Positions 1 to 64,000 of a DNA stretch of 64,000 nucleotides are shown one piece after another. The stretch is taken from contig OX335655.1 of NCBI GenBank assembly GCA_946894095.1, positions 620,001-684,000 on the forward strand, in the 5' to 3' direction. Source of the stretch: Incurvaria masculella. Its lineage: Eukaryota > Arthropoda > Insecta > Lepidoptera > Incurvariidae. Each line of letters starts with the position of its first letter. The stretch's first letter is position 1. The notes beneath the pieces are model-generated. The model saw only the letters and a list, made by a program, of their open reading frames with translations, had not been told where the DNA came from and ran no database searches. A program made the translations under genes and the position numbers.

Positions 1-360
1 TGAGTTGGATAAGTGCATTTCGTCACGAATGCGGGCTGCTTTATGGTTCGGAACCCATGTAAAACTGTAGGTCCCTTTACCCTACAAGATGGTAGGGTTT
101 AATCCCGCCCGGATTGGTACCATCGCATTGGATGAAAATATGGTCGAAGCGGCAATAAAACATTGACCGTGTTTCCATCCAGTTCAATGTAGCCGTGCTT
201 ATAAAGGGAAGGTCCTGGCATGGCAACTTATTCCTTCGGAAATGTGGTGTATTGGGCTAATATCATATTATATATAATATATATAATAAATAAATAAATA
301 AATAAATCATAACGGTAGTTGTACTCGTATGTGGTATTAGCCATCCATGTCAGGTTGCAC
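1..360 (+). repeat. SINE copy, 5' end outside window
   Basis: This is the body and 3' end of the tRNA-related SINE seen many times here. Landmarks are GGTAGGGTTTAATCCCGCCC, GGTCGAAGCGGCAAT, GGTCCTGGCATGG and a tail ending in a TTAGCCATCCATGTCAGGTTG-like motif. A (TAAA)n tract at 285-308 interrupts the body shortly before the tail. The tRNA-like head lies beyond the left edge. Confidence 0.75.
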
Positions 361-374
361 AAAAAACAGTTATT

Positions 375-632
375 TTTAATGTGACTAGACATGGATTCTC
401 ATACCACACATACTGTCATGATATTAGTCCAATTCATCTCATGGGAACTAGGTGCCATGCCAAGACCTTCCTTTCATTGCACAACTAGGTACATAGAACT
501 GAAAGAGAAACTTGGCCAATTTTTCATTGCCGTTTCGACCATCGTTCATTAAATGCAATGGTACTAACCTGGGCGGGATTAACGCTACCACCCATATAGT
601 TAGTAAGAAAGGGGACCAACAATGGTAACTTG
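375..632 (-). repeat. SINE copy, inverted against the previous one
   Basis: Read on the minus strand this matches the body of the same SINE: tail motif at 375-400, AGGTGCCATGCCAAGACC complement at 450-470, and the GGGCGGGATTAACG block at 571-590. It sits tail-to-tail with the copy at 1-360. Confidence 0.7.
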
Positions 633-1440
633 AGAACTACTTATCCCATTTTGATGCGGTTTGTATCATCTTACAGCTTGAATCTCTGCATCGTTTGCCA
701 GCTGCTTATTATCGCGCTAAAACACTTTAAGGGTGAGCAGTGGGGTTAAATACCGAAGTATAAGAAATCTGATTATAATTCGGTTTTTAGTCGGAACTTA
801 ATGCGGGCAGAGCCGCCAAACTAGATAATGCGATCTTATTTGTCGGTGACATTTGTATCTGCCAGTTCTTTTAAATGGGGCTCTAAACCCATCGCTTAAC
901 ATTTTGATGTTTATATTTAAGTTTTTCATTTTCATGTCTTTAAATTGAATCCAAGACATGCAAGTTTTATTTTTATGTTGTTGCCTTTAGTAAAAAATTA
1001 AGTTGAGAGCCACAGGGCTACATGGTTTGTAGCTACATTTATAAAATTAATAAGCTACTTTAGTTCCTACCAATTCACTTTCAGGCACTGAAACACTCCC
1101 GCGTGGTATTGGATATGTTTTATCCCATAAAACGTTACCTTTACACGAAGTCCCATCGTTTCTCTTTCGAGAAGTTAACTCATTCCGCACCCTTCATCGA
1201 GACTGGAGAGATCGGAAATAGATAACGAGGCAAGCTGAAAAACTTGGGCTATAAAAATACAATTCCCGTCGCGCGCACTCACTAAACTCACATTACGGCG
1301 GGCTCTAATTAAAAAGTAATTAAATCGAGAGCGGGAGAAAAAGAGAGAAAGAGACGCCACTTAACTGATACTAATAAGATCGTCAAACAATTACTACCGG
1401 CGGCTTATCCTTCGGAATCTCCTAAAAAAGGTCAGAGCGA
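633..1440. other. Upstream flank, nothing recognised
   Basis: Mixed-composition DNA with only short chance reading frames. No domain, RNA gene or repeat family was recognised. Confidence 0.5.
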
Positions 1441-1830
1441 TAGAGACGGCACTTAACCCGTCCGCCGCCCGCGAGCGAGCGAGAGCGGGCACCTTTTCTA
1501 TTTAACTTTTAATTTATACTCATTCCTTTATATCTTTTATTGCCTCACCCGTAGCGACTACCTAATACGCTGCGAGGTGTTTCCCCTAATTAAATTCCCC
1601 CCCCCCCCTCCCCCGCGCGGGGCGGCCCCGCCAGCCCGCTCGCCGGCGGCCCCGCCAGCCCGCTCGCCGGCGGCCCCGCCAGCCCGCTCGCCGGCGGCCC
1701 CGCCAGCCCGCTCGCCGGCGGCGCGGACCAATGGCGGCGCGGCGAGGGGTGCGGCCGCCATCGCGCAGGGCGGGGCGGGAGCGGTTGCCCCACGCGGGGG
1801 AACTCAGTCCGACGAGATCGCCGATAGAGC
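1441..1830. promoter_or_regulatory. GC/CpG-rich island upstream of unc-4
   Basis: A CpG-dense block standing out sharply from AT-rich surroundings, with GAGCGAGCGAGAG-type runs, a poly-C stretch near 1600-1614 and the 24-bp minisatellite. It lies about 2.5 kb before unc-4 exon 1. A distal promoter or regulatory island is an inference from composition only. Confidence 0.3.
1622..1717. repeat. 24-bp GC-rich minisatellite, 4 copies
   Basis: Four perfect tandem copies of a 24-base unit starting GCGGCCCCGCCAGCCCG and ending CTCGCCG. Because 24 is divisible by 3, the array is open in several frames on both strands, which produces Ala/Pro/Arg-rich and Gly/Ala-rich frames (for example + strand 1577-1912). 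I regard these as composition artefacts rather than genes. Confidence 0.9.
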
Positions 1831-2683
1831 TGTCACGTCGCGGACGCTACGATTCCTGACGTCTTTATTATTATTTATGTCAATTAGGTTATTACTTATT
1901 ACGCCCGCCTAATGGAATTAAAATTGGCCGTGGAGATAATTGCTTTTTTTTTTTTCGTTGGTCGCTTATGATTTATCAATGTCGAAACGATAATCTGACT
2001 CGTGCCGGCGGCGTCGATGGTGTTACGGAATGATTGATTATATTTACGTACGTTGGTTACGTTCCCTAGCCGTAAGGCATGTTTTGATCGTAACTAATAA
2101 TTGCAACCTGAAAGCGGAGCATCGAGCCGTAATCTACTTGGGTATTTACACTAATGACGATACCCGTAAGCTTTCAATGCTAATAAAACAGTATTCCTAC
2201 TTATATTAAAGAGTTATCGTAAAGACTTATTCTTCTGTCTTATTCCGATTGGTTAGGTTAACAGACACAAAACTTAACTGTTATTAAGAATATCTAAGAA
2301 GTGTCATTTGGTTTTTAACGTGTTTGCCTTATTATTTGATCTAAATACAATAAAGTGTAAGCACATGCGCGTGGAACAAATGCGAGTACCTTCCTACCTT
2401 CCTTTACTTCAGCCACAAAACCTTTGAGTTGTTTTGAGTTTGATGAAGAACATACCTATCCAATACCTTATAACTAACCTAACATAACACATATTTTATT
2501 ATTAAGGTTATTAAAACCAGCTTTAAACTTCTGTAAAGTGAGATATATCTGATAATGGGCATTATTCGTGGTATTTTAATTGCATACTAGGTACAGTAAG
2601 TATAACATGACTTACATTATCTCAAAAGATTTTTGCAGAATTGCCTTTCTTAATTTAATGTATGTATAATGTAATTTAACATA
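1831..2683. other. Upstream flank, nothing recognised
   Basis: AT-rich sequence with poly-T runs and no supported gene, RNA or clear repeat. Confidence 0.5.
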
Positions 2684-3235
2684 TGTGTGTGCGGCCAATC
2701 GGTGGGATCGCTTGGGCACCACGGCCTTTCATGTACCAGGAGTGCCGGGAGGTTCTCCCGCCATGCCGACATCAACCGTATACCCAGCGTTCTCGAGCCG
2801 GTTGGCTTGGTCCGAGACGACGGAAAGCGGGCAGATGGCATGTCCTTGCTGCCATGGAAGCAAGGGAGGGCTCTTGTCTGGGATGTCACATGCGCGGATA
2901 CCTTAGCCCCTTGTCACAAAGGCGGCTCTTGTCAGGAAGCTGGCTATGCCGCGACAAAGGCGCAAACCGTAAAACATAGAAAGTAACGTGACATTAAAGA
3001 AAATTACGAGTTTGTCGCTTTTGCCGTGTAGACCCTTAGGGCATGGAGCCCGGACGCCAAAGAACTGGTACAGCAGTTGGGCAAACTGCTCATTGTGGAG
3101 TCTGGAGACCGTGTCGTGCCAGAGCGTTCCTTACCCAAAACATAAGTTTGGCCATTCAGCGGGGGAACGCTGCTTCGGTCATTGGGACAATGCCAACAGT
3201 CCCAATGGAGGAGCTATTTATTTTAAAAATAATTA
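2684..3235 (+). pseudogene. Decayed C-terminal domain of a retrotransposon-like protein
   Basis: One frame (2687-2986) reads a Cys/His cluster of the form CG..GHHGLSC..SAGR..RH, then [17 protein letters not shown] and [10 protein letters not shown]. After in-frame stops the protein trace continues with [13 protein letters not shown], and after a frameshift near 3115 with [19 protein letters not shown] recall this motif order as the C-terminal region of a very common class of insect mobile-element ORFs, but cannot name the family with certainty. At least two stops and one frameshift show it is dead. It is 5'-truncated and has no reverse transcriptase part here. The 3' end runs into T-rich sequence after 3220. 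Confidence 0.6.
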
Positions 3236-3990
3236 TTTAGTTTTATTTTCTGTTTTTTCTTCTTATTAGTCCTTTTTGTCCTTTTTCCTATTAAATATAC
3301 CTAATTTCCTAAAAATTTAATGATATTTTTGCAATTAATACCAGTACAAGATAATACGCACTTTAGTAACAAAGACCCTCTAAGTGTCGAATAAAATAAA
3401 TCAGCATATTTCAAAGCAGGTATTTAGGTAAGGGTACCTTTAATATGAGACACGTTTATGAATACATTAAATCTATCTAGATTCTACCTAACAATTTCCT
3501 ACCTCATTTTGCGGGCGATATTGCTAGCAAGCAATTTCTCTCGTTTACCTAAATCCACACCGCTCTCTCGTCGTCATACCCGGACGAAGTAGCGATTTGC
3601 GGAGATTATGATTCGTGCTGGTATGTTCTATAAACAACACATCGACGCCAATATAAATGTATACGAACTAGATTGCATTGACATTGTCAAATAATGTCGG
3701 CGATGTTGCCACAACTATACGGTTCACTTTAACGGAATAGTCGCTTTCAGTTAGCAATCATAAAGTGTTGGAAAAGTGTTAACACTGCCAAGTGCTATAG
3801 AATCATTATTTAACCGAGTTGGTAATGACAGAGGGTTATATTTTACTTGCTGCTTTAAAAAACTTGTTCCCTTGTTCTTCTGGCTCCCCGGAAAAGAAAT
3901 AAATCGTCCAAATAATTATAATCGATTGTAGGCGGTGGGAATAAGGTTTATTAGCAATGCGCTCGCCGGGCAGTCAGTTAGGATGTTGTA
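3236..3990. other. unc-4 5' flank
   Basis: Mostly unique-looking sequence directly upstream of the GC-rich promoter block. Initiator-like TTCAGTT occurs near 3746. Nothing else is recognised. Confidence 0.4.
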
Positions 3991-4004
3991 CGGGCGGCAG
4001 GGCT

Positions 4005-4200
4005 GCACGCCTGGCGTGAAGTGGGAGGGAGCTCCGCCCCCGCGCCCCGCCCTCGCCCCCTCCCCACCACCGCCGGGCGAGCGCCCCGCCACACGCGCAG
4101 TGCCGCTCCGTGCTCGCGCGATCCCGACCGCTCGCCGCGAACCCGTCGAAATCAATACAAAACAATTGAACAAAAAAATTACGTCGAGTGATCAGTGCGT
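4005..4200 (+). promoter_or_regulatory. Candidate unc-4 promoter region
   Basis: A GC-rich block (4020-4145) is followed by GATCAGTGCG at 4189-4198, which fits the arthropod initiator TCAGT; a start at the A near 4193 would give a 5' UTR of about 365 bases to the ATG at 4559. No TATA box is visible at the expected distance. Placement is inference. Confidence 0.3.
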
Positions 4201-4402
4201 AAAGTTGCAGGAACACGTTTCCGGATACGGTGAAAATTTGTGACTGTGCTTTAATTGGGTCTAGAATTATGTAAACACGCGAGTGGTCATTTCGCCGGGG
4301 TTCGACAATGAGTCGTCGGAAGTGGCTTATCTTGGCAAAATTATGACGGATGTGGACTGAAAATTCTGATGCGGTAAAGCGTAAGAGAAGCGCGCGAACG
4401 CC

Positions 4403-4465
4403 ATGGACAACGGACGGCGGCTCGCCGGAGATTTCAAATTCGAATTTAGAACAGTAAGCTTGTGA
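4403..4465 (+). CDS. Upstream ORF of unc-4, 20 codons
   Basis: ATG in a good context (CGCCATGGAC) opens a 20-codon frame beginning MDNGRRLAGDFKFEF and ending with TGA at 4463-4465. It is in the same frame as the main ATG at 4559 and lies 93 bases before it. It could be a regulatory uORF. Alternatively it could be a true N-terminus with a short intron, since a GTAAGC donor-like site follows codon 17 at 4454; but the nearest acceptor-like AGs (4544, 4553) do not keep the main frame. I therefore favour a uORF, with low confidence that it is translated. Confidence 0.3.
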   Translation: MDNGRRLAGDFKFEFRTVSL

Positions 4466-4558
4466 CTGCGCCGCGCCCATCGATATCGATTGCGGCCTTT
4501 TCCGGTCGATTTATCTATTTTTTTTGGAAAAATATCGTCGGAAGGGAAAATAGGCGGG

Positions 4559-4808
4559 ATGGTGCTCGAAGCGGGGGCGCTGCCGCCGCCGCTGCTGTAC
4601 GCGGCGGCGGCGCAGGCAGCGGCACACCTGGGCGCTGCTCCGCGCCCGCCGGCATGGCCCCCCTTCTTTGGCTCGTTCTTCGGAGTGCCGCCGCCGTTCC
4701 TGACCCGACCGCGACTGCCCGGCTCCCTGGGGCCGCAGCTGGGAGCGATGCGGGCGCCGCATGGACCTCCGAGCGAGGATTCCAACGAGGACGGTGGTAG
4801 TAATAAAG
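4559..4808 (+). CDS. unc-4: unc-4 homeobox gene, coding exon 1
   Basis: Codes for the first 83 residues and one base of codon 84 of the homeobox transcription factor continued at 54867. The start is the first ATG after the in-frame stop at 4463, with G at -3 and +4. The peptide is low-complexity: an Ala run (YAAAAQAAAH), a Pro/aromatic stretch (WPPFFGSFFGVPPPF) and an acidic Ser/Gly end (EDSNEDGGSNK). The exon ends in AAAG before the donor GTACGT at 4809, phase 1, which joins the phase of exon 2 exactly to form Gly. No domain can be assigned from exon 1 alone; the identity rests on exon 2. UNC-4/UNCX proteins are nuclear, sequence-specific regulators, chiefly of neuronal identity. CpG content is far above that of the adjacent intron. 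Confidence 0.75.
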
Positions 4809-5199
4809 GTACGTGGTTAAGGACCATATACGAGACTAAAGATGTCAACTATACTTTGTTTAAATGTTATCTAGTTCTATCAGCACAGTTTTAGTAAACT
4901 CGACTTTAATGTTAAGTGTTATCAGAACAACCATTCGGTTGCAATAGCTGTATGATCTAGTAAAACCATTTCTATGGTAATTTAAGCTACACTAACGTTT
5001 AATTTAGGCATACAGAAAGGGTACTTTAACTACGAAAATACATGTCTAGTAATTTGAATCATGTATAAGTTGGCACTATGTACCTGATATAGCTGAATTT
5101 GGCAAATAATTTTAAAAATAAACATTTTAGTAACTGGTGCCAGACTCTTGGGCTTTCCCTTTTTTTACCCGATATTTTGGTTGCGGTGGCACGAATTTG
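4809..5199. other. Intron 1 start, no repeat recognised
   Basis: AT-rich intron sequence directly after exon 1; nothing further seen. Confidence 0.5.
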
Positions 5200-5400
5200 G
5201 TTTTGCACGTTTGGCAAGGATTCGTCCGTTAGTGGTTCGGTGCTATCGCATTGAATAGAAGCGGCAATGAAAATTGTCCGTGCTTTTCTTGCATTTCAAT
5301 GTAACTGTGCAATAAACGAACGGTCCTAGAATGGTACGTACTTCTTATCAGATATGCTAATATCATGACAGTTGTGTGGTATTAGCTATCCATTTAAATC
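5200..5400 (+). repeat. Degenerate SINE copy
   Basis: Recognisable by GAAGCGGCAATGAAAATTG, a GGTCCTAGAATGG motif and a tail reading GTGTGGTATTAGCTATCCAT. It is much more diverged than the other copies. Confidence 0.55.
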
Positions 5401-6964
5401 ATATTAAAAATATTTTAAATAAATGCAAGTATCCATATTTAATTCATCTCATTCTGAAGTAATTTAGTTTTTTTGACAATAAAAGTTTCTCCGATAGTAT
5501 TGCTGTAATTTCACTTAACGTATTTTTCATTCTTCGGTGGAATGTTGATTTAAAGCTTTGCTTTTCTTCTGCTAAATCTTCATAGAAATCGGAGAGTGAG
5601 AACATGTGTAATCTTCCGTCTACATAATTCCGTGGTATTTTAACCAATTGTATTTAATGATCTCACAAAATAAGACGTATAGGTAAAATTCGGTTGAAAA
5701 CCATTTTTATTATTTTATTAATTTATAGATAATACGATCAAATGTATTTGCACCCAAAACATTGTTTAAAATATATTTTTGCAATTATGCGAACAAAGCT
5801 TACCAAATGTTAAATATTTTCGTTTAAACTCGTCATAAATTCTACATATTAATTGTTAACATTCGTCGTAATCGTATTTGAAAGGAAAACTGTTAACTGA
5901 TCAATGCGGTAAACATAGCCACGGCATGATAACGTATTTCATTGCCCTTATTTTTTTAAATTATAATACAATGATGAAACCGTATTACAATTTCATTGAT
6001 AACCGAAGTGAAAAGATTATGTGACGGAGGATCGATTACCAACCGCATCTATACGCCTACCTACCTTTTATTTTGTTGAATGTGAGCTACATATTTTATT
6101 TATTCATTTATTTATTTATTCAACAGCGTTATATAGAGTCAGTTTTAAAATGGTTCTTAGTCTAAGGATTGTGGCCAATAATAGGATTCCATTGATCATA
6201 TTAACGACTTCCTTGCCGTGCTGGTACCTACCCAACATTTTTATACGCAAATGCTCGAAATTACTGTTAGACCTGCTGAAATAATGGGGATGTCCTAAAA
6301 AGGAAATCAAATTAGCCATCCGTAACCTTTAACATTAATAAGTTTGGATAGGTAGGTACGTTATTTTATTTCTTTATTTATGGATACATTTTGTTCAAGC
6401 AACAGTTATCAGGTCTAAGAAATCTACAATATGCGTACCTTTATTGCGAAGACAGATTTTAACGAAGAAAGATCTGTCTAGTAATGCTTCATGAATCTCT
6501 TGGTTCGAATTGCAGTGAACTTCATGACTACTAAGTTAAATTTAAACTTCGTTGTATTCTGGCAACGCAGTATTAAACATTATCATATTCATATGATTTA
6601 TTTCATACCCAATCAGTAGTAATTGTTTCATAAAATAAATTTTGGGTAGGTATCTACTAGATTTCTTATTTAGGTTTTTTATGTATGACTGGACCTGTAA
6701 TCTTCTACTGTAAATATATGCATGATCTTATTGAATATAGCATACTGCCATCAATGAGGCTACGATAAATAAAAACCCAAGCCTACAGACATTTTAATTT
6801 AGATCGAAAATATGCGCCGGTGATAAATGAAACATGAATCTATCAACAACGAAAAAAATCCTCCGAAATAGCTGCGGCATTTTCGAACGAAATTGTAATA
6901 ACCAAAAAAAAGTGTGAGGTGTGAAGAGTCGGCCTAACGAGCGTAATCTTCGTGTTATAAGTTA
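5401..6964. other. Intron 1, AT-rich, nothing recognised
   Basis: Contains an (ATTT)n tract near 6089-6121. The short reading frames here show no family resemblance. Confidence 0.5.
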
Positions 6965-7135
6965 TTCGATGTCACCTCCCGCTGGGCGAGGCTCTTTGCC
7001 GAGGTGCCGAGGCGCGAGGCGTCGGCACTTCGCGCGTCCCCCCCGCACCGCGCGCCGCCTCGCCACCTCGCCCCCCGCCGCGCCTCGACGCGCCGCCGAA
7101 ACTATCGATACACCTCCGCGGCGAGATCTCTATCG
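6965..7135. promoter_or_regulatory. GC/CpG-rich island in intron 1
   Basis: Dense CpG block (GCGCGCCGCCTCGCC-type sequence) in an AT-rich intron, 2.2 kb after exon 1. It could be an alternative promoter or enhancer. Frames through it are Arg/Ala/Pro-rich on both strands, as expected from composition. Confidence 0.25.
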
Positions 7136-7739
7136 AACCTTTGACGGCACTGCGCTGCTTCACTTCTGACGTGTGGATTTCTATTAAAGTGAAATGTAAT
7201 AACGTTATTTTCGAGGTCAATTTTCGTTATGCTGGCTGGCGTTTGTAGGTCTATCATTTTGAGTAGGGAGGCACTTGCTCCTGTGGCAGTTACTTACAAT
7301 TACTTACAGGTGCCAAATTAGTAGGTTAATAAAGAAAGAAACGTGATAATAATTATGAATATTATATTATTTCATTTAGGTTCGTAACATGTTTATTTTA
7401 ATCAGTTTATTTAGAACAAAAGCTAAAGAGTTAGAAGTCGATGAAATTGTCGATGAGTCATCCATTTTTTTAAATAGTATTTTGTATATATTATATTATA
7501 TTGACTTGATACACTTCATCTGTGTCAAAATTGACGAAGGCTCTGTACACCCGATGTAGATGCTAAGTTGACGAAGGCGTTTACACCCGAAAAACCTCGC
7601 TTGGTATAAATACTCAATATTTATGTGTAAGGTTATTAGGTTAAGTAATTTATAATTTCACATTGTGGGTTGTTGTTTACTCATTGTTCTTAGTTCTTTG
7701 CCTCAGACGGTTCTACCAAAGATGCAAGTTTTGGCAGTA

Positions 7740-7845
7740 GCATTTAGGTATGATATTATATTATATTTTATATAATATATTAAAATAAATATATATTTTA
7801 AATATATATTTATAAATAAACATATATTTTATATTATATTATACT
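7740..7845. repeat. AT-only palindromic tract
   Basis: About 100 bases of interleaved TATTATAT, TATAATAT and AAATATATATTT, strongly self-complementary. Confidence 0.6.
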
Positions 7846-7988
7846 CGTAGACCAGTTTCTTTGCGGGTCAATTAATTTGTGACATGACTTATTGTAGTTT
7901 GACTACCAGAAGTTGAATAAATAAATGACATGTAATGAAATGAACACAGACCTCTGCCATGAAAGGCGAGTCCGCGCCTCTATGAGCT

Positions 7989-8491
7989 ATAATAATAATA
8001 ATAATATAAGCCTTTATTCAGACACAGAATTTTTACAATACTTCTATATCTTATAGTTACGACTCTGGTGAGTCTGTGACACCAACAACCCGGTCTGTTT
8101 GCCCAACTTTGGCAAAGGCCTCCTCCATTTCTTTCCACTCTACTCTGTCCCTTCCTAGTCCATGTTTTCCCTGCCGTGATCTTTATTTCGTCTGCCCACC
8201 TTCGGAATTGTCTGCCTCGATTTCTTTTCCCATTTCTTGGGTACCAAAATAGAATTTTTTTGTTCCATTTTTCAGTACCTCTTATTATATGGCCTGTCCA
8301 TTTCCACTTTAATTTTCTTATTTCTATTGTGACGTATTCAAATTTCGTGCGTTTTCTGATAGTTTTGTTACTTATTCTGTCAGACTTCCTTATGCTCAGC
8401 ATGCTTCTTTCCATTGCTGTCTGACAGGTTTTCAGTTTCCTATTTTGCGCTTTAGTGAGTGCCCATGTTTGGCAGCAATATGTTAGGCTAA
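7989..8491 (-). mobile_element. 5'-truncated RTE-type LINE, with target-site duplication
   Basis: On the minus strand the sequence reads the 3' end of an RTE-class LINE protein: MERSMLSIRKSDR, KLKWKWTGHI, RGRQFRRWADEIK and KTWTRKGQSR, a well-known RTE C-terminal motif order, ending in an (AAT)n tail at 7990-8010. A perfect 12-base duplication (CCTCTATGAGCT) flanks it at 7977-7988 and 8492-8503, so the boundaries are firm. The upstream part (YGC.TWALTKAQNRKL) lies at 8430-8480. A frameshift near the end separates the last residues (EEAFAKVGQ). The bulk of the endonuclease and reverse transcriptase is missing, as in typical dead-on-arrival insertions. Confidence 0.85.
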
Positions 8492-8503
8492 CCTCTATGA
8501 GCT

Positions 8504-8877
8504 AAGTGCCGTCTAAATGTATTGTTAGTATATTTTATTTTAGTCTGGCAACCCCCCTACGCAAAGCTTCCTTGAGAATGTTAATTCTACTGCATGTATA
8601 ATGTACCTAAATTATTGGTTTCAATTAAATTGCGAGTACTTTTTCAAACTTTAATCTACCGGAAATGTTTGTTTACAACAAACATTCTGAGTGAATACCA
8701 CAGTTAAAATATTGATTCACTTTGTAAATACCCAAATGGTTTTGTGGTTAGAATTTCTGTTGTTCGGTTTTGATAGTTCCCTGACTGGAACTAAAACAGA
8801 AACTTAGTTGCTACCTACCAAGTATGTTTAATCGTCTTCCGTTTTTAATTGGAATATTAAAAGGAAATTAATATATA
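8504..8877. other. Intron 1, nothing recognised
   Basis: Unique-looking AT-rich sequence. Confidence 0.5.
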
Positions 8878-9672
8878 CTAGCGGCCCGTCCCGGCTTTGC
8901 ACGGGCATAATATCATTTAAAAAAATATTATTTCGACACAATGATACACAAATAAAACCTTTTTACGTAGAGTTCCTACATTGAAATAAAGGAAAATAAA
9001 AAAAAACTTAGATATTTTTATTAGTTGATTATTAGATATTTGAGAAATAATAAATTTAAAGTGCTATAGGAAGAACCGAGGCCTCTGACGCACTATTTAT
9101 AGGCACGCTCCCGCCGCCCGGCCGGCCGGTACCGCCGCAAACGCTACGTCCCGCAATTTTTAAATCTGTAATATCTTCGAAAATATTCATTTAAATCGTA
9201 TGCTTTAAAGGGCCATATAGATCTATTTTAAGTCAACAATGTATTTAAGGTATTTAATTGGATAAGGATTAATGCTGTATTGGTTAAAATCGCTTCGAAA
9301 ATTTGCCATTATTTATCGTAAAAAGTAAATGACAAAAAATGTTATTGTGGGATATGCATAAGAGATAGACATATACCATCGCGGCATTTTCTGTAGATCT
9401 TTTCAATGTGTACAATACTTAGTACATTATTTTGATAAATCTCGTAGGGTTCAGCCTGCGTTTGCACGACATCACATTGGAAAACTCAAAAATAACAATA
9501 TTTCTCCACTATTTAATGGATGTTATTATACACATAAACCTTCATCTTTAATCACTCTATCTATTTAAAAAAACCGCATCAAAATCCGTTGCGTAGTTTT
9601 AAAGATTTAAGCATACATAGGGATATAGTGATATAGGGACAGAGAAAGCGACTTTGTTTTATACTATGTAGT
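8878..9672 (+). repeat. Long interspersed repeat (family Z), near full length
   Basis: Starts with CTAGCGGCCCGTCCCGGC and ends near TTTATACTATGTAGT. The same sequence lies in the opposite orientation at 29960-30783, matching exactly over long stretches (for example the block around 9255-9305). A GC core (CCGGCCGGCCGGTACCGCCGC) sits in the middle. No protein is encoded. The ends resemble ubiquitous arthropod non-autonomous elements, but I cannot assign a superfamily. Confidence 0.75.
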
Positions 9673-11403
9673 GATGATGATGATTGGTAAAGCCATTTGA
9701 AGGAAATGTTCCTATAAACAAAGATATTAATTTACTTAAGTTGCGAAAAAATAAGTTAATTTTATCAGTTGTTTTATAATTATGTATTTCAAAATGATCG
9801 GGCATCTATGTATGCCATGCCTAATCACCGATATGTGTTTTAGAAGTTTTTCAAGTTATAATTGCAGAAGCTTAAGAATTATTTAATATATTTTTTAGGG
9901 AACCGTAAAGATGTGAAATCAAACTGGTAAAAGCACTAATTATTCGTCCGTCCTTCTTTACAGTTATCTGTTCGTCCATCTGTATTCACGTCCGTACGTA
10001 TTGCTCGTCTGTCCGTTACAACAGAAGCCTAAGTCCGCTGATAGATAACTCCTGGATCGCTAATTTACGAGCGTTAGCGTTATGAGATAACCCCGGAGTG
10101 GGAATTTAACTCGGATTTAAACGTTAAGGATTGTAGGTATCGATAACGCGACGCAATCGTTGGCATTTACTCCATAAATCGGAGTTATTGGATTTTTCGA
10201 AAGAGCTGAGTGTGGTATTATATTTATACGAGTTTCTTAGGATATGTACCAACCGTATAGTGAAGTTGTGCATGTGAAATATCAGCTAGGTTTTCAAATA
10301 TGGTATTGTATTGAGATTTTTAGGAAAAACCGATGAGCTGAGAGACCAAAGGTACTCCGAAAAGCTAAATCCACCTTACCTCGCGGAACCAGGCACCATA
10401 CCGGCAGATTTGTCCGAGGCAACGAAAAATCAGCGCTGATCTAATGATGACTGAGATACTAAGAGATTACCGGAGCCTTATCTTGAAAGTGTGCATCAGA
10501 AATATTTGCTTCGAATATGGTATTATATAACCCTCAAAAAATCCTGCAGAAACCTACATGCATAATACTGACAAACATTGTTGTAATCATACATTATGTT
10601 TAATAAGGATAAACATCCTCGCAAGCAAAAAGCATTGAGTATTTTTTTCAAGTACAATTTAAAAATACTAAAAAAAATAGCTGAATGTACGGGCAAAAAA
10701 ATCTTGCTAAAGGAAGGAAATAAAAAACGTTTTCGGTACTTACCCACAATGTATGATTGTCTAAAAATGTAATAAATATTATTAACACTTAGCTTATACA
10801 GTCTACGAAATATAAAGGATTAAACTTTTTCAGTTTTTGGTTGCACACACTATCATTAAGGTTAACACCGACTAATAAAATTTTTGGGTATACATATAAT
10901 TTTAACACGTGCGAAATTCATTATTAATGACAAGTTCTCTAGTAAGTGTTGTTAAGACATTGAGCGTACCTACACATATTTTGATATGATCGTACACTGT
11001 TTTGAGGACTAATATAAACGATACATTCGTTTTCAATATTGACTAGGAGTGTAATATAAGATGGATATTTTCAACGAATTGTTGAAAATAACGAAACTAC
11101 AAATTGATATCCTGGCTTAATTACTTATTTTTATTACATTTAATGTGAACTGATACTTCGACCATTAGTTTTTGTAAAAAATACGGTTGGAACAACGGTT
11201 AGTTAGTACTTAATTAGTTGCTTTACATTTTAAGGAAAATGACCATTTTAAAAGCTCCTTGATCGAAGTACTTACAAACGCATATGACATAGTTTTCTAA
11301 ATCTATCTAATCTAAAATAAAAAATATGTTTGCCGTACATAAATCATAATTTAGTAAATTTAAAAGTAGGCGATTAATACCGAAAGAAAAATGTTAGTTC
11401 TAA
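9673..11403. other. Intron 1, mostly nothing recognised
   Basis: A short SINE-related remnant (GAGACCAAAGGTACTC and GGCACCATACCGGCAG) lies at 10345-10415. The rest is AT-rich with no supported feature. Confidence 0.45.
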
Positions 11404-11545
11404 TAAAAAAAAAATTATTTATTTATTAAGGAGAAGAAACAGAAAACAGGTACACATTACAAAGGTATGAATAATAAAAAAATAAAAGACATTACTGTAC
11501 CAGCCTCCACTAAACTTCCCTCGAGAACATACAATAAAGAAATAT
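11404..11545 (-). repeat. Possible LINE 3' tail
   Basis: The minus strand ends in a TAAATAAATAA(T)n-type tail following sequence that resembles LINE 3' untranslated regions. Weak evidence. Confidence 0.25.
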
Positions 11546-11678
11546 AAAGCTAGATGGAATGACAGATCAATAAACATAATATAATGAAAAACATACTTTA
11601 GACTGCATTTAGGCTATCAGATTGAGTCGTTATAACAAATTGTTTGTAAACCTACTTTTCAGTACTACTGGATTTAAG

Positions 11679-11992
11679 GTGGGCCTTTCCGCTCAACTCC
11701 CCATACAAATGTGGAAAGAAGATCATGCGCATATTTATTGTCAGAGATGCAAATTTTTTTATTGTTTTATTTGCTCGAACTAGATGTCTGATGACCATTG
11801 GCATTGGTTAATTGGTTTTGGTTTCTAAGTAATAAGCTCCGAAAGTTCGTATTTTTTGCACGTTTTATACAATAGCTTTAGAGGTGGATTACTCAACGAT
11901 AAAATAAAAACATCTCATAAAAACAAAAAAATGTCATCAGACATAGCTTGTTTTACGTGTTGCATCCTCCTCATCACGGAGCCAGTCTTTTT
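11679..11992 (-). repeat. Repeat family X, copy 1
   Basis: Matches 15346-16035 in reverse orientation. Shared landmarks are GGCTCCGTGATGAGGAGGATG, CAATGCCAATGG.CATCAGACA, TCTCTGACAATAAAT and TGTATGGGGAGTTGAGCGG. No coding capacity. The class is unknown. Confidence 0.75.
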
Positions 11993-12194
11993 CTATTAAA
12001 CAGAGAAGGCCCTATTGCAGGAAGATACGTCTAAGTTAAACTATCTATCTAAGTTAAACATCCAAACACGTAACTTTTATTGAACCGATGCATGGAGTTG
12101 AATCAGCTTCCATATTGTCAATAAAAGTGACGTGTAATCATGTGACTTTGATTTATTTCCATGCACTTGGCCCTTAGTATAACATTTTTTTTTA

Positions 12195-12302
12195 TGTGAC
12201 TGGACATGATGGCTAATACCACACCTTCTGTCATGGTATTAGCCCAACACACCACATGGGAACTAGGTGCCATGCCAGGACCTTCCTTATATTGCTCGGC
12301 TG
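12195..12302 (-). repeat. SINE 3' fragment
   Basis: Minus-strand tail of the SINE: TGTGACTGGACATGATGGC and AACTAGGTGCCATGCCAGG complements. It is cut off in the middle of the body. Confidence 0.75.
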
Positions 12303-12417
12303 CATGCGGCAGAGTACTCTATTGGACAGTGTTTTAGGACAGTTAAAATAAAGTCATTTATGGTAAAGTATTGCTTATCAATGTTAATGTATTACAGTAA
12401 GTATCTATATAAAAATG

Positions 12418-12606
12418 GGTCGATGATGTAATAAAAAATGCAGGGAAAGACTGGACAAAGATAGCGAAAGAGAAAGGAGAATGGAAAAAAATGGAGGAGG
12501 CCTTTACCCGAACAGGGGTCCTTAATTTCTAATTTAGTTCTAGCTAGTTTGAATTTTCTTTAACATGTAGGAATTAAAAAGGCTTTATTATTATTATTAT
12601 TATTAT
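12418..12606 (+). mobile_element. RTE-type LINE 3' end
   Basis: Reads DDVIKNAGKDWTKIAKEKGE, then KKMEEAFTRTGVLNF and a stop near 12530, the same RTE C-terminus as at 7989-8491. An untranslated tail ending in (TTA)n at 12585-12606 follows. Only about the last 40 codons remain. Confidence 0.75.
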
Positions 12607-12745
12607 CTATTAATGAGCCAAAACAGTTAATATTAAACACTATTTTTAACTGATTGAACATTACGGCTGACTACAAATTAGGCGTGCAACTGGCCAGTTT
12701 CAATAGGTACAGGAATTTTGACAGATTGGATAGTACCTCTATTAC

Positions 12746-12945
12746 GTAAGTAAGAATGGAAAAAATACTAAAGCTAGAAACAGTTTTCACACAGTTAGGG
12801 AAACAGTAAGAGAAAACAGTAATCGCACACAATTGCAAAAACAATTTAAAGATACAGTAACATTTAATGTTTAAGGCTAACTGTTTTCAGTACCGTTTTA
12901 CTTAGTTGGCTCTATTTTAACGTTGCAAGACGGTTGTTATTTGAA
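12746..12945. repeat. Inverted repeat Y, left arm
   Basis: Pairs with 14372-14590 in reverse orientation. Shared landmarks are AAGTAAGAATGGAA, CACACAGTTAGGG.CACAGTAAG, AACATTTAATGTTT and TTACTTAGTTGGCT. Either long terminal repeats of a 1.85-kb element or part of a larger palindrome (see findings). Confidence 0.7.
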
Positions 12946-13325
12946 ACCGTCATATTTAAAATTGAATTATTTTCGAAACAAATTGTGTTTTTTATGTGTT
13001 TGTCTCTTCCATTATAACTTGTGATAAATTAAGGAATTAATTTTATGTTCCAAAATGGTTAATTTCTAATTTCAGTGGATATTGTTTTTCATGAATTGTT
13101 AATCTTAAATAAAGACATCTACATAAGGTCGGTTGAAATAAATCTCTTCAAGGGATACACTAGCCTTTGCGCCCAACTTATGTCGTTATTGCACTGTACT
13201 TTCTTTTGTAAATTGTTTTTTGTGGCATATTCAATAATTTTCGATGAATCAATCTAAAAAGTGGTTACGAATAATATAAAATTTTACAAGATTTAATTTA
13301 TAAACTCGTATTATTCGTATTCGTC

Positions 13326-13696
13326 AGCCTCGGTAGCTCAGTGTGAGACGCCTTGCGATACGATAAGCTGGGGAAGCACCTGTGAGCGCGGTTTGGTTCT
13401 GGATGGGTGACAATTTTCAACCGTTGAGGCTGGCCGTGGTTCGGATTCCACGTAAAACTGTAGGTCCCCTTCCTTACTTACTAGGTGGTAGAGTTAATCC
13501 CGCCCGGGTTGGTCCCATCGCATTGAATGAACGATGGTCGAAGCGGCAATGAAAATTGTCCGTGTTTTCCATCCAGTTCAATGTAGCCGAGGAATATTAG
13601 GAAGGTCCTGGCATGGCAGCTAGTTCCCATGTGGTGTGTTAGGCTAATATCTGACGGTCAGTTCGGTATTAACCATCCATGTCCAGTAACATAAAA
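13326..13696 (+). repeat. SINE, full-length with tRNA-like head
   Basis: The head reads CTCGGTAGCTCAGTGTGAGA (A-box-like). The standard SINE body follows: TAAAACTGTAGGTCCCC, GGTCGAAGCGGCAATG, GGTCCTGGCATGGCAG and CCATCCATGTCCAG, ending in an A-rich tail. The head differs from that of the copies at 58812 and 62487 while the body is shared. It sits in the spacer between the arms of inverted repeat Y. Confidence 0.8.
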
Positions 13697-14371
13697 AAAA
13701 TTTTTTTGGGATAGTAATAGCTGTAAAGTTAACAAAAAGCTATTCCGAGGCTATATTATTTTTAATCCCTTATATTGATGTGCAAGTCTTCGTGGCAAGT
13801 CATATTATCAATGCAGTGGGCTTAAATGCAAGCGCTTCCTTTGATCAAACAATACCTAACAGCCTACGAGGAAATGGCGTACGAAAAACCACTACAGTAC
13901 CTTAATCCAGAATTAAAAGAAGCCATCGGAAATTGAACCACACACATGAAAGGACCGGAAAATGGCATTTATTCTTATTGTACAAGTGATTAAAATTCGT
14001 TTTAAGAAAGGCAGCCTGATAGAACGTGTCACGACCAAAGGGATTAACTAGTAGCGCCCGTAATTGTAGAGCATGTATTAAAATATTATATAGTATTATT
14101 TTATATTATATATATGTTATTAGATTATTAAGTATTTCTCTAATATCAGAGGAGGAAAAGAACTGTGTTGATATAGTATCATATGGCGCTTTATGGCGCG
14201 TGATAGTATCTACTAATTTGTATGTTAGTACTTTATCGCAAGTATGAGACATGAAGTTGACATTGTTACATAGTTTTACAAACTATAATAGGTGAAACTT
14301 GGGAAGGACCTCCTTCAAACAGTTGTTTGAGCCTGCACTGAAAAAATATTTAGTAATCTAACTGTAATTCC
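13697..14371. other. Intron 1, nothing recognised
   Basis: AT-rich sequence between the SINE and the right Y arm. Confidence 0.5.
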
Positions 14372-14590
14372 AATAATAACAACCGTCTTGCCACGTTTAA
14401 ATACAGCCAACTAAGTAAATCGGTTATTCTAACTGAATGAAAATAGTTAACTTCAAACATTAAATGTTACTCTATCTTTTAATTGTTTTTTTTTATCTGT
14501 GTGCAATAACTGTTTTCTCTTACTGTGCCCCTAACTGTGTGAAAAATGTTTTCAGCTTTAGTATTCTTTCCATTCTTACTTATGTTCATG
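14372..14590. repeat. Inverted repeat Y, right arm
   Basis: Reverse-complement partner of 12746-12945. The frame starting at 14546 falls in this arm and is not a gene. Confidence 0.7.
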
Positions 14591-15345
14591 TTCAGTGAAA
14601 AGGTACTCAGTGATCCAATTAGTAAAAATAAAAAAATAAAACTCTCACACGGAGTATTTCAATCTACTGAGAAATACTTCACCATTAATGATCGAATTTT
14701 AATTGTCCTAAAACAGTTGCACATTTTTTTTTATTGTGAAAGTATCAGCCTAGTTTGTCGACGTCAATTATCGAAACCTTCTTAAGTTAAATGTAGTCAC
14801 GACCTTCGGGGAAAATATTCAGATGAGACTTCTGTATAATTTTAAGTGCCAGAAACCACACTTATCAATATGCCTCGATTAATGTTCAATGGACTCTGCT
14901 GAATATTCTCGAATTATTCCCTCTTTCACAAACTGTACCTAATAAATCCATTGCGCTTGAAAAGGACAACAGTCGAAAGGGGAAGTCGGGGTAAACAGGA
15001 CAACGGAATAAATTATCCGAGCAGGGGGAGCGCGGCGCGAGGAGGCATTGTGGAAGGCATTAGTGTTGTGGAATCACAACATGAAAGCAGTCAAAAATCT
15101 GGAAAATCACAAGGGTGGAGGGATGTTTGTTGATGTTTTCGTGGGCTTGTTTTTATGTCTTGGGGTGAAATTGTTGCATTGTACTGTGAATGCGATCGCG
15201 ATAACAGGTTTGTAAATATTTTAGGCATCACTTGATCACGTTGCATCCCTTTAATCGCCGGCGCGGCGGGACTAACTTATTCGCGGGCACGGCACAAAAC
15301 CGTGCTATTGTGCTCTCGGACCTTCTTTGTTTCAAAGCAAAAGAA
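14591..15345. other. Intron 1, nothing recognised
   Basis: Includes a purine-rich stretch near 14960-15060 and a GC-richer patch near 15250-15300. No gene or family recognised. Confidence 0.45.
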
Positions 15346-16035
15346 AGGCTCCGTGATGAGGAGGATGCAACATGTCCACAAAGCAGACAATTTGATTTGG
15401 TAAAATTTACTAACATTTTAATTACAAAACGACTTATAGCTAAAAGTAAACCACGACCGGTGTAGTAATTAAATCAAACAAAAAACCAAATTGATTATAA
15501 ATCTTCATGAAACAAGCTAGGTCTGATGACTAATCTTTTTCAGATGTTTTTATTTTATCGTTGATTATCATATCTCCAAAGTTATTGCATAAAACGTGCG
15601 AAAAATCGATTTTTTTAACCACATGACTCAGAAATCAAACACTATTTTACAATGCCAATGGTTATCAGACATTTATTTCGATCAAATAAAGCTGTTTTGA
15701 GCATAATTTTGGATCTCTGACAATAAATAATAATAATAAAATCGTTTATTCAGAGCAACACATAAAAATACAACAGTAAACAGGAAGTAATGAAAAAGAG
15801 AAAACTTATAACATAAAAAAGTATATATAAAGATGTTTGCAATTATAGTGCTGCACTGAAAGGGTATGCACTCAGCTGGTACGCAGCTCGCGCTGCTAAG
15901 CTGGTTTTCAGTGCATCCGTTCCAGAATCCAGAAACAGAACGTAGGCGCATTTGGACATGCTACATTAGTAATATGCACATGATCTTCTTTCCACGTTTG
16001 TATGGGGAGTTGAGCGGGATGGCCCACCTTAAGTG
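15346..16035 (+). repeat. Repeat family X, copy 2, interrupted
   Basis: Inverted relative to 11679-11992. The homology breaks at about 15731, inside TCTCTGACAATAAAT, and resumes near 15972 with GCACATGATCTTCTTTCCAC. The gap is filled by a LINE-tail-like insertion. About 140 extra bases near 15372-15510 are absent from copy 1. Confidence 0.7.
15731..15972 (-). mobile_element. LINE 3' end inserted in repeat X
   Basis: On the minus strand it ends in (ATT)n. It precisely interrupts sequence that is continuous in the other X copy. No reading frame of known type survives; the family is uncertain. Confidence 0.45.
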
Positions 16036-16047
16036 TTGTGGATGGAC

Positions 16048-16231
16048 AATAATAATAAATGCCGTTTATTTGCATAACACAGATTTGTTACATTTTTTTT
16101 CATAAAAAGATGTATTGAGTTGAATTACAATAAGATTTTTTTTATTTCCGTTGTATTTCCTTACTGAATTTCAGCTGGTTCCCCACTGCAGGCTATCGGC
16201 TATAGGCCTCCGCCATTTCCTTCCATTCTTG
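16048..16231 (-). mobile_element. RTE-type LINE 3' end
   Basis: The minus strand contains GGAAATGGCGGAGGCCTATA, as in RTE C-termini (EGNGGGL / EEMEEA region), and a 3' end with AATAATAAT at 16049. It is truncated at the SINE that starts at about 16232. Confidence 0.55.
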
Positions 16232-16632
16232 AACGGTTCGTAGCCTAATGGCGCGGGGACTTGACTAGCATACCAAAGGTCTGGGTTCAAATCCTCGTCC
16301 TGTTCGTGTAACACTTTCTTTCTCTTTCTGAGTTGGATAAGTGCATTTCGTCATGAATGCGAGCTGCTCCATGGTTCGGAATCCATGCAAAACTGTAGGT
16401 CCCCTTCCCCTACTAGGTGGTAGGGTTTAAGCCCGCCCGGGTTGGTACCATCGCATTGGATGAAAAGGTGGTCGAAGCGGGAATGAAAAATTGTCCGTGT
16501 TTGCCATCCAGTTTAATGTAGCCGCGCTCATAAAGGAAAGGTCCTGGCATGGCACCTAATTGCTTCGGGAATGTGGTGTATTGGGCTAATATCACAACGG
16601 CAGTTGTGTAATATTAGTCACCCATGCCAGGT
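16232..16632 (+). repeat. SINE, near full length
   Basis: tRNA-like head (GTTCGTAGCCTAATGGCGCG, with a B-box-like GGTCTGGGTTCAAATCC at 16280), then the common body and a tail ending AGGTTGCATAAAAAA. The head is of the same type as at 58812 and 62487. Confidence 0.85.
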
Positions 16633-16895
16633 TGCATAAAAAAAATCCTATATGTGGCTAGATCAATCAGTCAGTCAGCTGTTGCGGAGGGGGACTAGTC
16701 TCGATAAACTCACAAGGTAGAGACAATCACGGATGGGTGGTCGAATTATGGCAAAAGAAATGTGCATGTGTATTTTACAATTCGGCTGACAGTGAGGTTA
16801 TTCTGACGAACAAGAATCCACTCAATACAAATGTGACAGCTGTGAACAAAAAGGTAAACCGTATTTCGGTCAACAGTTCGTTTAACATCGAACAG

Positions 16896-17942
16896 AGCCC
16901 CAGCCGTCACCTAAATTGGCGTTTACGGAACTTCGAAGTTCCGTTTAAACGTCAAACTCCATGCAAGTTTTTACTGAATTTTTACTGAATATAGGCCAGG
17001 ACGTAGAGTGGCAATCCTCAGTACGCTACCTCGGCTGTACCATCGACCGGTCACTACGCATGACGCCTATGGTGGATCATGTCATCCGACAAGCCAAGGC
17101 GGCACGCGCTTTCCTGAGACCGGTCATCTCATCAAGACTGCCGTTGAGAGCGAAGCTGAGGATCTACAAAACGTACGTCCGCTCGCGACTCACCTATGCA
17201 GCCCCAGCATGGTATGTGCTAAGCTCAGCCACTCAGAGGAAGAGAATCCAGGTCCAGCAAAACGTCACCCTCCGCATGATAGTGGGGGCCGGGCGCTACG
17301 TCAGAAATGACGTAATCGCCAACGACGTGCAGATGCCACCGGTGGAGGAATTTATTGTGAAGCTCGCGCGCCGCATGTTTGAGCGCGCTGATGGTTCACC
17401 ACATCCACACCTCACCAATCTTGCCCCCTGCACGCACGGCCGCCCGAAGGTCGCCCGCTGCCCCGAGAGCTGCTGCTGCACTCCCCGTCGTTCGGCCAGG
17501 AATGACGTGGTTGAATGCAGCGCCTGCCCGATGGCTCGTGGAAATGATGCCCAGCCCGCCGCTAGCTCATAGCGGCTGACCAAGGACCGGCACTGCAGAG
17601 CATGCCGAGAAGCAGTCCGGGTAATAGGGGATACCCTCAGGCCCGTACCTGCACACAAACCGTGCAGAAGACCCCAGACGACGACTGAATATTCTGTGGG
17701 TTTACTTCTTCAAGCTGTCAAAGTCCAACTCGTACTTTCGATTTGTATGAAAACGCGGAGTTGGCGTAAACGGCAACGTCGACGTATTTACAGCAACGTT
17801 GAGTACGCTGTCAAATCAAACTCGGACTCGAAAATGTTAGTTCAAATAACGCCCACTACGCAAGCTCTTCAATTTCTCCATATATTTGAAAACGCCAGTC
17901 GATCGGTTTGCTGTAAACGCCATATAGGTGAAAGCTGGGACT
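16896..17942. mobile_element. Family T inverted-repeat element, split by a LINE
   Basis: A non-coding element of about 347 bp with terminal inverted repeats (CAG.(T/C)GTCACCTAAATTGGCG at the left; a matching complement ending GCTGGGACT at the right). The inner sequence matches copies at 21320, 39724 and 45319. A 691-bp jockey-type fragment is inserted at 16993, with ACTGAATAT duplicated on both sides (16984-16992 and 17684-17692). Confidence 0.85.
16993..17683 (+). pseudogene. Jockey-type LINE fragment (reverse transcriptase C-terminus)
   Basis: The frame from 16994 to 17572 encodes the part just after the reverse transcriptase palm: VRYLGCTIDRSLRMTPM, then RLPLRAKLRIYKTYVRSRLT, YAAPAWYVL, RKRIQVQQN and RFVRNDV-like RYVRNDVIAND, with PPVEEFIVKLARRMF. 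This order is typical of jockey-superfamily LINE C-termini. Endonuclease and the catalytic FADD region are missing (5' truncation). The protein trace degrades after about 17440 (GRPKV). A 9-bp target duplication marks both ends. It is GC-rich and codon-like compared with the surrounding AT-rich DNA, so a fairly recent arrival. Confidence 0.8.
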
Positions 17943-18353
17943 ACGGGCTCAGAAATAGTTTCGCTAAACAGTTCGATCCACGTCGCAAAAGAGGCATTGT
18001 CGGTGTCGGATATCATCCCCCAACGACCGAAACAACCCTTGGGTTAAATTAAACACACCAAAGCCAATTTCCAACAAGGTGCACGGACTGTTCCCCTCGC
18101 ACCCCGCAGCCCCCAGCGGCCGACCCCCTCGTGCTCATTTCACGGCTCATTCCGCGCGCACTGTGCACCCGCCCTTAGCGCCCCCGGTCCGCTGGCGGCG
18201 CCTTCTGTAACTAGATTATAAATGAGACCGGAGACGATGTGTGGGACCAGCACTGAGCTGGCTCATTCATCTGCATTAGGTAATTTTCGGATGGGCTCAG
18301 CGGCCCTGCGACCGACCCCTCTCTATTTCATTGTATTCTAATTCAGTTGTCAA
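17943..18353. other. Intron 1 with GC-rich patch
   Basis: A CpG-rich, C-rich segment at 18070-18200 with no open reading frame of known type. A regulatory role is possible but unsupported. Confidence 0.3.
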
Positions 18354-18605
18354 CAGGAGGTTACCATGGTAAATTAATGCACCGGGTGAATGGGAGAGTG
18401 AGTGAACAAACCTTTAGATTCTTTACTTATTTTGCGCACATGCCAGATTGGCCCTACTATCGCTCTTTGCAATAGGGCGAAATAAAGTTATTTTAGAGCC
18501 AAACTATTTGTCAATATTGAAAAAGGTATTGTAAAATCTGACGTTTAGTTGCATTACGTACCATGCTGACTGGCAACGTGTTATTCAGCCAAGTGAATTA
18601 AAATT
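18354..18605. repeat. Repeat family W, copy 1
   Basis: Shares GGTTACCATGGTAAATTAA, CTGACGTTTAGTTGCATTACG and GTACCATGCTG with 47035-47245. The arms are partly self-complementary. Confidence 0.5.
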
Positions 18606-18799
18606 TACTAATTAGTTACATAGTTTAACAACTGCCTGCCGAAATAAATGAAAAATAAAAACCATAGTAAAGTCAACTGGAGCGTCCCGAAAAAATGTAA
18701 AAAAAAAATGATTTGATGAGCTTTATTTCGAAAATTAATTAAAACTATTGACAGGAAAAACATGTAAAGTATATAATCAGCCAGCCTGATGAGACAGTA
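18606..18799. other. Intron 1, nothing recognised
   Basis: AT-rich sequence. Confidence 0.4.
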
Positions 18800-19905
18800 T
18801 TTTGAGGTACCCGGCTCCGCCCGGGTCAATGTCGTTTCGGACTGATGTCGGGTTGAATTATTTCCTGTATAAGTAGTAGCCCAAAGAGCTGGTCCAAAAA
18901 ACTGGTCCAGGACAATACAAATTTAATCAAAATCCTTTGAGCCGATATGTCATATATACTATTAATAAATCTGTAAGGGATTTTTCATGGAGTAAGTTGC
19001 TTTGTTTTCTAAGATACTTAGTATGTAGACTTTATGTATGATACTAAAACTAAATTGACGATTTTTAGAAATCAGTTCTGTATGTATGTATGTTCCTCCA
19101 TAACTCTTAAACCGATTATCCAAATTAGATGAAACTTGGCACACGTATATTCAACTACCCGGAAATTAGGATAGGCTACATGGAATTCAGTTCCGCTTAC
19201 GCTAAGATGTAGCTGTCATACAAACCGAAATGCCCTGATGCGGCGGCTTGGGTATCTGCCTATGTTTCTTCGATTACTTCTTCTAAGCCACGCAAAGGAT
19301 TTTTTGATACTGTTTTCATTAATATAAGGAGCGATCAACGAGCCAGGATTGTGTATGTAATTTTTAAATATTTCATACAAACATTAAGAGAAAAATGAAA
19401 ACTATGTATTGGAAAATTGTAGGTGTTGAAAAGGCCTACAGAAAGTTCCATGATATCATGTACAGCGATAATTTTGAATCACTCACCCAATTTATATGCG
19501 TATTTTTGATCAACGTATAGCAACTCTGGGCGCTGTCAGATTCCGGATGGGTTACCGTTTTCGATATTGAAGGTGGCTGTGGTTCGTATTCCTCATAAAA
19601 CTTAAGGTCCCCTTCCTTACTTACTTACTAGGTGGTAGGGTTAATTCAGAATTTGTTGGTTTTGTATCAATTTCTATGTAGCAGTGCCAGTACAGTAAGA
19701 GTCTGGGCTCGCTCCCAAATGCTTACGAAGGTCTAAATAAGAATGTGTGGATGTTTCTCATTAAATAATGCCATATCGGTTCAAACTATTTTGATTAAAT
19801 TTGGTAAATTTTTGGTGGGTTACTTTTTATCCAGGAAATAATTCATACCGAAATCAGTCCAACGCGACATTAACCCGAGCGGAGCCGGGTACCGCAGCTA
19901 GTAAT
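18800..19905. mobile_element. 1.1-kb element or pair with 75-bp inverted ends
   Basis: The left end reads GAGGTACCCGGCTCCGCCCG, then GTCAATGTCG, GGACTGAT and GAATTATTTCCTG. The right end (19830-19905) is the reverse complement of the same string. The interior has an A-rich LINE-like block (ACTCTTAAACCGATTATCC at 19104) and a SINE fragment. Either one foldback element or two inverted insertions. The same end sequence occurs alone at 24312 and 43660. Confidence 0.55.
19532..19660 (+). repeat. SINE fragment
   Basis: Matches the SINE middle (GGATGGGTTACCGTTTTC, GGTGGCTGTGGTTCG, AGGTCCCCTTCCTTACTT, GGTGGTAGGGTTAAT) and then breaks off. Confidence 0.6.
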
Positions 19906-20599
19906 TTAATAAGAAACATTCCCGTTTAGATCTTCATAAACACATTTTATGGTGGCAACTTTTCCAGAAAAATTTACGCAATAAGATTTTTTTATTGCGA
20001 CGAGCATTCGATATTGCACTTCCCGAGTTCGTAAGCGAACTAACTACATTTATACGTTTTCCATTAATTCGTGTCTGGCGCCATATGAATGAGTTTTGTT
20101 GGCTAATTCCGTTCTTCTGTTCGCTGCGTTTTGATGATGTAAGTATTATAAATCTATACATAGTTATTATATGAATGGACATACATATTATTGCGATAAG
20201 AACCAAACGACTATTGACTGCTCATTCTTGTCAAATAACTGTTCACAATCAACGTTGTTAAAGAGCAATCTATTTTATACCTGTCAACCGTAATGAATGA
20301 GTTTAAAAGCAATTATACTTTTACAGGAAAACTGCAAAGATAACGTATACACGTTTTTTCGTACTCAATAAGATATTTTGTAATGCTTAAAATATTTCAT
20401 AGTTTTGGCATTTTGCATACCATCGCGTTACGCTGTCGGTCAAAAACATTACCGGTTAGTCGTTCGTCGTATGACATTTGCTAGACGAAGCAAATTCCCG
20501 CGGGGACGGGGCATGTCTTCAGTCGACTCCTTTCTAACGTTCTTGTTTAGATTACATACCACTTTTCGTCTTGGCTTAGTTATCAAATTGGTGGTCTAA
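19906..20599. other. Intron 1, nothing recognised
   Basis: Unique-looking. The 90-residue minus-strand frame at 19934-20206 has no recognisable domain. Confidence 0.45.
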
Positions 20600-20755
20600 G
20601 GCTGAGATAAATAGTCGTAACCGAAACTAAGACTAACGAAAAGTAGTACTTTGTGACGTCAATTGGCAATTACTTTGAGATTTCGTCCATACAAAAAGTA
20701 TCAAAGTGACGTCACAAACTAGCATAGTTTTGGGTACGCCTATTTTATCTCAGCC
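20600..20755. mobile_element. Palindromic MITE (family P), copy 1
   Basis: Ends GGCTGAGATAAATAGTCG and its complement. The interior AAGTAGTACTTTGTGACGTC matches the copies at 44191 and 53190. Its right arm is the most decayed of the three. Flanks are TAA and TAG. Confidence 0.8.
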
Positions 20756-21319
20756 TAGAGTACAGCAGATACGTACAGCCTAATGCCAGCCTCGATGGTA
20801 GATTGTAATCTTGTCCGAAATACTTAATTAAGGCCGTGATAACAGACATTTGCGTTAAGTTTGATAAGGACGTGAGTATAACAATATTAAATTATATTTA
20901 AAAATAACCACAACTAATTTCGATAGTCAAAAAAGTAAATAAGGATGTTCTTCCTAAAATTTAAAGATAAAACTGTCAGTCTCTGGTGTTGTGTATTCTC
21001 AAATAAGACAGATATTCAGAAATTTTCATAAAACAAGTTTTAACGCAGAATATGAGCGTCAGATATGTACCGTCATGTGTGGGTTCATCAATGCATTTTT
21101 CATCTTTTCGGAATTGCAAAATAATGAGTTGGTTGTAATTAAAAAAATCATTAAAAAATAAAAAACCATCACTTACGCCATTATGGATCGATTCTTAATT
21201 CAATCAAGTGTTATCACGCCCTTAACCCGTATCGATATATTTTTTCATAAAGTTAAACACGCTAAAAATGTCAGAGATAAGTCTTTGGTATTATCGTTTT
21301 ATGATTTATTCATAGTCCC
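20756..21319. other. Intron 1, nothing recognised
   Basis: AT-rich sequence without supported features. Confidence 0.45.
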
Positions 21320-21653
21320 TAGTCCCAGTTGTCATCTAAATTAACGTTTACGTCAAATCGATCGACTAGCGTTTTCAAGTGTATGGAGAAATTAAAGTGC
21401 ACGCACAGTGGGCGTTGAGCGAACTGACACTTGCGAGTCCGAGTTTGATTTGACAGCTTACTCACCGTGTCGCCGTAAATGCGTTGACGTTGCCGTTTAC
21501 GCCGACTTCGCGTTTTCATACAAATCGAAAGTCCGAGTTTGACTATGACAGCTTGAAGAAATAAAACCAGAGAATGTCTAGTAAGAATGGAGTTTGACGT
21601 TTTTACGTAACTTCGAGTTCCGCAAACGCAAAAATTTAGTTGACCTCTCAGAC
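21320..21653. mobile_element. Family T inverted-repeat element, copy 2
   Basis: Starts AGTCCCAGTTGTCATCTAAA. The interior shares GAGTCCGAGTTTGATTTGAC and GCGTTTTCATACAAATCGAA with the other T copies. The right end is decayed (TTAGTTGACCTC). It is opposite in orientation to 16896 and 45319. Confidence 0.8.
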
Positions 21654-22009
21654 TTTTGTCTATAATCTAGTTCTGACCTTCCTGTTATGGTATTATGTTC
21701 GTCGCACCTAGCAATATATCTGTGCTCGCCCTGCCGGTCGTAACATCACGTACATATTTAAGTCTATTAATCACATCTAGTCTGCTTCACGCACCAACTT
21801 CACGCTGATGTGCCGTGTAAAGAGTTAGTTAACATGCCCTGCCAGTACGTACCATCGCACCCTGAGGTCGCTACACACATTACGTCGAGTGACTCTATGC
21901 GCAGTGTTTGTTTGTATTTGCTTGCTTCAATACTGGAAATGTATTTTCCCAAAATATTTTCGTTAGGAAATTATTTATTGTATGTTTCTGAACGATCACA
22001 CCTACCGTT
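21654..22009. other. Intron 1, nothing recognised
   Basis: Mixed sequence; the start of a 149-codon frame (21810) lies here but has no domain and runs into SINE DNA. Confidence 0.4.
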
Positions 22010-22080
22010 CCCGAATAATCAGGTACCATGCCACGACCTTACATTTATGAACACGGTTACAATGAACTGGATAAGAAAAA
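22010..22080 (-). repeat. SINE fragment
   Basis: CAGGTACCATGCCACGACC, then a complement of the CATCCAGTTCAATGTAGCCG region. Minus-strand SINE. Confidence 0.6.
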
Positions 22081-22107
22081 CTGCGTTAAATGATAGCCAT
22101 GATATAC

Positions 22108-22162
22108 CAAGTCCTGGCATGAGACCTGCCAAGCTCGGGAATGCGGTGCGATGGTTCAATAT
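22108..22162 (+). repeat. SINE fragment
   Basis: AGTCCTGGCATGAGACC and TCGGGAATGCGGTG correspond to the SINE 3' body. It is opposite to the fragment just before it. Confidence 0.5.
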
Positions 22163-22927
22163 TACAAAACAAGATTCTTCATTTAAAAATATATGTAATC
22201 CATGGTGTGGACTTCTAGACTTTACCTACACTAATATACTCTCATGTAAGGAGAGTTAACTTGATTAGTTAAATATTGAGTTCCTCCTTGCAACCGACCG
22301 AAAATACAGTTCCCACCGGCCTGAGGTTATTATATCCCAAATCCGAAAAAAGCACCACGACGAATCCATATTGACACGCCGCACGCGCTCCGACCACGCG
22401 CGACCACTGATCGCGTTCGTCACGCGTATCACCTTGTTTGCTCGCTACACCACGCGTCACACACCACACACCACACCACACGTACGCGCCACACTACTGC
22501 ACCGTTACACCCTTTCGGGAGGGGTCATTTAAAATAGGGCATATGCTGTATGAAATCAGGATAAGCTTTTAGAAGAGATAGATGTCCCCTCTTACCATAA
22601 TTTTATGGATTATCTTACGGGTAATCTCTGATGGTAACGAGGTTTTTCTGATCTATTTTTTTAATATCTTTTATGAAATTCAAAATCAAAATTCATTTAA
22701 TCAGTGATTTTCAGTTGACACGAAGAACAAACCAATTTATCACATTGTCAAAGGGAGAACTTATCACATGCAGTAATTAATTTGAAAAAAAATATATATG
22801 ATTAGGTCTATCTTTAGTCAATTACATGAAATCAGTATAAATCAAATAATATTTATGAAATCAATTAAATTAAATCAGTAAATGGATGATTTAAACATTA
22901 TAATAAATTAAGCGAAGTGTAACTGGA
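22163..22927. other. Intron 1 with CAC-rich tract
   Basis: A CAC/CACAC-rich tract with CpGs at 22370-22500. The stretch at 22670-22760 resembles a minus-strand LINE 3' end (CAAAATCAAAATTCATTTAA). Nothing else recognised. Confidence 0.4.
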
Positions 22928-23412
22928 TATGGTTAGCTAATACCACACATACTGTCATGATAGCCCAAACCACCCCATGGCCCGTTGCCCAGTAGGTCGG
23001 GGACTTGCTTCACATGCCAGAGGTCATGGGTTCCATCTCCGCCTCATTCATGCACCACTTTGTATCTCTTTTTGAGGTAAATGAGTTAATTTTGTCATGA
23101 ATGCGAACTGAGGGTGGAAGAATTAAGCCTCTCCGGGTTGGTACTATCGGTTGGAATAATATATGGTCGAAGAGGCAACGAAAATTTTACCGTGTCTTCC
23201 ATCCAGTTTAATAAAGCAGTGCTCATAATAATAATGTCTCATAAAAGTAATGGTGTGGGTGGCTGTGCTGAGAACCAAAGGTGCTCAGATAAGTAAAATG
23301 CAACTCGCTTGGCAGGCCGCCGGCACCATGCCAGCGGATTTGTATTTGAATTTGGTTTCATATCACGACGGTGGGTCTCGTATTAGCCATCCATGTCCAG
23401 TTACATAAAAAT
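22928..23412. repeat. Composite of SINE fragments
   Basis: A minus-strand tail (22928-22980) is followed by a plus-strand SINE with a degraded head (22981-23230: CCAGAGGTCATGGGTTCCAT, GGTCGAAGAGGCAACG), then a further plus-strand piece ending CCATCCATGTCCAGTTACAT at 23388-23407. Confidence 0.6.
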
Positions 23413-23464
23413 ATTGAAATAAATGGGAAACACGGAAAAAATACATTTAAATATATTTCATTCA

Positions 23465-23620
23465 ATGCCATCCAACCGGGACGAGATAAGCCCCGTCACC
23501 TAGCAAGTGAGTGAGAGAAAGCTGTAGAGCTTTACGTGGAAGGCGAAACCCAGACCCAAGGGTCGAACGGTTATCAAACTTGAATCTAACCGCGACCAAT
23601 GTTGCTTAACCTCAAGATCT
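23465..23620 (-). repeat. SINE fragment, head-proximal
   Basis: The minus strand reads the AAAGCTCTACAGC and GGGGCTTATCTCGTCCCGG region of the body. Diverged. Confidence 0.45.
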
Positions 23621-23634
23621 AGGCGTTGCCCCAT

Positions 23635-23684
23635 TAAATCAAAGTAAACATACATACTTCTGTATGTATGTTTACTTTGATTTA
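23635..23684. repeat. Perfect 23-bp hairpin, 4-base loop
   Basis: Left arm 23635-23657, loop TTCT 23658-23661, right arm 23662-23684. All 23 pairs are Watson-Crick. It lies in intron 1 of unc-4 and would be transcribed with it. Confidence 0.9.
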
Positions 23685-24311
23685 TTGTGTTTCTATATGT
23701 GATGTGATAAGCCATTTTTTTTATTAATATCTATATTATTTAACTTTATATTTATAAAACCTAACCGAAATATTGCCGAACAGTTCACACACCCGAAGCA
23801 GGCAGGCGGGGTTCCCTCGGAAATCCCCGAATTAATTAAAAAACATCGCACAAAAAATGCACCGCACACAATTGTAATGTATGAGAACAAACGAAAAAAC
23901 TCTCACCCACATCTGGGATGAATGTAAACATAAAAAATTTGACTAATCAAATTATGTTTCCGCTTGTACATTGATTAGCAACTTTTGAGTTGATTTACTT
24001 CATACAGCACGCCTGGCGAGCGCTTATAAAAAGTCGATTTAAATAACATTAACACCAATTTTCTCAGGGGTTTGGTTTTAATTATAAAACTTAGGTTGGA
24101 GTGCCTCGCCATTGGTTAGTATTACAGTTGCATGCTTACAGACCTAAATTATAGGTCTATCTATTCTATAGATTTAGAAAGACAGTTGACAGTTATCTGC
24201 CATACATATTATTTCCTACACATCATAAAAAGTGCAGTTTATGAAGTACGCCGATAAAAGGTAATGTTTTGAAATTAATCTTAATTATTATTAGTTTTAA
24301 ATTCATGAACT
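23685..24311. other. Intron 1, nothing recognised
   Basis: AT-rich sequence. Confidence 0.45.
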
Positions 24312-24575
24312 AACTGAGGTACCTGGCTCCACTCAGTTCAATGTCGTTTTGGACTGATCCCGGGCCGAATTATTTCATGGATATTACATGAGTTTCATAC
24401 AAACTTTCGTCCTCTATCACTCTTTTTGGGGTTAATTTTCGCCACAAAAGCTATCCTATGTCCTGACTTTTTACTGAAATTTCTCAAAATTGGTTTAGCG
24501 GTTTAGCCGTGAAAAAGCAACAGACAGACATTATTTACTTTCGCATTTTTATTATCAGTATATATTCCGTGTAAA
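24312..24575 (+). repeat. Interspersed repeat with GGTACCTGGCTCC end
   Basis: Starts like 18800 and 43660 (GAGGTACCTGGCTCCACTC, GTCAATGTCG-type, GGACTGATCCCGG) and continues with TTAGCGGTTTAGCCGTGAAA, a motif I associate with LINE or SINE 3' ends in Lepidoptera. Confidence 0.5.
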
Positions 24576-24600
24576 ATTACCTTAGATGTTTAACTTGATG

Positions 24601-24930
24601 TTTTTAGGGTTCCGTACCCAACGGGTACCAACGGAACCCTATTACTAAGCCTCCGCTATCCGTCCGTCCGTCCGTCCGTCCGTCCGTCCGTCCGTCCGTC
24701 CGTCCGTCCGTCTGTCACAGGGCTGTATCTCATGAACCGTAATAGGTAGGCAGCTGAAATTTTCACAGAGTGTGTATTTATTTTGCCGCTAACTAAAAAT
24801 AGGTAAAATTAATAAATAATAAGAAATAAAGGGGGGCCCTATACTAACCACGTGATTTTTTGGTGTTCAATCTTGTACGATAATACGGAACCCTTCGTTT
24901 GCGAGTCCGACTCGCACTTGGCCGGTTTTT
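24601..24930 (+). repeat. (GTCY)n-bearing repeat, full length
   Basis: Starts TTTTTAGGGTTCCGTACCC, carries about a dozen CCGT units (24660-24715), then CTGTATCTCATGAACCGTAA, TTTATTTTGCCGC and GGGGGGCCC. It ends in the palindrome GCGAGTCCGACTCGC followed by ACTTGGCCGGTTTTT. I recall lepidopteran non-autonomous elements described with (GTCY)n microsatellites, and this fits that description. Confidence 0.85.
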
Positions 24931-25124
24931 ATGTTTATTAGGATGTTCTGCTCGAACATTAAATGTATGTTATATCCCACGGAAGTTTTAAAACAGTGAT
25001 AAAACGAACAAATCTGTAATGTGGATATTGGGGTGAAGTGTTTTAGAAACGTGTTCCCCTAATGAATGTCTCCCCCGGTGTAACGTACGGCTTCATTTAA
25101 CGGTACATTAGTACGTAGCGGTCG

Positions 25125-25165
25125 CCCCCCCCCCCCCCCCGCCCCGCCCCGCCCCGCCGCCCTAC
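25125..25165. repeat. Poly-C and (GCCCC)n tract
   Basis: About 15 consecutive C followed by GCCCC pentamers, inside a small GC-rich island (25100-25200). Confidence 0.8.
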
Positions 25166-26120
25166 GCCCCGGGGCGGGCGGCGCTGCTCCGAGTTCGCGT
25201 TCCCTTGGTTTTAATCTCGTAAGTCGTCAATTTCGGTGATTTTAGAAAGAAAGAAAAAATTAAAATTTGTTTTTATTTGTCTCTTTTTTTGCATTAAACT
25301 TAAGTACATAGTAATGATGAAAAGTAAATAACAGTAGACAAAATGGACCTACCGCAGCATATACTATAGATAATGTGTCTATAGCGCTGATATTATGGTG
25401 GGCCCGGGTGGTCATATGAGTAACCAGGGAAAGGTGGGCATACATACTCAAGGACACATAGTAATGAACAAATAAAATAATACGAAAATAAATAATTGAC
25501 CGGTGTTCTACATTTTACACTTCATAATATAACTACAAGAAATACAGTACTAATTGAGAAACAGGACTCATAGTTACACAAAAAAAAAACACCAGAAACA
25601 TAAAAATAAAAGTAAAAGTAACGCTACATGTAATAAAATATACGTCTCAAATAAGACTTACTATTACTAAACGACTAAAAAAAACAAATCTAACCAAGTA
25701 GATAACCAAAAATGTACATAAAATAGACCGTCTGGATTTATGCACGCATACAATTCTATATGCAAGGACCGGAGAAGTGGTCAAATGGTAGCTGAGAAAC
25801 TAGAATTTATAATAACAGTGTAAGGGCTAATTTTTAAATAGTCATATAAACAGCCAGATAACTATTTGACGGATTTATTTACGCTTCTGCTTATCCATCC
25901 GAAATAGTAAGCTCATAAGTTTATAAGTCAAATTATAGTCGGATAATTGTGATAGACTATATAATTCTCCGGCAATGACTATACGTCTTTTCACCAACGT
26001 GAATTTGTGCTATCAGTCCGATAAGTACTATCTGAGGACTGAAAAATTGGCCCTAAAAGATATAGCTTATTCGTTTATTTTTCTCCATTAGATGTACACA
26101 ACATTCTTGGATTCGTAATC
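25166..26120. other. Intron 1, nothing recognised
   Basis: AT-rich; a 65-codon minus frame at 25260-25457 shows no domain. Confidence 0.45.
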
Positions 26121-26356
26121 TTTTGGGTTCTGTACCCAAAGGGTGCCAACCGTCCGTCCGCCTGGAGCGGGCAGTATCTCGTGAACCGTTGAGGTAGATA
26201 GTTGAAATTTCTGCAGAGTGTGTATTTCGATTGTCGCTATAACAACAAATAATAAAATAAAAATTCAATACAGGAAACGGGATTTTGTTGTGTTAAATTT
26301 TATACGATGGTACGGAGCCCTTCGTGTTCGAGTCCGACTCGCACTTGGCCGGTTTT
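26121..26356 (+). repeat. (GTCY)n-bearing repeat, degenerate
   Basis: GGGTTCTGTACCCAAAGGG start, a shortened CCGT tract, GTATCTCGTGAACCG, and the ACTCGCACTTGGCCGGTTTT end. It is fused head-to-tail with the next copy. Confidence 0.8.
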
Positions 26357-26657
26357 TAGGGTTCCGTACCCAAATGGTGAAAACGGAACCCTATTACTAA
26401 GCCTCCACTGTCCGTCCGTCCGTCCGTCCGTCCGTGTGTCACAGGGTTGTATCTCAGTAACCGTAACAGGTAGACAGCTAAAATTTTCACAGAGTGTGTA
26501 TTTATTTTGGCGCTATAACAACAAATAGGTAAGATTAAAAAATAATTAAAATTAAAGGGGGCTCCCATACAAAAAACGTGATTTTTTTGTTTTTTTTTCT
26601 ACGATGGTACGAAACCCTTCGTGTGCGAGTCCGACTCGCACATGGCCGGTTTTTTTA
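26353..26657 (+). repeat. (GTCY)n-bearing repeat
   Basis: Begins in the same TTTTT that ends the previous copy, and runs to ACATGGCCGGTTTTTTT. Microsatellite at 26410-26440. Confidence 0.85.
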
Positions 26658-26802
26658 ATGACGGTTCTATTGCTACGGACGAAGAAATACCGACAAGAAA
26701 CATCACCATAGTTAAAAGATTCTCTCTTCATCAGGGATCTGGAAATCAATGATTTAACCAGGCAAAACTTTCGCTTGAATTTGGTATTATACCAATTCAT
26801 TT

Positions 26803-26910
26803 AATGCAATGGTATAAACCCGGGCGGGATTAACCTTACCACCTGGCAATTAAGGAAGACGATCTACAGTCTAACGTGGAATACGAACCACAAACGGCGG
26901 CATTACGTAT
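26803..26910 (-). repeat. SINE fragment
   Basis: The minus strand carries the SINE body block around AATCCCGCCCGGGTT (26820-26835) and the CGAACCACAAACGG region. Confidence 0.55.
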
Positions 26911-26928
26911 TCCTTAGACTGCTCTTAA

Positions 26929-27055
26929 GGCCCACAGGCATCAGAAAATTACGCTACCCATACAATCGTAGTTTACTAATCATTGTCCCAATTTGCTTGG
27001 TATTTGTTTTTTCGAAAAACGTATTCTGTGTCACACAATGGAGAAAATAAAAATA
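26929..27055. repeat. Family V inverted-repeat element, partial
   Basis: GGCCCACAGGCATCAG and ATACAATCGTAGTTTACTAA match one end of the element at 27062. It is broken off before the second end. Confidence 0.55.
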
Positions 27056-27061
27056 AAGAAC

Positions 27062-27414
27062 GGCCCGTAAGCTATGCTCCCCATACAAACGTAGTTTACT
27101 AATCATTTGAAAACCGCTATTCCAATTAAATTGATATTTAATATCAAGTAACAAATATCCGTGTCTGCACGCTTTTGTTTCTTTGAAAAATCCAAACCGA
27201 ATGAAATGGAAGCAAAAAGAAAATCTTCATACGAATTTTGTTTTCTCTGTGGTTTGACACGGAATACATTTACCGAAAAAACAAAGGCATGCAGACACAG
27301 ATATTTGTAGCCTAATATTAGATACCAAATATCAAGTAACTTGGAACAGTGGTTTTCATATTATTAGTAAACTACGTTTGTATGGGAGGCGAGATTTTCT
27401 GATGCTTACGGGCC
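27062..27414. mobile_element. Family V inverted-repeat element
   Basis: Starts GGCCCGTAAGCTATG and ends GATGCTTACGGGCC. Subterminal CATACAAACGTAGTTTACTA repeats in reverse near the right end, and the interior halves are also largely complementary (CTGCACGC.TTTTGTTT versus AAACAAAGGCATGCAG). No coding capacity. A second copy is at 46579. Confidence 0.8.
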
Positions 27415-28484
27415 GACCTTAAGACACGCACAGGGAGAAATGCAGTGGGCCCAATTGTACTATTTAATCCAGAGAAAAATCCCTCATTTTACACCTGCTT
27501 AATGAATAATGATAAAATCGGAAACACGAACGCTGATGCGGGACGTATTCAACATTTCGCTCTTTGATTAATACGAAAATTCGTGTGATAATGGCTCGCG
27601 TTAATGAATACATGATTTATAGCAAGCCGAGTAGACAACTCATTCGCAGCGCTAATCATGGCATTTGTTCCATTCTGTGCTCATGTTGACGATGTCATTA
27701 ACATAGGTTGAGATAATTGTCAGGCCGTTTCATTAAATCGTGATAAATTAATGAACACTGCGCTCAAATTATGCAAAGCGTGAGGTTTTTCGTTAGCTGT
27801 TAAGGCTCTATATGGTGCTAACCTCCAACATTTTGGGTTTATTTTTATTTTATCTCAGCGTCGGTTAAGAATAAACACCGGTAAGATATCAAAGTTTTGA
27901 CTGTTATCTAGTGCATGACAGTAAAACGGTTTTAATAAGTTGCTTATATTCTATAAAAAATATATGTTTGCAAACACCTATTTACTAGGTTTTCAAGCCG
28001 GCGCTTGGAAACTATAAATTATTTCGACAATTTTCTTTTTTGTGGTACAAGATCACATATTAATCTAGTGAATAAGCGTGAAACATATATTAATTCACTT
28101 TAGAAAGTAGACTTTACAGGTAAAAAACCTAAAATTCTTGAAAAAAATGAACCCTAATACAAACTAAATGCTTCGCCATTATCGTTCGTTTGCCGAACGC
28201 TGGAGTCAGTTGGAGCCTTAAGTAGAGTTGTGCGGTTTTTGAGGGAGTCGTTTCATGCGCAACTGTTTTATTAGTACAGTCGTTGTACATATAACTGTTA
28301 TTTAAGTATGCATCGATTCAAATTCATTTGCATATATTTTAATTTGGTTGTGCATTCCCAGTACTAAAATGCACAGGCGACTTATAGCTATAGAATGGAA
28401 AAGGTATGTAAATATAACACAAGAAGAAAAAACAGGTTAACACGTAGAATGTGTATTTCTTGTGTATTTTAGGAATTATGTTTG
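27415..28484. other. Intron 1, unique; possible regulatory segment
   Basis: No repeat recognised. The part from 27540 to 27800 has many TAAT-type homeodomain core motifs (see findings). Confidence 0.3.
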
Positions 28485-28632
28485 ATGTGTTTGAAAAATG
28501 TTACGGCATTTCACGCGGCAGGAAGAGACATTCTCCGACGTTTCGAGCTAATCACTCAGCCCGTTGTCAAGGAGGCATCCGCCACGTTCGTACGCAGCCG
28601 TTCGTAAGCCGTAACGTTTTTCAAACATGTCT
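28485..28632. repeat. Short inverted-repeat element
   Basis: TGTTTGAAAAATGTTACGGC at the left and its near-perfect complement (GCCGTAACGTTTTTCAAACA) at the right, about 100 bases apart. A small MITE is likely. Confidence 0.5.
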
Positions 28633-28848
28633 AACGACCGCGGTAATCTCGAAAGTATCATTATGTTTTGATTTAATAAAATAAATATTTTTCTTACACT
28701 ACTGCTCACGATATTGGGTACACTGGTAGAGTGTGGCATTAAGTTGTACCTTTTGCCCATTTTTTTTAGTGTTTAATTAAATTAAAATTAAATTAAACTT
28801 TAATAAAACAATGCAATATAATTAGAAACAACAGAGTAAAGTAAGTTT

Positions 28849-28897
28849 GAGCGGCTCGTAACTCAGGGGCGTGTGGACTTGCCTTCTACGTCATGAG
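28849..28897 (+). repeat. SINE head, interrupted by hAT-like element
   Basis: GAGCGGCTCGTAACTCAGGG is the tRNA-like head of the SINE whose body resumes at 29535. Confidence 0.8.
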
Positions 28898-29534
28898 CAG
28901 TGGCGTAACTATACCATTTGGGGCCCGTGGCAAATTCTTTTGATGGTGCCCTATCAGTAAAAATCGTCACATTGTACTCAGTTTAATTATAAACTTCCAG
29001 ATTTTCAGCTTACTCAATTACACGTTGTATTATGTCCCACTAATGGCCATAGGCCTCCTCTCTTAGGCGACAGGGAATGGTCTGTAGTCCCCACGCTAGC
29101 CCAATGCGTATTGGAGACTTCACATTCATCCATAGAACGGAATATTTCAATGCAATCATCATCTATTCGCTAGCTATTCGGTGAAGGAACAACATCGTGA
29201 GGAAACCTGCATACAATGAAATAAAAATATTACAATTTAATTTCGATAAGATATTTATTAAGAAAAAATTTTTTTTCGAGCTTTCGGTTCCGCAAAAGTG
29301 TCTATAACATCATCAAAGTTTAGGTTGGTTGAAATTCCCGATTAACTTGAAATTGAATTATGGTCTTTAGTTGTCTCACTTTGGATTTCAAGCAGAACTT
29401 ACAAAAATATACTTTTCATATAAAATAAAATACTCAGGTACAATGTAAAAACATATTTTTGTTGGGCCGGGGCCCTCTCGGGTCGGGGGCCCGTGGCATT
29501 TTGCCAGCCCTGCCACCCTATTGTTACGCCACTG
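28898..29534. mobile_element. hAT-like non-autonomous element
   Basis: Starts CAGTGGCGTAACT and ends GTTACGCCACTG (12-bp terminal inverted repeats). It is flanked by GTCATGAG and ATCATGAG, an 8-bp target duplication with one mismatch, as expected for hAT. Further inside, GGGGCCCGTGGCA is mirrored near the right end. No transposase is present. Confidence 0.85.
29030..29220 (+). repeat. Repeat fragment inside the hAT-like element
   Basis: TATGTCCCACTAATGGCC, ATAGGCCTCCTCTCTTAGGC, CCCACGC..GCCCAATGCG and CATCGTGAGGAAACCTGCAT form a motif series I recognise as a very common lepidopteran interspersed repeat. Confidence 0.55.
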
Positions 29535-29865
29535 ATCATGAGTCCAAATCCAGGCCGCGTTCATGCACCACTTGATTTCTTTTTCCGAGTTGGATAAGTG
29601 CATTTCATTACGAATGAGAGCTGTTCCATGGGTCGGTTCCCTTCCCCTACTAGAAGGTAGGGGTAAGCTTGCCTCGGCTGGTACAATCGCATTGGATGAA
29701 AAGATGGTCGAAGCGGCAATGAAAAATTGTCCGTTTTTCCATCCAGTTCAATGCAGCAATGCTTATGAAGGTAAGATCATAGCAAGATACCTAATTCCTT
29801 TGGGAATTCGGTTGGGCTTATCATGACGGTGGGTGTGATTAAGCCAAACAATATCAAATATTACA
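29535..29865 (+). repeat. SINE body, continuation
   Basis: Continues the SINE of 28849-28897 after the hAT-like insertion: GAGTCCAAATCCAGGCC (B-box region), GGTCGAAGCGGCAATG, and a degraded 3' end. Confidence 0.8.
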
Positions 29866-29959
29866 AAATGGATAATAAATCATAACATATTATGGAACAT
29901 GGAATTATTTCTTGTTCATGGAATTATTTATTGGAAATATCTACTATCGAAACACTATC

Positions 29960-30783
29960 ATCACTACATAGTATAAAACAAAGTCGCTTTCTCTGTCCCT
30001 ATATCACTATATCCCTATGTACGCTTAAATCTTTAAAACTACGCAACGGATTTTTATGCGGTTTTTTTTTAATAGATAGAGTTATTGAAGAGGAAGGTTT
30101 ATATGTATAATAACATCCAATTAATAGTGGAGAAATATTGTTGACATCAATTTTTGAGTTTTCCAATGTGATGTCATAAAAAAATTATTTTTTTCCGCTT
30201 ACATTGCAAACGCAGTCTGAACCCTACGAGATTTATCAAAAAACCGTACTAAGTATTGTACACATTGAAAAGGTCTCCAGAAAACTTCGTGATGGTATAT
30301 GTCTATCTCTAATGGATATCCCACAATAAAATTTTTTTGTCATTTACTTTTTACGACAAATAATGGCTAATTTTCGAAGCGATTTTAACCAATACAGCAT
30401 TAATCCTTATCCAATTAAATACCTTAAATACATTGTTGATTTAATATAGATCTATACGGCCCTTTATAGCATATGATTTAAATGAATATTTTCGAAGATA
30501 TTATAGATTTAAAAATTGCGGGATGTAGTGTTTGCGGCGGTACCGGCCGGCCGGGGCGGCGGGAGCGTGCCTCGGAGGCCGCGGTTCCTCTCTATAGCAC
30601 TTTGAATTTATAATTTCTCTAATATCTAATAATCATGTAATAATAATATCTAAGTTTTTTTTATTTCAAATATCTCAATGTAGGAACTCTACGTAAAAAT
30701 GGTTTGTTTATGTATCATTGTGTCAAAATAATATTTTTTAAATGACATTATGCCCGTGCAAAGCCGGGACGGGCTGCTAGTAT
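29960..30783 (-). repeat. Long interspersed repeat (family Z), inverted copy
   Basis: Reverse complement of the element at 8878-9672, including the CGGCCGGCCGG core and the AAAGCCGGGACGGGCTGCTAG end. Confidence 0.8.
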
Positions 30784-31544
30784 TTGATATAGAGATGTAT
30801 CTTTACTTTTCCTAATAAGCATTCAGGTACTTAGTTTTTTACAAAGGATATGATAGGTGTATACGAGTATGTAGAATCGACCGGAAAGCAAGGACACAAT
30901 AACAAATGAAAGAAAGAAAGTTGTTAATAGAATGAATTTAAGTATAATGCAAAGCTAGACTCGAAACAGCAAGAAAACTTTGCGCGAGGAGTGCGTCAAG
31001 TGTGTTCACCGAGAAGAATCCTGCCAAATAGCAAACGCTATCAAACATTAAATCGAAAACAAATGCGGTGCGCGGGAGGAGCGCAGGCTATCGTAAGTAG
31101 CGGCTGTTTATCACACAACCGTTGGTAACGCGGCCCTGGGGAGAGATAACTCAGCCGCTGCGTCTGTCCGTCCGTCTGTCGGCCGCGCGGGCTCTCCCCT
31201 CCCGCCGCCGCAGCCGCCGCCGCCGCCGCCAGGAGACGCTGCAATCGATACGGCAGCCGCCGACATCATATCTGTTCCATTAGATGTAGTACCCGTGGCG
31301 GGTCTGACTTCTCCGGTTCCGAAGTAGAAGTGAGTAGTGTGATATACTCTCTAAAACGTAGACATTATTACAATCAAGCTAAAACATTAAATCTGTGAAA
31401 TTTACCACTAAAGTGAAGTAAAGTGAAGTGAGGCGCAAAACTGTTCTACATTCAAACCGACAATTCAATATAACTGGTTTTCGTAACTTTGAGCACCAAC
31501 GCACTCACCTAACAACACCTCAAGCAATTTGCATCATCGATAAG
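30784..31544. other. Intron 1 with GC-rich (GCC)n patch
   Basis: A GC-rich block at 31130-31260 holds (CCG)n at 31200-31230, giving Ala-rich frames on the minus strand that I do not accept as coding. The rest is unremarkable; its last part may be LINE 5' UTR. Confidence 0.4.
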
Positions 31545-31552
31545 CGAGCTTG

Positions 31553-31607
31553 TAGCTCAGTGGTATGAGACGCGGCTCGGGCACCAGTGACCCCGGTTCG
31601 TTTCTCC
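31553..31607 (+). promoter_or_regulatory. tRNA-like pol III boxes upstream of the LINE
   Basis: TAGCTCAGTGG (31553-31563) fits the A-box and GGTTCGTTTCTCC (31595-31607) the B-box, with tRNA-like spacing. A long T run (31627-31650) follows, which would terminate pol III. The segment does not fold as a tRNA. It may be a SINE head or a promoter piece of the LINE. Confidence 0.4.
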
Positions 31608-31787
31608 CTTTCGTTTCGCCCTTTCTTTTTTTTTTTTTTTTTTTTTCTTTTTCTTCTCTTTTTTATTATGAATAAACAATTAAAAAATTGGGCCACAATT
31701 GACCGAGAAATCTGTGAACGGATATAAAAGATATATAGGGACGAACATAGAAACTCCTTTTGTGAAGACGGTAAAAATTAAATAAAA

Positions 31788-33398
31788 ATGGATCAAATTT
31801 CCATTATTAAAACGAGAGCTATGACAAAAACCAACTCTATGCCAGAATTAACAAGAAATTCATCGGAATATGAAGACTTAATGAATAAAATTAAAACATT
31901 AGAAAAAACAATTAAGGAACAATACTTAATGATACGGGAAAAGGAAACAAAAATTGAAACACTGCAAAATCAATTAGAAATGTACAGCGATATAAATTTA
32001 GAAGAAAAATGTAAAAAAATTGAAACTCAGCTAAAGGAACAAAGCTCTAAACTAGAAGAGAAAAATACACTTATAACAACTTTACTTATAGAGCATGAAC
32101 AAAATAGTATAGAATTCAAAAAAAATTGCGACAAAAACCAAGATTTGAAGAACCAGCTTGCGGAAATGCAAATAGAAAATGCTGATCTCTTAGATCGATT
32201 GGAAACTGCCCAACGTGAAGCAGACCTACATAAAGCTGAGTGTGATGAATTTGAATGTAGCACCATACAAGTAATAACACCCCTAAAATTAAAATTAGTA
32301 AATTTAGAGAAAGAACATCTGCAACTGCAAACTATGTATTCAGTTGTGAAAAGCCATTCTGAAAAACCTAACACTAACTACAACGAGAACAGGAGCACTG
32401 CTAAAATTTATGACCTGGAAAATAAGATTACCAACTATAGGAAAATAATTCATAAGTTAAAAACAATGTTGAAACGGCTATCTAATAACAACAAATTAAT
32501 TAAAAATCAGTTGCAAATGTTGAGAAGTAACAAAGAGGACAAGGAGATTCTTAAAAATATAAAGTCTTGTAATGATAAGCTTACGAAAATATGTGAAAAT
32601 CTAAGTGATGACAAAAAACTAAGTAATATAGATATATCTACTCAAAGTGAAGAGAATACTAATATGACCATGATCCCAGAAACTTCAAAATACAGCGACA
32701 AAGCTGTAAATGCACCTGTCTACGAGAAAGGTCCCCAGCATTGTCCACCACCTCCATCGAATGACTTTAAAGATCCTAAAAAAACATCAAAAAAAACTAA
32801 AGTACTCATCCAGTCAGACTTCCATGGAACGGAACTAGCATACATTATGAATTCTTCTCCAAAAATTGAAACTGTCACAGACATCCTTCAAGGAGCTACT
32901 ACCGACGAGCTTCTGAAAAACGTTAAAGCAAAAACCAAGAACTATTCTTTGAGTGATTATGTGGTTATTTTCTGTGGAGTGAGTGACTTTAACAGTTTGT
33001 CGATATCGGAGTCAATGGAACACATATCAAACTGCGTAGGACATTTAAAACACACTAATGTTATCTTGATAACTGTGCCTTATGCAAATGATAGCAAATC
33101 TCATAAATATAATATTTTCGTCGAAAAATTTAACAAAAGTCTGTGCCTTTATCATAGTTCATTGAATAACCCAAAAGTTCATTTAATAATTGCTAAAGAC
33201 TGTATAAATGTTGTAGATTTTAAAAAAGACGGTTACAAGATAAATAAAATGGGTAAATATAAATTAGCTAAGAAAATATATGAAATTGTAAATGGCCCAT
33301 CTGGGTCAGCAAATCATTCATCAAAAGTAGTCATGAACAAGGTAAACACAAGTAATGACCATTTTCTAAATGCAATGATTGGAATGGATCAGACTTAG
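31788..33398 (+). CDS. LINE ORF1 protein, coiled coil plus SGNH-like domain
   Basis: 536 residues with no internal stop. Residues about 25-275 are Glu/Lys/Leu/Gln-rich with heptad character, a long coiled coil probably used for multimerisation and RNA binding. A Pro-containing linker (CPPPPSNDF, about 319-327) follows. Residues about 338-502 look like an SGNH/GDSL-type hydrolase fold: QSDFHG (342-347) at block I, VVIFCGVSDFNS (392-403) at block III, VILITVPY (425-432), and DGYKINKMGKYKLA (481-494) at block V. The usual catalytic His of block V (DG.H.N..G) is Lys here, and block III has Ser-Asp for the usual Asn. Esterase-like ORF1 ends are known in CR1/L2-type LINEs; this one may be catalytically dead. 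No zinc knuckle is seen. The start is the first ATG of the frame. It overlaps the open ORF2 frame by about 40 bases. Confidence 0.8.
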   Translation: MDQISIIKTRAMTKTNSMPELTRNSSEYEDLMNKIKTLEKTIKEQYLMIREKETKIETLQNQLEMYSDINLEEKCKKIETQLKEQSSKLEEKNTLITTLLIEHEQNSIEFKKNCDKNQDLKNQLAEMQIENADLLDRLETAQREADLHKAECDEFECSTIQVITPLKLKLVNLEKEHLQLQTMYSVVKSHSEKPNTNYNENRSTAKIYDLENKITNYRKIIHKLKTMLKRLSNNNKLIKNQLQMLRSNKEDKEILKNIKSCNDKLTKICENLSDDKKLSNIDISTQSEENTNMTMIPETSKYSDKAVNAPVYEKGPQHCPPPPSNDFKDPKKTSKKTKVLIQSDFHGTELAYIMNSSPKIETVTDILQGATTDELLKNVKAKTKNYSLSDYVVIFCGVSDFNSLSISESMEHISNCVGHLKHTNVILITVPYANDSKSHKYNIFVEKFNKSLCLYHSSLNNPKVHLIIAKDCINVVDFKKDGYKINKMGKYKLAKKIYEIVNGPSGSANHSSKVVMNKVNTSNDHFLNAMIGMDQT

Positions 33399-33433
33399 GT
33401 AAAAATAATGAATTATACATAGTACATCTGAAC

Positions 33434-36301
33434 ATGAGAAGTATGAGAAATAAAATATTAGAGTTAGAAGAATTTATAGATTCTCTATTAACGGAAAATA
33501 ATGTTATCCCAGATTTTTTATGTCTAACTGAAACATGGTTAGAGCCTAATGAGCATTTAAGCACTAGTATCAATGGCTATATGGCAGTCGCACATCAAAG
33601 TAGACACATATTTAAAGGTGGTGGTACTATAATATATGCTAGTAATAAATTAAAATATATACAAGAATTAGATTTAAGTTCTTATAACATCGAAAAACAA
33701 TTAGAACTATCAGGAGTAAAAGTGAAGACAACTGAAAATTCCTACCTTACAGTGATCTGTATATACAGAAGTCCAACGGGTAACTTTGATGTATTTATAG
33801 ATACAATAAGTAATATGTTACATGAATTGATTTTTAAAGAAATAATTATTATAGGCGATTATAATGTAGATTTTTCAGATAAAAAATCATTAAGATACAA
33901 AACATTTCTGAAATTATGCAAAGAATATGGTCTTAAACTACTAATAAATGAAGCAACTAGAAAGACCCTTACTACTTCCACTTGTATAGACAATATAGTC
34001 ACAAACATAGACAAGACACTGACGTCTTCAAAAATAATTCCGTGTGATATCTCTGATCATGATGTGATACTATTCCATGTTAACAAAAAAACACTTAAGG
34101 AATCAGAACCTATCTATTATAGAAGATTTTATTCCGAAATAAATCTAGAGAACTTTAAAAATACTCTTAACAATATTGACTGGACTATAATGCATAAGGA
34201 AAATGATCCACAAAACGCATTTTCCATATTTCATAACACCCTAAAAGATACTATACAAAGATGTTTTAAAATTAAGAAAGGAAAAATTAATGGTGTAAAG
34301 ACAAATAACTGGATAACACCAGGAATAAAAATATCTAGCAAGGTCAAAAGAGGCATGTTTTTAACTATAAAAGTATCAAATTCTAAACCATTGAAAGAAA
34401 AATATCAAAAATATAATAAAATACTGAAACGGGTGAGAAAAACAGCCAAAAGGAATGCTAATATAGAAGAAATTTCAAATTCCAAAAACAAAATTAAAGC
34501 AACATGGAGCATAGTAAAAAGAAGTACAAATAAAAATAAATTCACCAAAAAAATTGAAAAGATTACATTAAACAAAAATGATACAATTATAGATGACCCA
34601 GTAGAAGTCGCAAATTATTTTAATAATTTTTTTTCTAAAATAGGACATAGTTCAATTAATAATAATAACACTACTAATGATAATGAATATCTTAATCTTT
34701 TAAATAAATATAAAATAAATAATAGTAGATCATTTTTCCTAACTCCTACGAATAATAATGAAGTAAAAAGTATAATTGAGCAATTAAAGCAAAGTAATTC
34801 TACAGGTGAAGATGATATCCACATAAAAATTCTAAAAGAAAATTTTGACCAAATATCTACAGCAATTACTGATATAATTAATGGAAATTTAAGTGCAGGG
34901 AAATTTCCTGAACAATTAAAGATAGCTAAGGTAATACCGTTGTTTAAGAAAGCCGATAAATGTGATGTTAATAATTATCGTCCAATTTCTTTATTGTCGC
35001 CATTATCAAAAATTTTCGAAAAAATAATATTTAGTCGTTTAATAACATTTTTTGAATCTAATAACTACTTATCTCATGCTCAATATGGATACAGAAAAAA
35101 TAAATCCACTAATATGGCCATCAGAAAATTAACTAATGACATTCTAAACCATTTAAACAATGGAAAACATTGTGCCGGTGTTTTTTGTGACTTAAGTAAG
35201 GCTTTTGATTGTGTAGATCACAACATCCTATTAAATAAATTAGAGTACTATGGCATACGAGGGTTACAATTGGAGTTGTTAAAAAGTTATTTAAGTAACC
35301 GTAAACAATATGTAGAAGTGACTTACGTAAATGAAAGGAACGAGGTGTCAACAGCTAAATCAGAAGTAACGAATATCACTAAAGGTGTACCACAAGGATC
35401 GGTCTTAGGTCCGTTACTCTTTTTAATATTTATTAACGATTTGCCCATTAACGTGTCTAGTGCAGTTTACTTGTTTGCGGATGACACAAGCGGAATAGCA
35501 GTTGCTGACAGCAAAGAAAAATTAGTAGAAAACCTAAGAATATGTATACAAAATTTAGAATACTGGTTTTTTAACAACAAACTAACACTTAATAAAGCAA
35601 AATCGAAATACATTATTTTTCAGAAATCTATTAATTATAAAGAGCCAGACACTAGTGACTTCGAACTAGAGAAATGTAAAGCAACAGAATTTTTGGGGGT
35701 CACTTTTGATAATATAATGTCATTTCAACCACATGTAGATAACATAGGAAATAAAATAGCCTGTGCATGTTATGCTATTAGAACAATTAGAAAATCTGTC
35801 GACACAAGTACGTTAAGAATAATATATTTTAGTTATATAGAATCGATTTTAAGGTATGGACTGGATGTATGGGGTAATAATTGCAATGTAAAAAATAATA
35901 TTCTCAAACTTCAGAAAAAGGTTATTCGAATAATTTGTGGTGCGAAATATGATGATACTTGCCGGCCCCTTTTTGTGAAATTAAAAATAATGACAGTAAT
36001 TTCGTTATATATATTCATATTATGCATAGAAATCCATAAGATAAAGGAAGATTTGGAAAAAGTAAAAGAAGTACAAAGGTATAACTTAAGAAATAATGAA
36101 AGTTTTAGACAAAAAGGACCTAAATGTTTATTATTTAAGAATTCATTTGATTATTTAGGAGTTAAAATTTACAATCATTTAAATATATCGATTAGAAATA
36201 GTAATACGTTGACCGATTTTAAGATTAAGTTGAAGGAATATTTATTGTGCCACCCATTTTATAATTTAGAAGAATTTTTCAATGAATCTGATAGCAATTA
36301 A
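33434..36301 (+). CDS. LINE ORF2: APE endonuclease and reverse transcriptase
   Basis: 955 residues from the first ATG, with no internal stop. Endonuclease motifs are present: ETWL (33-36), YRSP (111-114), GDYNVDF (141-147), IDNIVT (185-190) and SDH (207-209). Reverse transcriptase motifs: AKVIPLFKK (498-506), NYRPISLL (514-521), DLSKAFDCVDH (586-596, first catalytic Asp), KGVPQGSVLGPLLF (650-663) and LFADDTSG (680-687, catalytic Asp pair). The C-terminal part (about 740-955) has no RNase H motif that I recognise. The frame is open upstream to 33359, and the conserved endonuclease start (LYIVHLNMRS) spans the ATG, so the real protein probably begins upstream, by reinitiation or frameshifting. 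All catalytic residues appear intact. Confidence 0.88.
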   Translation: MRSMRNKILELEEFIDSLLTENNVIPDFLCLTETWLEPNEHLSTSINGYMAVAHQSRHIFKGGGTIIYASNKLKYIQELDLSSYNIEKQLELSGVKVKTTENSYLTVICIYRSPTGNFDVFIDTISNMLHELIFKEIIIIGDYNVDFSDKKSLRYKTFLKLCKEYGLKLLINEATRKTLTTSTCIDNIVTNIDKTLTSSKIIPCDISDHDVILFHVNKKTLKESEPIYYRRFYSEINLENFKNTLNNIDWTIMHKENDPQNAFSIFHNTLKDTIQRCFKIKKGKINGVKTNNWITPGIKISSKVKRGMFLTIKVSNSKPLKEKYQKYNKILKRVRKTAKRNANIEEISNSKNKIKATWSIVKRSTNKNKFTKKIEKITLNKNDTIIDDPVEVANYFNNFFSKIGHSSINNNNTTNDNEYLNLLNKYKINNSRSFFLTPTNNNEVKSIIEQLKQSNSTGEDDIHIKILKENFDQISTAITDIINGNLSAGKFPEQLKIAKVIPLFKKADKCDVNNYRPISLLSPLSKIFEKIIFSRLITFFESNNYLSHAQYGYRKNKSTNMAIRKLTNDILNHLNNGKHCAGVFCDLSKAFDCVDHNILLNKLEYYGIRGLQLELLKSYLSNRKQYVEVTYVNERNEVSTAKSEVTNITKGVPQGSVLGPLLFLIFINDLPINVSSAVYLFADDTSGIAVADSKEKLVENLRICIQNLEYWFFNNKLTLNKAKSKYIIFQKSINYKEPDTSDFELEKCKATEFLGVTFDNIMSFQPHVDNIGNKIACACYAIRTIRKSVDTSTLRIIYFSYIESILRYGLDVWGNNCNVKNNILKLQKKVIRIICGAKYDDTCRPLFVKLKIMTVISLYIFILCIEIHKIKEDLEKVKEVQRYNLRNNESFRQKGPKCLLFKNSFDYLGVKIYNHLNISIRNSNTLTDFKIKLKEYLLCHPFYNLEEFFNESDSN

Positions 36302-36547
36302 GACTTACATATAATAATTATAATAATACATATAACATTTGATTTTGCCATATTATAGTTTTTTAATAATAATGATTTTCAAGGAATATTTAATTTAATT
36401 TAAATGTAATTTTTTGTATAATTATAATTGTAATTTTCAATAATTTGTAAATTTAATGTAATGATTTTATTTTAATGTATTATAACATGTGCACGGCCCG
36501 CAAGGGTTATTTATGCTCAATAAATATAAATAAATAAATAAATAAAT

Positions 36548-38718
36548 TTGGCATAGTAAGAGTGTTTTGCTTCGAAAAAATCCGTTTTATGAATGGAGAA
36601 TGCCTAGTAGTTTTTTCCGCTCTGTAGAAACATGAAAATAAATAAGCTACGAATTTAAGCTTTACGGTCAATATACATTGTACATACATATCCAATTTCT
36701 TTGAATAAGCGACGTAAATGCTTAGTACGAAAAAGTTAATTTACTTGAGTCTACTTAGGACTGGCTCCAGCGTCTGATGCAAATACGATTGTGGTGGCGA
36801 CGGCAATAAACAACGAACGTTCAATCGTTGCAGTCAATCTCCCAAATCACATGTAGGTATAACGCCTAAACGAATAATATGATATTATGGTTCGAAGTAA
36901 GAACGGTACCCTTCGTCTATTTTACGCCAGACCATCAGATACGTACCCCAAATGAAATCGCCTTACCCCAACTTTTATTAACTACCCACAAGTAACAAGA
37001 TGTTTTCCCTTGACACATTAGAACAGGTTTCTTGTGAAAATCACAAGAGGTAATCGAACCGGCAGACAATTTGTTTTTACTAATGCTTTTGTATTATAAT
37101 CTAAGGGACAGATTTTTTATGCTCGGCATAAGACGGGCGCCAAGCCCTCGCCTAAGAGGCGAACGACGAACACCCATGCTTTCGAGCTTTCTCAGGTGCG
37201 CCTTTGATAAAACGCAGAATGATACCGTACATCACTTCGGAGGCGTAGGTTTTATCAACTCTCGGATAACTCAGAGTCGTCGACGAGACGCGCTGCATGG
37301 CGCTGTGTCGAGTTTAAGAAGCCAATCAGATATTTAATAATTCCATCTGATTAATTCCACAGATGAGAACAAAACCCCACGCAACACCTTATCTGCGCCT
37401 TACTGACGCCAACTGTCTCTTTCCTTGATGTGGCTTCGGAACTTCAGCAGTCAGTAATCAGGATTAAGGAATCTTGAGTCGCTTTTGTAGCGGTTTTTAA
37501 AGCGATTTTCTTGACGAAAATATTCCGGAGCGTAGTTTTTTTAATTAATTAAGGTTTTTCGTCGAAAAACTCGCTTTGAAATTCGCTATAAAAGCGGTTT
37601 TCTAGACTAAGGATTCCTGATAACTGAATGCCAGGAATAGACCTGCAGCTCCATACATCAGGTCAGTTACGATAATCGAACTGTAGTATTCATCCCTAAA
37701 TAGACCAAAATCCTCAGGGATTTAGTTTCTTTTATAATTATGAGGCAGTTTTTAAGACGGAAGATCATTTTAGGATGTCATAAGCACAATAATTTTCAAT
37801 ACACCTCGCTCAATTGGCCAAGCAGTACCGTTGCCCCTCGCGATATCCAGGGGCGCAGCTATCTACTTCACTATCGGACTCAATATTTGGAAGATTTATG
37901 GCGGAATGATTGCTATCCTACTGGCATCGATATGTTGTTCCTGATTGCTTACGACGCGTTTCGTGCTTCGCCGCTGTCACGGTGAAGGGGGAATGTTATT
38001 GCTACAAAATTGCTTTGTGATTTATTTTTATCGTCAGAACGTAGACCCTAAATGCTCATGCAAGTGTTTATGGTATCCATTCATACTATCGCGTCAGAAT
38101 ATCGGGCCATGTAGAACGATGAATAATTGTTTGTGTTGACTTCATATTATATTGCTGCATATGTCACGAATGTCTGTAGAGGAAGCGAAGGAAGTGTTCT
38201 GTGATCGTGCCGCCTACCTCTCTGGGAAACCGGTGTGATGGTATCCTTATGGTACCCACATGACATGCCAGGCCATAAATTATATAATATTTTGAATTAT
38301 TTCAAGAGCCTACTGAGGGAGGTCAGCTGAGTCGGCTGTTTTGTATAATTTTAAAATCCCAATAATGTTCTGGTTCCCGATTGGAGTTTGAAATCAACTC
38401 AGCTACGCCCTACGCCACCTACACAAGGTGCGACGTGACATTTTCAAAATATTTATAATTTTATTTTCCTGTGCATGGCCTGGCGTGACAGTATGTATGC
38501 ATTTATTTTAACCAAACTATTTTCGCTTATTTTTTTCATGCAACTAATTAAAAAGAAATTGTTCAAATAAATGTAATATTGATTTAAAAAACGGGAAAAT
38601 TTAAGTTGATTATGTTTCGCCTGGTTTAACTGTTAATTCAAGCAACATTTACGCAGGTAAACAATACATGACATAACCCAAAATTTCAAGTTTTGCAGTG
38701 ATGTAGGTCAGGGCTTAA
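36548..38718. other. Intron 1, mostly nothing recognised
   Basis: Apart from the inverted repeat at 37460-37615, unique-looking DNA with short frames that have no domain. Confidence 0.45.
37460..37615. repeat. Imperfect inverted repeat, about 155 bp
   Basis: GTCGCTTTTGTAGCGGTTTT and CGATTTTCTTGACGAAAAT at the left are mirrored by TTTTTCGTCGAAAAACTCGC and GCTATAAAAGCGGTTTTC at the right, around a central TTAATTAATTAA. Probable MITE. Confidence 0.5.
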
Positions 38719-38941
38719 TTTTTAGGGTTCCGTACCCAAAGGGTGCCAACGGAACCCTATTACTAAGCCTCCGCTGTCCGTCCGTCCGTCCGTCTGTCAC
38801 AGGGCTGTATCTCATAAGCCGTAATAGGTAGGCAGTTGAAATTTTCAAAGAGTGTGTATTTATTTTGCCTTTATAACAACAAATAGGTAAAATATAAAAA
38901 TAATAAAAAAACAATCCGACTCGCACTTGGCCGATTTTTAA
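38719..38941 (+). repeat. (GTCY)n-bearing repeat, 3'-shortened
   Basis: Complete start (TTTTTAGGGTTCCGTACCC) and short CCGT tract; the 3' GGGCCC and ACGGAACCC block is deleted before ACTCGCACTTGGCCG. Confidence 0.8.
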
Positions 38942-39723
38942 AATGATGTTATAATATTACGAAATGTTGAGGTCACCGTCTTGTGGGCGTGATGGCAGGT
39001 AAATCAACCCTATTCCGCCGTAGGGCTGGCGCGGCAGATGTGACGACCGCGTCGAATGCAGCCCGCCCAATCTTATTTTAAATTAAATTTGACCTCTTAT
39101 TATAATCTTAATGGCATCTTTCCGGGGGTTTTTACAACGATGGCTTTTGATGTTTTAATTTTGAGAACCTATTTATTCCTGTTATTTGTCTTAAAGATAT
39201 AATTCTTCGGGTAGTATACTTGCAAATATTGTAGATGTAACGATTTTCCCATTCTTTGACTGAGTCCATTTCATGTTTGTGACATAATTTAGTTTGTGAG
39301 ATGTGAGGTAAAATAACTTTAACAAAGTGTTTGTGAAGTTGATGTATTTTTAATCAGTGTTTTTGACACGAAATTTAGTCTTCCCAATTTATCGAGAAAA
39401 GCGAGATTCTATGATTTCGGATTTAAATTAGTTTCATAAATTTGTGGCCTATAATTGTAAACAAGTGATTTCTACAACTTTAACTTCCCTGCACTGGTCA
39501 TTGCTTGACAGTTTAGGGGTGTAGGGAATATGCGTTCTCGACCCGGAAGAAGTTTGTTGGGTATATGTTGGTATTCACAGCGTTATTTCCCTTCTGATAA
39601 ATTCTGGTATTAAAACAAATAGTTACTACGAATTGATTTCATCGTGGGGGAACTAGTTACTGAAAACTATATGAGTGGTGTGAGACAGTAAACCAGCCAC
39701 CCCTTTTGTATTCCTGAACCCGG
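38942..39723. other. Intron 1, nothing recognised
   Basis: A GC-richer patch at 38965-39065 is unassigned. Confidence 0.45.
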
Positions 39724-40060
39724 AGTTCCAGCTGTCACCTAAATTGGCGTTTACGGCATACCGATCGGCTGGAGTTTTCAAATGTATGAGGAAATTGAAA
39801 GGCGCGCGCAGTGGGCGTTAAGCGAACTAACATTTGCGAGTCCGAGTTTGATTTGACAGCTTACTCACCGTCGGCGTTAAGACGTCGACGTGGCCGTTTA
39901 CGCCGAAACCGCGTTTTCATACAAATCGAAAGTCCAAGTTTGACTTTGACAGCTTGAAGAAGTATAACCACAGAATATCTAGTAACAACTTGTATGGAGT
40001 TTGACGTTTTTACGTAACTTCGAAGTGCCGTAAACGCCAATTTAGGTGGCAACTGGGACT
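39724..40060. mobile_element. Family T inverted-repeat element, copy 3
   Basis: 337 bp. The ends AGCTGTCACCTAAATTGGCG and CGCCAATTTAGGTGGCAACT are complementary. It has the same interior and orientation as 21320. Confidence 0.85.
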
Positions 40061-41474
40061 AGGAGCTCTGAACGTAATTTGCAACACTAGATTAACAATC
40101 ATAATATTTCTTTGGAAAGAAGGAATATGTCTCGGGAGTCATATACTATTACAGACATGTTTTAATTCCCTTAACGGTTGTTACACATTAACACGTTTGT
40201 AACACATTATATCCGTTTAAAAACTATGTATCTACACACTTAGATACTCCTACTCAGTTGTGAGTTAAGTAATTCATGGGAATTAAAGTTAATGCCATCG
40301 ACCACATATAATGACACTGTGGCAACACCGCACGCGTAACTGTTCAGTGACTTACAGCGTACATACACGAGTGTCGCAAGATTATCTGTGAAGGCGCGGC
40401 CAAGTGTTCACTGCACGCACGTTGATTGAGTCATTTGTACCTTTGCTCATTCTACGTGTTGTATTTTTTCTATAGTACCTGATGGGTTGCGTTTTTACAA
40501 CGTTATGTTAACTGTTTTGTTAAATTATTTCCTTTGTTTTGTAATGATTCACTTTTTTGTTTTGATTTGATTTTGAACTGCCAATCTATTACATAACTAT
40601 CTTCATTTCATTTATTTAAACGTTTTGGTAATCAAACTACACTTAGCTACGTCAAAAAGATCCGCAGATTCGATCAACCCGGTAAAGAAGAACCCGCAAA
40701 GAAACTTCACGGGTTTACGTAACATATTTTTCCGTCCACAATTATGAAATGCACACTTAGATCTAAATGCTACTGCCAAACAATTCCTTGGTAGAACATA
40801 TTAAAGCAAAGTACAAAGAACAATAGAAACAGCACCCCTCAGTTTAAGTTACTTGCAACTAACAAAGTTACTAATGCAATAATATTAATGAATGTAATTT
40901 ATAGCATTACAAGTATTCTCTGGTGTAAAATCCTGAAAAAAAATTTCAGGTGTATAAAGCCCCGCTCCTCGGTGTATAAAGCTATTTCTCGTGGGATATT
41001 TCTTCCTTCCCTTCCTTAATGAATTAATTTGTGTATCATAACTATTACTCTCATGCCCATTTGTATTGCCCTAGAAAAACGACATTTGAAAATGTACTGT
41101 ATTTTTTTCGGGAAAACTAAGATCAATGTAAAAGAGAGTATCGGATTTAGACTCACGGCGGGCAAGCGAACGGTGGGGCCGAATGGGCTGGCGATAGAGC
41201 CTTATTACGAACATATGTTTCATAATGTTCTCATACAATTCAGATAGCAGATAACATTATCTCGAGCGCGTAAAATTTGGGAACCAGGACAAGACGTGAA
41301 AATACGCGTGAAAACCCCGGATTTTAGAGCCCAGAACGCGGACATGTCAACAGGTTTTTTTAAACAGTTAGTGTAATAAAAATACAGTTTAAAATATCAT
41401 TAATCACCTTTTTATTTATTTTCAGACCTAAACATTAAATTTAGTGATCTTTTATGATCATTTTTAATGTAATA
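40061..41474. other. Intron 1, nothing recognised
   Basis: No repeat family or domain. The 40290-40450 part is CpG-richer and unique-looking. Confidence 0.45.
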
Positions 41475-42752
41475 GGTCGGGGAAAAAGTCTTTTCGCATT
41501 ATAGTATGTATGAACTTGTAATAAAATCTCTTTGGCTATACTATTTGTATCTGGCTGGTTTTGGTATCATTGAAAGTTTAAATTTTAAAGAACATAATTC
41601 CAAATTCAAATTAGGAAAATGTGTGATTCTCATTTGTTTTTCGTACTGTCAAAATGAGTGAATCTAATGAAGAAATTCGATACATTTTAAAATTTTACTA
41701 CAAAAAAGGTAAAAATGCAACGCAAGCCGCGAAAAAAATTTGCGATGTTTATGGACCTAGTGCAGTGTCTGTGAGAGTAGCACAAATTTGGTTTAAGCGT
41801 TTTCAATCCGGAAATTTTGATGTCAAAGATGCACGTCGCTCTGGTCGCCCTATTACGGATAAAATGGATGCCATTTTTGAAAAAGTGGAGCAAGATGGCA
41901 TATCAGTAGTTACGACGTAGCTGAAGAACTAGGAATTGACCACAAAACAGTTTTGGCGCATTTGAAAAAAACTGGGTACACAAAAAAGCTCGATATTTGG
42001 GTACCTCACGAGCTCACTGAAAGAAACCTAATGAACCGTGTACTCATTTGTGATTCTTTATTACGACGTAATGAAACCGAACCATTTTTGAAGAAGCTGA
42101 TAACTGGTGATGAAAAGTGGATCACGTACGACAAGAACGTGCGAAAAAGGTCGTGGTCAAAGGCCGGTCAAGCTTCACAGACTGTGGCGAAACCCGGGTT
42201 AACTCGCAACAAGGTGATGCTGTGTGTGTGGTGGAATTGGAAGGGCATTATTCATTATGAGCTGTTACCACCAGGCAGGACCATCGATTCTGAACTCTAC
42301 TGCGAACAACTGATGAGATTAAAGCAAGAAGTTGAGAGAAAGCGGCCGGAATTAATCAACAGAAGGGGTGTGGTTTTTCATCATGATAACGCTAGACCTC
42401 ACACATCTTTAGCCACTCAGCAAAAACTAAGAGAGTTTGGCTGGGAGGTGTTAATGCATCCGCCGTATAGTCCTGACCTTGCACCTTCAGATTTCCACCT
42501 GTTTAGGTCTCTTCAGAATTATTTAGGCAGTGTCAGGTTAACATCACGAGAGGACTGCCAAAACCACTTGTCGCGGTATATTGATCAGAAGTCCTAATAT
42601 TTCTATAGCAATGGGATCATGTCCCTACCTACAAGATGGCAAAAAGTTATCGAACAAAATGGTACCTACATACTTTAGTTAAATGTAAATAAACCATATT
42701 AAAAAATGTTTTGAATTTTCTTAAAAAATGCGAAGAAACTTTTTCCCCAACC
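41475..42752 (+). mobile_element. Full-length mariner element
   Basis: 1278 bp, the standard mariner size. The ends GGTCGGGGAAAAAGTCTTTT and the complement of AGAAACTTTTTCCCCAACC form terminal inverted repeats of about 28 bp with a few mismatches. TA precedes the left end; the right flank is AATA. Confidence 0.88.
41654..42678 (+). pseudogene. mariner transposase, frameshift plus nonsense
   Basis: Cut-and-paste DNA transposase of the Tc1/mariner superfamily, nearly complete (about 341 codons). The N-terminal part (41654-41893) has the helix-turn-helix region with WFKRFQSGNF and RSGRP. A one-base deletion near 41895 shifts the frame; the trace then continues SSYDVAEELGID and the long open frame 41953-42597. 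Catalytic motifs are TGDEKW, HHDNARPH and YSPDLAPSDFHLF, with 34 residues between the second and third Asp (D,D34D). A TAA at 42595-42597 interrupts the end; the same frame then reads NGIMSLPTRWQKVIEQNG to TAG at 42676. Two disabling changes in an otherwise well-preserved gene suggest a fairly young but inactive copy. Confidence 0.9.
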
Positions 42753-43654
42753 AATACTTACCTCATAAAACAGTATATTAATGCAGTTTGTTACAATTTT
42801 TTTTATATAAATCAGTTAGAATTTGTAAGCCCGGAGTACAAATGAAGTCCCGCCCGGACGCTCCCCGGATTCCCGTTAAACACGGACAAATCCGGGGAAA
42901 CCCGGACGCATGGCAACCCTATATGCAGCACACATCGCCTCAGCATGCGGGCGGTGGAAAGGGAAGCGCGGTCGGGGGAGGCGGCGGCGGCGGCGGCGCG
43001 GTGTCTGTAATTTCTTCGGTTCTCGGGAAATTAATTTTTAAAATCACCAACCAAAATTAAGTTATAATTTTGATCCAAAATATGTGCCTCCAGGCGGCGC
43101 GGGCGCGGAGGAGGCAGGGTCGCATTGTGATCTAGCTCGTGCCTGCGTATATAAAACCTATATTATATACTTCGCTTATAGTGAAATCATTAACTAATAT
43201 GTTCAAGGTACAAAATCATTGTCCATTATCACGTATACAATCAAATGTTATTAAGTATACATAACAACAATTTACCGTAAATTTTACCTTTTTAGTTGAG
43301 GTATTATTAATAATGACTAATAACATTAAGTTTACTTACTAGCATTTTTTTGGTTTACAGGAAGACTGTATGAAAAGGTCCTTTCACTATCCCCCTGACA
43401 AAAACCTTTTCGAAAAACATATTTGCTTTGGCGTCGGTCTGTCAGTGTGTGGCAATCGGGGATTGATTATGGCCTTTCGTCAGCAAAGATAGACTAGTCT
43501 TTGCTTGGTGTGCCATTTAGGAATCGACGATTTTTGTGGAAAATTAAGTGTTGCCAAGTGCATTGGTGCACGCACATCGGTCATGTTATTAATACATCCA
43601 AATCATATATTTAATACTACCTAAAACATATTAAATATGCTACCCAATACAAAT
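42753..43654. other. Intron 1 with GC-rich patches
   Basis: At 42830-42925 a repeat-like stretch (CCCGGACGCTCCCCGGATT, GGAAACCCGGACGCATGGC) resembles a common insect MITE end. (GGC)n lies at 42975-43000. A further GC-rich patch is at 43090-43125. No coding evidence. Confidence 0.4.
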
Positions 43655-43975
43655 AACTAGCTGAGGTACCCGGCTCCGCTCGGGTCAATGTCGTTTTTGA
43701 CTGATTTCGGGCTGGTCAAGTTCAGCCTGCGTTTGCAATGAAAGCGGAAAAAAATGTAGTTATTTACGGTATCACATTAGAAACCTCAAAAATAACAGTA
43801 TTTCTCCACTATTTAATGGATGTTATTATACATATAAACCTTCCTCTTCAATCACTCTATCTATTAAAAAAAAACCGCATCAAAATCCGTTGCGTAGATT
43901 TAAAGATTTAAGCATACATAGGGATATAGGGACAAAGAAAGCGACTTTGTTATATACTATGCAGTGATGTGATGT
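43655..43975 (-). repeat. Composite: GGTACCCGGCTCC end joined to family Z 3' part
   Basis: 43660-43710 matches the end sequence seen at 18800. 43715-43975 then follows the last part of family Z (TTTCTCCACTATTTAATGGA, CCGCATCAAAATCCGTTGCG, GAAAGCGACTTTGTTATATA). Confidence 0.6.
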
Positions 43976-44190
43976 ATGCTGCCATAAGTTACATATCAAC
44001 AATATTACAATATGTAACTTTAACTTGTAAGAGTTACCGTGTGACGAGACGGGCTGTCCGACATACATCCAGTCAACCGAAGTGGTCCCGACGGGTGAGT
44101 GAAAGTGGTACTCACCCTGCTATTTGGTTAATTTAATTACCAATGCTAACTATTAACAAATGCGGATCAATCAAATTGTTACATGACTTA
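43976..44190. other. Intron 1, nothing recognised
   Basis: Short unassigned segment. Confidence 0.4.
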
Positions 44191-44358
44191 GGCTGAGATA
44201 AATAGTCGTAACAGAAACTAAGACTAACGAAAAGTAGTACTTTGTGGCGTCATTTGACATTACTTTGAGATTTCGTCCATACAAAATGTGTCAAAGTGAC
44301 GTCACAAAGTACTACTTTTCGTTAGTCTTAGTTTCTGCCACGACTATTTATCTCAGCC
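44191..44358. mobile_element. Palindromic MITE (family P), copy 2
   Basis: 168 bp, almost entirely two complementary arms of about 75 bases (GGCTGAGATAAATAGTCG..., AGTAGTACTTTGTG). TTA flanks both ends, a probable 3-bp target duplication. Confidence 0.88.
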
Positions 44359-45318
44359 TTAGTGTACATAGTTTGACTACCAGAAGTTGAATACATAAAT
44401 GAAATAACTATCCTAACTGATATGGAAGGATCTAATAAATAATATGCATGAGGCATTGCGTAGAAATAACGATGGCGAAACAAAACAATGGTAAAACAAC
44501 AACCTATCTGCGCGCTAAGCGGCGGAGGCGCTTTCGAGTGCGCCCCTGGCGGATTCGATGAAGTTATTTATCAAAGCAAAGTGGCTTCATTATGGCGGAG
44601 GCGAGAGCGCTGCAGCGATGAAAAAAAGGAATGAATTCTATGAAGCGATGTCTCCTCGATGGCCCTCGCGGTATCTGCCTGCCGCTTGGTGTCTGCCGAT
44701 GTTCAGTGTAGCCTAGTTTATTAAATGAGCATTAATATTAAAGGTAACATTAATGATAATGGCCGTAGTTAGGATAATGCTGTGAGTGAAAGATGATTGA
44801 GTCTCGGTATATTTAAAGAAAATGTTTGTTTTTTACGGGGTATGTTTCTTCAAAGAGTTTTTATTGTATATTTTTGTACACATTAACTTTGGATACCTTT
44901 TTGACCAAACCGGACAAGTGGAGGAGGGTTCCGTACAAATCAATTTGTATATTATGTATGTATATGTATAAAACACTCGGATTCGTTTCTCGGTTCAAAT
45001 ACTTCTGGCGAAGAAGTGCTGACTAGAATCTTTGCTATTGCGGGTCCAAATATGCGGCGTAAATAGCATATTTTTTAATCGCGTTGACTTTTAAGATTGA
45101 CTTTTTACAGTTCCAGGGATAAACCTTAGAATTTAATATTGATTTCAATTTAATACCTGACTGAGCTTTCCTGAAATAAGGGGGCTAGACGGACATACAG
45201 ACAGACGGAAAACGAAATATTTCAATGAGGGTGGATTGGGTAGCCTAAACAATATTTACCCAGATCCTCCTCTGCATTGACATGCAGTCTCGCATTCAGC
45301 AGTCTATTCAGAGCCGGT
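44359..45318. other. Intron 1, nothing recognised
   Basis: 44500-44720 is CpG-richer and unique-looking. Short frames lack domains. Confidence 0.4.
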
Positions 45319-45652
45319 AGTCTCAGTTCTCACCTAAATTGGCGTTTACGTAACTTCGAAGTTCCGTAAAAACGTCAAACACCATACAAGTTTTTACTAG
45401 ATATTCTGTGTTTTTACTTCTTTAAGCTGTCAAAAGTCAAACGCGGACTTCCGGTTTGTATGAAAACGCGGAGTCGACGTAAACGGCAACGTCGACGTAT
45501 TTACGGCAACGTTGAGTAAGCTGTCAAATCAAACTCGGACTCGCAAATGTTAGTTCGCTTAACGCCCACTGCGCGCGCTCTTCAATTTCTCCATACATTT
45601 GAAAACGCCAGTCGATCGGTTTGCCGTAAACGCCAATTTAGGTGACAACTGA
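45319..45652. mobile_element. Family T inverted-repeat element, copy 4
   Basis: Uninterrupted, about 334 bp. It shows the original TTTTTACTAGATATTCTGTG target that is split by the jockey fragment in the copy at 16896. Confidence 0.85.
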
Positions 45653-46578
45653 GCATAATCTGGGTTGATTAGTGACAGGGTAGTTTTGGATGGTTTACGG
45701 TCAATAAAAACACCGTTTAGCCTTCCACCACGGAAGTCCGTGGCCATACGCTTAAGCGATTCTCGCTCACCCACCAGCTATTTGGATCAATTTGTTACCG
45801 TCAGAAGCTGTTGGCTTTCGAAAGACAAATTCCCTGCTGACCGCGGCCGCGGTTTCGGCAGAATAATGAGGCCTGTGTGTGTGTGAGTGAGGGTGTGTGT
45901 GTGTTTGTGAGGGTGTGTGTGTGAGGTCCGACGTGGTTAGTGGTTTCTCGCAGCAAACAGTCATTTGTATTCGAGAGTACACGACCTCGATCGAGATTTT
46001 TTGGATAATAGGTCTTGATAGTTTTAATAATCATTAAAAAGATGTGAACTACTCGAACGGGGTCAATGCAAACGGTGACACTTATTTTCCGATATTTCAA
46101 ATGTATAAATGTATTTGAAATGAATAGATACGCGATTCGTTTGACTCGAACGTCGGTCGTACTCTGTCATCGCGAGGATTTAACACATAATACAATTTAA
46201 AAAATATCTTCATAAAATCTACACAAACAACGTATATATATTATTATCTACTTTATCGTTAACTTTAATATCGGTTTAAGGGTAAAAAATAAGTATATTT
46301 AACAATTAATAATTGGAATTATTCATTAAATCTCCTATTTTTCTGTATTTCTTAGTTCTATTTATTTATTTAGTGATACACATTGCAGGGCTTCAGTTTC
46401 ATGAAAATCTACGTATATGTTATAGAGCTAATAGAAAGAAGATTTTCGAAAATTTGTCGAAATGTGTCTACGAGTCTTAAATTAAGCCCATACTAGTAAA
46501 TAATTTGTTTTCGATTGTAAAACCTATTAAAACGATTGCGAAAATAATATCTAAGATGCTCGAGGCAAAATTAAGAGC
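45653..46578. other. Intron 1 with (GT)n tract
   Basis: 45876-45936 is a GTGTGTGTGAGTGAGGG-type microsatellite. Frames through it are artefacts. Nothing else recognised. Confidence 0.45.
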
Positions 46579-46919
46579 GGCCTGTAAGCTATGCTCCCCA
46601 TACAAACGTAGTTTACTAATCATTTAGAAAACGCTATTCCAATTAAATTGATATTTAATATCTAATATCAAACAACAAATTTATGTGTCTACACGCTTTT
46701 GTTTTTTTGAAAAATCCAAACCGAATTAAATGAAAGCAAAAATAAAATCATACGAATTTTGTTTTTTCTGTGGTTTGACCCAGAATAAATTTACCGAAAA
46801 AACAAAGACATGCAGATACAGATATTTATAGCCTAATATTAGATACCAAAAATCAAGTAAGTTGGAACAGTTGTTTTCAAATTATTAGTAAGCTACGTTT
46901 GTATCTGATGCGTACGGGC
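46579..46919. mobile_element. Family V inverted-repeat element, copy 2
   Basis: Starts GGCCTGTAAGCTATGCTCC and ends GCGTACGGGC. It is collinear with 27062-27414, with a small deletion near the right end. Confidence 0.8.
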
Positions 46920-47034
46920 TTGTTATTCAATGTAACGGTGCTTCCGCGTTTTAAAAAAAAACACAATTACTTAGCCAATTTACAACCGTAAGGATCCAAG
47001 CTATGATCATATTCTCACAACAATCATTGGATAG

Positions 47035-47245
47035 GCGGTTACCATGATAAATTAACTAACCGTGTAAACAGAAAAGTGAATAATTAAATCTGTCGTTTAG
47101 TTGTTTTTCGTACCATGCTGTCAATATTATTCGGTCAAGTGAAGATCAATTTACCAGTTATCGTGGTACGAAATGCAACTAAACATCAGACTGAATCACT
47201 AAGCGAGTTCATTTACCATGGTTCATTTGGCAGGTCTTCAGACAT
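47035..47245. repeat. Repeat family W, copy 2, partly palindromic
   Basis: TGTCGTTTAGTTGTTTTTCG at 47091 is complementary to CGAAATGCAACTAAACATCA at 47168. It shares GTTACCATG and GTACCATGCTG with 18354-18605. Confidence 0.5.
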
Positions 47246-47585
47246 CTTTTGACTGACAACTTGGCCATACATTGAATTCCCTAAAACTCTCAATCTCAAA
47301 ACCGAATAAGAAGGTCGAATAAAAATAACTAGTTTCCTAAGATCGAGAAATCTCCTAGGATCGTTAGTTTTCTGATCTCACTGCCGCCGCACGAGGGCAA
47401 GATGATATTGTATTGTGTTGTTTATTCATCATCTATAGACAGTACACTGCACTCGGATTTGTCATATTTTAACATTGGACATTTCAGCAAAACAAAACAA
47501 AGCGAAGAAGAACGGAAAAGAAACTCCGCTGTATTTTTTTCCAACGTCCACTTAGTCTAAATTTACAAATGAGGTATAGATGATA

Positions 47586-47672
47586 TGAGGATGATATGAG
47601 GGGATGTGAGGTGATGTGAGGGGAGGTGAGGTGAGGTGAGGTGAGGTGAGGTCAGGTGAGGTGAGGAGGTGT
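47586..47672. repeat. (GAGGT)n minisatellite
   Basis: GATGATATGAGG-type units grade into about ten GAGGT pentamers. Confidence 0.85.
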
Positions 47673-48606
47673 CGTGTTCGCGGAACCCTGCTATTTGCAT
47701 ACGTAACGGCCCTCGATTGAGCCGTCGAGATATTGAATTCGTGCTAAGTGCCCAGCGCTTGTTATTTTTCAGTTTTTTTATGTTTTATTAATTTTTAGGG
47801 TGCTTTCACATCGGACGAGAGAGTGAAGTTTGCGTCCTTCTGGGTGCTGGTCATGTCAAGTCAAATCCAGTGGATCTCAGGTTTGATTCAATGGAAATAA
47901 TATATTTTTTCTAATATGACAATATGCATTGTCATTATATGGCTCGGAGCCCATGTGAACTTCCGGGCCCCTTCTCTACTTATAACGTAATCATAGTGCG
48001 TTACTGTTCGGTAAAACAATATTTTGTAACAAGGTTTTCATATATTTCACTTTCGGATTCTTTTAAATTGTAGTCCAGGCATTTGAGTATTGCACAAAGT
48101 TATACAATACCCTTACGCCCATACGTACACGTGAGTAGCAACGGATCAGGAATCCTTACCAGGCCGGATTTACTCTGGTAAACTTTCTCGCCGATCGAAA
48201 AGGCTAGCGAGTAATTGTACCCTAGGTCCTCACAAACCGCTCTGTGTGAAACGTACCTTACCTCCGGTGGCTCAACAAAGTGGTGAATTTTGAGCAATTT
48301 CGCCGCTCGCTCGGGGCCCGCTTTTTGTTTGGGCGAATTTTCAATATTTCGATATGTGGCTCTCCGATCGGAGTTTATTATTTTTGCTTAAAGAGATGGA
48401 TGGCTCAATTTTTTAACGTCAACGTGCGGCGGAGGCGGCGGAGGGGTTGGCGGGGGTGGCGGGGGAGAGAGTTTCCCAATTAAAATTAGCATTATTCAAG
48501 GCGCTGCTCGTTGAAGGTTGCGAGTTAGTCGCCGCATCGCTCTTTTGAGACATTTAACATAATTTATAACTAGATATTGTATAATAAACTAGAGTATAAA
48601 AATATA
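47673..48606. other. Intron 1, unique with GC-rich tail
   Basis: A SINE remnant is possible at 47938-47990. 48420-48475 is a GGCGG-rich tract. No gene recognised. Confidence 0.4.
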
Positions 48607-48860
48607 AAAACCAGCCAAGTGCGAGTCTGACTAGCACATGAAGAGTTCCGTACCATCGTATAAGATTTAACAAAAAATCATGTTTTTTGTATGGGGGCCC
48701 CCTTTCATTTAAATTTGATCTATTTGTTGTTACAGCGGCAAAATAAATACACACTCTGTGAAAATTTCAGCTACCTGCCTATTACGGTTCATGAGATACA
48801 GCCCTGTGACAGACGGACGGACGGACGGACGGACGGACAGCGGAGGGGAACCCTTAAAAC
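48607..48860 (-). repeat. (GTCY)n-bearing repeat, minus strand
   Basis: The left end is the complement of CACTTGGC(T/C)GGTTTTT; the GGAC tract is at 48811-48838. Its 5' end is cut short. Confidence 0.8.
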
Positions 48861-50002
48861 CATCACTTCGTAAGAGAACAGTAAGGTTACCTGTAACATT
48901 ATTCTTGAAATATATATTTTTAAAGTATCTTCTCACATTAAATACGTATTACCTGCGCTTAATTTGAGCATCCTTAGGTATGTCAGTCCATCAGCAAGTC
49001 CATCCATGGATGGAATGGATTGATGGAAGAACCCACGAAACATTTGTGGTTTAAATAAGACTTCTCTGTAGGTTCAGTTGTTTTTGTAAATCGGCATTCA
49101 TAGCAAGAAGAAGAATCAAACGCTGCCAATTTAATCTTTCGATCAAGGTTTCATGCCGGTTTTGAGGCGGGCAATTATGTCGTGGATGAGTATTTTGGGC
49201 CCGGATGTAAAGGCATCCACAGTATGGTTTAAAAAAAACTAACAAAACCTGCGATAGTCCTTGCAATATAGTCCAACTTACTGCAAGGACTGCTCGGTAC
49301 GAGCAAGTTAATATAAATAAATACAAACCGTGAAATTACTAGCACACGACACAATCAAAACAAATAAGATATAAAAGAAGATAGAATGGAACGGGTCTTG
49401 TTTATTATTGAATAGAAATGGATCGTCATATCTTATTTAATTCGCCGTAAAGATGGCGGCTGCAGATTGCGCACAGCGCGCCGCCGCCGCTATGAATAAA
49501 ATAAAAATGTTATATTCATTCTCATACACAGATAGACGCATGGCTAATAGATTGTATTTTGTAAGATGCTGGTTTCACTGGACATTCCTGCATGAAATGG
49601 ATGGCTATTATCTCACTTGTTGACACAATGTTAACTTTTATAGCAGATGGGGTAAAGTTTTGTTTAAGAAACGTGTTTTAGATATAGGTCCCTTCACTGC
49701 TATGAATACTTAAATTCCGACCTGAACTGATAAACTTGAATTATGCTTTTTGTTTCAAATATCTAAATAGGTTTTATTGTAATTTTTTTTATAATAATTT
49801 TATTAGTTGGATTGCATCCTGTTATAGAAATGAAATACCTATTTATTATTATTACTCTCAAATAGCACTGGGATTTATTTTGCTAGTTCTATGATCTGAC
49901 ATGATCAGTTCTACAGACAATTTCCAAAATGTGAGAAAAGTGAGAAACTTAGTACAATCTCCTGCATAATTTATTTTGACACATCTCCTATGTACATCTG
50001 TT
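48861..50002. other. Intron 1, nothing recognised
   Basis: The 91-codon minus frame at 49051-49326 has no recognisable domain. Confidence 0.45.
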
Positions 50003-50315
50003 TTTTATGTAACTGGACATGGATTGATAATACTAGCTAGCTATTCGCCTAACACACCACATGGGAACTAGGTGCCATGCCAAAACCTTCCTTATATTGC
50101 TCGGATGGAAAACACGGACAATTTTTCATTGCCGCTTCGACGATCGTTAATTTAATGCGATGGTCCCAACCCGGGCAGGATTAATCCTACCACCTAGTAA
50201 GTAAGAAAGGGACCTATAGTTTTACGTGTAATCCGAACCACGGCCAGTCTCAACGGTTGAAAATGGTTACCAATCCAGAACCCGACATCGCTCAGCGCTT
50301 TGCGGCCATCTCAAA
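50003..50315 (-). repeat. SINE copy, minus strand
   Basis: Tail at 50003-50060, AACTAGGTGCCATGCCAAAACC, the AATTTTTCATTGCCGCTTCG block, and CGAACCACGGCCAGTCTCAA near the head. The head type matches 13326. Confidence 0.8.
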
Positions 50316-50533
50316 AGGATATTGAAACAACCTTAAACTAGAATTTTTTTTTTTTTATATAAACTGTTCCACAACTACTTATGTACATGATAGATTAATT
50401 ATTATATATTAATTGTTAATATTAATAAACATATCGTACATTCTACTGTACGCGTACATGATTCAACCTCGAAATTTATTGATTTAAAGATCCTAAAAGA
50501 AATAAAAATGTAAAAATGAACTAGCGAGGGTCA

Positions 50534-50862
50534 TTTTTAGGGTTCCGTACCCAAAGGGTGAAAACGGAACCCTATTAATAAGCCTCCGCTGTCCGTCCGT
50601 CCGTCCGTCCGTCCGTCCGTCCGTCCGTCCGTCTGTCCGTCTGTCACAGGGCTGTATCTCATGAACCGTAATAGGTAGGAAGCTGAAATTTTCACAGATT
50701 ATGTATTTATTTTGCCGCTACAACAACAAATAGGTAACATTATAAAATAATAAAAATTAAAGGGGGGCCCCCATACAAAAAACCTGTTTTTTTTTTGTAA
50801 ATCCTGTATGACCGTACGGAACCCTTCGTGTGCGAGTCCGACTCGCACTTGGCCGGTTTTAT
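50534..50862 (+). repeat. (GTCY)n-bearing repeat, full length
   Basis: Both ends are complete; the CCGT tract at 50590-50645 is the second longest here. Confidence 0.88.
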
Positions 50863-51079
50863 TTCATTAAACTTATCATCACGGACAGAAATCTAAACTA
50901 ATGTTTCTACATCCTGTTTTCCTGTTTCCGGTAACAAATAAGTCAAACAACTATTTTATCAGCATTCGCCCATTTATCCTCATTAAAAGTTCATCGTTGC
51001 TGCCTGGCGGATTAATTCGGGTACACGTGAACATGCTATCAACACCCCGACACTAACAGGCAGTAGGCCATTCTGTGAA
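50863..51079. other. Intron 1, unique
   Basis: Includes a TAAT-type motif (GGCGGATTAATTCGGG near 51007). No repeat recognised. Confidence 0.35.
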
Positions 51080-52110
51080 TTATGCTAAAAAAGTTGCAAA
51101 AACACACGAATTGCAACAATTAAATTTTACATTTTAAAATCACACAATTTGTAAACACCTCAACACATTAAACCATGTCATTTGCAGTGTGTAATATTTA
51201 CAGTACACTGCTCAAATGAGCAGTCTAGCGCCACACTAATTTTGAATTTAACATTTTGATAGTTAAAAGTATTGTAGTGTTACACTGTACATTGTATCTT
51301 TATGTTCTGCACTCGTGTGATTAAAGATTACAATATACATAATTATGTATTAAACTGAACATTTGACAGTAAAACGTGTGTGAAGCCAAATGAGGAAATT
51401 GTAGAACGACACTACTTTTAACAATGCAATGTACAGTATACATCACTTTCAATTATCAAATAGACTGTGTAGCACCACAACACTGAACCATCGAATGCAC
51501 AATGTAAAATTACACCACCTTTAACCACTCCGTGGTTTAACCACTCATTCGTTCATTTAGCATAAGAAACTTTTATATGTTGACAATAAATAATAAAAGC
51601 AATAATAATTAATTTACTTAATTATCTAACATAATAACATTATAGAGCAACACAACATGTAGACCACTGCACTGCACTCGCGGCGCGACGGCTCAGATAG
51701 CTTCACACACGTTTTACTGTCAAATGTAAACACTTAGATAAAAATGTAACACATAACTACTATTAAAGATTGTAATCTTTAATCACACAAGTGCAGAACA
51801 TAAAGATACAATGTACAGTGTAACACTACAATACTTTTAACTATCAAAATGTAAAATTCAAAACCACGCCACTTAGAATTATGGTAACTTAAATAGCCAT
51901 CGTAAGAAACGGCATTACACCACATTTATTACCAGTAACAGTACGGGACCATGATATATCAAATATCAATTTTCCAGAACAGCATCACATCACTTTTAAC
52001 CATAAAATGTTATGTCATTACACCCCTTTTGACGATCAAACAATATGTGCAGTACGATACCAAAACACCTAGGTACCCATATTCACAACACCAACTTAAG
52101 ATTATATTAA
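51080..52110. repeat. Degenerate ~60-bp repeat cluster with long inverted arms
   Basis: 51225-51395 and 51700-51875 are reverse complements (AGTGTTACACTGTACATTG / CAATGTACAGTGTAACACT; TTTGACAGTAAAACGTGTG / CACACGTTTTACTGTCAAA). Between and outside the arms a loose unit recurs: CAATGTA.AGT, then CAC.AC.CTTTTAAC.ATCAAA, then AC.ACACT.AACCAT. A non-coding element or decayed array of unknown class. Confidence 0.6.
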
Positions 52111-52160
52111 TAATTACTTTCCAATTGCCTCAACTGAGGGTTCGAAAGTATCGAGTAGAT

Positions 52161-52460
52161 AAAAAACCGGCCAAGTGCGAGTCGGACTCGCACACGAAGG
52201 GTTCCGTACCATCGTACAAGATTTAATACAAAAAAATCACCTTTTTTGTACGGGACCCCGGTTTAATGTTTATTATTTTTTATTTTACCTATTTGTTGTT
52301 ATAACGGCAAAATAAATACACACTCTGTGAAAATTTCAGCTGCCTACCTATTACGGTTCATGAGATACAGCCCTGTGACAGACGGACGGACGGACGGACG
52401 GACAGCGGAGGCTTAGTAATAGGGTTCCGTTTTCACCCTTTGGGTACGGAACCCTAAAAA
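52161..52460 (-). repeat. (GTCY)n-bearing repeat, minus strand, full length
   Basis: Reverse-complement copy with both ends: AAAAACCGGCCAAGTGCGAG at the left and GGGTACGGAACCCTAAAAA at the right. Confidence 0.88.
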
Positions 52461-53189
52461 TGCTACGTATCTCGTTATATTTACGCTCGTGCAGACAATG
52501 TTTCCAAACTTCTTATTTCTAAATATCCGTCCGCGTTAAGAGAAAACAAGCATCCTCCAACAGCCCGAGAGGGAAGTTATCTGGACTGCTTAAATCAAAA
52601 GTCCCTCGTCTTGGCTTCACGCCGCTGTACCGACCCGCCCCCCCCCCCCGCACCCCCACCCCCTCGACCGACTCCCCCTACTACCCCCCTGGAGCCCTAT
52701 ACTTCTACCATGCAACTCGCTACAATTGTTTGCCGCATTTGTTTTATCGATTCGTTTGTTTCGTGAATTTGATTTCATTGCTGAGGTTGCTTATCAGCGC
52801 TCATGTTTGTAGGTGTTCTTTTTTAATTGAATTTGGTTCCCTTTTTTAAATGTGAAGACTAGATCGGGCATTGGGCATTCCATTACAAAATTATTGTTAT
52901 AAAACAATAAAACAAACAGCCTACGTGGCTTTGAATCCGGAAGGAAACCGTATTAGTGAGAATGAAAATTGAAATGTCAGATAAAAAAGAAAAGTAGCAT
53001 CTGGGAATTCAAGCACAGAATCTTTACCCCGAAGAATACATGACATGCGTTAGCCGCATAGATATTGATGGTTTTTTTTTCAACACCACTACAACACTAG
53101 TAAAAAATAATTTTAATTCTTCATCGTAAGACTCAAGCCGAATAATAAACTTTTTTTATTTTAAAAACGTTGTAAGTCTAGTAGTCCTA
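52461..53189. other. Intron 1 with C-rich tract
   Basis: 52630-52690 is a poly-C and CCCCAC-type tract. The rest is unassigned. Confidence 0.45.
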
Positions 53190-53357
53190 GGCTGAGATAA
53201 ATAGTCGTAACAAAAACTAAGACTAACGAAAAGTAGTACTTTGTGACGTCAATTTGCATTACTTTGAGATTTCCTCCATACAAAATGTGTCAAAGTGACG
53301 TCACAAAGTACTACTTTGCGTTAGCATTAGTTTCGGTGACGACTATTTATCTCAGCC
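53190..53357. mobile_element. Palindromic MITE (family P), copy 3
   Basis: 168 bp, collinear with 44191-44358. CTA flanks both ends. Confidence 0.88.
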
Positions 53358-54114
53358 CTAATATCTATCTACCTTATGTTAAAATATATTGTTACAAATA
53401 TGATTGCCTAGAATGTTTTCTTGTTATTCTTCATTTATTAAAAAAAAATGTTTAGGTATTTATTTTAATCTATTAATTTAAGCAATGCTATAAAATCCCG
53501 AGTGTCGCTTGGTAGCGGCCGGGCTGTATCTTTAACATTAAAAGATGAACAGAGTAAATTAAAGCAGCCCCAAACTCGGCTCACTATACCCAAGGCGGTC
53601 GTTTGTTTTAATACAATAACACTAGTCGTCCTTATCTCTCATTAGCGTCGTCGCATAGCATTGTCCCTTTTAATCACTTGTAATTTATTTAGAACGAGGA
53701 TCGTAACTTAACTCGCGTCCCGCTCCATCCCTTTTAATTGTCCATCGCTTTGTCTCGCTCGCACGGTTCCATTTTTAATCAAAGTTAATATAGGATGACG
53801 GAAAATTAGAAAATATATTCTATTTTCAAAAAACTTGTTCAGAACGTTTTGTAGCAGATTACCCTTTTATTAGCAGACAGAGGATTAAAGTTTGAGATGA
53901 GATTGTTTTGAATTATATATTTATAATGAGATACCGTGATGAAAGACCGCTTTATGAACAGAGTTAGGGATTCACGTGATTTAAAAATAGGTACAACTTT
54001 ACAAAATTAAAACTCCACTTCCTACAAATCGACCTCATTATTGTACAGCGTTTAAACTAACATATATGATTTTGATCCCCAAATACTTCCTTTATGAAAT
54101 ATTATTTGCAGATA
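53358..54114. other. Intron 1, unique
   Basis: 53570-53780 is unique-looking with TTTTAATCACTTGTAATTTA. A conserved non-coding element is possible but not shown. Confidence 0.3.
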
Positions 54115-54830
54115 CGACTTGCCTTCGCAATATATATAGCGCTCCCAAAAATCAACCGTGATGAGGTTATAAAATGGGTACGCTATTACTGCCGAACGCC
54201 TTAGAACATCCAACGGAATCACAGCTCCATAGATATTCGATAGGCATTGCTTTCACCGCATATAGCTTTGGTACTCTTAATGGCGAGTGCCACTTGGACG
54301 ATGTCCAATTCCTATTTTCCGATTGGTACCGGGGCTGTTAACGTTTCTATCCACACTCGGGACGACAGATAGGCGGTCTCCTATATCTCCTGTATAGTGC
54401 TTGGCATACTCACTTCCCGATGTACATAAGGCGTCTCTTCATTAAAAGTCAATGCGGCTGGATCGACCGGCGGCGCAAATGCTAGTTTTTGCTTGCTTGC
54501 AGACTAGGACCAGAGGTGTCTTCAAGTCCTGACTCTCCGCCAGGTACTGTCCGACTTAACAAGGGCAGCTCACCTGTCCCGCGCCCCGCTCTTTCATCGG
54601 CTCACTTGGACTAGATACCAAGTAGATGCGTGCGGAGTGGTCAGCCCGGATGTGCTTGCCGGACAACAAACGTTGCCAGCTCCTGCGGCTAACCACATAG
54701 TCCGACCTCAATGTCGGCGGCGAAAAGCCAAAGCCGACGGTTGGCGCACCCCTGACTGCCGCAGTATTTTAGTCCAAACGCCCAATGCGTAGTTCGGAAA
54801 CCCCATATGATCGAGTCAGGACAGTCTTTA
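54115..54830. other. GC-elevated block just before unc-4 exon 2
   Basis: About 700 bases with composition closer to coding or mobile-element DNA than to the intron, ending just before the exon 2 acceptor. No frame over 60 codons and no domain recognised; it could be a decayed transposon ORF. Confidence 0.35.
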
Positions 54831-54866
54831 TTTCGGCATTGCACTCACGATGAATTTTGTTCGCAG

Positions 54867-55039
54867 GAGGTGTGGGCGACGACGACGGAGACAGCGGCAA
54901 GCGGCGCCGCTCGCGGACAAACTTCAACTCGTGGCAACTGGAGGAGCTCGAGCGGGCGTTCCTCGCGAGCCACTACCCCGACGTGTTCATGAGAGAAGCG
55001 CTCGCCATGCGCCTCGACCTCAAGGAGAGCCGTGTCGCT
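54867..55039 (+). CDS. unc-4: unc-4 homeobox gene, coding exon 2 (homeodomain 1-46)
   Basis: Acceptor TTGTTCGCAG and donor GTGAGT are both strong. The exon completes the split Gly codon from exon 1 and adds 57 residues: acidic [11 protein letters not shown], then homeodomain positions 1-46, beginning [16 protein letters not shown] and ending KESRVA. Arg5, Phe8, Leu16 and Phe20 are in place. [18 protein letters not shown] across helices 1-2 is diagnostic of the UNC-4/UNCX class. The exon stops after position 46 in phase 0, the conserved paired-class intron site; the missing exon should start with Val47-Trp48-Phe49. UNC-4 proteins are nuclear transcription factors, generally repressors with Groucho, which set motor-neuron and interneuron identity. 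No competing class fits as well; a lineage-specific unc-4 paralogue (as OdsH is in Drosophila) cannot be excluded. The next intron begins with exon-derived tandem repeats. Confidence 0.92.
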
Positions 55040-55063
55040 GTGAGTACCTTCCTGTATCTACAG

Positions 55064-55150
55064 AATCGTTCATATTTATGAGAGAAGCGCTCGCCATCCG
55101 CCATAAACACCTTCCTTAATCTACGGAGACACACGGAGACGCACTCTGCT
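55064..55150 (+). pseudogene. Deleted duplicate of the homeobox exon
   Basis: ATGAGAGAAGCGCTCGCCAT at 55078-55097 is identical to exon 2 (54989-55008). The copy then skips about 30 exon bases and resumes with ACACCTTCCTTAATCTAC, matching the first intron bases after exon 2 (ACCTTCCTGTATCTAC). It is closer to the exon than the array units that follow, and is followed by CACTCTGCT, the array junction motif. Confidence 0.85.
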
Positions 55151-55975
55151 GTGTTCATGAAAGATGCGTTCGCTATGCAGCTCGACCTCATGGATAGCGA
55201 TGTCGCTGTGGATACTTTCCTGTATCTATAGAGACACTTTTAACTCCCGGTAACTGAAGGAGATCGAGAGGGTGTTGTCAGCACTCTGCTGTGTTCATGA
55301 AAGATGTGTTCGCTATGAAGCTCGAACTCACGGATAGCGGTGTCGCTGGGTACTTTCCTGTATCTATAGAGACACTTTTAACTCCCGGTGAATGAAGGAG
55401 ATCGAGTGGGTTCTGTCAGCACTCTGCTGTGTTCATGAAAGATGCGTTCGTTATGCAGCTCGACCTCATGGATAGCGATGTCGCTGTGGATACTTTCCTG
55501 TATCTATAGAGACACTTTTAACTCCCGGTAACTGAAGGAGATCGAGAGGGTGTTGTCAGCACTCTGCTGTGTTCATGAAAGATGTGTTCGCTATGAAGCT
55601 CGAACTCACTGATAGCGATGTCGCTGTGGATACTTTCCTGTATCTATAGAGACACTTTTAACTCCCGGTAACTGAATGAGATCGAGAGGGTGTTGTCAGC
55701 ACTCTGCTGTGTTCATGAAAGATGTGTTCGCTATGAAGCTCGAACTCACGGATAGCGATGTCGCTGTGGATACTTTCCTCTATCTATAGAGACACTTTTA
55801 ACTCCCGGTAACTGAAGGATATCGAGAGGGTGTTGTCAGCACTCTGCTGTGTTCATGAAAGATGTGTTCGCTATGAAGCTCGACCTCACGGATAGTGGTG
55901 TCGCAGTGGGTACTCTCCTGTATCTATAGAGACACTTTTAACTCTCGGTGATTGAAGGAGATGTACAGGCTATTT
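55151..55975 (+). repeat. Homeobox-exon-derived tandem array, six units
   Basis: Units start with GTGTTCATGA at 55151, 55291, 55429, 55569, 55709 and 55849, giving periods of 140, 138, 140, 140 and 140 bp. Each unit is exon 2 from about homeodomain residue 28 to 46 plus the first 24 intron bases (ending TATCTATAG), followed by a copy of residues about 6-21 (TTTTAACTCCCGGTAACTGA) and a shortened junction (GTCAGCACTCTGCT). Similarity to the exon is roughly 80% by eye. A TAA replaces Gln12, and an 8-base loss shifts the frame between the halves, so no homeodomain can be made. The GTGAGT donor has become GTGGAT or lost a base. Units at 55151 and 55429 differ at one position. The last unit decays at about 55960. 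Confidence 0.92.
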
Positions 55976-57215
55976 GTAGCTAGCTACTACTCTTTATGAT
56001 CCCATATTTTGCAATTTTCTCGGATCGTTTCGAAATGTCTACAGAGATACGGTAAGCTCGTCACGATTTAACGAATACTTAAGGTGCTGCACAGAAATAC
56101 ATTTACAGCGGAACGAACAGTGGCTAGTGGTTAATAAAACACAGCCCTGTGAAGATGACAAGATTTCACACGGTCACCCGTGACAAATAACAAAGGGCGT
56201 GTGTAATCCCGTACGCGCGTGCGCTTCACGGCTTGACAACTTCATCGTCTGTAGTGTAAGCCATCATGTTCGTTACGGCCACGCATAACCAGCAAGCGTT
56301 CCTGTGCACATAGTTACATTTTATAGAATCTGATTATGTAACTTTTAAAAGGACTTATTTGTGAAATTTTGTTTCATCAGGAAATTATCGTAAGGGGTCT
56401 TCGACTTCGACTGGTTGATTTAGTCACTGCATAGTACCTGCATTCTTCAGCAATATTTTTGTTTTCGAATTGTTGCATTAATTATTTATACACGTTTACC
56501 TTAGAGAAGGTGCGACGACCGTTTTAAATTTTCATGACAGCTCATCTTGATGCTCTTCAACCATTATACTCATAATTTTTTTTAATTTAATTTTTAATTT
56601 TAACTTAACGGATATTGTTTTATTTGTTTAAATAGCTGTAACAATAAAAACATATTTGTAATTTGAATTTCGAGGTTTCTTGTCCTCGTCTTCTTCGTCA
56701 GTGGTAATCGAAACGTGTTTAAAAAAAAATCGATCAAGAGTGAAAGTTCCGAGGGTTCCGCTACCTATATTTTATGTGTACCTATATGGGTATTTTTCAG
56801 AATTTTTAAAAACCGTAACTAGAAGAACGATTCTGGTAAAAATGCGTGTGACCGACATACGCTAGAGGTAGACCATGAGGGTTCCTATTTTCGCTTTTTG
56901 CGATGGTTCCCTAAAACAAGAGGTTGCGTTCACCTAATGGAGGAAAAAAAATGGATACAATTGAAAATGTGACCATTGAATTTATTTGCGGGCGCTGTGA
57001 GGAGTGACCTAATTCGATAGTGGATTTACACCTATTTCCTCTATTATGGGGTTTTACGGACCGTTGTAGGTTTACTCGCTCTGAAATTAATAATTACCTT
57101 TTTAATATAGTGGGTTTATCTAGCGAAGGTCAGTGACTCGAGCGACGGTGGTCTAGTTTTCATGGTGTAATCTCGTACACCATTTAAACAAATAGTTTAA
57201 TCAAAGAAGTGTACA
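55976..57215. other. Intron 2, nothing recognised
   Basis: Mixed then AT-rich sequence. The 61-codon frame at 56680 has no domain. Confidence 0.45.
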
Positions 57216-57418
57216 ATGTGTTCTTACAGAGTGTGTATTTATTTAATAACAAATATAATAAAATAAAAAATATACAAAATATAACAAATAGGTCAAATAA
57301 AAAAAATATGAAATTCGAATGGGCCCCCATACAAACAACTTATTTTTTGTGTTAAGTCTTGTACGATGGTGCGGAACCCTTCGTGTGCGAGTCCAACTCT
57401 CACTTGGCCAGTTTTTTT
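57216..57418 (+). repeat. (GTCY)n-bearing repeat, 3' part
   Basis: Starts at the ACAGAGTGTGTATTTATTT block and ends CACTTGGCCAGTTTTTTTA. The GTCY tract and 5' end are missing. Confidence 0.8.
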
Positions 57419-57769
57419 ATTGAACTCTATGGTCTTACCTGAAAAACATTGCTTGTATATAACATTGTTTCACAATATTACTGAAAGTAAATTTCAACTA
57501 CTCATCTATGTATTCATAAAGTAGTTATTTTTAAAGTTTTCTTTAAATAATGTGTCCTTGCGTTACGGTTGATTTTATATAAGTATGATATAAGTAAAAA
57601 AGCTACGTACTTGCTTAGTACGAAAAAATATATTTTACTTGCGTTTAGACGTGTCCCGATGAAATGTATGAAAACATTTTCCGAACAAAGCCACAGAGAT
57701 CGAATTAAGCCTATTTTCCGTGAGGAGACTCAGGCGAATAGAAAAAGGGTTTTCCTTTCAATATGAATG
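57419..57769. other. Intron 2, nothing recognised
   Basis: AT-rich sequence. Confidence 0.45.
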
Positions 57770-58200
57770 AGATACAATTTTCCGAATCGGCCGAGCATCG
57801 GTCCGCGGAGCAAGTCCTTCGGGGACCCGCGCACGGTCCGAAGTCAATGGCGGTCTTCTTCCGCAAATAGCTTCTGTTAGCGTGGCTTCGGTTACCTCCA
57901 CCAGCAGGAATTGGAGGGTGGGAGTGGGGTCCGGAATCCATCCGTACAGCGGCAGCGTAGATAGGTGTTTGTGATAATAACTAGTGTCCGACCACGGAGG
58001 AGTGAGGTAGAGAGCAGATGGTCTAAGCAAACTGGGTCTGTGTCCACCGAGTGGGTCTCTACGCGCCATCTAGTTGTAGTCTTGTAACCACTAAGAATAG
58101 CTCTCGGAATAGCTGCTAAACGATTACCGGTTCTTCCGGTAGATGGATTTAGCACAAAAGGCGGAGCTTGAACCCCCACCATGAAATGTTTTTCCCCCCG
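57770..58200 (-). other. GC-elevated block with overlapping minus-strand frames
   Basis: Two overlapping minus frames of 96 and 103 codons (57892-58182 and 57758-58069) share text in different phases (for example RWRVETHSVDTDPV and ARRDPLGGHRPS), as expected of a frameshifted old ORF. No domain recognised. A decayed mobile-element fragment is likelier than a gene. Confidence 0.35.
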
Positions 58201-58811
58201 CTTCCCCGCGCAGTGTCACGCTGCGTTCCTTAGTAATATGAGCTAACAACACCTCCACTCCACCTCACTCCTCCGGGTTTCGGCCAAAATTAGCCAAACC
58301 TTTTGCCGAAACCGATACTGTTAGATATTACTGAAAAATATATTTAATATTTTTTTATATCATATTAAGTAAATGATTACAACAAACTTAATGTACTGTG
58401 TTTCCATTTAATGTCCTAATAAATGCAGAATAATGGGTACAATGCAAAACATTTCAGTATTTTAAGGAAGTTTATACTTGACCACGTGAGTTTCGGACGG
58501 ACGGACAGCGGAAGCTTAGTAATAGGGTTTGGTTGGCACCCCTTGTGTACGCACCCCCCACGTTTTAAAATTCCAGTGGATCCGTATTTCGCATTAGCGA
58601 GGTGTTCCAGGCTAGGTGTTTCAATCCAATTGCGACCCGTAGCTTAGTTTGAGTGAAGATGCACCACTCCAAATCGTTGTAACTTATTGGGTGCTCGGAC
58701 TGCGGCTGCGTTACGGTCGCCGCTGCCGTCGTTCCTTCGTCGCTGACTTCCGCTTCCGGCTGGTTAAAAGTAAATAGAGGTTAAAATAGATCTAAAATAG
58801 GCTAAAATAGA
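58201..58811. other. Intron 2, partial repeat only
   Basis: A scrap of a minus-strand (GTCY)n repeat (GGACGGACGGACAGCGGA, TTAGTAATAGGGTTTGG) lies at 58494-58558. The GC-richer part at 58690-58760 is unassigned. Confidence 0.5.
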
Positions 58812-59043
58812 TTGAGCGGCTCGTAGCCTAGTTGCGCAGGGGCTGGCCTAGCGTACCAGAGGCCTGGGTTCGATACCGACATGCAACACTGTCTTTCTCT
58901 TTCCGAGTTCGATAAGTGCATTTTCGTCACGAATGCGAGCTGCTCCATGGTTCGGAATCTATATAAAACCGTAGGTCCCCTTCCCCTACTAGGTGGTAGG
59001 GTTTAAGCCCGCCCGGGTTGGTACCGTCGCATTGGACGAAAAG
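58812..59043 (+). repeat. SINE, 3'-truncated by fusion
   Basis: Complete tRNA-like head (GAGCGGCTCGTAGCCTAGTT, B-box GGGTTCGATACC) and body up to TCGCATTGGACGAAAAG, where it switches directly into a (GTCY)n repeat. Confidence 0.85.
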
Positions 59044-59258
59044 AGCTGTATCTCAGTAACCGTAATAGGTAGGCAGCTGATTTTTTCACAGAGTATGTAT
59101 TTATTTTGCCGCTATAACAACAAATAGGTAAAATAAAAAAATAAAATAAAAAAAACGGGAGTCCCATACAAAAAAACGTTAGTTTTTTGTGTTAAATCTT
59201 GTACGATGGTACGGAACCCTTCGTGTGAGAGTCCGACTGGCACTTGGCCGGTTTTTTA
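59044..59258 (+). repeat. (GTCY)n-bearing repeat, 5'-truncated by fusion
   Basis: Starts at GAGCTGTATCTCAGTAACCG, immediately after the microsatellite position, and runs to GCACTTGGCCGGTTTTT. Confidence 0.85.
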
Positions 59259-60379
59259 TTTAACTTGGCTATTTACACACTTCCCAAGCATAGCGAAGTA
59301 GAAGCCTTAAATAAACTCCGCCGTATTTTTATTAAACCTTTGCTTCAATGTATAAACGAGCTCGTGATATATGTAATGGTTCTGCATGTATTATAATGGC
59401 TGATAGAAAACGTCAGCCCACAAATCAGCTAGTAGTATGAGAGCTAACTCTTGACTACCATAATTACATCGTATTCTACACTCATTGCATTTTCGTTAGT
59501 TTTTTTGTTTTCTTTCGATCATTTATATCAAAGTAAAAGTTTGAGGGCCGAGGGCGCGAAAGCGCATCAACGTTAAATCAACGTAAACGTATGATTCACT
59601 ACCAATTTTCTCACCCGAAGGCGGCATCGCACCTTGCTTGCTAGATGAAATCGGTAGCGTCTGATTCTTCTACTTAGGCCCTCAACTAACCTCATTTTGA
59701 TCAAACGAATATAATGACGAATATATGAGACACAATATAAAACAAAATACGATCGGAGGATGGATTATCCATCTACTTCAGCACCCCAGCGTCCATCATC
59801 ACCCACAATCCATCACGCGGCACTTCTCGTCTCCCAAGCGAGAGGCGAACCACATCCCTACGTATCGTACGTACAAACCGTTACATCGCCCGCGATCCTC
59901 CTAATAGTTGGTATAAATCAAAAGATTGCAATCGCGGCGCGGCCCTGGGGGACGGGAAAGAGACGGCACGATTGAATCGCATAGAATTAAATGTTCGGGT
60001 CAGATAAGGACGGATGCAGGTCTCGCCGCGCCGACCCCGCGCGGCCGGAGGGTTGTCAGTATTCGATTACAACTCAATAAAGTTAAAGTGAGTCGCTGCC
60101 TCTATAAAGAGGGGTTTCTTTCTTTTTAGATTTACTTTTGAGTTTCACTCGATTGTGTAGTTATCTTTGCCTTTTAAAGTTATGAGCGCGGTGAATTGAC
60201 GGATATTTTTGATGTCATTTGGTTCTTAATTACTTCAACTGAAACCTATATGTTGTTTTTAAAAGGTGCGACCTTATTTTATTTGTACATATGTGGTTCT
60301 TATGTCAATACCGATTCCAGTCAATTAAATGAAAAAAAAAAACATATTTGTGCACCAAATTATTAACAAAAGGTTTTTT
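59259..60379. other. Intron 2 with GC-rich island
   Basis: 59920-60060 is CpG-rich. Frames at 59760 and 59926 have no recognisable domain. A regulatory island is possible. Confidence 0.35.
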
Positions 60380-60500
60380 TGTGTAACTGGACATGACTGG
60401 TTTTAAAACCATATCTGCTGTCATGATACTCGTATTAGCCCAACAAACCATAGGAGAACTAGGTGCCATATCAGGAATCCCTTGCATCGCACTTATACAT
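60380..60500 (-). repeat. SINE 3' fragment
   Basis: GTGTAACTGGACATGACTGG, GTCATGATACTCGTATTAGC and AACTAGGTGCCATATCAGG match the minus-strand SINE tail. Confidence 0.75.
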
Positions 60501-60847
60501 TGTGGGAGGTAACCGGCGTAAGATGTGAGAAAATATGTGAGGGAATTCTATCAATTTTGAACAGATCTACTTTTTATCTACCTTTTACTGGGTAAAACAT
60601 TTGGTATTCACTTCTGATTGATGCAGAATTTATCGACATATTTTCTCACATCTTATCCTGGACGGAAAACAAGGTTTTTATGGTTGTGGAAATGTTTAGC
60701 TTTGACGTTTACATTCTGTTAATTTCCTGTTAATAATATAAATTGAAATCAATCGTGATTATTTGTATGGTATTTGATTTCGTTAAATAATTTGTAAGTT
60801 TCTACTTCTATGTAAGCCTTATATGTACTTCTAACAACAACAAACGA
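60501..60847. other. Intron 2, nothing recognised
   Basis: Contains a partial inverted repeat (AGATGTGAGAAAATATGTGA at 60521 and ACATATTTTCTCACATCTTA at 60637). Confidence 0.45.
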
Positions 60848-61149
60848 TAAAAACCGGCCAATTGCGAGTCGGACTCGCACACGAAGGGTTCCGTACCATC
60901 GTACAAGATTTACCCCGATATAACACGTTTTTTGTATGCCCCCCCCCCCCTTTAATTTTGATCATTTTATAATTCTACCTATTTGTTGTTATAGCGGCAA
61001 AATAAATAAATAATCTGTGAACATTTCAGCTTCCTACCTGTTATGGTTCATGAGATACAGCCCTGTGACAGACGGACGGACGGACGGACGGACAGCGGAG
61101 TCTTAGTAATAGGGTTCCGTTTTCACCCTTTGCGTACGGAACTCTAAAA
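60848..61149 (-). repeat. (GTCY)n-bearing repeat, minus strand, full length
   Basis: AAAACCGGCCAATTGCGAG at the left; the GGAC tract at 61072-61095; TACGGAACTCTAAAAA at the right. A poly-C run at 60940-60952 replaces the usual GGGCCC block. Confidence 0.85.
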
Positions 61150-62486
61150 ATGAACTTTGACGAATTTAGAAAAAAAATGCGTTTCTTCTTTGTTAAAAAA
61201 CATAAAACATCGAGGCTAAAATCTCATATCATTAATGCATATCCTCGCCCAAGAAGGAGAAGGTGTGTAGAATGGCAGTATATATATATATATATATGAC
61301 ACCACACCCGCAAGACAACGACTAATCAAAGCTCGCTTCTTCATTCGAACCCCCAAAACACGACCAAAACGGCCATCCCTTACCCGAAAGTACGACATTT
61401 TAATCTAATTTCATCCCAGCCCGACGTGCAGGCCTCCCCGCCACCGGCAAGTATCCGCTTTATTTTAAAATTCATAGCATAAAATTTACATTTATATGCC
61501 AATTTCGCCCCCGTAATACAGCGCGGCTCGCCTCGCGCCGCGCACACCTAAATAAATATTCCGCACACATTCCTCGCCGCGAAATGGCCGCGTAAAAATG
61601 GTAAAAAGAACTCGCATTCTTCGCCGCGGAGAAAAAGAAAAAGCCGCGCAGGTTTAAATAAAGAACACTAAACGTAACGCTCAGGCGACAAAATGCGGGT
61701 GGAATTTGAAATCGGAGGGCTCGCGGCCGTCTCTGTCGGTCGCGGAGCGAGTGAGGTGTGGGCGTCTCGCTCGCACGCGGGGCTTTCTTCCCGCCCGAAG
61801 CTTAGGCTGTAAACGATAGACTTGCGGCTCGCGCGTAGGGTTGCCACTCGCTTAGAAGGTTTTTTTTTTATTAAATGAAAAGTGTCTGTCATACAATTAA
61901 AGACAATAATTATGTATTTAAATCTTAGTAGTTTATGTCTGCGGTTTACTGTGCGAGAACGTCATACAAGTGTATTTCATTTACTAACAGCGTTTTGAAA
62001 TATGCAATTAAAAGTGAGTGTGAGTTACATTGTGTTTCGTTGCCCATGTAAGATAGTAGGTTTTGTTCAGAAGAATTCTCTCTTAGTGATAATAAATCCG
62101 TCTTAGGACAGTTCTGTTGTTAAATTGTTCTTTTAATTTTATTTTTTCTATATTGCACAATAAATAATTTATTCATTCATTCATACATTCATTCAATAAA
62201 GCCGTGTTTAAAAAATAGATGGATCGCTCCCGTTTTCGGAAAAGCTTTTTAATGGTGTATATAATTTGATGATAAGTTAAATTTAATGTTATCCACAAAT
62301 ATCTGGTACATAACATATTTGAAAAATAATAACAAGCACGGCTTGTTTTAATATAATGTATATAATTATATGGCAGTAAAGTCAAACTGTAGTCTATAGG
62401 ATACGTATTTGTTTATTAATTATTATTTAGATGAATATTAACATTACTACGGTGAATCTACTATAAATACGTACAAATTTGATTTG
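61150..62486. other. Intron 2 with CpG-rich island
   Basis: (TA)9 lies at 61279-61297. 61500-61830 is CpG-rich (CGCGGCTCGCCTCGCGCCGC and similar) without a convincing frame. (CATT)n is at 62170-62195. Nothing else seen. Confidence 0.4.
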
Positions 62487-62893
62487 AGCGGCTCGTAGAC
62501 TAGTGGCGCGGGGACTGGCCTAGCGTACCATAGGCCCGAGTTCAATACCGACTTGCACCACTGTCTTTCTCTTTCAGAGTTCGATAAGTGCATTTCGTCA
62601 CGAATGCGAGCTGCTCCATGGTTCGGAATCCATGTAAAACTGTAGGTCCCCTTCCCCTACTAGGTGGTGGGTTTAAGCCCGCCCGGGTTGGTACCATCGC
62701 ATTGGATGAAATGACAGTCGAAGCGGCAATGAAAAATTGTCCATGTTTTCCATACAGTTCAATGTAGCCGTGCTGATAAAGGGAAGGTCCTGGCATGGCA
62801 CCTAATTCCTTCGGGAATGTGGTGAATTGGGCTAATATCATAACGGTAGTTGTGTGGTATTAGCCATCCATGTCAGGTCGCATAAACAAAAAA
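62487..62893 (+). repeat. SINE, full length
   Basis: The best-preserved copy: head GAGCGGCTCGTAGACTAGTG, B-box GAGTTCAATACC, all body landmarks, and a tail ending GTCAGGTCGCATAAAC. Length about 405 bp. Confidence 0.88.
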
Positions 62894-64000
62894 CAAATCC
62901 TTATATACCCATGGATAGTTTCAAAATATAAAATACATAAATATATATTTCCGATGTTCCCCAATAAGGAAAGAAAACTACGTTCGTAGTTGAACATAAA
63001 GGGAAACAGTGCCTGGAGATTTTAGTTTCCCTATCGAAATCAATTGCACGACCCTACTGAAGATTTTCCGCAAAGTTGGCGCTTTTCCCGCGGCGTAATT
63101 TTCAGATGTGTGGCCGTCTCGCTCGCACTCGTTAACAAGCCGCTATCAATTGAACCGCCCGCGTTCTATTGAAACAAAAGAGACAAATGTATGTTTATTG
63201 AGATTGCTTCTACTTATGTAGCGGCTTCAAGTCCAGGGTTGCTAATGGAATCGGGATTCCTAGTTTATTTTCCGTCGCAGTATTGTTGAGAGGTATTTAA
63301 CGTTCTCGCGTTGGTCGTTGGTTTCGTTCATTTCGTAACCATCACGGGTGGCATTTCTGGCTCCCAATTACCAAAATGCGGTCTCAGAGTACCAAGCAAT
63401 TGACTATTGGAAACCTGATTTAGCCCAAAGATGTTTTAGGCACACATAATGAAAGACGAGTCATTTGACCGTGTCATCTAGCTGGTTGTTCGAAAGCCTA
63501 ACTCCACCATAGTGGTAGGATTCCTTATAATATTTTGTCCTTTCCTAAAAGATCCTGGCGCTGGTATTGATTGCAAGATGGTAAGAATGCCCCCTTAGTC
63601 AATACTTATGTGCCGATTAAGCTATAGTCGGCACATAGTGAAAACTATCTTATTATGTGAAGTATATTAAATATGTTAGCACTTAGTTACATAATATAAA
63701 ACACAAATAAATATATGTATTACCTTTAGGTTCGATTTTACTCGTTGCAAAGCAATGAATAAGTTTCTGTTACGTTATATACACACTGAGGAACACGGTC
63801 AGTCATTTGCACGGCTTGCCGATTTCCCCGTGCGGAAACTTGGTGTTATTGAGAGAAATAGGAATGCAGCTATTAACATTAGTTACCACTAGGTACACTA
63901 CATACGTAACTACTGAAATATGTAAACGTATGCCACGTATAGGAATTCGGAAGGATAGCATATCCATTGAAGTGTTTATTTCGTAATTTTGTACAGAATC
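62894..64000. other. Intron 2 to window end, nothing recognised
   Basis: 63060-63190 is unique-looking with GC-richer sequence (TTTCCCGCGGCG, GCCGCTATCAATTGAACCGC) and could be a conserved non-coding element. The expected unc-4 exon 3 is not present. Confidence 0.4.

Follow-up and report, generated by a model that had tools for sequence, protein, structure and literature searches.

The tandem array that follows exon 2 of an unc-4-like gene in Incurvaria masculella is, with a probability that we put at roughly 0.8 from the sequence, a splice-boundary minisatellite (a "mirage") and one case of a tandem duplication of exon edges that recurs in this genome. The window analyzed here, a stretch of 64,000 nucleotides, corresponds to C15:620001-684000 of a 552-Mb assembly in 31 contigs; coordinates without a contig are window positions on the forward strand. 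The preliminary description had held that the structure was not known as a described one, but the type is already known, since mirages have been published for amphioxus (PMC3087553 and PMC3902484). What is surprising is the recurrence at homeobox exons and the fact that a single intron has an array at each end.

Anatomy of exon 2 and its repeat

The predicted exon 2 (54867 to 55039; boundaries read from the sequence, with the acceptor AG at 54865 to 54866) codes for the homeodomain through residue 46 (Pfam PF00046; E = 6.7e-14; profile positions 1 to 46) and is followed by the splice donor GTGAGT (55040 to 55045). The profile match itself (54905 to 55042, i.e., C15:674905 to C15:675042) takes in one intron codon past the exon. 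The gene is putatively unc-4, a name for which the Pfam homeobox match provides support; comparison of the exon 2 translation with a large protein collection returned two candidates and no match, and a viral-contig pattern scan found no match.

Alignment delimits the parent segment of the repeat (54916 to 55064), which takes in the last 124 bp of exon 2 and the 25 bp of intron 2 that come next. The array lies directly 3' of exon 2 (55065 to 55962) and comprises seven whole or truncated copies and a stub. It begins with u0 (55065 to 55127), a truncated copy placed by its register with exon 2, and u1 (55128 to 55232), which is without the 5' (helix 1) part. Then follow u2 (55233 to 55370; 138 bp, the donor gone via a 2-bp deletion), u3 (55371 to 55510), u4 (55511 to 55650), u5 (55651 to 55790), and u6 (55791 to 55930), the last four of 140 bp each, and finally u7 (55931 to 55962), a truncated copy after which other intron sequence follows. 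TRF reported a head-to-tail repeat of minisatellite unit size (55141 to 55962; period, 140; 5.9 copies; 93% matches), which bears out the 140-bp tandem array that had been described directly behind exon 2.

Units u2 to u6 align collinearly to exon stretch 54923 to 55064, across the donor at 55040, in a single local alignment that contains an 8-bp deletion, and u1 aligns to 54983 to 55064. The homeodomain-coding content reported earlier (about residues 6 to 21 and 28 to 46) was about right by alignment, and the intron-derived portion of the unit is present, with 25 rather than 24 bases. Chance similarity had been named as what would undo the earlier reading, with alignment of each unit to the exon as the check. 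In that alignment u1 to u6 scored 85 to 94 versus maxima of 23 to 33 in 500 dinucleotide shuffles each, and u0 scored 46 versus a shuffle maximum of 21; elsewhere in the window (1,826 half-overlapping 140-bp pieces, both strands), the best match to the exon scored 29. The TRF result and the alignments together support the view of a minisatellite grown from the homeobox exon and still adjoining its parent.

Decay and internal history of the exon 2 units

The unit sequence differs from the exon by 21.7 to 24.5%, and 25 differences from the exon are fixed among the units covering each site; 14 of the 25 are C>T or G>A changes. Because these 25 differences are fixed, the array is not a direct expansion of the present-day exon. 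A TAA in the homeodomain frame is present in 5/5 complete units. At the parental donor position, u1 to u6 carry GTGGAT in four cases and GTGGGT in one (u6), i.e., a weakened GT in 5/6 units, while the site is lost in u2, so that a splice signal is found in many but not all units; where each unit had been said to include the exon 2 donor, the position stands and the intact donor does not. The differences between u4 and the exon are spread over the codon positions as 10/37, 7/39, and 12/38. Because of the stops, the decay of the donors, and this spread, the copies are not maintained as homeodomain code.

As for a repeat coding for a multi-homeodomain protein, the units hold stops and the changes in u4 lack a third-position bias. 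Mutually exclusive and other tandem duplicated exons also place tandem exon copies in an intron, but the units here are half-exons without the parental acceptor, with the TAA, deletions, and decayed donors noted above; on the same grounds, the possibility that the units are complete duplicate exons was ruled out.

Among the units, u3 equals u1 at 91/92 aligned sites and u4 equals u2 at 134/137, versus 125/137 for u2 and u3; the exon equals the complete units at 105 to 107 of 137 to 139 sites. The closer likeness of u1 to u3 and of u2 to u4 than of u2 to u3 suggests that part of the growth of the array took place in two-unit blocks. With these pairs near-equal, the exon apart, and u0 separate, the pattern is one of concerted evolution within the array in which the edge units are left out. 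In its first matched stretch u0 has 26/28 bases the same as the exon, and since it retains the exon state at 7/7 checked sites (54993 onward) where the other units changed, this copy at the edge of the array is older than the others or separate from them.

Mirror arrays on the acceptor side

Exon 3 of the unc-4-like gene is preceded by copies of its own beginning: at C15:693179-694621 (L010 9179-10000 plus L011 1-621) there are ten 146-bp copies of the acceptor and the recognition helix, with the real exon last. Nine of the copies read TGGTTCC and one TGATTCC. Intron 2, of 19.5 kb, thus opens with an array of the end of exon 2 and closes with an array of the start of exon 3. TRF gave 98 to 99% matches for the latter. 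The exon 2 array is the old one and the exon 3 array the young one. Reading from any upstream exon 3 acceptor goes out of frame or runs into a stop, because 146 is no multiple of three and each 438-base cycle has a stop, and only the last of the ten acceptors is predicted to yield the right protein.

A genome search with the pattern WFQNRR gave 85 matches, versus 8 for the reversed control pattern. Nine of the matches, mostly 181 bp apart, fall in C17:241531-242983, where, in the 801 bases read, an acceptor is present in the copies and the final copy, the real exon, runs into other coding sequence and a donor. Three more lie at C10:15933080-15933562, within a caudal-like array that takes in the third helix. 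An aristaless-like exon (L002/L019) probably has an acceptor-side repeat, with shorter units. Boundary arrays are therefore found in one genome at both the donor side (17 cases; see below) and the acceptor side (unc-4 exon 3 and C17:241531-242983).

Survey of homeobox exons

When the genome was searched with two exon 2 units, no locus beyond exon 2 of the unc-4-like gene was found. The search with the exon led to a gooseberry/Pax3/7-like exon (L003, C17) that has a donor-side array of its own (136 bp, 4.7 copies) and to the aristaless-like exon mentioned above. A whole-genome profile search with PF00046 yielded at least 150 scored matches (243 candidates) in 95 clusters, and among the matches listed, 9/95 homeobox clusters had regularly spaced partial copies; the same table holds 13 copies, mostly 172 bp apart, at C22:11313352, 12 copies at 159 bp at C8:3375081, and 10 copies at about 149 bp at C25:4383847. 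The names used for such loci (slou-, exex-, gsc-, Pitx-, caudal-, aristaless-, and gooseberry-like) are provisional.

The survey set consisted of all 46 clusters with a match ending inside the homeodomain and five others, i.e., 51 exons; L031, L037, and L039, which had been fetched for their copies and lie outside the 46 clusters, were excluded. An exon was scored positive if it had a downstream copy of at least 40 bp, with an E value below 1e-9, starting in the exon. Downstream self-copies were found by this criterion in 17/51 homeobox exons, all of them among the 46, and the best copy crosses the end of the homeodomain in 16 of the 17 (L060 is the exception). The arrays lie on the donor side in all 17 surveyed cases, and the periods at exon edges are mostly about 105 to 235 bp. 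Since the same strand has a WFQNRR site no more than 60 kb downstream in at least 13 of the 17 (among the 66 of 85 pattern matches listed), and since a WFSNRR exon was read for a 14th positive (L016), the array-bearing homeobox genes look live.

Two loci, L056 (C22:7890954) and L057 (C22:8029910), are opposite-strand homeobox paralogs in which the same homeodomain stretch has a donor-side array, each its own. This pair offers a chance to date the birth of an array against a gene duplication.

Background and other gene families

The same criterion was applied to background windows drawn from 264 kb of DNA in the neighborhoods of four homeobox loci, and 65/1267 of them were positive, or 43/1240 without one coding array that contributed 22 positives in its 27 windows. 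This coding array (C17, about 7521717 to 7526053; L018 6718-10000 plus L016 1-1054) is a 150-bp repeat of about 29 copies in one 1,452-codon open frame, and it is probably a repetitive protein gene. Array-bearing exons were richer in GC than the others (0.646 versus 0.613; P = 0.018). At a GC content of at least 0.5, 17/50 exons were positive versus 5/122 background windows without the coding array and 27/146 with it (P = 0.03), figures for which the P values are only a guide and too optimistic, because the windows overlap, cover both strands, and come from four homeobox neighborhoods rather than from exon edges. Since the GC-matched background depends in this way on the coding array, GC may account for more than we have credited to it, and the excess over GC-rich background hinges on dropping that array.

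Other families were examined in the same genome. Of a planned set of 40 Ras exons, 20 entered the same test and two of these were positive, one of them (L099) through a single 41-bp match, and the profile table holds three Ras array loci, C11:4518225-4519780, C11:20635955-20636905, and C23:1083314-1089925, the last at weak E values. For bHLH genes, all 76 of 76 candidates were scored, giving 60 matches at about 49 loci, two of which had copies: an exon at C24:6524564-6526810 with eleven copies 213 bp apart (profile table only) and a pair at C19:4487559/4487739. The P450 family, a weak control with 92 of 431 candidates scored, had one adjacent pair (C15:15161198/15161366) among 95 matches. The Ras and bHLH cases show that arrays at exon edges extend beyond homeobox genes; that homeobox exons are preferred is suggested but not proven.

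Divergence across arrays

Differences among units were tabulated for 15 arrays, i.e., the 17 positives minus L040 and L060, with the unit length of L001 set to 89 because of u0. The exon- and intron-derived parts differed alike in L016 (0.151/0.162), L053 (0.142/0.137), and L070 (0.239/0.239), with exceptions in both directions (L032, 0.015/0.073; L056, 0.123/0.409; L036, 0.131/0.093; L035, 0.072/0.000). Pooled over the 15 arrays, variable columns amounted to 87/516, 60/520, and 104/523 by codon position and to 99/511 in the intron part. In our reading, the copies drift almost neutrally, and composition or homogenization with the exon has some influence on them. The unevenness over codon positions, with its dip at the second position (chi-square P = 0.003), means that a trace of constraint, of composition bias, or of homogenization with the selected exon remains, which counts against the explanation that we favor.

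Divergence of donor-side arrays from their exons ranges from less than 1% to about 25%. At the low end are L030 and L032, where the exon-derived part of the copies is 0.7% different from the exon, so that these two arrays would be either young or homogenized with the live exon; either fits.

Discussion

A tandem duplication confined to an exon either disrupts the reading frame or makes the protein longer; one confined to an intron mostly goes unnoticed. When a duplication crosses the boundary, a complete exon remains at one edge, and half-exons with just one of the two splice sites are added. In the origin that we propose for the exon 2 array, a segment of about 149 bp that straddles the exon 2/intron 2 boundary would have been duplicated in tandem; its homology and order come from alignment, and the event itself is our reconstruction. 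Such a duplication would be tolerated because one complete exon survives at the array edge, here, to judge from the anatomy, the upstream-most copy with its own acceptor and donor. The new copies would be half-exons starting inside the exon, without the parental acceptor, and splicing by exon definition would pass over them. This selective filter would explain the position of the live exon, which stands upstream of its copies in donor-side arrays and downstream of them in acceptor-side arrays. One copy, freed from coding constraint, would then have drifted, acquiring the in-frame stop, the 8-bp deletion, and a decayed donor, and the drifted copy would have multiplied through unequal exchange or slippage, seemingly in part by two-unit blocks. 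The explanation requires no function for the copies, and among the three options first offered (an effect on splicing, a template for conversion of the exon, and neutral debris), neutral debris is the best fit.

It is quite improbable that the units form a splicing device, i.e., decoy donors or poison exons that set the level of full-length unc-4 mRNA. Cryptic exons are conceivable because the intron-derived part of the unit closes with a pyrimidine-rich run and AG (e.g., CTGTATCTATAG) and because a site between CCG and GT that matches the donor consensus at 7 of 9 positions is present in 5/5 complete units (GTAACT in u2, u4, u5, and u6; GTGAAT in u3), and a cryptic exon read in the homeodomain frame would meet the TAA. 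However, GT sites scoring at least 7 make up about 4% of the 3,718 GTs in the window, donors in the parental register score 2 to 5 of 9 in the units versus 6 of 9 in the parent exon, the unit sequence appears free to drift, and RT-PCR in amphioxus was reported to suggest normal splicing across mirages (PMC3087553). A role as template for gene conversion into exon 2 is very improbable. It would be in keeping with the near identity of exon and units in L030 and L032 and with the 20 consecutive bases that u0 shares with the exon, but the longest identical runs in u1 to u6 are 10 to 12 bases, a length reached in 1,364 to 1,873 of 2,000 match-string shuffles, and the exon reads as an intact homeodomain while the copies carry stops and deletions. 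Since these runs match the expectation for scattered differences, u1 to u6 show no sign of a recent conversion tract, and the earlier suggestion of such a template is left unsupported.

We regard an artefact of assembly or amplification as extremely improbable for the exon 2 array, because its units stand 21.7 to 24.5% from the exon and because the arrays at other loci differ in age; moreover, shared derived changes and a block pattern are not assembler-made. Near-identical arrays such as that of unc-4 exon 3 could nevertheless be wrong in copy number. A process specific to homeobox genes, for example by way of a sequence or chromatin feature that they share, as opposed to one acting on exon edges generally, seems to us unlikely, although less so. 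The frequency of 17/51 versus 2/20 for Ras exons (Fisher P = 0.07) and versus the background windows speaks for it; arrays at three Ras loci (one with weak E values) and at two of about 49 bHLH loci speak against it, as does the finding that by the profile table alone regular copies occur, among the matches listed, at just 9/95 homeobox loci.

A recurrent duplication of exon edges resembles the mirages of amphioxus, which are minisatellite-like tandem duplications spanning exon-intron boundaries in Adh3 and the globin genes BflGb6 and BflGb9 (PMC3087553); a troponin C mirage and similar repeats in PGBD5 are also described (PMC3902484). In amphioxus, BflGb6 units are 150 to 160 bp, splice signals are found in many but not all units, edge units escape homogenization, and haplotypes vary in length, with splicing reported as normal (PMC3087553). 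In both settings units cross the boundary beside the parent exon, on the donor or the acceptor side. Unlike the amphioxus cases, the arrays described here are in an insect, at homeobox exons, at many loci per genome, and at both ends of the same intron, the exon 2 units have decayed to about 75% identity, and the structures are known from the sequence of one assembly. No insect mirage was found in the open-access literature searched. Intron gain by tandem genomic duplication likewise duplicates a segment with a splice signal (PMC4974935; PMC3087553), but that model yields a new intron, whereas here no new intron or exon is indicated. Ordinary intronic minisatellites or VNTRs share the period, the head-to-tail order, and the block pattern with the exon 2 array, but here the unit is a recognizable exon edge that includes its splice site, and the exon itself forms the first unit.

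We tentatively propose, as a combination that we would put at somewhat below even odds, that in this lineage of insects the edges of transcription factor exons are preferred seeds of minisatellites (about 8- to 10-fold over nearby DNA without the coding array) and that the live exons of L030, L032, and L033 have been homogenized with their noncoding copies, so that homeobox coding sequence would evolve partly in concert with the arrays. If this is true, intron 2 of unc-4, which is flanked at either end by a half-exon array and has a row of ten near-identical 3' splice sites, would be a natural test of exon definition, and such introns would be a standing source of new exons and introns. The nine extra near-identical acceptors before unc-4 exon 3 form one natural experiment, and the donor-side arrays, which cover a range of divergence and are raw material of the kind proposed for intron gain, form another. 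Finding mirages so often in an insect, at one in three of the homeobox exons surveyed, would mean that tandem duplication at exon edges gives rise to them more generally. Moreover, half-exon copies can inflate gene models and homeobox counts in such genomes.

Several other elements were recorded. In what looks like the Hox region, C13:9093607-9243958, there are several extra full-length homeoboxes that resemble what we take to be the lepidopteran Shx genes. The window contains a LINE (31782 to 36301) with two long overlapping open frames of 538 and 980 codons, the second with endonuclease and reverse transcriptase domains, and a mariner-type transposase frame of 238 codons (41881 to 42597). 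TRF also found one 12-bp consensus, GACAGACGGACG, in two separate arrays (52377 to 52409 and 61067 to 61099).
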